A stretch of 36,457 nucleotides of DNA from an uncultured Oscillibacter sp. (lineage in GTDB: Bacteria > Bacillota > Clostridia > Oscillospirales > Oscillospiraceae): positions 1-36,457 of the forward strand of contig CAMNRF010000015.1 in the NCBI GenBank assembly GCA_946551795.1. Direction: 5' to 3'. Positions 1-36,457 of this stretch are shown here, one piece after another. Below the pieces are notes generated by a model, which searched no databases, had not been told where the DNA came from, and saw nothing but the letters and a program-made list of their open reading frames with translations. Position 1 is the stretch's first letter. Each line of letters begins with the position of its first letter. The translations under genes were made by a program, and so were the position numbers.

Positions 1-317
1 CCAGCCAGCTCTCCGGCGGCCAGCAGCAGCGGGTGTCCATCGCCCGGGCCCTGGCGGGGGAGCCCTCCGTCATCCTGGCCGACGAGCCCACCGGCGCCCT
101 GGACTCCCGCACGGGCCGGGAGGTGCTGGGCTTCCTCCAGAAGCTCAACGCCGAGGGGGACACGGTGGTCCTGATTACCCACGACAACTCCATCGCCGTC
201 AAGGCACGCCGCATCGTCCGCCTCCAGGACGGGCGGGTGATCTACGACGGCGACGCCGGCGATCCCCGGGCCGTGGTGCGGGCCGAGGACGGGGAGTCCG
301 GGGAGGTGGGGGCATGA
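1..317 (+). CDS. ABC transporter ATP-binding protein, MacB/LolD-like (5' truncated by window edge)
   Basis: Signature motif [15 protein letters not shown], Walker [14 protein letters not shown] and H-loop ITHD; the open frame enters from the window edge; overlaps the next gene at ATGA. Confidence 0.93.
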
Positions 318-1567
318 ATTTCACCCAGTCCTTTAAATTGGCCATCAAATCTCTAAAGACCAGCAAGGCCCGGGCCATTTTGACCATGCTGGGCATCATC
401 ATCGGCGTGGCGGCGGTGATTGTCATCATCTCCCTGGGCAACGGTCTCACCGGCATGGTGGAGCAGCAGGTGGAGAAGGTGGGCATCAACCAGATCTACG
501 CCTACAACTGGGGCTTCGGCGGCGGTGCCCTGGCCCTGGACGCCCAGGACATCTACGACCTGGTGGAGGAGCGGCCGGACGTGTTCGTGGGCGTCACCCC
601 CTGGGTCGGCGCCGGCACCGGCGCCCGGCGGGACAGCGAGAAGTACGAGAAGACCAACATCTACGGCGTCAGCGAGGCCTTCTACAACCCGGAGCTGTCC
701 GCCACCCTGGACGGGGACCGGCTGGGAGAGGGCCGCTTCCTGGGCTATGTGGACGTGCTCCAGCGGAGCAATGTCTGCGTCATCGGCGCGTACCTGGAGA
801 AGACCGCCTTCCACGGCGACGCCCTGGGCCAGGGGCTCATTGTGGGCGGCGTGCCCTACACCGTCATCGGCGTGATGAAGCAGGGCAGCGAGGTGATGGA
901 GGAGGGCGGCGGCGACGACTTCGTCTACATCCCCTACGAGAACGCCCTCCAGCTCACCGGCACCCGGCAGGTCCAGCTCTTCCAGCTCACCTGCACCTCC
1001 CGGGAGACCTCGGGCCTTGCCAAGGAGCTCCTCACGGAGCTGATGCTGGACTTCTACGGCGAGGAGTACAGCGACAACAGCAGCACCTTCTACATCCAGA
1101 CCATGGCGGAGCAGGTGGCCATGATCAACGGCATGATGGGCGTGGCCATGGCGGTGCTGGTGGCCATTGCCGCCATCAGCCTACTGGTGGGGGGCATCGG
1201 CATCATGAACATCATGCTGGTGTCCGTCACGGAGCGCACCCGGGAGATCGGCATCCGCAAGTCCCTGGGGGCCAAGCGGCGGGACATCCGGCGGCAGTTT
1301 GTCATCGAGGCCGGCACCACCTCCGCCATCGGCGGCCTGCTGGGCATCGGCTTCGGGTGCCTGATGGCCATGGGCATCGGGGCCCTCATGGGCGGGATGC
1401 TGGTGGAGTCCCTGGGGGCCAGCGGTGTCACCTTCAACGCCGCCCCCACCTTCGGCGCCATCGCCGTGTCCTTCGGCGTGTCCGTGGGCATCGGCGTCCT
1501 CTTCGGCTACCTCCCCGCCAACAAGGCGGCGAAGCTCAACCCCATCGACGCCCTGCGGTACGACTGA
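314..1567 (+). CDS. ABC transporter permease, MacB/FtsX family
   Basis: N-terminal TM followed by MacB periplasmic-type core; C-terminal FtsX-like domain with [28 protein letters not shown]. Confidence 0.93.
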
Positions 1568-1739
1568 CAGATTTTTGGAGACCCGTGAAGCTGCGGGTAC
1601 CGGGCCGCCGCCCTCTGGGTGCGGCGGTCCCTGTGGTCCTTTGATTGGCGGCCCGCCTGTAAGGGCCGCCCCCCTGGGCGGCCCGTCCCAACAAGGTGTC
1701 GGGAGCACGTGCCAAAAGGTGTTCCCGTGACAGAGGAAG

Positions 1740-1775
1740 AATTCCGGTGAAAAATTTTCGCCGGAATTTTTTTCT
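1740..1775 (+). terminator. Intrinsic terminator after the MacB-like permease
   Basis: ATTCCGGTGAAAA/TTTTCGCCGGAAT stem followed by a T-rich run. Confidence 0.75.
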
Positions 1776-1779
1776 CTCT

Positions 1780-1812
1780 TCAAACTTTTTCCCGCCCGCT
1801 GCCGTCTATACT
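1780..1812 (+). promoter_or_regulatory. Candidate ECF-sigma-type promoter of the sigma/anti-sigma operon
   Basis: TCAAAC(1780-1785)-N17-CGTC(1803-1806), resembling the AAC/CGTC ECF consensus; a TATACT overlaps at 1807-1812. Confidence 0.5.
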
Positions 1813-1841
1813 ACAGAACAACAGAGAAGGGAGGTGCGTAT

Positions 1842-2333
1842 ATGGCGTCTTTGAAAGAGGACCAGCTGGAGGCGTATCTCATCGGCGGTCAGGCCCGGTT
1901 CTACCGCCTGGCGTACAGCTACCTCCAGGACCGGGAGGAGGCCCTGGACGCGGTGCAGACCGCCGTCTGCCGGGCGCTGGAGCGGCGGGACAGCCTGCGG
2001 GACGAGGCGGCATTGCGGACCTGGTTCACCCGCATCCTGGTGAACACCTGCATGGACCTGCTGCGCCAGCGCAAGCGGGTGGCCTTTGTGCCGCCGGAGG
2101 CCCTGGACACTGGCAGCTATGAGGACCCCCTGCCGGAGGACGACGCGCTGGCCAGCCGGGTGAACGCCCTGCCGCCCGAGGTTCAGACCGTGGTGAAGCT
2201 GCGGTTCTACGAGGACATGGCCCTCCGGGACATCAGTGAGGTCACCGGCTGGAACCTGAACACCGTGAAGAGCCGCCTGTACGCGGGATTGAAGAAACTG
2301 CGGGTATCATTGGAAGGAGTGACACTGGAATGA
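1842..2333 (+). CDS. RNA polymerase sigma factor, sigma-70/ECF family (SigV-like)
   Basis: Region 2 (YLQDREEALDAVQTAVCRALE...) and region 4 HTH (LRDISEVTGWNLNTVKSRLYAGLKKLR); overlaps the next gene by 4 nt. Confidence 0.93.
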   Translation: MASLKEDQLEAYLIGGQARFYRLAYSYLQDREEALDAVQTAVCRALERRDSLRDEAALRTWFTRILVNTCMDLLRQRKRVAFVPPEALDTGSYEDPLPEDDALASRVNALPPEVQTVVKLRFYEDMALRDISEVTGWNLNTVKSRLYAGLKKLRVSLEGVTLE

Positions 2334-3178
2334 ACGAATTCAAAAAAGCCAGAGAGGACTACGAGGCCACCCCCATCCCCCAGGAGCTGGAGAGCCGGGT
2401 CCGGGCGGGCATCCGCCAGGGAAGGGCCAATTACCGCCGCAGGCGGTGGAGGAAGTACGGCATCGGAGCCGCCGCGTGTCTTGCGGTGCTGGTGGGGGCG
2501 CTGAACCTGTCTCCCACCGTGGCGGCGGCGGCGGCGGAGGTGCCGGTGCTGGGGGGCCTCTTCCGGGTGATGACCTTTATCAGCTTCAACGCCTCCGACG
2601 GCGGCATCAACTATGCGGTTTCCGTTCCCAGGCTGGAGACCGACGGAGAGAGTGAACTGGCCCAAGCTGTCAACGACGCCATTGAAAACAAGGTGCTCCG
2701 GCTGGAGGAAAAAGCCCGGCAGGACTGGGAGGACTACAAGGACGCCTTCTTCGCTACCGGCGGCACGGAGGAGGAGTGGGGCGAGAGGACCATGGACGTC
2801 ATCGTGGACTACGAGATCAAGAGCCAGACAGACACCCGGGTGTCCTTTGTGGTGACCTTTGCCGAGGGCTGGGTGGCCTCCATGGAGGAGAGGTACTGCT
2901 ACAACCTGGATCTGGCGGAGGACCGGGACATCACCCTGGCGGACCTGCTGGGTGAAAACTGGGTGGAGCGGTGCAACGAGGCCGTGAACGCCGGCATCGC
3001 CGCCAGTGTGGACGAGGAGGGCTTCACCTACTTCTTCACGCCGGAGGAGGGCGGCTTTACCACGGTGGACGAGACCACCGCCTTCTATATCCGGGAGGAC
3101 GGCGTGCCGGTGCTGGTGTTTCCCGAGTACTCCATCGCCGCCGGCGCGGCTGGAAGCCCGGAATTCCCCGTGGAGTGA
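2330..3178 (+). CDS. RsiV-like anti-sigma factor, DUF3298-type extracellular domain
   Basis: Short cytoplasmic N-terminus, one TM (GIGAAACLAVLVGALNLSPTVA), then VDYEIKSQTDTRVSFVVTF...EERYCYNLDLAEDRDITLADLLGENW, typical of DUF3298/RsiV; translationally coupled to the sigma gene. Confidence 0.82.
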   Translation: MNEFKKAREDYEATPIPQELESRVRAGIRQGRANYRRRRWRKYGIGAAACLAVLVGALNLSPTVAAAAAEVPVLGGLFRVMTFISFNASDGGINYAVSVPRLETDGESELAQAVNDAIENKVLRLEEKARQDWEDYKDAFFATGGTEEEWGERTMDVIVDYEIKSQTDTRVSFVVTFAEGWVASMEERYCYNLDLAEDRDITLADLLGENWVERCNEAVNAGIAASVDEEGFTYFFTPEEGGFTTVDETTAFYIREDGVPVLVFPEYSIAAGAAGSPEFPVE

Positions 3179-3203
3179 TTAAAAATAGATTCCAAATCAA
3201 AAA

Positions 3204-3241
3204 GACGGGAGGGAACCGCACTGGGTTCTCTCCCGTTTTTG
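3204..3241 (+). terminator. Intrinsic terminator after the rsiV-like gene
   Basis: ACGGGAG..AACC/GGTT..CTCCCGT stem followed by TTTTT. Confidence 0.85.
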
Positions 3242-3347
3242 ATATTTGCGTTACAAAAAGTCTGCCCGAATCAAAGCAATTCCCCCGATGCCGTCGCAGA
3301 GGCTTGTTGGATTACCCAGTCCCCGCAGCGCGCGAAAGCTCTTTTTG

Positions 3348-3427
3348 GATACTTTTCACTCAAGAGTATAAGGGCCTCTAAACGTCAGAGACGTTAAGAG
3401 GCCCTATATCTCTCGAGAAAAAGTATC
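3348..3427. repeat. 80-nt near-palindrome (approximately 38-bp imperfect inverted repeat) ending on the sufB stop codon
   Basis: Left arm GATACTTTTCACTCAAGAGTATAAGGGCCTCTAAACGT; reverse complement of right arm GATACTTTTTCTCGAGAGATATAGGGCCTCTTAACGT. Confidence 0.85.
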
Positions 3428-4352
3428 AAGCCAGGAAGCCCTTGAGGATGCAGTCCTCCGCCTCCTCCTCGGTGAGGCCCAGGGTCTCCAGCTTCAGAAG
3501 CTGGTCGCCGGCGATTTTGCCGATGGCGGCCTCGTGGACCAGCTGGGCCTCGGTGCAGTTGGCGGTGATGGCGGGGATGGACTTGATTTTGGCCTCCCCC
3601 ATGATGATGGAGTCGCACTGGACGTGGCCGAAGCACTGGGCGTTGCCCACCATCCGGGGGTAGAACACCTGGCTGGACCGGTCCTGGGCGACAGACCGGG
3701 AGATCACCCGCCCCCTGGAGCCCTCGCCGTCCAGGACGATCTCCATGTCACTCTCCGCCGCCTGATCCCCATGGGTCAGAAGCCGCTCAGTGACGACGGC
3801 CTCGGCGTCTTTGCCGCAGACGATCTTCGTGTTCCGCCTGGTGGAGTCGATGCCCCGGATCTGGACGGTCTCCATCTGAATGGAGGCCCCCTCCTCCAGG
3901 TAGACCACCGTCTCCGGATTCATGATGCGGCCGCCGGTGCCGTCACCCTCGCCGTAGTGCTTCTCCGTGTACTTCACCCTGGAGTTTTTGCCCACGTAGA
4001 AGGTGTGGACGCCGTCGTGGCGGCTGGTCTGGTCGCCGCAGTTGTGGATGCCGCACCCGGCCACGATGTTCACATCGCAGTTCTCGCCGATGTAGAAGTC
4101 GTTGTAGACCATCTCCTCCACGCCGGACTTGGTGATGATGACGGGGATGTGGCAGGTCTCGCCCACGGTGCCGTCCTTCACGCGGATGTCGATGCCGCTC
4201 TTGCCGTCGGTCTTGGAGGTGATCTCAATGTGCTCCGTGGACTGGCGGCCGTCACAGCCGCTGTCCTTGCGGATATTGAAAGCCCCCACGGGCTTGCCGA
4301 CCAGGTCCGCGATCTTCTCCAGAAGCTCGCGGTCAATCTCGGTGTCCATCAT
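3426..4352 (-). CDS. sufB: SufB/SufD-family Fe-S cluster assembly protein (short form, 308 aa)
   Basis: SufBD core (GVEEMVYNDFYIGENCDVNIVAGCGIHNCG..., ...QAQLVHEAAIGKIAGDQLLKLETLGLTEEEAEDCILKGFL-like C-terminus); coupled to sufC. Confidence 0.88.
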   Translation of the reverse strand: MMDTEIDRELLEKIADLVGKPVGAFNIRKDSGCDGRQSTEHIEITSKTDGKSGIDIRVKDGTVGETCHIPVIITKSGVEEMVYNDFYIGENCDVNIVAGCGIHNCGDQTSRHDGVHTFYVGKNSRVKYTEKHYGEGDGTGGRIMNPETVVYLEEGASIQMETVQIRGIDSTRRNTKIVCGKDAEAVVTERLLTHGDQAAESDMEIVLDGEGSRGRVISRSVAQDRSSQVFYPRMVGNAQCFGHVQCDSIIMGEAKIKSIPAITANCTEAQLVHEAAIGKIAGDQLLKLETLGLTEEEAEDCILKGFLA

Positions 4353-5089
4353 AGCGTGTTCGCCTCCTTTGTCAGTACCGGGCAGCCGCCCAGGGTGTCC
4401 GCCAGAATCTGGGGCAGAATCTCCGATGCCGTGCCCCGGTGGCGCAGCCGTCCGTCCCCTACCACAATGACCTCGTCCGCCAGGGAGATGATGCGCTCCT
4501 GGTGGGAGATGATGATCATGGTGCCATTGCCCGCGGCGTGGATCTGCTCAAAAGTCTCCGTCAGCCGGGCGAAGCTCCACAGGTCGATGCCCGCCTCCGG
4601 CTCGTCGAAGATCATCAGCTGGGCGCCCCTCGCCAGGATGGAGGCGATCTCGATGCGCTTGACCTCGCCGCCGGAGAGGGACACGTCCACCTCCCGGTCC
4701 AGGTAGTCGTTGGCGCACAGGCCCACCCGGGTGAGGTACTGGCAGCACTTGTCCTTGGAGAGCTTCTCGTCCCCGTGGGCCAGGGTCAGCAGGTCCCGCA
4801 CCGTCAGCCCCTTGAAGCGGGGGGGCTGCTGGAAGCCATAGCTGATGCCAAGGCGGGCCCGTTCCGTGATGCCCAGGGAGGTGATGTCCTGCCCGTTCCA
4901 GAGGATCTGGCCGGCGGTGGGTGTCACCAGCCCCATGATGATCTTGGCCAGGGTGGTCTTGCCGCCGCCGTTGGGGCCGGTGAACACCACCAGGCGGTGG
5001 TCCGGAATGGTGAGGGAGATGTCGTTCAAAATGCCCAGCTCCCCGTCTCCCTCCCGGACGGAGTAGCTGATGGACTTGAGTTCCAGCAT
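4349..5089 (-). CDS. sufC: SufC-like Fe-S cluster assembly ATPase
   Basis: Walker A GPNGGGKTTLAKIIMG; signature LSGGEVKRIEIASIL; Walker B LMIFDEPEAGIDLWSF, characteristic of SufC. Confidence 0.93.
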   Translation of the reverse strand: MLELKSISYSVREGDGELGILNDISLTIPDHRLVVFTGPNGGGKTTLAKIIMGLVTPTAGQILWNGQDITSLGITERARLGISYGFQQPPRFKGLTVRDLLTLAHGDEKLSKDKCCQYLTRVGLCANDYLDREVDVSLSGGEVKRIEIASILARGAQLMIFDEPEAGIDLWSFARLTETFEQIHAAGNGTMIIISHQERIISLADEVIVVGDGRLRHRGTASEILPQILADTLGGCPVLTKEANTL

Positions 5090-5124
5090 GGTTTGGAACC
5101 TCCTCAGAGTGTGAATTTCAAAAA

Positions 5125-5160
5125 CGTATCTATTTTACCAGATACGGCAGAAAAAGACAA
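5125..5160 (-). promoter_or_regulatory. Promoter of sufC-sufB with a dyad around the -10
   Basis: Minus strand TTGTCT-N17-TAAAAT; inverted repeat CGTATCT-N8-AGATACG (5125-5146) spans the -10. Confidence 0.7.
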
Positions 5161-5218
5161 CATATCACTGTGGTGGGTTTATTTGGGGAAAACCATCCTT
5201 TGCAGAGATAGTCTACCC

Positions 5219-5248
5219 CATTTGACAGAAATTTACCTGTGACAAATG
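5219..5248. promoter_or_regulatory. Operator-like dyad upstream of the ferritin-like gene
   Basis: CATTTGACA-N12-TGACAAATG (8 of 9 positions symmetric). Confidence 0.5.
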
Positions 5249-5293
5249 CAACAAGGAACAAAAAAGTCCGCCGCGGCATAGGATGGGGCGCAG

Positions 5294-5938
5294 ATGAAGA
5301 GCAAAGGAGTGGCTTTTATGGCAGAGAACATACATAGTCCCGAGGTGTATGACTTCCGGCGGTACGACCGGGTCTGGCAGCGGGTGGCCCCGGATCTGGA
5401 GCCCTATCCCGGCGTGAACGCGGCGGCGGCACCGGCGCCCCAGCCGCAGGCGGCCCCCGCCGGGCAGCTGGCCCGGCAGGAGAGCCAGCTGCCCGGGGCC
5501 TCCCAGGACCCCTGCTGCATGGGCAGCGCCGCGGCGGAGATGCTGGAGGTGCTCACCGGATTCATCGAGGAGGAGCTGGAGGACCGGCGGTACTATCTGG
5601 CCATGAGCCGCCAGGCCCCCGCCTGGGCCCGGCAGCGGCTGCGGGACATCGCCGCCGACGAGGGGGCCCACGCCCGGCGGCTGATGGCGGCCCACTATCT
5701 GATCACCGGCCAGTGCTACCGGCCCGCCATTGCCGGCGGCGCCGTCACCATCGGGCGCTGGTGTCCGGCCCTGCGGGAGCGGTATCACATGGAGGCCTGC
5801 AACGGCATGAACTACGCCCGCTCCGCCGACGGCACCACGGACCCGTGTCTGGCGAAGCTCCTGAACGAGCTCAGCGAAGACGAGTACCGCCACGCCGGGG
5901 AGCTGATGGCCATGCTGGAGCGGTCCATCCAGGGATAA
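5294..5938 (+). CDS. Ferritin-like domain protein
   Basis: Paired E..H helices: LTGFIEEELEDRRYYLAMSRQAP...DIAADEGAHARRLMAAHYLITG and LLNELSEDEYRHAGELMAMLERS. Confidence 0.7.
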   Translation: MKSKGVAFMAENIHSPEVYDFRRYDRVWQRVAPDLEPYPGVNAAAAPAPQPQAAPAGQLARQESQLPGASQDPCCMGSAAAEMLEVLTGFIEEELEDRRYYLAMSRQAPAWARQRLRDIAADEGAHARRLMAAHYLITGQCYRPAIAGGAVTIGRWCPALRERYHMEACNGMNYARSADGTTDPCLAKLLNELSEDEYRHAGELMAMLERSIQG

Positions 5939-5944
5939 AAGAAT

Positions 5945-5984
5945 GGGAGGAGCGGTTGACCCCGCTCCTCCTTTCTGGTATAAT
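5945..5984 (+). promoter_or_regulatory. Sigma-A promoter for the DUF2461 gene nested in a hairpin/terminator
   Basis: TTGACC(5956-5961)-N17-TATAAT(5979-5984); TTGACC is exactly the loop of GGAGGAGCGG[TTGACC]CCGCTCCTCC. Confidence 0.8.
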
Positions 5985-6014
5985 CGGCAGGAAAAACGAC
6001 GATGGGAGCGCGCC

Positions 6015-6695
6015 ATGTTTACCGGATTTACAGACGAGACCGTGGACTTCATGTGGGGCATCCGCTTCAACAACGAGCGGACGTGGTTTGAGGCCCACAA
6101 GGAGATCTACCTGACCCATTTCTACCGCCCCATGTGCGACCTGGCGGACGAGCTGTACGCCTTCATGCTGGAGCAGAGGCCGGACAGCGGATTGATCCGC
6201 AAGGTGACGAGAATCTACCGGGACGCCCGGCGGCTCCACGGCCGGGGGCCCTATAAGGAGAGCCTGTGGCTCTCTGTGGAGCAGGCGGGGGAGCAGTGGA
6301 CCGCCCGGCCCACCTTCTGGTTCGAGCTGATGCCGGAGGGGTGGACCTGCGGCATGGGCTACTGGATGCCCAAGCCCGCCACCATGGCCAAGCTCCGGGC
6401 CCGGATCACCCGGGACCCCGGGACCATGGAGAAGCTGACGGGGAAGCTGGCGGGGCAGACGGAGTTCACTCTGGAGACCCAGGACTACAAGCGGCCCAGG
6501 GCCGCCGCGCCGTCGCCGGCGCTGGAGCCCTGGTTCCGGGCCAGGTCCTTTACCATCATTCACGAGGACAAGCTGACGGAGGAGCTGTTCAGCCGGGACA
6601 TCGTGGACCGGGTGAAGGCGGGCTGGAAGTTCCTGCTGCCCTATTATGACTATTTCGTCACCCTGGACGGGGACCCGGACCCCGGTGAAATATGA
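6015..6695 (+). CDS. DUF2461 family protein
   Basis: MFTGFTDETVDFMWGIRFNNERTWFEAHKEIY...RIYRDARRLHGRGPYKESLWL; start inferred downstream of the promoter at 5956-5984. Confidence 0.82.
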   Translation: MFTGFTDETVDFMWGIRFNNERTWFEAHKEIYLTHFYRPMCDLADELYAFMLEQRPDSGLIRKVTRIYRDARRLHGRGPYKESLWLSVEQAGEQWTARPTFWFELMPEGWTCGMGYWMPKPATMAKLRARITRDPGTMEKLTGKLAGQTEFTLETQDYKRPRAAAPSPALEPWFRARSFTIIHEDKLTEELFSRDIVDRVKAGWKFLLPYYDYFVTLDGDPDPGEI

Positions 6696-6697
6696 GA

Positions 6698-6723
6698 GAG
6701 CGGTCCCCGATTGGGGACCGCTT
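6698..6723. terminator. Hairpin between converging DUF2461 and 39-aa genes
   Basis: AGCGGTCCCC-GATT-GGGGACCGCT; weak T-run. Confidence 0.6.
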
Positions 6724-6727
6724 CGCT

Positions 6728-6847
6728 CTATCTGCGCCCCAGGAACCACGAGACCGCCTTCAGCATCCCGACGGTGCCGAGAAGCGCGCAGAGCATGATC
6801 ACAGGCACAGACAGCACCTGTCCGACCCATGAGAGAAGCGTGTGCAT
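6728..6847 (-). CDS. Small hydrophobic protein, 39 aa (below the ORF-track cutoff)
   Basis: MHTLLSWVGQVLSVPVIMLCALLGTVGMLKAVSWFLGRR; strong SD AAAGGAGG 6 nt upstream of ATG; one predicted TM. Confidence 0.6.
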   Translation of the reverse strand: MHTLLSWVGQVLSVPVIMLCALLGTVGMLKAVSWFLGRR

Positions 6848-6872
6848 TCAAATCCTCCTTTCACGATATATG

Positions 6873-6921
6873 TTGATTTTTGCGACAGATGTATTATAAT
6901 ATCGGGAAGAGCGGCCGGCAA
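6873..6921. promoter_or_regulatory. Candidate bidirectional promoter with shared palindromic -10
   Basis: Palindrome TATTATAATA (6892-6901); plus strand TTGATT-N16-TATAAT, minus strand TTGCCG-N17-TATAAT. Confidence 0.65.
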
Positions 6922-6990
6922 CCGGCAATTGGGGCGGAAGTGTCCGTTCTGCGGCACGGCGGCGGAAACTGTTGAAAAGGGGTGCGGGGG

Positions 6991-7566
6991 ATGGCTCAGG
7001 ACGTGCGGGTGCGGTATACCCGGCGGGTGATTCAGGAGGCCTTTGTGGAGCTTTTGCGGGAGATGCCGCTGAACAAGGTGACCGTAAAGGAGATCTGCCG
7101 GCGGGGGGAGATCAACCGGGCGACATTTTACCGGCACTATGCGGACCCTTACGACCTGATGGACAAAATCGAGGAGGGGCTTTTGGAGCAGCTGGAGGAC
7201 TATGTGGAGCAGTCCGTCGTGGACGGCTTTCAAAAGACGATGGAGGGTATGCTGAGGCAGGTGGTGAAAAACGGCGGCGTATACCAGGTCATCGCCTCCG
7301 CCAACGGAGACCCCCGCTTTTCTCAGAGACTGTCGGAGCTTTGCTGGCGGCAGCTGTCCGGCCAGACGGCCGCCAGGTTTCCCGGGCTCTCTGCCGTTCA
7401 GCAGAGGTGGCTGTATGAGTTTTTGGCGCAGGGGTGCGGCGGGATTCTCCGGAACTGGATGGCCGGCGGCATGGCCGAGCCGCCGGAGGAGACGGCGGCC
7501 TTTCTGGGCCGCCTGACAGAGCAGGTGGAGTTCGCCGCGGGGCGGTTGCAAACGGACGGAAAATGA
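6991..7566 (+). CDS. TetR-family-like transcriptional regulator
   Basis: RYTRRVIQEAFVELLREMPLNKVTVKEICRRGEINRATFYRHYADPYDLMDKIEE, TetR HTH with RATFYRHY. Confidence 0.9.
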   Translation: MAQDVRVRYTRRVIQEAFVELLREMPLNKVTVKEICRRGEINRATFYRHYADPYDLMDKIEEGLLEQLEDYVEQSVVDGFQKTMEGMLRQVVKNGGVYQVIASANGDPRFSQRLSELCWRQLSGQTAARFPGLSAVQQRWLYEFLAQGCGGILRNWMAGGMAEPPEETAAFLGRLTEQVEFAAGRLQTDGK

Positions 7567-7574
7567 GGTATACT
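7546..7574 (+). promoter_or_regulatory. Sigma-A promoter of the HD-domain gene, within the 3' end of tetR
   Basis: TTGCAA-N17-TATACT. Confidence 0.7.
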
Positions 7575-7604
7575 GTTGGTGCTGAAATTTGGTAAAAAGG
7601 AGCG

Positions 7605-8195
7605 ATGACTATGAAAACCTGTCCCGACCGGGCGGCGGCCCTGGCACTGCTGCGCAAGTACAACGCCGAGCCCTTCCACATCCAGCACGCCCTGACGGTG
7701 GAGGGCGTCATGCGGTGGTACGCGGGCGAGCTGGGCCACGGCGAGGACGCGGACTTCTGGGCCGCGGTGGGCCTCCTCCACGACGTGGACTTTGAGAAGT
7801 GGCCGGAGGAGCACTGCAAGAAGGCGCCGGAGCTGCTGTCGGAGATCGGATGCGGCGAGGACCTGATCCACGCCGTGTGCAGTCACGGCTACGGACTGTG
7901 CTCCGACGTGGAGCCCGCCCACGAGATGGAGAAGGTCCTCTTCGCGGCGGACGAGCTGACGGGCCTCATCGGCGCGGCGGCCCGGATGCGCCCCAGCAAG
8001 AGCTGCCAGGACATGGAGGTCAGCTCCCTGAAGAAGAAGTTCAAGGACAAGAAATTCGCCGCCGGCTGCTCCCGGGACGTCATCAAGGACGGCGCGGAGC
8101 GGCTGGGCTGGACCCTGGAGGAGCTGATGGAGAAGACGATTTTGGCTATGCGGTCCTGCGAGGACGCGGTGAACGCGGAGATGGAGGCGCTGTAA
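7605..8195 (+). CDS. HD domain-containing protein (putative phosphohydrolase)
   Basis: HIQHALTVEGVMRWYA...WAAVGLLHDVDFEKWPEEH with HD motif; SD AAAAAGGAG. Confidence 0.87.
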   Translation: MTMKTCPDRAAALALLRKYNAEPFHIQHALTVEGVMRWYAGELGHGEDADFWAAVGLLHDVDFEKWPEEHCKKAPELLSEIGCGEDLIHAVCSHGYGLCSDVEPAHEMEKVLFAADELTGLIGAAARMRPSKSCQDMEVSSLKKKFKDKKFAAGCSRDVIKDGAERLGWTLEELMEKTILAMRSCEDAVNAEMEAL

Positions 8196-8201
8196 AACGC
8201 C

Positions 8202-8639
8202 GTGGAGAGGGCCTGGAAGTGGTTTGTCCGAATCGACATTTTCGTAACGCTGGCAGGCTTTATCGCCCTGGGGGGATGGCACGCCTACTGGCTGACCACG
8301 CTGTCGGATGTGTGGCTCCTGGGGGCCATGATCGCGCTGGCGTTTGACTTTCTGGCTCTGGCGCTGCTGGCGGCGGCGTCTCTTGTGCTGCTGGTGGCCC
8401 GGCGGGCCCGGAGCCATGGGGGCGTCCTGGCGGGCACCCTCTTCCAGCTGGCGTACGGCGCGGGTTACAGCGCCTTTTGCGCGAAGATGGAGGGCTTCCT
8501 GACCCCGGGGTTCATGGGGGCGCCGGCGGCCCTGACGGTGGGACTGGTGGGGCTGGTCATGTGTCTGGCGGTTCCCAAGGACCAGCGCGGCTGGGAGAAG
8601 CCGGGAAAGCGGCCCCCGCCTCCGGGGGAGATCGACTGA
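8202..8639 (+). CDS. Hypothetical multi-pass membrane protein
   Basis: GTG start; about four hydrophobic segments; closely follows the HD gene. Confidence 0.55.
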   Translation: MERAWKWFVRIDIFVTLAGFIALGGWHAYWLTTLSDVWLLGAMIALAFDFLALALLAAASLVLLVARRARSHGGVLAGTLFQLAYGAGYSAFCAKMEGFLTPGFMGAPAALTVGLVGLVMCLAVPKDQRGWEKPGKRPPPPGEID

Positions 8640-8640
8640 A

Positions 8641-8680
8641 AAAAGGAGCGGTATGGCCTGGGGCCATACCGCTCCTTCTA
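8641..8680. terminator. Bidirectional terminator hairpin
   Basis: AAGGAGCGGTATGGCC-TGG-GGCCATACCGCTCCTT, perfect 16-bp stem between convergent genes. Confidence 0.85.
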
Positions 8681-8688
8681 TGGTTCGC

Positions 8689-10377
8689 TCACTCCATGGA
8701 GATGATATAGTAGTATACGGGCTGTCCGCCGGAGAGGACGGCCACCTCGGCCTCGGGGCAGGCCTCCCCGAAGAGCTTCCCGGCGGCGTCCGCCTCCTCC
8801 TGGGACACGTCCTCGCCGAAGTACAGCGAGATGAAGGAGGAACCCTTCTCCCGGGCGGAGCCCGCCAGTCGCTCCAGCAGGACGGAGAGGGACCCGTCGG
8901 TGCCGAAGAGCTTGCCCTCCTCCAGGGCGAGATAGTCGCCCTCCCTGATGTCAAAGCCGTCGAAGTCGGAGCTTCGCGCGGCATAGGTGATCTGGGCGGT
9001 GGTGACGGTGGGCAGGCTCTCGGTCATGGCGGCGGTGATGTCCTCCGCCTCGGGGGCCTCGAAGTCCACGTTCATCATGGCGGTGATGCCCTGGGGCACG
9101 GTTTTGGTGGGGATGACCACCACGTTCTTCTCCGTCAGGGCGGCGCACTGCTGGGCGGCCATGATGATGTTGCCGTTGTTGGGCAGGACGAACACCGTCT
9201 CGGCGGGGACGGCGTCCACGCCCTCCAGAATGGCCTCGGTGGAGGGGTTCATGGTCTGCCCGCCGGACACCACGCCGTCCACGCCCAGGTCCTTGAAGAC
9301 CGCCTCCAGCCCGGCTCCGGCGCACACCGCCAAAAAGCCGTACTTCTTCTCCGGCGGGGCCACCACGTGGCCCCCGGCCTGGGCGGCGCCGGACTCCAGG
9401 GCCTCCTCCAGGTTGTCCAGGTCGTCGGTGCTCTGGACACGGCGGCCAGCGGCCAGGTCCTCCGCCTGGGTGCGCATATTCTCGATCTTGGCCAGCTCCA
9501 GGGTGCCGTATTTCTGGGCCTCCGTCAGGGCGGCGCCGGGGATGTCGGTGTGGACGTGGACCTTGAAGGCGTCGTCGTCCTCGCCGATCACCAGGCTGTC
9601 GCCGATGCTGCCGAGGTAGGTCCGCAGGGGGTCCAGGGACCGCTCCACCGTCTTGCGGACGATGAACACCGTGTCGAAGGTGAAGGTGATGTCCTCATCG
9701 GAGAGGGCGGCGAAATCGGCCTTCTCCCGGGAGGCGGCCTCCTCCGAAATCTCAGGCATGGGCTCGCCCCGCATCTCCGCCAGCATCCCCTCCAGGATCA
9801 GGAGGTAGCCCTTGCCGCCGGCGTCCACCACGCCGGCCTTTTTCAGCACCGGGTTCATGTCGGTGGTTTGGGCCAGGGTGTCGTAGCCCTCCCGGATGGC
9901 CTCCTCCAGCACCTTTTCGATGTCCCGCTCCTCCGCGGCGCACTCCACCGCCCGCTTGGCGGCAAGGCGGGAGACGGTGAGCACCGTGCCCTCGGCGGGC
10001 TTCATCACCGCCTTGTAGGCGGACTGGACGCCCTGCTGCATGGCGGCGGCGAAGGCGGCGGCGTCGGCGGTCTCCAGGCCCTTGAGGCCCTTGCTCAGCC
10101 CCCGGAACAGCAGGGACAGGATGACGCCGGAGTTTCCCCGGGCGCCCCGCAGCAGCGCGGAGGCGGTGAGGTCGGCGGCCTGGGTCAGTGTGGCGGGAGC
10201 GGATTTCCGCAGCTCCGTCACGGCGGTGCCGATGGTCATGCTCATGTTGGTGCCGGTGTCCCCGTCGGGCACCGGGAAGACGTTCAGGTCGTTGATGGCC
10301 TGCTTCTGGGCGGTGATGGCGGCGGCGCCGTGGAGCACCATCTGCTTGAAGAGGGCCCCTGTAATCTGTTCGTTCAT
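8689..10377 (-). CDS. yloV: DAK2 domain fusion protein YloV (FakA-like)
   Basis: N-terminal DAK2 (INDLNVFPVPDGDTGTNMSMTI...GARGNSGVILSLLFRG) and DegV-like C-terminal region; follows yloU. Confidence 0.92.
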   Translation of the reverse strand: MNEQITGALFKQMVLHGAAAITAQKQAINDLNVFPVPDGDTGTNMSMTIGTAVTELRKSAPATLTQAADLTASALLRGARGNSGVILSLLFRGLSKGLKGLETADAAAFAAAMQQGVQSAYKAVMKPAEGTVLTVSRLAAKRAVECAAEERDIEKVLEEAIREGYDTLAQTTDMNPVLKKAGVVDAGGKGYLLILEGMLAEMRGEPMPEISEEAASREKADFAALSDEDITFTFDTVFIVRKTVERSLDPLRTYLGSIGDSLVIGEDDDAFKVHVHTDIPGAALTEAQKYGTLELAKIENMRTQAEDLAAGRRVQSTDDLDNLEEALESGAAQAGGHVVAPPEKKYGFLAVCAGAGLEAVFKDLGVDGVVSGGQTMNPSTEAILEGVDAVPAETVFVLPNNGNIIMAAQQCAALTEKNVVVIPTKTVPQGITAMMNVDFEAPEAEDITAAMTESLPTVTTAQITYAARSSDFDGFDIREGDYLALEEGKLFGTDGSLSVLLERLAGSAREKGSSFISLYFGEDVSQEEADAAGKLFGEACPEAEVAVLSGGQPVYYYIISME

Positions 10378-10393
10378 TCGACTTGCTCCTCCC

Positions 10394-10744
10394 TCACAAG
10401 GTCATGGAATCCACGCACACGTCCACAGCCCTGACAGGCACGCCGGTGTTTTTCGTGACAACATAGCGGACCTCGTTCATAATGGAGCGGCACACCGCGG
10501 GCAGGTTGACCCCATTTTCCACGATGATGTGGAGCTCGATGGAGATGGAGTTGTCGTCGTGATAGGTGATGCTGACGCCCTTGCTCATGGCCTCCCGCCG
10601 CAGCAGGTGGACCAGGCCGTCGGTCATGGAGCGGAAGGCCATGCCCTTGACGCCGAAGCAGTTGGTGGCGGCCATGCCGGTGATGTTGGAGAATACGGCG
10701 CTGCTGATGGAGATCTCACCCTGATCGGAGTTGAATTGAATCAT
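10394..10744 (-). CDS. yloU: Asp23/Gls24 family envelope stress protein (YloU)
   Basis: MIQFNSDQGEISISSAVFSNITGMAATNCFGVKGM...EVRYVVTKNTGVPVRAVDVCVDSMTL; start chosen after SD AAAGAAGGG. Confidence 0.87.
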   Translation of the reverse strand: MIQFNSDQGEISISSAVFSNITGMAATNCFGVKGMAFRSMTDGLVHLLRREAMSKGVSITYHDDNSISIELHIIVENGVNLPAVCRSIMNEVRYVVTKNTGVPVRAVDVCVDSMTL

Positions 10745-10951
10745 GAGAATGTCCCTTCTTTCCTGATAGGATTCCCGTGTGAGAGCACGGGGGTCCTGCC
10801 ATTTGAATTGAACCGCTCTGCCCGCCGCCGGAAGCGGCGGCGGCCGCGGAACATGGCATACCCCCCGGACGTTCCGTCCGGAGGCAATACAGCCGGGGGA
10901 GGAGAGCACCGCCCCAGTGACAGCCATATGCAGCCATATTAGGTAAATTCT

Positions 10952-10980
10952 ATTATATACGATTCCTCCGGAAAGTACAA
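10952..10980 (-). promoter_or_regulatory. Promoter for yloU-yloV, about 200 nt upstream of yloU
   Basis: Minus strand TTGTAC-N17-TATAAT. Confidence 0.7.
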
Positions 10981-11015
10981 GTCCCAAAAAAGAGGGACCG
11001 GACCGCAAAAATCTA

Positions 11016-11044
11016 TTGAAAACCGGTGGGATTTGCCGTAGAAT
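11016..11044 (+). promoter_or_regulatory. Promoter for rsmD-coaD
   Basis: TTGAAA-N17-TAGAAT. Confidence 0.65.
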
Positions 11045-11091
11045 AGGGGAAAACCGCCGGAGGACGGCGGGGGGACAGAGGAGGGAGCGCC

Positions 11092-11655
11092 GTGCGCGTC
11101 ATCACCGGCTCCGCCAGGGGCCGCCGCCTGAGAGAGCTGGAGGGCATGGAGACCCGCCCCACCACCGACCGGGTGAAGGAGGGGCTGTTCAGCGCCCTCC
11201 AGGGCGACATCGAGGGGCGGCGGGTGCTGGACCTCTTCGCCGGCACGGGGCAGCTTGGCATCGAGTGCCTCAGCCGGGGGGCGGCCTTCGCCGTCTTCGT
11301 GGACCGGCGGGAGGACGCGGTATGTCTGGTGCGGGAGAACCTGGCCCTCACCGGGCTCCAGGACCGGGCCAGGGTGGCGCGGGGGGACTCTCTGGAGTAC
11401 CTGCGGTCCCTGCGGGAGAGGTTCGACCTGGTGTTTCTGGACCCGCCCTACCAGGCGGGGCTGCTGGAGCCGGCGCTGGAGCTTCTCACGGGATTTGACA
11501 TTTTGAATCCCCATGGTATAATTGTGGCGGAACACCCGGCGGACCGGGTGCTGGCGGCCCCCGAGGAGCCCTACCGTGTCCGCCGGACCTACCGCTACGG
11601 GAAGATCGGATTGACCCTCTTCCGCCGGGGCGGAAACGAAGAGAACGAGGAATAA
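11092..11655 (+). CDS. rsmD: 16S rRNA (guanine(966)-N(2))-methyltransferase RsmD
   Basis: MRVITGSARGRRL...TRPTTDRVKEGLFSAL...VLDLFAGTGQLGIECLSRGA...LVFLDPPY; GTG start. Confidence 0.96.
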   Translation: MRVITGSARGRRLRELEGMETRPTTDRVKEGLFSALQGDIEGRRVLDLFAGTGQLGIECLSRGAAFAVFVDRREDAVCLVRENLALTGLQDRARVARGDSLEYLRSLRERFDLVFLDPPYQAGLLEPALELLTGFDILNPHGIIVAEHPADRVLAAPEEPYRVRRTYRYGKIGLTLFRRGGNEENEE

Positions 11656-11660
11656 CTCCC

Positions 11661-12167
11661 ATGAGAACAGCCGTTTGCTCAGGCAGCTTTGACCCCATCA
11701 CACTGGGCCACTTGGACGTGATCCGGAGGGCGGCCGCCTGTTTTGACCGCGTGGTGGTCTGCGTCAGTCCCAACGCGGAGAAGCGCAGCCAGATGTTCAC
11801 GCCGGAGCAGAAGCTCCAGCTGGTGCGCGCCGCCGTGGCGGAGCTGCCCAGCGTGGAGGCGGAGCTGTGGCCCGGCCTGCTGGCGGACTTCGCGGCGGCC
11901 CACGGGGCCGATGTGATCGTCCGTGGCGTGCGGAACGTGACGGACTTTGACGCGGAGTATCAGATGGCCCTGATCAACCGCGGGCTCTGCCCCGGACTGG
12001 AGACCATGCTGCTGCCCGCCGGGCAGGAGTACCAGCATTTCAGCTCCTCCATGGTCCGGGAGATGATCCGTTACCGCCAGCCGCTGGAGAGATACCTGCC
12101 CATGTCCATCGTGCCCATGGTGCTGGAGATGATGGGAAGTCATACTGGAATTCACGAAAAAGCCTGA
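11661..12167 (+). CDS. coaD: Pantetheine-phosphate adenylyltransferase CoaD
   Basis: MRTAVCSGSFDPITLGHLDVIRRAA...VIVRGVRNVTDFDAEYQMALINR. Confidence 0.97.
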   Translation: MRTAVCSGSFDPITLGHLDVIRRAAACFDRVVVCVSPNAEKRSQMFTPEQKLQLVRAAVAELPSVEAELWPGLLADFAAAHGADVIVRGVRNVTDFDAEYQMALINRGLCPGLETMLLPAGQEYQHFSSSMVREMIRYRQPLERYLPMSIVPMVLEMMGSHTGIHEKA

Positions 12168-12292
12168 GAGGCTTTTCGCGGCGTCGAAGACGCCTTACAT
12201 TCCCATGAGACGTGTTTTGTGCCGGTGGGGCGCAAGACGGAAACGCGTCCGCGCGGTTCCGTTTCAGATCAGACAGAAGTGGTGATCTGAAA
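12157..12292 (+). repeat. Stem-loop cluster between coaD and the coiled-coil gene
   Basis: Four consecutive stems: AAAAGCCT/AGGCTTTT, GGCGTC/GACGCC, compound GACGTGTTT..AAACGCGTC with inner TGTGCC/GGCGCA, TTTCAGATCA/TGATCTGAAA. Confidence 0.7.
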
Positions 12293-12317
12293 TCAGTGTC
12301 AGAAAGGATAGGGACCT

Positions 12318-12854
12318 ATGGCCAATGATATTAATCGTCTGATCGATATGCTGTTTGAGCGGATTGAGGACGCCAAGTCCCCGGCGCTGAAACCCAATAT
12401 GAGCCTGGTGGACCGGGACGAGATCCTGGATCTGCTGGAGGAGCTGCGGGCCCAGCTGCCGGTGGAGATCAAGCGGGCCCAGGAGCTGCTGGCCGCCCGG
12501 GAGAAGTTCGTGGAGGAGGCCAAGCGGGACGTGGACCGCATGATGCGCCAGGCGGAGCTGGACGCCAAGACCAAGGTCTCCGAGAGCGAGGTCCTCTACG
12601 CCGCCAAGGAGAAGGCCCGCCAGATTGTGGGCCGGGCGGAGGAGCGGTCCCGCCAGCTCTACCAGGTGGCCAACGAGTACGCCGAGGACGCCCTGGCCCG
12701 CACGGAGGAGGCCGTCCAGGCCGCCCTGGACGAGGTGAAGCAGTCCCGGGTCCGGTTCCGCACCGCCTCCGCCGCCGCCATGCAGGAGCAGCGGGACAAG
12801 CTGGCGGGCAGGAGCGACCCGGAGGACCCGCCGTCCGAGACCGGCCGCGGTTGA
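12318..12854 (+). CDS. Conserved coiled-coil protein (DivIVA/ATPase-like, unknown function)
   Basis: Extended heptad-rich helix LLEELRAQLPVEIKRAQELLAAREKFVEEAKRDVDRMMRQAELDAKTKVSE...; no catalytic motif seen. Confidence 0.65.
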   Translation: MANDINRLIDMLFERIEDAKSPALKPNMSLVDRDEILDLLEELRAQLPVEIKRAQELLAAREKFVEEAKRDVDRMMRQAELDAKTKVSESEVLYAAKEKARQIVGRAEERSRQLYQVANEYAEDALARTEEAVQAALDEVKQSRVRFRTASAAAMQEQRDKLAGRSDPEDPPSETGRG

Positions 12855-12975
12855 CCATAATTTCCGCTCCCGCCGGAAGACCCGGAAGGACCGCCGGAAA
12901 AATTTGTTAAAATTGACGGAAAAATTCCGGGAACATTTTTCAAAAATCTATATCTGGGGCAGGGATTCCCATAGG

Positions 12976-13016
12976 ACACCCGTAAACACAAGATTTTGTG
13001 TTTGCGGGTGTTTTTT
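12976..13016 (+). terminator. Strong intrinsic terminator
   Basis: ACACCCGTAAACACAA-GATT-TTGTGTTTGCGGGTGT followed by TTTTT. Confidence 0.92.
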
Positions 13017-13129
13017 GTTTTACGTCAACCGAAGCGCCCACAGTCGAACGCACGTTTGAAAATAGGGGTTTTGGACACAAAATAGAGGAATTTGCGTGTT
13101 TTTTGCGAATTTCCGGCAGAAAATAATCC

Positions 13130-13158
13130 TTGCAATTTCCAGAGCTTTTGCGTATACT
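13130..13158 (+). promoter_or_regulatory. dcw cluster promoter (PmraZ)
   Basis: TTGCAA-N17-TATACT. Confidence 0.8.
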
Positions 13159-13169
13159 AAAAACACTGG

Positions 13170-13194
13170 TGGGGAAAAGTGGGTAATAAGGGGT
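13170..13194 (+). promoter_or_regulatory. MraZ-binding box array
   Basis: TGGGG-AAAAG-TGGGT-AATAA-GGGGT: TGGGN-like repeats at exact 10-bp period. Confidence 0.8.
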
Positions 13195-13254
13195 ATTAAG
13201 TGCCATCAGAACCCACGAAATCCCAAAAAGAGGGGAGAAGGGGGGCGGCCTTCC

Positions 13255-13698
13255 GTGGCGAGACTGCTGGGAAAATCCAACAACAGCATCGACTCCAAGG
13301 GCCGCCTGGTCATTCCCTCTGCCATGCGGGAGGCCCTGGGAGATACCTTTTATATCACCATCGGCGCGGAGCACTGCCTGACCATCTACCCCCAGGCCAA
13401 ATGGGAGCAGATGTCCGAGGAGATGGACGATCTCAGCTACAGCGAGATGCGGGCGCTGACTCTGCTGTACGCCAACGCCGTCCAGTGCGAGCCGGACGGG
13501 CAGGGGCGGGTGCTGATCCCCGCCGGGCTGCGGAACCACGCGGGGCTGAAAAAGACCGCCACCATCGTGGGCTTGAACTCCTTTGCCGAGATCTGGGACG
13601 AGCAGACCTGGGCCGAGCGGGAGCGGAAGATGCTGGAGAGCGACGACATGGCCTCCGCCATGGACGCCCTGGCCCGTGCCCGCCGGAGCCGTGGATAA
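13255..13698 (+). CDS. mraZ: Transcriptional regulator MraZ
   Basis: [20 protein letters not shown]...[18 protein letters not shown], two MraZ/AbrB-like repeats; GTG start. Confidence 0.94.
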
Positions 13699-13704
13699 GG
13701 GCCC

Positions 13705-14652
13705 ATGGAGTACACCCACAGACCCGTCCTTTTGGACGAGTGCATCGAGCTGCTGAACATCCGCCCCGACGGGGTGTATGTGGACGGGACCCTGGGCCGG
13801 GCGGGGCACTCCCGGGAGATCGCCCGGCGGCTCACCACCGGCCGCCTGATCGGCATTGACCAGGACATGGCCGCCATCCGTGCGGCGGAGGAGCGCCTGG
13901 CCCCCTGGCGGGACCGGGTCACCCTGGTCCACGGCAATTTCTCCGCCCTGGCGGACATCCTGCGGGATGCGGGGGTCTCCGGCGTGGACGGGGCCCTGTT
14001 CGACTTGGGCGTGTCCTCGCCCCAGCTGGACGACGCCTCCCGGGGCTTTTCCTATATGCGCGACGCCCCGCTGGACATGCGAATGGACGATACCGCGGCC
14101 CTGACCGCCCGGGAGGTGGTCAACACCTGGAGTCAGGAGGAGCTGCGGCGGATTTTGTACGAGTACGGCGAGGAGCGGTACGCCCCCGCCATCGCCAGGG
14201 CCATCGTCCGGGCCAGGGAGACAAGCCCTGTGGAGACCACCCTGGAGCTGGCGGACATCGTCCGGGGCGCCATGCCCCCGGCGGCGCTGCGGGAGAAGCA
14301 GCACCCCGCCAAGCGGACCTTCCAGGCGGTCCGCATCGCCGTCAACGGCGAGCTGGACGCGCTGCCGCCCATGCTGAGAGCGGCGGTGGAGAGGCTGGTC
14401 CCCGGCGGGCGGCTGGCGGTGATCACCTTCCACTCCCTGGAGGACCGGATCGTGAAGCAGACCCTGCGGGACATGGCCCGGGGCTGCACCTGCCCGCCGG
14501 AGTTCCCGGTGTGCGTGTGCGGCAAAAAGCCGAAGGTCCGCCTGGTGACCCGGAGGCCCATCGTGCCCGGAGAGGCGGAGGTCGCGGAGAATCCCCGGGC
14601 CAGGAGCGCCAAGCTCCGGGCGGCGGAGAAGTGCGAACCATTTGATATTTAG
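13705..14652 (+). CDS. rsmH: 16S rRNA (cytosine(1402)-N(4))-methyltransferase RsmH
   Basis: EYTHRPVLLDECIELL...GVYVDGTLGRAGHSREI...LFDLGVSSPQLD...ITFHSLEDRIVK. Confidence 0.97.
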   Translation: MEYTHRPVLLDECIELLNIRPDGVYVDGTLGRAGHSREIARRLTTGRLIGIDQDMAAIRAAEERLAPWRDRVTLVHGNFSALADILRDAGVSGVDGALFDLGVSSPQLDDASRGFSYMRDAPLDMRMDDTAALTAREVVNTWSQEELRRILYEYGEERYAPAIARAIVRARETSPVETTLELADIVRGAMPPAALREKQHPAKRTFQAVRIAVNGELDALPPMLRAAVERLVPGGRLAVITFHSLEDRIVKQTLRDMARGCTCPPEFPVCVCGKKPKVRLVTRRPIVPGEAEVAENPRARSAKLRAAEKCEPFDI

Positions 14653-14697
14653 CGGGACAGGCTGTCCCGAACACTTTGGAGAGAGGGGGAATCTTCC

Positions 14698-15264
14698 TTG
14701 GCTTCGGCGGCGAAGGATCTGCGCTATCGCGGCGGCCGGCCCGCGTCCGTGGACGGCAATCTGGCCCGCAGCCTGGACTTTGAGGTCCGGGAGCGGGAGC
14801 TGCGCCACGCCGGGGAGGCCCCCCGGCACCGGGAGGCGGCCAGGGAACAGCCCAGAGTCCGCAGCCTTCCCAAGGTCCAGCTGCGGGAGGCGCAGCACGT
14901 GGCCCCCCTGGCTGTGGCGGGCGCGGCAGCGGCGGCGGTGCTGGCCGTGCTGCTGCTTTTGAGCTACATCCGGCTGACGGTGCTCTCCGCCGACATGGTG
15001 GAGCTGCGGAGCGAGCTGAAGGTGCTGGAGAAGGAGAACGTGGTTCTCACCACCCAGTATGAGCAGATCTACGACCTGGCCACGGTCAAGGCGGCGGCGG
15101 AGGCCGCGGGCATGACGAAGCCCGGCGCCAGCCAGGTCTACTATGTGGACGGCTCCGGAGGAGACGCCGCCGTGGTGTATCAGCAGGAGGAGACCGGCTT
15201 TTTGGACAAAGTGCGGGACTCGCTCCACCACGGGATCTACGCGGTGGTGGAATATTTCGACTGA
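14698..15264 (+). CDS. ftsL: Cell division protein FtsL-like
   Basis: Short protein with one TM followed by a coiled coil, between rsmH and the PBP gene; TTG start. Confidence 0.75.
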   Translation: MASAAKDLRYRGGRPASVDGNLARSLDFEVRERELRHAGEAPRHREAAREQPRVRSLPKVQLREAQHVAPLAVAGAAAAAVLAVLLLLSYIRLTVLSADMVELRSELKVLEKENVVLTTQYEQIYDLATVKAAAEAAGMTKPGASQVYYVDGSGGDAAVVYQQEETGFLDKVRDSLHHGIYAVVEYFD

Positions 15265-15321
15265 GCGGCGCACTATAATGCTTTGAAGAAGGACCATTGG
15301 CTGACGAGGGGCGGCGCGCCT

Positions 15322-15581
15322 GCCAGCGGCGGTGCTGGCCCCGAAAAACCGGATTGCCTTTTGCCGGCCCATGGGTTTGCAGGGAGCGAGAAGGAGTCTT
15401 CTTGCTCCCTGAATTCGATCTATCGTCACCGCGGTTGAAAAGAAGCATTTACTTCTCTTCAACCCTGGGCGCGTATGCGCCCCAGGAGCCGTGAAACGGC
15501 TTGGCGGTGGACTCAGAACCCGGCACATTTGATGTGCCGCGGGCGATGTCCGCCTTGAAAAGCGGTATGCCGATTTTCAAG
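15322..15581 (+). repeat. Seven-hairpin array between ftsL and the PBP gene
   Basis: Stems at 15322-15339, 15380-15411, 15433-15464, 15464-15485, 15487-15501, 15521-15539, 15554-15581. Confidence 0.8.
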
Positions 15582-15640
15582 TGTTTCGACGATTTCAATT
15601 TCAATCTATCACGCCGGAGGGCAGGAGAAGGAGAAGTTCC

Positions 15641-18133
15641 ATGGCAGGCAAGTCCCCGAGAAAAAGCGACGCGGCCCGCAGGGCCAATCAGGTGGTGCGC
15701 GGCAGGACGGTGATCGTCATGCTGCTGCTGGGCGTGGTCACCTTTATCATGCTCTTCTGGAAGCTGTACGACCTGCAGATCCGGCGGCATGAGGAGCTCC
15801 AGAACGAGGCCGCGTTTCAGCAGACCCGGGAGAGTACGGTGGCCGCCTCCCGGGGGACCATCTACGACCGGAACTACCATCCCCTGGCCACCTCCGCCAC
15901 GGCGGAGAATGTGTGCATCTCTCCTCTGGAGCTGGAGGCCTTTGTCAGGAAGCAGGAGGAGGCCAACGAGGAGGCCCGGAAGAAGGCGGAGGAGGCCGGC
16001 AGGACCTACGTCCCCGTCCAGGTCCTGGACGAGGCGTATGTGGCTCGGGGCCTCAGCCGGATTCTGGGCGAGGAGGAGGAGAAGATCCTCCGCCTGGCGG
16101 CGATGACCGAGACCAGCTATCAGCGGGTCACCAGGCGGGTGGAGCAGGACGTGGCCGACGAGGTCCGCCGCTTCATCAACGGCGAGATCGACGATGAGGG
16201 CCGGGAGCTCACCTTTGTCAACGAGGAGGGCAGGACCCGTCTGCTGTCCAACCCCAACAAGGCGCCCACGGCCCTCCAGGGGATCTTCCTGGAGCTGGAC
16301 TCCCGGCGGTACTACCCCTACGGCACCCTGGCGGCCAATGTGATAGGCTTTGTCAACAGTGAGAACCAGGGGGCCTACGGCCTGGAGTCCAAGTTCAACG
16401 ACGTGCTGGAGGGCACCACCGGCTACACCGTGGTCGCCAAGAACGCCCGCAACACGGACCTGCCCTTCCACTATGAGAAGATCATCGACCCGGAGAACGG
16501 CTACGACATGGTGCTGACCCTGGACACCCGTGTCCAGGCCTCCCTGGAGAAGAACATGGAGAGCATGCTGGAGACGTATGACGCCAAAAACGGCGGCACC
16601 GGCATCGTCATGGAGGTCAACACCGGCGCCATCATCGCCATGGCCTCCTATCCCAACTTCGATCCCGCCGACCACAGCACCGTGGTGGACGAGAAGCTCC
16701 GGGCCTCCGTGGACGCGAAGATCGAGGACCTGGAGAAGAAGAAGGACACCTTCGAGACGGAGAAGGAATACAGCGAGGCCATCGACCAGGTTTGGAAGGA
16801 CGCCCAGGGCCTCCAGTGGCGCAACCGCTGCGTCAGCGACACCTATGAGCCCGGCTCCACCTTCAAGCCCATCACTCTGGCGGCGGCTTTGGAGGAGGGC
16901 GTGGTGAACATGAATTCCTCCTTCAGCTGTTCCGGTTCCGTCATGGTCCAGGGCTGGGATAAGCCCTTCTACTGCTCCAAAAAGGCCGGCCACGGCACCC
17001 AGAGTTTGAAGGTGGCCACCGGCAACTCCTGCAACCCCGCCTTCATCTCCATCGGATTGAAGATGGGCACCCAGAAGTACTACAAGTACCTCCGCTCCTT
17101 CGGCCTCATGGACCCCACGGGGTTCGACATGGCGGTGGGCGAGGGCAAGGGCATCTTCGCCGACGAGAAGAGCTTCAACTCCAACGTGGTCTCCCTGGCG
17201 TCCTACGCCTTCGGCCAGACCTTCAATGTCACCCCCCTGGAGCTGATCCGGGCCCAGGCGGCCTGCATCAACGGCGGCTACCTGTACACCCCCTACGTGG
17301 TGGACCAGGTGCTGGACGGGGAGGGCAACATCATCCAGCAGCACGGCGCCTCCACCCCGGTGCGGCAGGTGGTCAGCGAGGAGACCTCCGCCCTGGTGCG
17401 GGAGTGCCTGGAGTACGTGGTGGCCTCCGGCACCGGCAAGAACGGCCAGGTCACCGGCTACCGCATCGGCGGCAAGACCGGCACCGCCGACAAGACCGGC
17501 ACCAAGACCCCCGACAACCCCAAGGGCGACGTGGTGGTCTCCTTCATGTGCTTCGCCCCGGCGGACGATCCCCAGTACATCATGCTCATCACCATGGACA
17601 CCCCCAGCCGGAACACCGGCGTCTATGTCTCCGGCGGCAACATGGTGGCCCCCACGGCCAGCCGCATCATGGGCGAGATATTGCCGGACCTTGGCATCGA
17701 GCCGGACTACTCCTCCTCGGAGCTGCTGGTCTCCGACGTGCCGGTGCCCAACGTGGTGGGGCAGACCCTGGCGGACGCCAGGGCTAAGCTGGAGAGCGCG
17801 GGCTTTGCCTGCCGCACGGTGGGGGACGGAGAGACCGTCACCGCCCAGACCCCGGCGGGGGGCGCCATCGTTCCCAACGACGCCTCCATCATCCTCTACC
17901 TGGGCCAGGAGAAGCCGGACGCCCCCTGTACGGTGCCCAATGTCTCCGGCCGGACCGCGGCGGAGGCCAACCGGATGCTGACCAACGCGGGGCTCATCAT
18001 GAAGATGGCGGGCACCATGGTCACCGGTTCCGGCAACGTCCACGCCATGAGCCAGAACGTGGCGGAGGGCACGGAGCTGCCCGCCGGCAGCGTGGTGACG
18101 GTGTGGTTCGGCGACAGCTCGGTGCTGGACTGA
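15641..18133 (+). CDS. spoVD: Penicillin-binding protein with two PASTA domains (SpoVD/FtsI type)
   Basis: Transpeptidase motifs YEPGSTFKPITL (SxxK), SCN, KTGTAD; two C-terminal PASTA repeats (VPNVVGQTLADARAKLESAGF, VPNVSGRTAAEANRMLTNAGL). Confidence 0.92.
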   Translation: MAGKSPRKSDAARRANQVVRGRTVIVMLLLGVVTFIMLFWKLYDLQIRRHEELQNEAAFQQTRESTVAASRGTIYDRNYHPLATSATAENVCISPLELEAFVRKQEEANEEARKKAEEAGRTYVPVQVLDEAYVARGLSRILGEEEEKILRLAAMTETSYQRVTRRVEQDVADEVRRFINGEIDDEGRELTFVNEEGRTRLLSNPNKAPTALQGIFLELDSRRYYPYGTLAANVIGFVNSENQGAYGLESKFNDVLEGTTGYTVVAKNARNTDLPFHYEKIIDPENGYDMVLTLDTRVQASLEKNMESMLETYDAKNGGTGIVMEVNTGAIIAMASYPNFDPADHSTVVDEKLRASVDAKIEDLEKKKDTFETEKEYSEAIDQVWKDAQGLQWRNRCVSDTYEPGSTFKPITLAAALEEGVVNMNSSFSCSGSVMVQGWDKPFYCSKKAGHGTQSLKVATGNSCNPAFISIGLKMGTQKYYKYLRSFGLMDPTGFDMAVGEGKGIFADEKSFNSNVVSLASYAFGQTFNVTPLELIRAQAACINGGYLYTPYVVDQVLDGEGNIIQQHGASTPVRQVVSEETSALVRECLEYVVASGTGKNGQVTGYRIGGKTGTADKTGTKTPDNPKGDVVVSFMCFAPADDPQYIMLITMDTPSRNTGVYVSGGNMVAPTASRIMGEILPDLGIEPDYSSSELLVSDVPVPNVVGQTLADARAKLESAGFACRTVGDGETVTAQTPAGGAIVPNDASIILYLGQEKPDAPCTVPNVSGRTAAEANRMLTNAGLIMKMAGTMVTGSGNVHAMSQNVAEGTELPAGSVVTVWFGDSSVLD

Positions 18134-18322
18134 CCGGAATGGAACGGGAGGACAGCTTTTGCGCATCTTTCAGCACTTTCTCCCGTATACTTTACAATTC
18201 CTGGCGCCTATAATGAGAACCGGCGGACTTTCCGCCGATTACGGGGGACCGCTGATTCGATCCGTGCGCGCGGATGTGCGCAGGGATGCACCCGGCGGCC
18301 TCCGAGGGAAGGGGCGCGTTTT

Positions 18323-19771
18323 ATGCGGTTAAAAGAACTTCTGGAGGGCATCCCGGTCCTCTCCGCCACGGCGGACCTGGAGCTGGAGATCCCCGATGTC
18401 AGTTACGACTCCCGGCAGGTAGAGCCCGGCGGGCTGTTTGTTGCCATGACCGGCTTCGCCGCGGACGGACACGACTTCATCGGAAAGGCCATGGAGGCCG
18501 GCGCGGCGGCGGTGGTGTGCCAGAGGGTGCCGGAGGGGGATGTCCCCTATATCCAGGTGGCGGACTCCCGCCGGGCGCTGGCGGTGATCGGAGCCAATTT
18601 CTTCGGCCATCCCGCCGCGGATATGACCATGGTGGGCATCACCGGCACCAACGGCAAGACCTCCTCCACCTACCTGCTGAAGGCCATTCTGGAGCAGGCG
18701 GCGGGGGCCAGGGTGGGCCTCATCGGCACCAACCAGAACATGATCGGCCAGGAGGTCATCCCCACGGAGCGCACCACGCCGGAGTCCTTCGAGGTCCAGC
18801 GGCTCTTCGCCCGGATGCGGGCTGCGGGCTGCACCCATGTGGTGATGGAGGTCTCCTCCCACGCCCTGGCTCTGGACCGGGTGTACGGCGTCCGCTACGC
18901 CGTGGGCGTCTTCACCAATCTCACCCAGGACCACCTGGACTTCCACGGCACCATGGAGGACTACTGCGACGCCAAGTCGGTCCTGTTCCAAAACTGCGGC
19001 GTGGGCGTGGTCAACGCCGACGACCCCTGGACGCCCCGCCTTCTCAGGGACACCGCCTGTGAGGTGCGCACCTACGCCGAGGCGGCGGAGGCGGACCTGC
19101 GGGCGGAGGACATCGCCCTGGGGGCGGACCACGTGGCCTTCACGGCGGTCACAGAGGAGAGGCGGGTCCCCGTCCGGGTGAACATCCCCGGCGCTTTCAT
19201 GGTCTACAACACCCTGGATGTGCTGGGAGCGGCCCTGGCCCTGGGAGTCTCCCTGGAGGACAGCGCCGCGGTTTTGGCGAAGGTCCCCCACGTGAAGGGC
19301 CGGGTGGAGGTGGTCCCCACTCCGGGAGAGGACTACACCGTTCTGATCGACTACGCCCACAGCCCCGACGGGCTGGAGAACGTCCTCTCCTCCGTGAGAG
19401 GCTTTGCCAAGGGCCGTACCGTGGCGCTGTTCGGCTGCGGCGGCGACCGGGACCGGACCAAGCGCCCAAAGATGGGCGCCGCCGCCGCCCGGAACGCGGA
19501 CTTTCTGGTGGTCACCACCGACAACCCCCGCACCGAAAGCCCGGAGGCCATCATCGCCGACATCCTGCCGGGGCTGGAGGGCAGCGATACGCCCTACGTG
19601 GTGGTGACGGACCGGATCGAGGCGATCCATTGGGCTATGGACCACGCGGAGAGGGGTGACGTGATCGTCCTCTGCGGCAAGGGCCACGAGACCTATCAGG
19701 AGATCAACCATGTCAAGCACCACATGGACGAGAGAGAAATTGTGGCGGATTACCTGAAAGCCCGCGAATAG
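18323..19771 (+). CDS. murE: UDP-N-acetylmuramoyl-L-alanyl-D-glutamate--2,6-diaminopimelate ligase MurE
   Basis: GITGTNGKTSSTYLLKAI; DYAHSPDGLENVL; GCGGDRDRTKRPKMG; meso-DAP-type DNPR motif (TTDNPRTESPEAI). Confidence 0.97.
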   Translation: MRLKELLEGIPVLSATADLELEIPDVSYDSRQVEPGGLFVAMTGFAADGHDFIGKAMEAGAAAVVCQRVPEGDVPYIQVADSRRALAVIGANFFGHPAADMTMVGITGTNGKTSSTYLLKAILEQAAGARVGLIGTNQNMIGQEVIPTERTTPESFEVQRLFARMRAAGCTHVVMEVSSHALALDRVYGVRYAVGVFTNLTQDHLDFHGTMEDYCDAKSVLFQNCGVGVVNADDPWTPRLLRDTACEVRTYAEAAEADLRAEDIALGADHVAFTAVTEERRVPVRVNIPGAFMVYNTLDVLGAALALGVSLEDSAAVLAKVPHVKGRVEVVPTPGEDYTVLIDYAHSPDGLENVLSSVRGFAKGRTVALFGCGGDRDRTKRPKMGAAAARNADFLVVTTDNPRTESPEAIIADILPGLEGSDTPYVVVTDRIEAIHWAMDHAERGDVIVLCGKGHETYQEINHVKHHMDEREIVADYLKARE

Positions 19772-19833
19772 ATTCCACAAAACGAATTGACAGTGAAAGC
19801 GCCGGGTGTGTGACCGGTGAGAGGGAGAGAACA

Positions 19834-20838
19834 ATGGTATCGATCTGGACAGAATGGGCGGAGGCGCTGATTGCCGCGGGGCTCGGCTTTTTGCTGACCC
19901 TGGTGATCGGGCGGTTTCTGATCCCGGAGCTGCGGAAATTAAAGGCCGGCCAGGAGATCCGGGCCGACGGCCCCGCCTGGCACGCCTCCAAGGCCGGCAC
20001 ACCCACTATGGGGGGCATCATGTTCATCATCGGCGCGGGCGTCACGGTGTTCGCCCTGGGCTGGCCGCGGATGCTGGGAGGGGACTTTGCCCATCTGTAT
20101 GTCTACCTCTTCGCCCTGTGCTTCGGCCTCATCGGCTTTGTGGACGACTACCGCAAGGTGCGCCAGCACCAGAACGAGGGCCTCACCGCCAGGCAGAAGT
20201 TCATTCTGCAGCTGCTGGCCGCCGTGGTATTCCTCAGCCTGATGCGCTATGAGGGCCTGCTGACCAACCGCCTGTATATCCCTGGGCTCCAGGTGAACAT
20301 CACCGTCAACTGGATCTTCTACCTGATGTTCGCCGCCTTTGTCATCGTGGGGGCGGTGAACGCCGTGAACCTCACCGACGGCATCGACGGCCTGGCGTGC
20401 AGCGTCACCCTTGTGGTGATGGTGTTCTTCACCGCGGCGGCGGCGCTGTGGCATCTGTCGGCCCTGGCCCTGTTCCCCTCCGCCCTGGCGGGGGGGCTGG
20501 CGGCCTTCTTCGTCTACAACCACCACCCCGCCAGGACCTTCATGGGGGACACCGGCAGCCTCTTCCTGGGCGGCGCGGTGGCGGCCCTGGCCTTCGCCAT
20601 GGATATGCCCCTGATCCTGATTCCGGTGGGGATCATCTACATTATTGAGACCCTGTCCGACATCATCCAGGTGGCCTACTTCAAGGCCACCCACGGCAAG
20701 CGGTTTTTCAAGATGGCCCCCTTCCACCATCACCTGGAGCGGTGCGGCTGGAGCGAGGCGAAGATCGTCACGGTGTTCAGCGCCGTCACGCTGGTTTTCT
20801 GCGTCCTGGCATATCTTTCCATCCAGGGGCGCCATTGA
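19834..20838 (+). CDS. mraY: Phospho-N-acetylmuramoyl-pentapeptide-transferase MraY
   Basis: GTPTMGGIMFIIGA; FVDDYRKVRQHQNEGLTARQKF; NAVNLTDGIDGLA; APFHHHLERCGWSEAKIV. Confidence 0.97.
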   Translation: MVSIWTEWAEALIAAGLGFLLTLVIGRFLIPELRKLKAGQEIRADGPAWHASKAGTPTMGGIMFIIGAGVTVFALGWPRMLGGDFAHLYVYLFALCFGLIGFVDDYRKVRQHQNEGLTARQKFILQLLAAVVFLSLMRYEGLLTNRLYIPGLQVNITVNWIFYLMFAAFVIVGAVNAVNLTDGIDGLACSVTLVVMVFFTAAAALWHLSALALFPSALAGGLAAFFVYNHHPARTFMGDTGSLFLGGAVAALAFAMDMPLILIPVGIIYIIETLSDIIQVAYFKATHGKRFFKMAPFHHHLERCGWSEAKIVTVFSAVTLVFCVLAYLSIQGRH

Positions 20839-20863
20839 GAGTTTTTCAGAGAGGAGGGTCCCT

Positions 20864-22090
20864 ATGGTGGAGACGAGGCGGCGGAGGCGGCCCATCAGCC
20901 GGGAGGAGGCGTTGGCCCGGCAGGAGAAAAAGCGGCTTCGGAAGGAACGGGAGGAGCTGAGCCGGGAGCTGGCCAAGGGGCCCATCGACCTGCCCTTCTG
21001 CCTGCTGGTGCTGCTGCTGATGGGCATCGGCCTTGTCATGCTGCTCTCCGCCAGCTTTCCCTCCGCCTACTACGACAACAACGACCCCGTCAAATATTTT
21101 CGGCAGCAGGGCGTCTTTGCCATCGCGGGCGTTGCGGCCATGCTCTTTATCGGCAAGATCAACTACCAGCGGTTCCGGGGCGCGGCGAAGCCGCTTTTGT
21201 ACCTCTCCATCGTGCTGCTGGTGCTGGTGATCATCCCCGGCAACCCCATCGCCCTCACCCGGAACAACGCCACCCGCTGGCTGGGCATCCGGAACACCAG
21301 CTTCCAGTTCCAGCCCTCGGAGGTGGCCAAGATGGCGGTGGTGCTGTACTTCTCTGACACCATCTCCAAGAAGAAGGACAAGATGCACACCACCCGGTAC
21401 GGCGTGGCGCCCTATGTGCTGATCCTGGGCGTGCTCTCCATTTTGATGATGCTGGAGCCCCACCTGTCCGGCACGGTGCTGCTGCTGGGAGCCGGCGCGG
21501 TGCTGATGCTGGTGGGCGGCATCAACCTCACCTGGGTGGCGGCGGCGGTGGCCGGCGCCGGCGGCGTCGCGTTTTTGATGTTCTCCGGCGTCATCAAGTA
21601 CGGCCAGTCCCGCCTTGCCATGTGGCAGAACCCCTGGCTGGACCCCCGGGGCGACGGCTACCAGCTGGTGCAGAGCCTGCTCTCCATCGGTTCCGGCGGC
21701 CTCTGGGGCGTGGGCCTTGGCAGGAGCCGGCAGAAGTTTTTGTACCTGCCGGAGGAGCACAACGACTTCATCTTCGCCATCGTCTGCGAGGAGCTGGGCC
21801 TCATCGGGGCCACCATCATCATGCTGCTCTTCGCGGCGCTGATCCTCCGGGGCTACTGGATCGCCCTCCACGCCCGGGACCGCTTCGGGAGCCTGCTGGT
21901 GGTGGGCGTCACCACCCTGATTGCCATGCAGACCTTTTTGAACATCGGCGTGGTGACGGGCCTGCTGCCCACCACGGGCATCTCCCTGCCCTTTTTCAGC
22001 TACGGAGGCACGGCGCTGCTGATTCAGCTGGCGGAGATGGGCATTGTGCTGTCGGTCTCGCGGCAGATGAAACCTGCGAGGGCGGGGTGA
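20864..22090 (+). CDS. ftsW: Lipid II polymerase FtsW/SpoVE (SEDS family)
   Basis: GPIDLPFCLLVLLLMGIGLVMLLSAS; FQPSEVAKMAVVLYFSD; HNDFIFAIVCEELGLIGA; TTGISLPFFSYGGTALL. Confidence 0.95.
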   Translation: MVETRRRRRPISREEALARQEKKRLRKEREELSRELAKGPIDLPFCLLVLLLMGIGLVMLLSASFPSAYYDNNDPVKYFRQQGVFAIAGVAAMLFIGKINYQRFRGAAKPLLYLSIVLLVLVIIPGNPIALTRNNATRWLGIRNTSFQFQPSEVAKMAVVLYFSDTISKKKDKMHTTRYGVAPYVLILGVLSILMMLEPHLSGTVLLLGAGAVLMLVGGINLTWVAAAVAGAGGVAFLMFSGVIKYGQSRLAMWQNPWLDPRGDGYQLVQSLLSIGSGGLWGVGLGRSRQKFLYLPEEHNDFIFAIVCEELGLIGATIIMLLFAALILRGYWIALHARDRFGSLLVVGVTTLIAMQTFLNIGVVTGLLPTTGISLPFFSYGGTALLIQLAEMGIVLSVSRQMKPARAG

Positions 22091-22093
22091 AGG

Positions 22094-22386
22094 AAAGAGG
22101 GGACTACGTCCCCCCTTTACGCTCCGCCGGGCTTTGCCCGGCTCCGCTATTCCCCCTGCTCTACCGGGGGACTGGGGGCGGACAGAACTGCTGGAGTTCT
22201 GCCGGCGGCGCGCTCTGACACCAGTGAGGTCCACTCACTGGTGTGTGCGCCCCAAGGGTGCACGGGTCTCGGTATTTTCGCCACGTACACGCCGCGGCGA
22301 AAATGATTTCATTATTTTGATTTGCCCTTGGCAAATCAACCAGGAACCTGCGGTTCCCTGGCCCCTCCCTTAGCGCCTGCGGGCGC
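22094..22386 (+). repeat. Ten-hairpin array between ftsW and murG
   Basis: Includes GCCGGGC/GCCCGGC, CAGAACT/AGTTCTG, ACACCAGTGAG/CTCACTGGTGT, GTGCGCCC/GGGTGCAC, ATTTTCGCC/GGCGAAAAT, TTGATTTGCC/GGCAAATCAA, CCAGGAACC/GGTTCCCTGG, GCGCC/GGCGC. Confidence 0.85.
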
Positions 22387-22414
22387 GGGATCGGGGACTG
22401 CTTTGGAAAAGGAG

Positions 22415-23554
22415 ATGGTTGCCTTGCCTCAAAACCTGAAACGGGTCATCTTCACCTGCGGCGGGACGGCGGGGCATATCAACCCGGCCATCGCCCTGGC
22501 ACAGCTGATGTACGGCAGGGACCCGGAGACAGCGTTCCTGTTCGTGGGGGCGGAGCGGGGGCTGGAGAAGGAGCTGGTCCCCAAGGCGGGGTACGACTTT
22601 CGCACCGTCCACATCTCCAGCTTCCACCGGTCCTTCAGGCCCAGGGAGATCCGGCACAACCTGGTCTCCGTCTGCAACCTCCTGCGGGCCCCCCGGGAGG
22701 CCCGGGCCATTCTGCGTGCTTTCCGGCCGGACGCGGTGATCGGCACCGGCGGCTACGCCAGCTTTCCGCTGGTGAAGGCCGCCGCCAAGGCCGGCATCCC
22801 CACGGTGGTCCACGAGTCCAACATGGTGCCCGGGCTCACCACGGAGATGCTGGAGCCCTTCGCGGACCGGATTCTGGTGGGCTTCGAGTCCTGCCGCCGG
22901 CACTACCGGCACCCGGAGAAGGTGATTGTCACCGGTACGCCGGTGCGGGGGGACTTCTTTGACCTGACAAAGGAGGAGGCCAAGCGAAAGCTGGGCGTGG
23001 ACGACGGGCGGCCCCTGATCGTCTCCTTCTGGGGGTCCCTGGGAGCCTCCGGCATGAACCGCCAGATGGCGGATTTTCTGGCGTTGGAGGCGAAGAAGGA
23101 GCCCTTCCACCACATTCACGGCGCGGGGGAGACGGGGTATCCCCTCCTGCTGGCGCTGCTGGGGGAGAGGGGCGTGGACCTGCGGGACCACCCGGCGCTG
23201 GATGTCCGGGAGTACATCTACGACATGGCGGCGGCCATGCGGGCGGCGGATCTGGTGATCTGCCGGGCCGGGGCCTCCACCATCAGCGAGCTGACGGCCC
23301 TGGGCGTCCCGGCACTGATCGTGCCCTCCCCCTACGTGACCAACAACCACCAGGAGAAGAACGCCCGGGCCCTGGAGGAGGCCGGCGCGGCGGCGGTGCT
23401 GCTGGAGAAGGACAGCACCGGCCAGGCCCTGTTCCAGGCCGCCTGCGGCATCCTCCACGACAAGGAGCGCCGGGCCGGCATGGAGAGGGCCATGGCGGCC
23501 CTGGGCATCCGGGACGCGGCGGAGCGGATTTACCGGACGGTTTTGGAGGTGTGA
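22415..23554 (+). CDS. murG: UDP-N-acetylglucosamine transferase MurG
   Basis: VIFTCGGTAGHINPAIALAQ; IGTGGYASFPLVKAA; CRAGASTISELTALGVPALIVPSPYVTNNHQEKNA; TTG at 22424 is a better-spaced alternative start. Confidence 0.96.
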   Translation: MVALPQNLKRVIFTCGGTAGHINPAIALAQLMYGRDPETAFLFVGAERGLEKELVPKAGYDFRTVHISSFHRSFRPREIRHNLVSVCNLLRAPREARAILRAFRPDAVIGTGGYASFPLVKAAAKAGIPTVVHESNMVPGLTTEMLEPFADRILVGFESCRRHYRHPEKVIVTGTPVRGDFFDLTKEEAKRKLGVDDGRPLIVSFWGSLGASGMNRQMADFLALEAKKEPFHHIHGAGETGYPLLLALLGERGVDLRDHPALDVREYIYDMAAAMRAADLVICRAGASTISELTALGVPALIVPSPYVTNNHQEKNARALEEAGAAAVLLEKDSTGQALFQAACGILHDKERRAGMERAMAALGIRDAAERIYRTVLEV

Positions 23555-23617
23555 GGATACCGGCCCGCCGGATGGGCGGACCGGCGCGCAGTCACCAGTT
23601 TTTCCCCGGACCCATAG

Positions 23618-23640
23618 GATGGTCTGTATGAGACCATTTT
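23618..23640 (+). terminator. Terminator/attenuator-like hairpin upstream of murA
   Basis: ATGGTCT-GTATG-AGACCAT followed by TTTT. Confidence 0.5.
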
Positions 23641-23660
23641 TGGGTACGGGGGGAACATGT

Positions 23661-24926
23661 ATGAGCCAGCTATTGGTGCGGGGCGGCAGGAGCCTTTTGG
23701 GGGAAGTGGCCGTCCAGGGAGCGAAGAACAGCGTGCTGCCCATTCTGGCGGCGACGCTGCTGACAGGCGGACAGGTGGAGCTGCGGGGCTGTCCCCGCCT
23801 GCGGGACGTGGACGCCTCCATCCGGATTCTCAAAACCCTGGGCTGTGACGCCCGCTGGGAGGGGGACAGCCTCCTGGCAGATACTTCCGGGTTGAACTGC
23901 TGTGCCGTCTCTGATATACTGATGCGGGAGATGCGCTCCTCCGCCATCTTCCTGGGGGCCATCCTGGCCCGGTGCGGGGAGGCGGAGATGAGCTACCCCG
24001 GCGGCTGTGAGCTGGGCCCCAGGCCCATCGACCTGCATCTTGCGGGACTGCGGGACCTGGGGGCGGAGATCCAGGACAGCGGCGGGATGCTGCGGTGCAA
24101 GGCCCCCCGCCTGCGGGGGAGGGACCTGGTTTTGAGCCTGCCCTCCGTGGGGGCCACGGAGAATTTGATGCTGGCCGCCTGCGGGGCGGAGGGCGTCACC
24201 ACCATCGCCAACGCCGCCCGGGAGCCGGAGATCGTGGATCTCCAGGGCTTCCTGAACGCCTGCGGCGCGGCCGTCTCCGGCGCGGGGACCTCCACCGTCA
24301 CCGTGGAGGGAAGACATCCTCTCCACGGCTGTACTTATGAGATCATGCCGGACCGCATCGCGGCGGCCACCTATCTCTGCGCCGCGGCCTCCGCCGGCGG
24401 GGAGATCTACTTGCGAAAGGCCCGGGAGGACCAGCTGTCCACCGTTACCGCCGTGCTGCGGGAGGCGGGATGTGCGGTCCGGGCGGACCGGGGCGGCGTG
24501 GGCTGTGTCTGCCGGGGGCGGCTGAAGAGCGTCCGCCCGGTGCGGACGGCGCCCTATCCGGGCTTCCCCACGGACGCCCAGGCGGTTTTGATGGCCGCGC
24601 TTCTGCGCAGCCGGGGGGCCACGGTCTTTGAGGAGACCATCTTTGAAAACCGGTACCGCCATGTGGACGAACTGGTCCGCATGGGGGCGGACATCCGGGT
24701 GGCGGGCCGTGTGGCGGTGGTCACCGGAGCGGAGACCCTTCACGGCGCGCCGGTGCGCTGCACGGACCTGCGGGGCGGTGCGGCGCTGTGCGTGGCGGCC
24801 CTGGCGGCGGAGGGGGAGACCTCCATCACGGAGATCAGCCACATCGACCGGGGCTACGAGTGCATTGAGCGAGAGCTGCGGACTCTGGGGGCGGACATCG
24901 TCCGCACGGAGCTGAGAGAGCTCTGA
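23661..24926 (+). CDS. murA: UDP-N-acetylglucosamine 1-carboxyvinyltransferase MurA
   Basis: GAKNSVLPILAATLL; SYPGGCELGPRPIDLHL (catalytic Cys-type loop); TDAQAVLMAAL; E..FENR. Confidence 0.96.
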   Translation: MSQLLVRGGRSLLGEVAVQGAKNSVLPILAATLLTGGQVELRGCPRLRDVDASIRILKTLGCDARWEGDSLLADTSGLNCCAVSDILMREMRSSAIFLGAILARCGEAEMSYPGGCELGPRPIDLHLAGLRDLGAEIQDSGGMLRCKAPRLRGRDLVLSLPSVGATENLMLAACGAEGVTTIANAAREPEIVDLQGFLNACGAAVSGAGTSTVTVEGRHPLHGCTYEIMPDRIAAATYLCAAASAGGEIYLRKAREDQLSTVTAVLREAGCAVRADRGGVGCVCRGRLKSVRPVRTAPYPGFPTDAQAVLMAALLRSRGATVFEETIFENRYRHVDELVRMGADIRVAGRVAVVTGAETLHGAPVRCTDLRGGAALCVAALAAEGETSITEISHIDRGYECIERELRTLGADIVRTELREL

Positions 24927-24972
24927 TGGAATCGGCGCGTGCGGCAGAACGCGCGGGGGAATTCCATCAGAG
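24921..24972 (+). repeat. Long hairpin spanning the murA stop codon
   Basis: CTCTGATGGAAT / ATTCCATCAGAG perfect 12-bp outer stem; inner CGCGT/ACGCG. Confidence 0.85.
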
Positions 24973-25004
24973 GTCCTTAAAGATATAGGAGTTCAAAGAG
25001 AGAT

Positions 25005-25787
25005 ATGGCAAGACGCAGAAAAACCAACCGGCGGAGAAGGGGAAGGTCCGGCTTCCTCTATAAGCTGCTGTCCGTTTTGGCCATGTGCGTCTGCCTCATC
25101 GCGGCGCTGACGCTGTTTTTCCGGGTGGACAGCATTGTCATCACCGGCGGAGTGCGCTACACCGAGCAGGAGCTGCGGGACGCCACCGGGGTCCGGGACG
25201 GGGCCAACCTGCTGCTTTTGAACAAGGGCCGGGTGGCGGCCAGCATGACGGAAAAGCTGCCCTATCTCAAGGAGATCAGCGGCATCAGCAAGAAGCTGCC
25301 GGACACTCTGGTGATCCGGGTGGAGGAGTGCGGAAGGCCCCTGGCGGTGGTTCAGGACGGCGCCGCCTGGCTCATCAGCCCCACCAGCTCCGGACGGGGC
25401 AAGATTGTGGAACAGCTGCCCGCGGCGGCCGCCGCCGGATACGGTGTGATCGACGGCTGCCAGCTGCTGGCGCCCTCGGTGGGCACCGGCCCCGCCTTCG
25501 CCACGGAGTACGCCGTACAGCAGAGCAGCCTGCTCAGTCTGCTGGGCGCCCTGGAGGAGGCGGAGATGCTGGAGCAGGTGGAGGCCATCCACCTGGGGGA
25601 CGCCGCAGAGATCACCATGGAGTACGGCGGGCGCTTTACCGTGCGCCTGAGCTACAGCGCGGACTACGCCCGCAAGCTCACAAAGCTCCAGTGGAGCCTT
25701 GCCGAGGGCGTCATTCAGGACAACATGACCGGCACCTTTGACATGCGGGGAGACAGCAAGGACTTCTTCCAGCCCGATCTCCAGTGA
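25005..25787 (+). CDS. ftsQ: Cell division protein FtsQ/DivIB
   Basis: Basic N-terminus, one TM, POTRA-like FRVDSIVITGGVRYTEQELRDATGVRDGANLLLLN, located upstream of ftsZ. Confidence 0.9.
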   Translation: MARRRKTNRRRRGRSGFLYKLLSVLAMCVCLIAALTLFFRVDSIVITGGVRYTEQELRDATGVRDGANLLLLNKGRVAASMTEKLPYLKEISGISKKLPDTLVIRVEECGRPLAVVQDGAAWLISPTSSGRGKIVEQLPAAAAAGYGVIDGCQLLAPSVGTGPAFATEYAVQQSSLLSLLGALEEAEMLEQVEAIHLGDAAEITMEYGGRFTVRLSYSADYARKLTKLQWSLAEGVIQDNMTGTFDMRGDSKDFFQPDLQ

Positions 25788-25848
25788 GAAATTGGATGTT
25801 TTTTCCGTTTTCTTTTGGAAAAAACCCTCGAAAAGGGACTGAGAGGGC

Positions 25849-25877
25849 TTGACCGGAACAAAAAAGTGTCATACAAT
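25849..25877 (+). promoter_or_regulatory. ftsZ promoter
   Basis: TTGACC-N17-TACAAT. Confidence 0.75.
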
Positions 25878-25964
25878 AGACACAATATATTGAGATACTG
25901 GATATTGTGGAAAGCGCCGGGCATTTTCGCCCTTTTCTACAAATGATAGCAGGAGGCAGCACTT

Positions 25965-27065
25965 ATGGCATTTGGACTGGAAACGACTTCCGATACCGTT
26001 GTCAACATCAAGGTGATCGGCGTTGGCGGCGGCGGAAACAACGTGGTCAACCGCATGGTCCGCTCCGGGACCAAGGGCGTGGAATTTGTGGCGGTGAATA
26101 CGGATAAGCAGGCGCTGAACGTCTCCAGTGCCTCCGACAAGATCCAGATCGGCGAGAAGCTGACCCACGGCAAGGGCGCCGGCGCGGACCCGGAGATCGG
26201 CCGCAAGGCCGCCGAGGAGAGCCGCAACCAGATCGCCAAGGCCCTGGAGGACACGGACATGGTGTTCATCGCCGCCGGCATGGGCGGCGGCACCGGCACC
26301 GGCGGCGCGCCCATCGTGGCGGAGATCGCCAAGGAGATGGACATTCTCACCGTGGGCGTGGTCACCAAGCCCTTCGGCTTTGAGGGCCCCCGCCGGATGC
26401 GGGCCGCCGAGGCGGGCATCGCCGAGCTGGAGGGGAAGGTGGACTCCCTGGTCATCATCCCCAACGAGCGGCTGAAATACGCCACCGACCAGAAGGTGAC
26501 CTTTGCCAACGCCTTTGAGATCGCCGACGACGTGCTGCGCCAGGCGGTGCAGTCCATCTCCGACCTGATCCGGGACACCGGCTTCATCAACCTGGACTTT
26601 GCCGACGTCACCGCCATCATGAAAAACGCCGGCATGGCCCACATGGGCGTGGGCCGGGCCGCCGGGAAGGGCAAGGCCGAGGAGGCCGCCAAGATGGCCA
26701 TCTCCAGCCCCCTGCTGGAGACCTCCATCGATGGGGCCAAGGGCGTGCTGATCAACATCACCGGCTCCATGGACATCGGGCTGGAGGAGGTGGAGCAGGC
26801 CGCCAGCCTCGTGCGGGACGCCGTCCACCCCGACGCCCTGACCATCTTCGGCGCCACCTTTGACGAGACCATGGACGACGAGATCCGGGTCACCGTCATC
26901 GCCACCGGCTTTGAAAAGGACGCCAAGCTGCCCAAGGTGGCCCAGGAGGGCCAGACCGGCGGCGCCCCCGCCCCCGTGCCCCTGGGGGAGGAGGATGTGC
27001 CCAAGGCCGAGAAGGAGGACGACCCCTTCGACGACATCTTCAAAATTTTCAACAAGCGCGATTAG
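25965..27065 (+). CDS. ftsZ: Cell division protein FtsZ
   Basis: [51 protein letters not shown]-terminus ...[15 protein letters not shown]. Confidence 0.98.
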
Positions 27066-27070
27066 GCCTT

Positions 27071-27278
27071 GTTTGATAAATGGCGAAATGCCCAACGGCG
27101 AGAGATTTTTCCGACTCGCCAAGAGCCGCCGCAAGCGGCGGTTGCTCGCTGGACGCGCCTGCGGGCGCAGTCGCCAATCAAGGCGATTTTCCTTGCCATA
27201 CTCTGTGTATGGCAAGGAAAATCAACGCAGAGTGGCGGAAAAAGATCCGCTGTTTGGGCGTTTTATCATTTTTCAAAC
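27071..27278. repeat. MITE-like 208-bp element with 25-bp imperfect terminal inverted repeats
   Basis: Ends GTTTGATAAATGGCGAAATGCCCAA and TTGGGCGTTTTATCATTTTTCAAAC (20/25 complementary); internal 17-bp perfect stem GATTTTCCTTGCCATAC/GTATGGCAAGGAAAATC. Confidence 0.7.
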
Positions 27279-27296
27279 ATGGTCTGAAAAATCTGG

Positions 27297-27329
27297 AAAA
27301 ACCCGCGGGCTTTTGCCTGCGGGTTTTCT
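27297..27329 (+). terminator. Intrinsic terminator distal to ftsZ
   Basis: AAAACCCGC..GC-TTTT-GC..GCGGGTTTT. Confidence 0.85.
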
Positions 27330-27470
27330 CTGTGCCCTTGAAAATCGGACAAGGCAGTCTGTGCCTTGGACACGCTGCCGCTTTTTGCAAGGTGTGTTTT
27401 CGCGGCGGAAGCAAATCATAAGAGTGCCGCCGGCGAGGTTTTGCCGGCGGATGTGATTTGATCAAAAGGG

Positions 27471-28505
27471 GTGATCGCATTGTATGAAGTACCAAAACAC
27501 ACAAAGGGACTGCTGCGGGGCGGCGCGGCGTTCCTTCTGGCCCTGCTCCTCTGTGCCGGAGCGCCCGCGAAAGCGGCGGAGGTGACGGGCGTTTTTTCAG
27601 ATGAGACCGCCCGGATGCTGGTGCCCGTGGGCCACACCGTGGGCATCAAGCTCTTCTCCCGGGGCGTGGTGGTGGTAAAGCTCAGCGACGGCGGCACGCC
27701 CGCCAGGAGTTGCGGACTGCGCACCGGGGATGTGATCGAGGAGTGCGGCGGAGCCGCGGTGACCTCCACCGAACAGTTCCAGTCCCTTCTCCAGGAGAAT
27801 GGGGGCTCTGAGACGGACCTCCAGGTCCGCCGGGACGGCGGCAGCATGACCCTCTCCGTGGCCCCCGCCCGGAACGACCAGGGCGTCTACTGCATCGGCG
27901 CCTGGATTCGGGACAGCATGGCGGGCATCGGCACCATGACCTTTTACGACCCGGCCACCGGCGTCTTCGGCGCCCTGGGCCACGGCATCACCGACGTGGA
28001 TACGGCGCTGCTGATGCCCTTTTCCAACGGCTCCGTTCTGCCCTCCACGGTGAAGGCCGTGAAAAAGGGCGAGGCCGGCGCCGCCGGAGAACTGCGGGGG
28101 GATTTTGACCTCACCCGGGATCTGGGCCGGCTGTACGCCAACACCAGCAGCGGCATCTTCGGCACGCTGGAGACCGACGGGCTGCGCTCCGACGGGGCCG
28201 TGCCCACCGGGCAGCCCAGGGAGGGCCCCGCGGTGATCCGCGCCAACGTCCAGGGGGACCAGGTGGCGGAGTATGACATTGACATCGTCAAGGTGATTCC
28301 CGGCGCCGGGGACGGACGGGACATGGTGCTCTCCGTCACGGACCCGGACCTCATTGCCGTCACCGGCGGCATTGTTCAGGGCATGAGCGGCAGCCCCATT
28401 CTCCAGAATGGGAAAATCGTGGGGGCCGTGACCCATGTCCTGTTGAATCAACCCACAAAAGGTTATGGAATTTCCATCGAAAATATGCTGAGCGCAGCGG
28501 GATAA
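27471..28505 (+). CDS. spoIVB: SpoIVB peptidase (S55 family)
   Basis: PDZ-like segment (ARSCGLRTGDVIEECGGAAVTS); S55 motif GHGITD, GIVQGMSGSPILQNGKIVGAVTHVLLNQPTKGYGI; GTG start, TTG at 27480 as alternative. Confidence 0.94.
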   Translation: MIALYEVPKHTKGLLRGGAAFLLALLLCAGAPAKAAEVTGVFSDETARMLVPVGHTVGIKLFSRGVVVVKLSDGGTPARSCGLRTGDVIEECGGAAVTSTEQFQSLLQENGGSETDLQVRRDGGSMTLSVAPARNDQGVYCIGAWIRDSMAGIGTMTFYDPATGVFGALGHGITDVDTALLMPFSNGSVLPSTVKAVKKGEAGAAGELRGDFDLTRDLGRLYANTSSGIFGTLETDGLRSDGAVPTGQPREGPAVIRANVQGDQVAEYDIDIVKVIPGAGDGRDMVLSVTDPDLIAVTGGIVQGMSGSPILQNGKIVGAVTHVLLNQPTKGYGISIENMLSAAG

Positions 28506-28555
28506 TTCCACTATATTAGAGATATTGATCAAAATGGCGGCAGTTCCCGGCGGTT

Positions 28556-29161
28556 TTACAGGGAGCTGCCGCTTTTTTGCCGTCGGTCCCGCTGATGGAG
28601 ACAGAAGTCCGCCAGCTTGGCGTTGAGCTTGCTGTAGATCCGCTCCCGGAACCAGGGCTCCGAGGAGGCCGCCGCGGCCTCCTCCGGCGAAAACCAGCCC
28701 ACGCGGCTGTTCTCGTCCGGCTTGCACCACACCGCCTCCGCCGGGTCCGCCTCCAGCAGGTAGGTGACGTTCAGGTGCAGGTGGCTGGGGACGTACCGTC
28801 CCCGTTTCTCGTGGCCGTCCACGGATAAAATTTCCAGCGAGTAGACGCGCTCCGACAGGGGCCGGACATGCTCCAGCCCGCTCTCCTCCCGCACCTCCCG
28901 CAGGGCGGCGGAGAGGAGGTCCCGCTCCCCGTCGGCGTGGCCGCCCAGCCAGGCCCAGGAGCCGTAGAGGTTGTGATAGGCCATCAGCACCCGGCGGCGG
29001 TCCGGGCTCACCACCCAGGCGGAGGCGGTGAGATGGGCGCCGCGGTTCTCCCGGGTGTAGAGGTCCTCGCCCGTTCGCAGGCGGCGCAGGATCTCCTCCC
29101 GGTCCCCGGCCTCCTGGGCGTTCCAGGGGATATACTGCTCCAGCTCTGTCAGAAGATCCAT
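28556..29161 (-). CDS. NUDIX hydrolase family protein
   Basis: AWLGGHADGERDLLSAALREVREESGL; first Glu position of the canonical Nudix box reads Arg. Confidence 0.87.
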   Translation of the reverse strand: MDLLTELEQYIPWNAQEAGDREEILRRLRTGEDLYTRENRGAHLTASAWVVSPDRRRVLMAYHNLYGSWAWLGGHADGERDLLSAALREVREESGLEHVRPLSERVYSLEILSVDGHEKRGRYVPSHLHLNVTYLLEADPAEAVWCKPDENSRVGWFSPEEAAAASSEPWFRERIYSKLNAKLADFCLHQRDRRQKSGSSL

Positions 29162-29254
29162 TCCGCGGCGCCTCCATCTTTTCTCAAAAATCACAGTGCC
29201 ATGTTACCACAGGGCGGGGGAGAAGTAAAGAAGGGAGCGGCGCCGGAAAATCAA

Positions 29255-29283
29255 TTGAATTTCGCCGGTGGACATGGTATGAT
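29255..29283 (+). promoter_or_regulatory. Promoter for the 87-aa membrane protein
   Basis: TTGAAT-N17-TATGAT. Confidence 0.65.
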
Positions 29284-29317
29284 AAAAAAGACAGGAGCAG
29301 AGGGACGGAGGGGACGT

Positions 29318-29581
29318 ATGAAGCAGATTATTATCAATTGGCTGTATGTGTTTATCGGCCCGCCGGCCATTGGCCTTGCCCTTCGTTTTTTCTGCCGCCG
29401 CTGGAAAAGGGCGTACTGGATCACGCTCTGCCTGCTGCTCCTTACGGCGGCGGCGTGGACCCTCGCGTGGACGGCTCCCCAAGGGCTGGAGTGGTATGGG
29501 CTGGCGGCGGTGCAGGTGTCCCTGGCCGCCGCGGGATCGCTGGCGGCCGGCGCCGCGCTCTGGCTGGCGGGAAAAAAGTGA
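29318..29581 (+). CDS. Small membrane protein, 87 aa
   Basis: MKQIIINWLYVFIGPPAIGLALRFFCRRWKRAYWITLCLLLLTAAAWTLAW...; three hydrophobic segments; SD GGAGGGG. Confidence 0.6.
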   Translation: MKQIIINWLYVFIGPPAIGLALRFFCRRWKRAYWITLCLLLLTAAAWTLAWTAPQGLEWYGLAAVQVSLAAAGSLAAGAALWLAGKK

Positions 29582-29707
29582 CGCGTCCCTGGGGGACAAT
29601 GAGCCATACCTCGTGGAAGATACTGGTCAAAGATGGTACTATATTAGCGGATAGCAGGAGAGAGCGGGGATATTACCACAAAAGGACGGGATCTGTCGTG
29701 AAAAAGC

Positions 29708-29714
29708 TGTCGAA
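29708..29714 (+). promoter_or_regulatory. 0A box upstream of spo0A
   Basis: Exact TGTCGAA; near-match TGTCGTG 14 bp upstream (29694-29700). Confidence 0.6.
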
Positions 29715-29729
29715 TATTTCTTGGAATTT

Positions 29730-29767
29730 ATTTACAGTTTGACTTGAAAAAACTGTAAATTTATGCT
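29730..29767 (+). promoter_or_regulatory. spo0A promoter with perfect 11-bp dyad over the -35
   Basis: TTGACT(29739-29744)-N17-TATGCT(29762-29767); ATTTACAGTTT-N9-AAACTGTAAAT. Confidence 0.7.
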
Positions 29768-29845
29768 AATTTATAGGAAAGGCAATTCCAACCTTCGAAA
29801 ACGCGTCGCAATTCCTAAATTTTGGAAAAAGGACAAGGGTAAATC

Positions 29846-30610
29846 ATGGAAATCAGGAGAAACGTGTTGCTGGCGGACGCCAACGAGGAATTCCGCGCCA
29901 TGCTGCGGGAAGAGATTGAGAAGAGCGAGAGCTTTGCGGTGGTGGGATCTACGGGAAACGGGTCGGAGGCGCTGGAGCTGGCGGGCGAACGCCGGCCGGA
30001 CCTGCTGGTGATGGACGTGGTCCTGCCGGGACAGGACGGCCTGTCCGTCCTGCGGCAGCTGAAAGCCGATGGGACCATGCCCAAGGTCATCCTGCTCTCG
30101 GCGTTCTGCGCTGACCAGGTGGTGGCGGAGGCCAGCGACCTGGGCGTCAGCTATTTCCTGCCCAAGCCCTGCGAGGTGGGCACCCTGCTGGACCGGATGC
30201 GGGCGGTGTTCGCCCAGTCCGCCCCGGCGGAGGACCACGCCTCGTCTTTGAAGAATATGGTGACCTCCGTGATCCATGAGATCGGCGTGCCCGCCCACAT
30301 CAAGGGCTACCAGTACCTGCGGGAGGCCATCATGATCACCGTGGAGGATATGGACGTCATCAACGCCGTGACCAAGGTGCTGTACCCGGCGGTGGCCAAG
30401 CGGTTCGCCACGACGCCCTCCCGGGTGGAGCGGGCCATCCGCCACGCCATTGAGGTGGCCTGGGACCGGGGCGATCTGGAGACGCTGCAAAAGTACTTCG
30501 GCTACACCGTCTCCAACGCCAAGGGCAAGCCCACCAACAGCGAGTTCATCGCCATGATCGCGGACAGGCTGGTCCTGGAGATGCGCAACAGCGGCCGGCT
30601 GTCCGGCTGA
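29846..30610 (+). CDS. spo0A: Sporulation master regulator Spo0A
   Basis: Receiver domain ([27 protein letters not shown]) and Spo0A C-terminal DNA-binding domain ([24 protein letters not shown]...[23 protein letters not shown]). Confidence 0.96.
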
Positions 30611-30627
30611 GACGGAGATTACGCGGA

Positions 30628-30654
30628 GGAGAGGCGAAAGCCTCTCCTTTTTTG
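30628..30654 (+). terminator. spo0A intrinsic terminator
   Basis: GGAGAGGC-GAAA-GCCTCTCC-TTTTTT. Confidence 0.93.
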
Positions 30655-30668
30655 CTCTGAAGAGGGAC

Positions 30669-30738
30669 TGTCAACGGACGGTTGACAATCTGTGCCGGCT
30701 CGTTGCTTGCCCGCGGGGGCGGTCTATGGTACACTGTG
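30669..30738 (+). promoter_or_regulatory. Promoter region of the HTH/zinc-ribbon gene with upstream dyad
   Basis: TGTCAAC-N5-GTTGACA dyad (30669-30687); TTGCCC-N17-TACACT promoter. Confidence 0.5.
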
Positions 30739-30782
30739 AGCATAAAAACTCATTACCGCGGAGAAAAGAGGGGGAACGAGCC

Positions 30783-31535
30783 ATGGAGAACATGGAGTGG
30801 AATCAGCGCCTCGCCGTTGTCCGGAAGGCCGCCGGACTCACCCAGGAGCAGCTGGGGGAGCTGGTGGGCGTTACCCGGCAGGCCGTCAGCAAGTGGGAGA
30901 GCGGTCAGGCGGTGCCGGACGCCCTGGTGATCGCGTCCATCTGCCGGGTCCTGCACGTGTCGGCGGACTACATTCTGCTGGACCGGGAGCCGGAGGAGGA
31001 CGAAGACGGAGACGGCCCGTCCCTGTTCCCGGACACCTGTCCCTGCTGCGGGCGGAGGACCTCCGGGGGCATCTGCCCCGTCTGCGGCTACGCACCCCCC
31101 GCGGGGACGGCGCCTCCGGGGCCGCAGTACGCGGTGGTCGCCGCCCTCTCGGGCCCCATCCAGCAGGATCAGGCGCAGAAAATCGTGAAGTACTGCGGCC
31201 TCGCCCGGGAGGAGATCGACCGAATCAACGGGGGATACCAGTGCACCTATCCCCATAACCAGGTGCTCCTGTGCCGGGGACGGGATGTCCGGGCCGCCCA
31301 ATGGATCGCGTCCCATCTGGGCCAAGTACTCCTGCCCCGGATCGTGGAGGACCAGGGGGAGGAAGAGGACGTCCTGCGGGTCAAGGTCGACGCCATGAAG
31401 ACGCCGTCCCTGGAGCAGGTGGACTCCGGCGAGCTTGGCGTTTGGGGCTTTTTATGTACCGTGGGAGCAGTGGTCGTAGGCGTTGCCCTGGAGCGGCTCT
31501 TCCACTTTATCCTGACGCAGATATTCTTCTTATAG
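30783..31535 (+). CDS. XRE-family HTH regulator with zinc ribbon and C-terminal TM segment
   Basis: RLAVVRKAAGLTQEQLGELVGVTRQAVSKWESGQAVPD; CPCCGRRTSGGICPVCGY; C-terminal LGVWGFLCTVGAVVVGVALERLFHFILTQIFFL. Confidence 0.85.
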   Translation: MENMEWNQRLAVVRKAAGLTQEQLGELVGVTRQAVSKWESGQAVPDALVIASICRVLHVSADYILLDREPEEDEDGDGPSLFPDTCPCCGRRTSGGICPVCGYAPPAGTAPPGPQYAVVAALSGPIQQDQAQKIVKYCGLAREEIDRINGGYQCTYPHNQVLLCRGRDVRAAQWIASHLGQVLLPRIVEDQGEEEDVLRVKVDAMKTPSLEQVDSGELGVWGFLCTVGAVVVGVALERLFHFILTQIFFL

Positions 31536-31611
31536 TCGATGTACTTGAGACCCGGCGGACGGTTTTCACGGCGGGGTGAGGAATCCCAAAAGATCATTGC
31601 ATTTTAAATAG

Positions 31612-31648
31612 AAGAGCCCCGCGCCTTCAAAAGGCGCGGGGCTCTTTG
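31612..31648. terminator. Bidirectional terminator
   Basis: AAGAGCCCCGCGCCTT / AAGGCGCGGGGCTCTT stem between convergent genes. Confidence 0.85.
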
Positions 31649-31668
31649 TGTGCGCAGAGGAAGAATCC

Positions 31669-32793
31669 TCACAGATTCAGCTTGTAGTCCCCCTCTTTGA
31701 TGAGGCCCTGCTTCCGCATGAGCTCTGACACCAGCCAGGCCACGGCGGCGGGGATCACCACCGCCACCAGTACCAGGCCGATCCAGTCCAGGGCGCCGGC
31801 GGCCAGGGCGGCCTCCCCCTGGGCCAGAGCGTCCTCGGAGGGGCTCAGCCAGCCGGTGATGACGCCGATGGGGCCCACCAGGCCGCAGGTGCCCATGCCG
31901 GAGGAGATGGCCGCGCCGTTCATCTTCAGGCCAAAGACGCAGGTGGCCACGGGGCCGTTGACGACGGAGGCGATCACCGGCGGCACCCAGAGCACGGGCT
32001 TTCTCAGGAGGTTGGGCACCTGGAGCATGGAGGTGCCCAGGCCCTGGGAGGTGAGACCCCCTACGCCGTTCTCCCGGTAAGAGGCCACGGCGAAGCCCAC
32101 CATGTGGGCGCAGCAGCCCGCCACGGCGGCACCTCCCGCCAGCCCCACCAGGTGGAGGGCGGCGCAGATGGCGGCGGAGCTGATGGGCAGGGTCAGGATC
32201 ACGCCGATGATGGCGGAGACCAGGATGCCCATCAGGAAGGGCTGCTGGTTGGTGGCCCACATGATGAGGTTGCCCAGCCACGTGGCGGCGGCGCCGATGG
32301 GCGGCGCGATCAGAGAGGCCGCCAGCACGCCGGAGAGGATGGTGACGGTGGGGGTGACGATCAGGTCCACGGGGGTGCGCTTGGACACCAGCTTGCCCAG
32401 GAAGATGGAGACCAGCGTCACCACGAACACCGCCAGAGGGCCGCCGGTGCCGCCCAGGGAGTTGGCGGCGTAGCCCACCGCCAGGCAGGAGTAGAGCACG
32501 TAGGGCGGCGCCTTCATGGAGTAGGCGATGGCCCCGCCCATGGCCGCGCCCTGGACGGCGTAGGCGAAGGTCTTGGAGTCCACCAGCAGGGCGAAGTCCT
32601 GGCCCCAGAGGGTGTAATTCAGGTCGAAGAGATAGACCCCGACGGTGTTGAAGATGGTGCCGATGAGGAGCGACGCGAAGAGGCCGTGGGCCATGCCGCC
32701 CAGGCCGTCGATGAAGATGCGCTGGGCGGTGAAGGAGATGTTCTGCTCCGCGCAGTATTTGCGGAAGCCCGTCAGTTCTTTGGTGTTGTCCAT
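31669..32793 (-). CDS. PTS EIIC-like permease (EIIC_2-type membrane protein)
   Basis: Polytopic; IDGLGGMAHGLFASLLIGTIFNTVG, TPTVTILSGVLAASLIAPPIGA, NGAAISSGMGTCGLVGPIGVI. Confidence 0.75.
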   Translation of the reverse strand: MDNTKELTGFRKYCAEQNISFTAQRIFIDGLGGMAHGLFASLLIGTIFNTVGVYLFDLNYTLWGQDFALLVDSKTFAYAVQGAAMGGAIAYSMKAPPYVLYSCLAVGYAANSLGGTGGPLAVFVVTLVSIFLGKLVSKRTPVDLIVTPTVTILSGVLAASLIAPPIGAAATWLGNLIMWATNQQPFLMGILVSAIIGVILTLPISSAAICAALHLVGLAGGAAVAGCCAHMVGFAVASYRENGVGGLTSQGLGTSMLQVPNLLRKPVLWVPPVIASVVNGPVATCVFGLKMNGAAISSGMGTCGLVGPIGVITGWLSPSEDALAQGEAALAAGALDWIGLVLVAVVIPAAVAWLVSELMRKQGLIKEGDYKLNL

Positions 32794-32855
32794 GTTGTGT
32801 TTCCCTCTTGTTTTCTCATTTGTTTTCCTTTTTGCGCTCTCTATATAAGGGGGCC

Positions 32856-32883
32856 TTACAGGGGTATCCGCCCCTGTAAGGCG
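32856..32883. terminator. Hairpin downstream of the aminotransferase gene
   Basis: GCCTTACAGGGG / CCCCTGTAAGGC perfect 12-bp stem; no clear T-run. Confidence 0.55.
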
Positions 32884-32905
32884 CCGGGATTTGCGGGGAT
32901 CGCGG

Positions 32906-34060
32906 TCACAGCTTTTTCAGCCCCTCCAGGCGGTTCAGGGCGTCCAGCAGGGTTTCGTCCCTTTTGGCGAAGTGGAGGCGGATCAGGTGGTTCACCGGCT
33001 CCCGGAAGAAGCTGGAGCCGGGCACGGCCCCCACGCCGATGTCCCGGGCCAGCATCTCGCAGAAGGCGAGGTCGCTGTCATAGCCGTACCGGGAGATGTC
33101 CAGCAGGACGTAGTAGGCCCCCTCCGGGGTGTTGTGGACAAGGCCCAGATCGTCCAGGCCCTTCAAAAACAGCTCCCGCTTGTGAGTGTACTTGGCCAGC
33201 AGCTGGTCGTAGTAGTCCTGGCCGAACCGGAGGCCGGGGATCACCGCCTCCTGGAGGGGGGCCGCCGCACCCACGGTGAGAAAGTCGTGGACCTTCTTGA
33301 TCCGCTCGGAGATCTCCGCCGGGGCGATGGTGTAGCCCAGCCGCCAGCCGGTGATGGAGTAGGTCTTGGACAGGGAGGAGCAGGAGATGGTCCGCTCCCA
33401 CATGCCGGGGAGGGAGGCGAAATAGATGTGCCGGTGGGGGGCGTAGACGATGTGCTCATAGACCTCGTCGGTGATGACGTAGGCGTCGTACTTCTCCGCG
33501 AGAGACGCGATGACCTCCAGCTCCTCCCGGGTGAACACCCGGCCGCAGGGGTTGGAGGGGTTGCACAGCACCAGCGCCTTGGGGCGCTGGCGGAAGGCGT
33601 CCTCCAGCACCTCCGGGTCAAAGTGAAAGTCCGGCGGCGTCAGGGGCACGTAGATGGGCTCCGCCCCGGAGAGGATGGTGTCCGCCCCGTAGTTCTCGTA
33701 GAAGGGGGAGAAGACGATGACCTTGTCGCCGGGGTTGGCCACGGTCATCATGGCGGCCATCATGGCCTCGGTGCTGCCGCAGGTGACGGTGATCTCGCCC
33801 TCGGGGTCGATGGTCCGCCCCATATAATGGGTCTGCTTTTCCGCCAGGGCCTCCCGGAAGTTCTGGGCGCCCCAGGTGATGGAGTACTGGTGGACGTTCT
33901 CCCCCGGGGTCTGGGCCAGCCGGTCCAGAATGGCCTGGGGCGGGTCGAAGTCCGGAAAGCCCTGGGAGAGGTTGACGGCGCCGTACCGGTTGGAGATCCG
34001 GGTCATGCGCCGGATCACCGAGTCGGTGAAGTGGGCCGTGCGGGTGGACAGCGATTGCAT
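32906..34060 (-). CDS. PLP-dependent aminotransferase, class I/II
   Basis: AVNLSQGFPDFDPPQAILD; NPSNPCGRVFTREELEVI; VITDEVYEHIVY; SLSKTYSITGWRLGY (PLP Lys). Confidence 0.94.
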   Translation of the reverse strand: MQSLSTRTAHFTDSVIRRMTRISNRYGAVNLSQGFPDFDPPQAILDRLAQTPGENVHQYSITWGAQNFREALAEKQTHYMGRTIDPEGEITVTCGSTEAMMAAMMTVANPGDKVIVFSPFYENYGADTILSGAEPIYVPLTPPDFHFDPEVLEDAFRQRPKALVLCNPSNPCGRVFTREELEVIASLAEKYDAYVITDEVYEHIVYAPHRHIYFASLPGMWERTISCSSLSKTYSITGWRLGYTIAPAEISERIKKVHDFLTVGAAAPLQEAVIPGLRFGQDYYDQLLAKYTHKRELFLKGLDDLGLVHNTPEGAYYVLLDISRYGYDSDLAFCEMLARDIGVGAVPGSSFFREPVNHLIRLHFAKRDETLLDALNRLEGLKKL

Positions 34061-34101
34061 TTCGGTTCCCTCCTCTGGATTGTGAATCTTTTGACCAGCA
34101 C

Positions 34102-34130
34102 ATTTTACAACGCCCGACCGTTTCCGTCAA
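34102..34130 (-). promoter_or_regulatory. Promoter of the aminotransferase gene
   Basis: Minus strand TTGACG-N17-TAAAAT. Confidence 0.75.
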
Positions 34131-34193
34131 GCCTCAAAAAAGACCGCCGGGAGGTCCCGGGGAACGGAGGGGGGCCGGAATGGCGGGGAGATA

Positions 34194-34222
34194 TTGACGG
34201 AGGGCGCGAAAGGGTGTAAAAT
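34194..34222 (+). promoter_or_regulatory. Promoter of the metH operon
   Basis: TTGACG-N17-TAAAAT, same hexamers as the divergent aminotransferase promoter. Confidence 0.75.
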
Positions 34223-34282
34223 TTTCAGCAAAACGCACAGAGGCGCGGTGCCCTGTGCCCGCATTTTCAGCGGAAGGGCGGG

Positions 34283-34948
34283 ATGACTTTGGAGTCCGGT
34301 TTGGTTGAGGAGGCCCTGCGGTACCTGGGGGCGGCGGAGGCGCCGGAGGCGCTGCGGCGGCAGGCGGCCGGGGAGATGGAGGCATTGCGGGCCCAGGTCC
34401 GGCCCCGGTATGTCTACCGGGTGTGGGACCTGGACTTCCGGGGGGACGGCATCGCCCTGCGGGGCACCGGCCTGGTTCTGCGGGGCACCGGCGCCGCCCG
34501 GATGCTGGAGACCTGCGACCAGGCGGCGCTGCTGGCCTGCACCCTGGGAGCCCGGTTTGACCTGTCCCTCACGGCCCTGCAGGCCAGGGACATGGCCCGG
34601 GCCGTGATCGTGGACGCCTGCGGCAGCGCGCTGGTGGAGCAGGGCTGCGGCGAGGCGGAGGCGGAGCTGTCCGCCCGGTTTCCGGGGCGGTATCTCACGG
34701 ACCGGTTCAGCCCCGGCTACGGGGACCTGCCCCTGGAGCTCCAGGGGGACATCTGTGCCGTCCTGGACGCCGCCCGGCGGCTGGGACTCACGGTGACGGA
34801 GAGCCTGCTGCTGAACCCGGTGAAGTCCGTCACCGCCGTCATCGGCCTCTCGGACCGGCCCCAGATGGCCCGAATCCGGGGGTGCGCCTGCTGTCAGATG
34901 CGGGAGTGCTGTGCGCTGCGCAAGGGAGGGAAGCACTGTGGGAGCTGA
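34283..34948 (+). CDS. Stand-alone vitamin B12-dependent methionine synthase activation domain protein
   Basis: Small protein with EAEAELSARFPGRYLTDRFSPGYGDLPLELQGDICAVLDAARRLGLTVTESLLLNPVKSVTAVIGLSD, typical of MetH activation-domain proteins; overlaps metH by 11 nt. Confidence 0.87.
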   Translation: MTLESGLVEEALRYLGAAEAPEALRRQAAGEMEALRAQVRPRYVYRVWDLDFRGDGIALRGTGLVLRGTGAARMLETCDQAALLACTLGARFDLSLTALQARDMARAVIVDACGSALVEQGCGEAEAELSARFPGRYLTDRFSPGYGDLPLELQGDICAVLDAARRLGLTVTESLLLNPVKSVTAVIGLSDRPQMARIRGCACCQMRECCALRKGGKHCGS

Positions 34949-36457
34949 GTTCTTTCACGATAAAATCATACTTCTGGACGGGGCCATGGGCACCGTCCTC
35001 CAGCAGCGGGGGCTGCCCCCAGGCGGACAGCCGGAGCTGCTGAACCTGACGGACCCGGAGCTGCTGGCGGGCGTGTACCGGGAGTACGCGGAGGCCGGGA
35101 GCCAGGTAGTCTACGCCAACACCTTCGGAGCCAACGCCCTGAAGCTGGCCCGCTCCGGACACACCGTCCCGGAGGTTGTCACCGCCGCCGTCAAAATCGC
35201 CCGGGAGGCCGTGGCGGGCAGGGCCCTGGTGGCCCTGGACGTGGGGCCCCTGGGAGAGCTGCTGGAGCCCCTGGGGAGCCTCACCTTTGAGCGGGCCTAT
35301 GGCCTCTTCCGGGAGATGATGGCCGCCGGCGCGGCGGCGGGGGCGGACCTCGTGGCCATCGAGACCATGACGGACCTGGGCGAGGCCCGGGCGGCCCTGC
35401 TGGCGGCCAAGGAGAACACCGCCCTGCCGGTGCTGGTCACCATGTCCTTTGAGGAGAGTGGGCGCACCTTCACCGGCTGCACCGCGGCCTCCATGGCCCG
35501 CACGCTGGAGGGCCTGGGGGCCGATGCCGTCGGCCTGAACTGCTCCCTGGGGCCGGACCAGCTGGCGCCCCTTCTGGAGGAGCTGTGCGAAAACACCCGC
35601 CTGCCGGTGGCCGCCAAGCCCAACGCGGGCCTGCCGGACCCGGTGGACGGGCACTACGGCATGGGGCCGGAGGAATTCGCCGCCGCCCTGGCCCCCTGCC
35701 TCGACCTGGGGGTCACCGTCTTCGGGGGATGCTGCGGCACCTCTCCGGCGTACATCCGGCGCCTGCGGGCGGCGCTGGAGGGGGCCCGGCCCGCCCCCCG
35801 GCGGTACCGGGGCGGCGGCTTTGTCTGCACGCCGGTGACGCCGCTCCATCTGGAGGGTGTCCGGGTCATTGGCGAGCGGGTGAATCCCACCGGGAAGAAG
35901 CGGCTCCAGCAGGCGCTGCTGGAGGAGGACCTGGACTACGTCCTGGATGTGGCCGCGGCCCAGGAGGAGGCGGCGGACATCCTGGATGTGAACGTGGGCT
36001 GTCCCGGGGTGGACGAGGTGTCCATGCTCCCCCGGGTGGTGAAGAAGATCCAGAGCGCCGTCTCCCTGCCCCTGCAGCTGGACTCCTCCAACCCCGACGC
36101 CCTGGAGGCGGCGCTGCGGGTCTACAGCGGCAAGGCGGCGGTGAACTCCGTCAACGGTGAGGCGGAGAGCCTGCGGCGGGTGCTGCCCATTGTGAAAAAG
36201 TACGGGGCCGCCGTAGTGGGCCTCACCATGGACCAGGAGGGCATCCCCCAGACGGCGGAGAAGCGGGTGGAGATCGCCCGGCGTATTCTGGAGGCGGCCT
36301 TGGAGCATGGGATTCCAAGGGAGGACGTCTGGATCGACTGCCTGGCCCTCACCGTCTCCGCCCAGCAGGACCAGGCGGCGGAGACGCTCCGGGCCATCCG
36401 GACCGTCCGGGAGGAGCTGGGGCTCCAGACGGTGCTGGGGGTGTCCAACATCTCCTT
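34938..36457 (+). CDS. metH: Homocysteine methyltransferase / cobalamin-dependent methionine synthase MetH (3' truncated; not in ORF track)
   Basis: GTG start with SD GGGAGGG; ILLDGAMGTVLQQRGL...YANTFGANALKL...VFGGCCGTSPAYIR, then pterin-binding domain VIGERVNPTGKKRLQQALLEEDLDYVLDVAAAQEEAADILDVNVG; open to window end. Confidence 0.94.
   Translation, partial: MGAEFFHDKIILLDGAMGTVLQQRGLPPGGQPELLNLTDPELLAGVYREYAEAGSQVVYANTFGANALKLARSGHTVPEVVTAAVKIAREAVAGRALVALDVGPLGELLEPLGSLTFERAYGLFREMMAAGAAAGADLVAIETMTDLGEARAALLAAKENTALPVLVTMSFEESGRTFTGCTAASMARTLEGLGADAVGLNCSLGPDQLAPLLEELCENTRLPVAAKPNAGLPDPVDGHYGMGPEEFAAALAPCLDLGVTVFGGCCGTSPAYIRRLRAALEGARPAPRRYRGGGFVCTPVTPLHLEGVRVIGERVNPTGKKRLQQALLEEDLDYVLDVAAAQEEAADILDVNVGCPGVDEVSMLPRVVKKIQSAVSLPLQLDSSNPDALEAALRVYSGKAAVNSVNGEAESLRRVLPIVKKYGAAVVGLTMDQEGIPQTAEKRVEIARRILEAALEHGIPREDVWIDCLALTVSAQQDQAAETLRAIRTVREELGLQTVLGVSNIS

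Follow-up and report, generated by a model that had tools for sequence, protein, structure and literature searches.

The hairpin array between ftsW and murG

The hairpin array in the ftsW-murG spacer of an uncultured Oscillibacter sp. belongs to a modular repeat family, not described before, whose copies are dispersed in the genomes of gut Oscillospirales. Where it lies depends on the stop codon of ftsW, the gene upstream, and on the sense orientation. We are highly confident of its identity as a dispersed repeat family that abuts stop codons. The stretch of 36,457 nucleotides analyzed here (the window) carries a division and cell-wall gene cluster (PBP, murE, mraY, ftsW, murG, murA, ftsZ), in which the ftsW-murG spacer extends from 22091 to about 22423. 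The initial annotation of the window reported ten hairpins in this spacer at 22094-22386, and all ten stems are present; the 11-bp and 10-bp perfect stems that it quoted are stems B and E, respectively. Its description of the stems as beads on a string held for most of them, which are serial and not nested. The features, all on the + strand, are as follows.

20912-22090 (start uncertain; alternative 20864), +: ftsW, upstream host gene; stop codon TGA at 22088-22090; FTSW_RODA_SPOVE domain (PF01098, E = 2.6e-100)
22094-22118, +: stem A, AAAGAGGGGAC-TAC-GTCCCCCCTTT; first stem, 3 nt past the ftsW stop codon
22120-22147, +: stem A2, CGCTCCGCCGGGC...; in long-form copies only
about 22151-22178, +: stem S3, CCCCC...GGGGG; imperfect; in long-form copies only
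22183-22201, +: stem S4, CAGAACT-GCTGG-AGTTCTG; variable; in long-form copies only
22218-22244, +: stem B, ACACCAGTGAG-GTCCA-CTCACTGGTGT; 98.9% of cells paired in 102 copies (R1 model, below)
22245-22263, +: stem C, GTGCGCCC-CAA-GGGTGCAC; exists in several allelic variants; both partners vary at 6 of 8 pairs
22264-22273, +: unpaired linker before stem D, GGGTC-nn-GGT; conserved in alignment A2, made by sequence only
22274-22304, +: stem D, the family core; fixed 7-nt loop TACACGC (family form G-YRCAYGY-C)
22305-22316, +: unpaired AT-rich D-E linker, GATTTnAATTT; conserved
22317-22339, +: stem E, TTGATTTGCC-CTT-GGCAAATCAA; both partners vary between copies at 9 of 10 pairs
22340-22361, +: stem F, CCAGGAACC-TGC-GGTTCCCTGG; recurs in other full copies
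22373-22386, +: stem G, GCGCCTGCGGGCGC; similarity to the repeat stops at about 22389
22424-23554, +: murG, downstream host gene; Glyco_transf_28 N- and C-terminal domains

Comparison with other genomes indicated that murG probably starts at the TTG at 22424, with a Shine-Dalgarno sequence AAGGAG at 22409-22414; the ATG at 22415 is an alternative. The folding energy of the array was far below that of shuffled sequence (z = -7.3): RNA folding of 22080-22400 gave -173 kcal/mol, compared to -135.9 +/- 5.1 kcal/mol for 100 dinucleotide shuffles, none of which folded as well. A promoter for murG inside the array was considered and rejected, the sole promoter-like match being on the - strand.

Copies and distribution

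A search with the spacer recovered near full-length copies on two other contigs of the same genome (C53 and C63), partial copies on C21, C62, C1, C2, C94 and others, and many further copies in other genomes of the genus. The same beads thus recur at many loci, in many genomes and at varied positions, which the initial annotation had named as a check of its proposal. A covariance model of stems B-E (R1) had matches in 22 of 31 genomes of the genus, with up to 37 in each, and the other 9 had no copy. The window's own genome, which is 86% complete in 127 contigs, had 17 R1 matches, a few of them the same place on the other strand. The richest genomes held about 20-40 copies each, as sampled by best-match search rather than by exhaustive count, and no copy lay inside a called gene.

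At the order level, 11 of 147 sampled genomes matched R1, all within two families; at the class level, under stricter filters, the matches among 291 genomes were the window's genome and one genome of the same family. The full form is typical of Oscillospiraceae of the Oscillibacter/Dysosmobacter type, and a shorter core of stems D and E was found in other genera and in one other family of Oscillospirales (f7). The exact core pattern was present in the GTDB species collection in Oscillibacter, Dysosmobacter, Scatomorpha, Evtepia, and unnamed Oscillospiraceae and Clostridia MAGs. Pattern matches in Burkholderiales, Nitrosomonadales and Acidobacteria were rejected as family members because a stem scan showed no stem around them. 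Plasmid and phage collections contained no match to the family; three IMG/VR contigs (L412, L413 and L414) had the exact core pattern and could be prophage flanks.

The window had no Rfam family match at the gathering threshold, and E-value scans of two copies and 14 loci returned weak matches at chance level only. The single gathering-level match was a T-box in locus L145, outside the element. Group II intron and HEARO-like RNAs were also considered, gave no family match and were set aside.

Each family element measures about 130-300 nt and has 5-10 hairpins. Stem A, at the stop codon, comes first, followed by A2, S3 and S4, optional and present in long forms; B; C; GGGTCnnGGT; D; GATTTnAATTT; E; and F. 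Copies from other genera and f7 differ in the modules before D, retain D-E, and have the motif AACTCTGCGAGGC after E. The loop of D occurs as G-TACACGC-C or as G-CACATGT-C / G-CGCATGT-C, and the arms of D can differ wholly (for example GTAAATTTCGC...GCCGAAATTTAC in L225) with the loop unchanged. In some copies (C62, G006) an extra hairpin is inserted in this loop. Loop positions 1 and 7 co-vary between two forms, T..C and C..T, and 58 of 102 copies have an A.C mismatch three pairs away from the loop; read on the opposite strand, the 1/7 pair is G.A or A.G and the mismatch is G.T.

Placement at stop codons in sense orientation

Genes were called with a home-made caller trained on ftsW and murG orthologues. 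Among 116 genus copies, 97 were in sense orientation between co-directional genes and 1 was antisense, a bias with a two-sided binomial probability near 6e-28; 14 copies were between convergent genes, 1 between divergent genes, and 3 at contig ends. In a mixed set, made up of 148 copies that had close neighbors, placement was co-directional and sense in 105, co-directional and antisense in 9, convergent in 29 and divergent in 5. The array-free intergenic background (n = 328) was 222 co-directional, 30 convergent and 76 divergent.

Of 114 genus copies, 108 had their first stem no more than 15 nt from the stop codon upstream (median 3-6 nt), that is, 94 of the 97 co-directional copies and 14 of the 17 remaining (convergent or contig-end) copies, compared to a hairpin that near in 64 of 192 array-free 3' ends. 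Stop adjacency holds in convergent pairs too, where the Shine-Dalgarno constraint is absent. In most other copies the homologue of stem A adjoins or contains the stop codon, and stop-codon bases were part of the stem in 49 of 197 copies of all kinds (for example [TAA]AGGGGGAGC..GCTCCCCCTTTA). Stop adjacency was looser in other genera (30 of 55).

REP elements are the nearest kind known. The family shares with the REP and BIME elements of enterobacteria and pseudomonads that it consists of extragenic palindromes present in many copies per genome, in operons and 3' flanks, which is also what defines REPs and REPINs. REP/BIME elements number tens to hundreds of copies, and the share within 15 nt of a stop codon affects translation, according to PMC12306157; the same paper, citing its reference 17, states that ribosomes stall and translation falls at E. 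coli REPs less than 16 nt from a stop codon. The 108 genus copies above have their hairpin within that 15-nt distance, and almost the whole genus set obeys a stop adjacency that only a subset of E. coli REPs does. In contrast to REP/BIME, however, this family is much larger, has one orientation (97:1), lies nearly always at a stop codon, has a conserved 7-nt loop, occurs in different taxa, and has no link to RAYT.

Covariation of the stems

The stems were strongly conserved as structures across two sets of copies, so that neither outcome named by the initial annotation as refuting, a folding energy like that of shuffled sequence or stems that are not conserved, was obtained. Eleven pairs changed on both sides among 14 copies. 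Among 102 copies, aligned to the model, which leans towards structure, 97.0% of cells were paired and 24 of 40 pairs had double changes. Double-changed cells in these 102 copies numbered 541, compared to 149.5 in shuffles, and 0 of 500 shuffles reached the observed number. When partners were slid by 1-3 columns as a control, pairing fell to 36-51%. Pairing intermediates were rare. Structure that is kept while sequence changes probably reflects RNA-level control or a spacer element inside operons.

RNA under selection is expected to tolerate G-U pairs better. No G-U preference was found on the + strand in the 102-copy set, with 18 G-T compared to 27 A-C once one misaligned pair and the A.C pair that is fixed in stem D were left out; another tally outside D gave 38 G-T compared to 59 A-C. 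The missing G-U excess gives no pointer to selection on a + strand RNA in individual copies, and it also fits DNA-level correction by template switching, gene conversion or neutral decay.

A proposed role at the ends of cistrons

We tentatively favor the explanation that the family is a REP-like, sense-strand intercistronic RNA element whose action is on termination of the upstream gene and on the 3' end of its mRNA, and which insulates the downstream gene. The array would be transcribed within the polycistronic mRNA and fold as a string of self-contained hairpins. Stem A, which would begin inside the footprint of the terminating ribosome, may slow or shape upstream termination and recycling, and the hairpin chain with the AT-rich D-E linker would separate the cistrons, with protection of the upstream 3' end, possible cleavage, and lost translational coupling downstream as candidate effects. 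If stem A acts in this way, the array at ftsW-murG would bear first on ftsW termination and the 3' end of its message and only indirectly on murG. New sites would arise by copying or by recombination between copies, and existing copies would be reshuffled module by module.

This explanation requires read-through because the hosts are operon pairs whose downstream genes demand it, and the terminator scan found no terminator-like site on the + strand of the window array. Against an RNA element stand the absent G-U preference, the weaker stop adjacency in other genera, and the 9 genus genomes that have no copy. Hosts such as pheS-pheT, whose subunits are needed in about equal amounts, also speak against a strong differential effect on expression.

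Small palindromic repeats are usually viewed as scattered regardless of direction. The present family obeys one sharp rule, sense orientation at a stop codon, in common gut bacteria, and its hosts are operons for the ribosome, glycolysis, tRNA charging and the cell wall. A broader proposal, which is speculative and on balance improbable, is that the family represents an undescribed class of orientation-specific intercistronic RNA elements at stop codons lineage-wide, read by a dedicated protein or by the ribosome via the invariant loop G-YRCAYGY-C, and that core operons of translation, glycolysis and the cell wall are retuned as copies are gained, lost or have their modules swapped. Dozens of natural replicas per genome and the matched empty sites of sister species offer a test of whether hairpins at stop codons tune operons.

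Filled, empty and re-used operon joints

Host sites are classical operon joints, such as argG-argH, pheS-pheT, rplA-rplJ, tpiA-gpmI and ftsW-murG; the gene names other than ftsW and murG were read from the protein sequences rather than assigned by a family search. Among the 116 genus copies, 31 of 56 site families were common to at least 2 genomes; argG-argH was shared by 6 genomes, pheS-pheT by 5, rplA-rplJ and yidD-yidC by 4 each, and tpiA-gpmI, hup-S4 and serC-serA by 3 each. A diverged copy was also present at ftsW-murG in G006, and the orthologous spacers of G007, G005, G003 and G008 were empty, at 20-33 nt. The hup-S4, argG-argH and ntpF-ntpA spacers were likewise short in several genomes. 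Likeness between copies was only slightly higher at shared sites (0.74) than at different sites (0.70), and the close pair G024 and G030 had exchanged whole hairpins at fixed sites. Modules turn over at sites that either persist or are used again, and both inheritance and re-insertion fit these data. Two other kinds of insert were seen at ftsW-murG. The spacer of G001 (L049) held a different, MITE-like insert of about 240 nt with inverted ends GAGTCTGTTTTAAAAC / GTTTTAAAACAGACTC, and those of G004 and G012 (L041 and L042) held another repeat type, with AT-rich TTAGGAGTTAGGAATT units around a GC hairpin.

The main rival to an RNA element is a selfish, non-autonomous repeat, MITE- or REPIN-like and without host function, with an unusual insertion preference and inert folding. 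Some enzyme would copy it directly behind stop codons in one orientation, the stems would serve movement only, and strong local folding would keep the insert harmless to the mRNA. We regard this as possible but rather unlikely. The patchy distribution among close species, the empty orthologous sites, copies limited to a few genomes (such as ntpF-ntpA in G000, the window's genome, and G024), the module swaps at the same site between near-identical species, and the lack of a G-U preference are all consistent with it. Insertion alone, however, leaves the recurrence of many operon joints across species unexplained. Neither terminal inverted repeats nor a target duplication was seen by eye at the five junctions inspected, where relatives were too diverged for base-exact ends, and no linked transposase was found.

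A RAYT or IS200-type transposase was considered as the mover and rejected: PF01797 matches, which are a mixture, had an apparent correlation with high copy number that vanished under a RAYT-specific search. RAYT of the NF047646 type was present in 5 of 31 genus genomes. The copy-rich G006, G030, G031, G034 and G035 (21-37 copies) lacked it, as did each of the four f7 genomes that have 18-23 copies, and 27 RAYT-positive genomes of the order were without the element. No D-type stem was found near the RAYT genes in loci L281-L283. Because RAYT misses the richest genomes and f7 and no D stem flanks it, we consider the element REP-like in kind yet not linked to RAYT. Single RAYT-type genes were located at L283 1279-1773, at L281 1444-1953, and on contig C52 of the window's genome at 5655-6260 (where the match is in two pieces); one lies between parE- and parC-like genes and one beside uvrB.

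In a REPIN, two REPs form an inverted doublet that has a cognate RAYT (PMC3116915). This family resembles the REPIN-RAYT system in being a structured, non-autonomous, extragenic repeat, but it has no doublet symmetry and RAYT presence does not track copy number. MITEs and BOX repeats of the pneumococcal type are short, non-coding, dispersed and modular, as is this family, which differs in its strict sense orientation; terminal inverted repeats or a target duplication were not recognized at the junctions compared by eye. Rfam structured RNAs have its covarying multi-stem structure with fixed loop and linkers; none matched as a family.

Other origins of the hairpins

The perfect pairing and the covariation could also result from DNA template switching (quasipalindrome correction) together with gene conversion between copies, rather than from selection on RNA or for mobility, in which case the arrays would be by-products of mutation in hairpins already present at 3' ends. 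Hairpins can arise and be maintained through template switching (PMC8794818), and gene conversion was an earlier proposal for REP evolution, to judge from the title of Higgins 1988 as it stands in the reference list of PMC12306157. Such a process would account for flips from C-G to G-C with almost no intermediates (57/45 at pair 72-130; 59/35/8 at pair 69-133, with none unpaired) and for the efp site, at which G004, G006 and G007 have a solo hairpin like stem A and the window's genome has a full array. A blind correction process, however, would not be expected to keep the D loop and the linkers fixed in different genera and in another family, nor to give many copies of one core at loci that are unrelated. 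We consider this origin improbable. The family offers a clear case in which to ask whether covariation is due to RNA selection or to template-switch correction.

A compound intrinsic terminator or attenuator between ftsW and murG is very improbable. The hairpins do lie behind stop codons in sense orientation, and a T-rich stretch follows stem D, but the + strand scan of the array was negative, copies lie between genes that need co-expression, and at hup-S4 the array sits between the stop codon and a native U-tailed terminator that has been retained behind it. A DNA-level element, such as a site for a nucleoid or topoisomerase-type protein on double-stranded or cruciform DNA, as for BIMEs, would suit the lack of RNA-specific G-U tolerance and the invariant loop-plus-flank sequence in D but is scarcely credible, since a double-stranded site needs neither covarying stems nor the 97:1 orientation nor stop-codon adjacency.

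Other hairpin-rich spacers in the window

Three other spacers of the window, at 15265-15640, 1568-1841 and 3179-3425, contain three or four strong hairpins each, and none was matched by R1. The ftsZ-spoIVB spacer (27066-27614, 549 nt) holds a second dispersed repeat family with six hairpins. Pieces 1-48 and about 106-220 of this spacer recur together in the same genome (C11, C18, C63 and C72), and this repeat also begins directly behind a stop codon, that of ftsZ.
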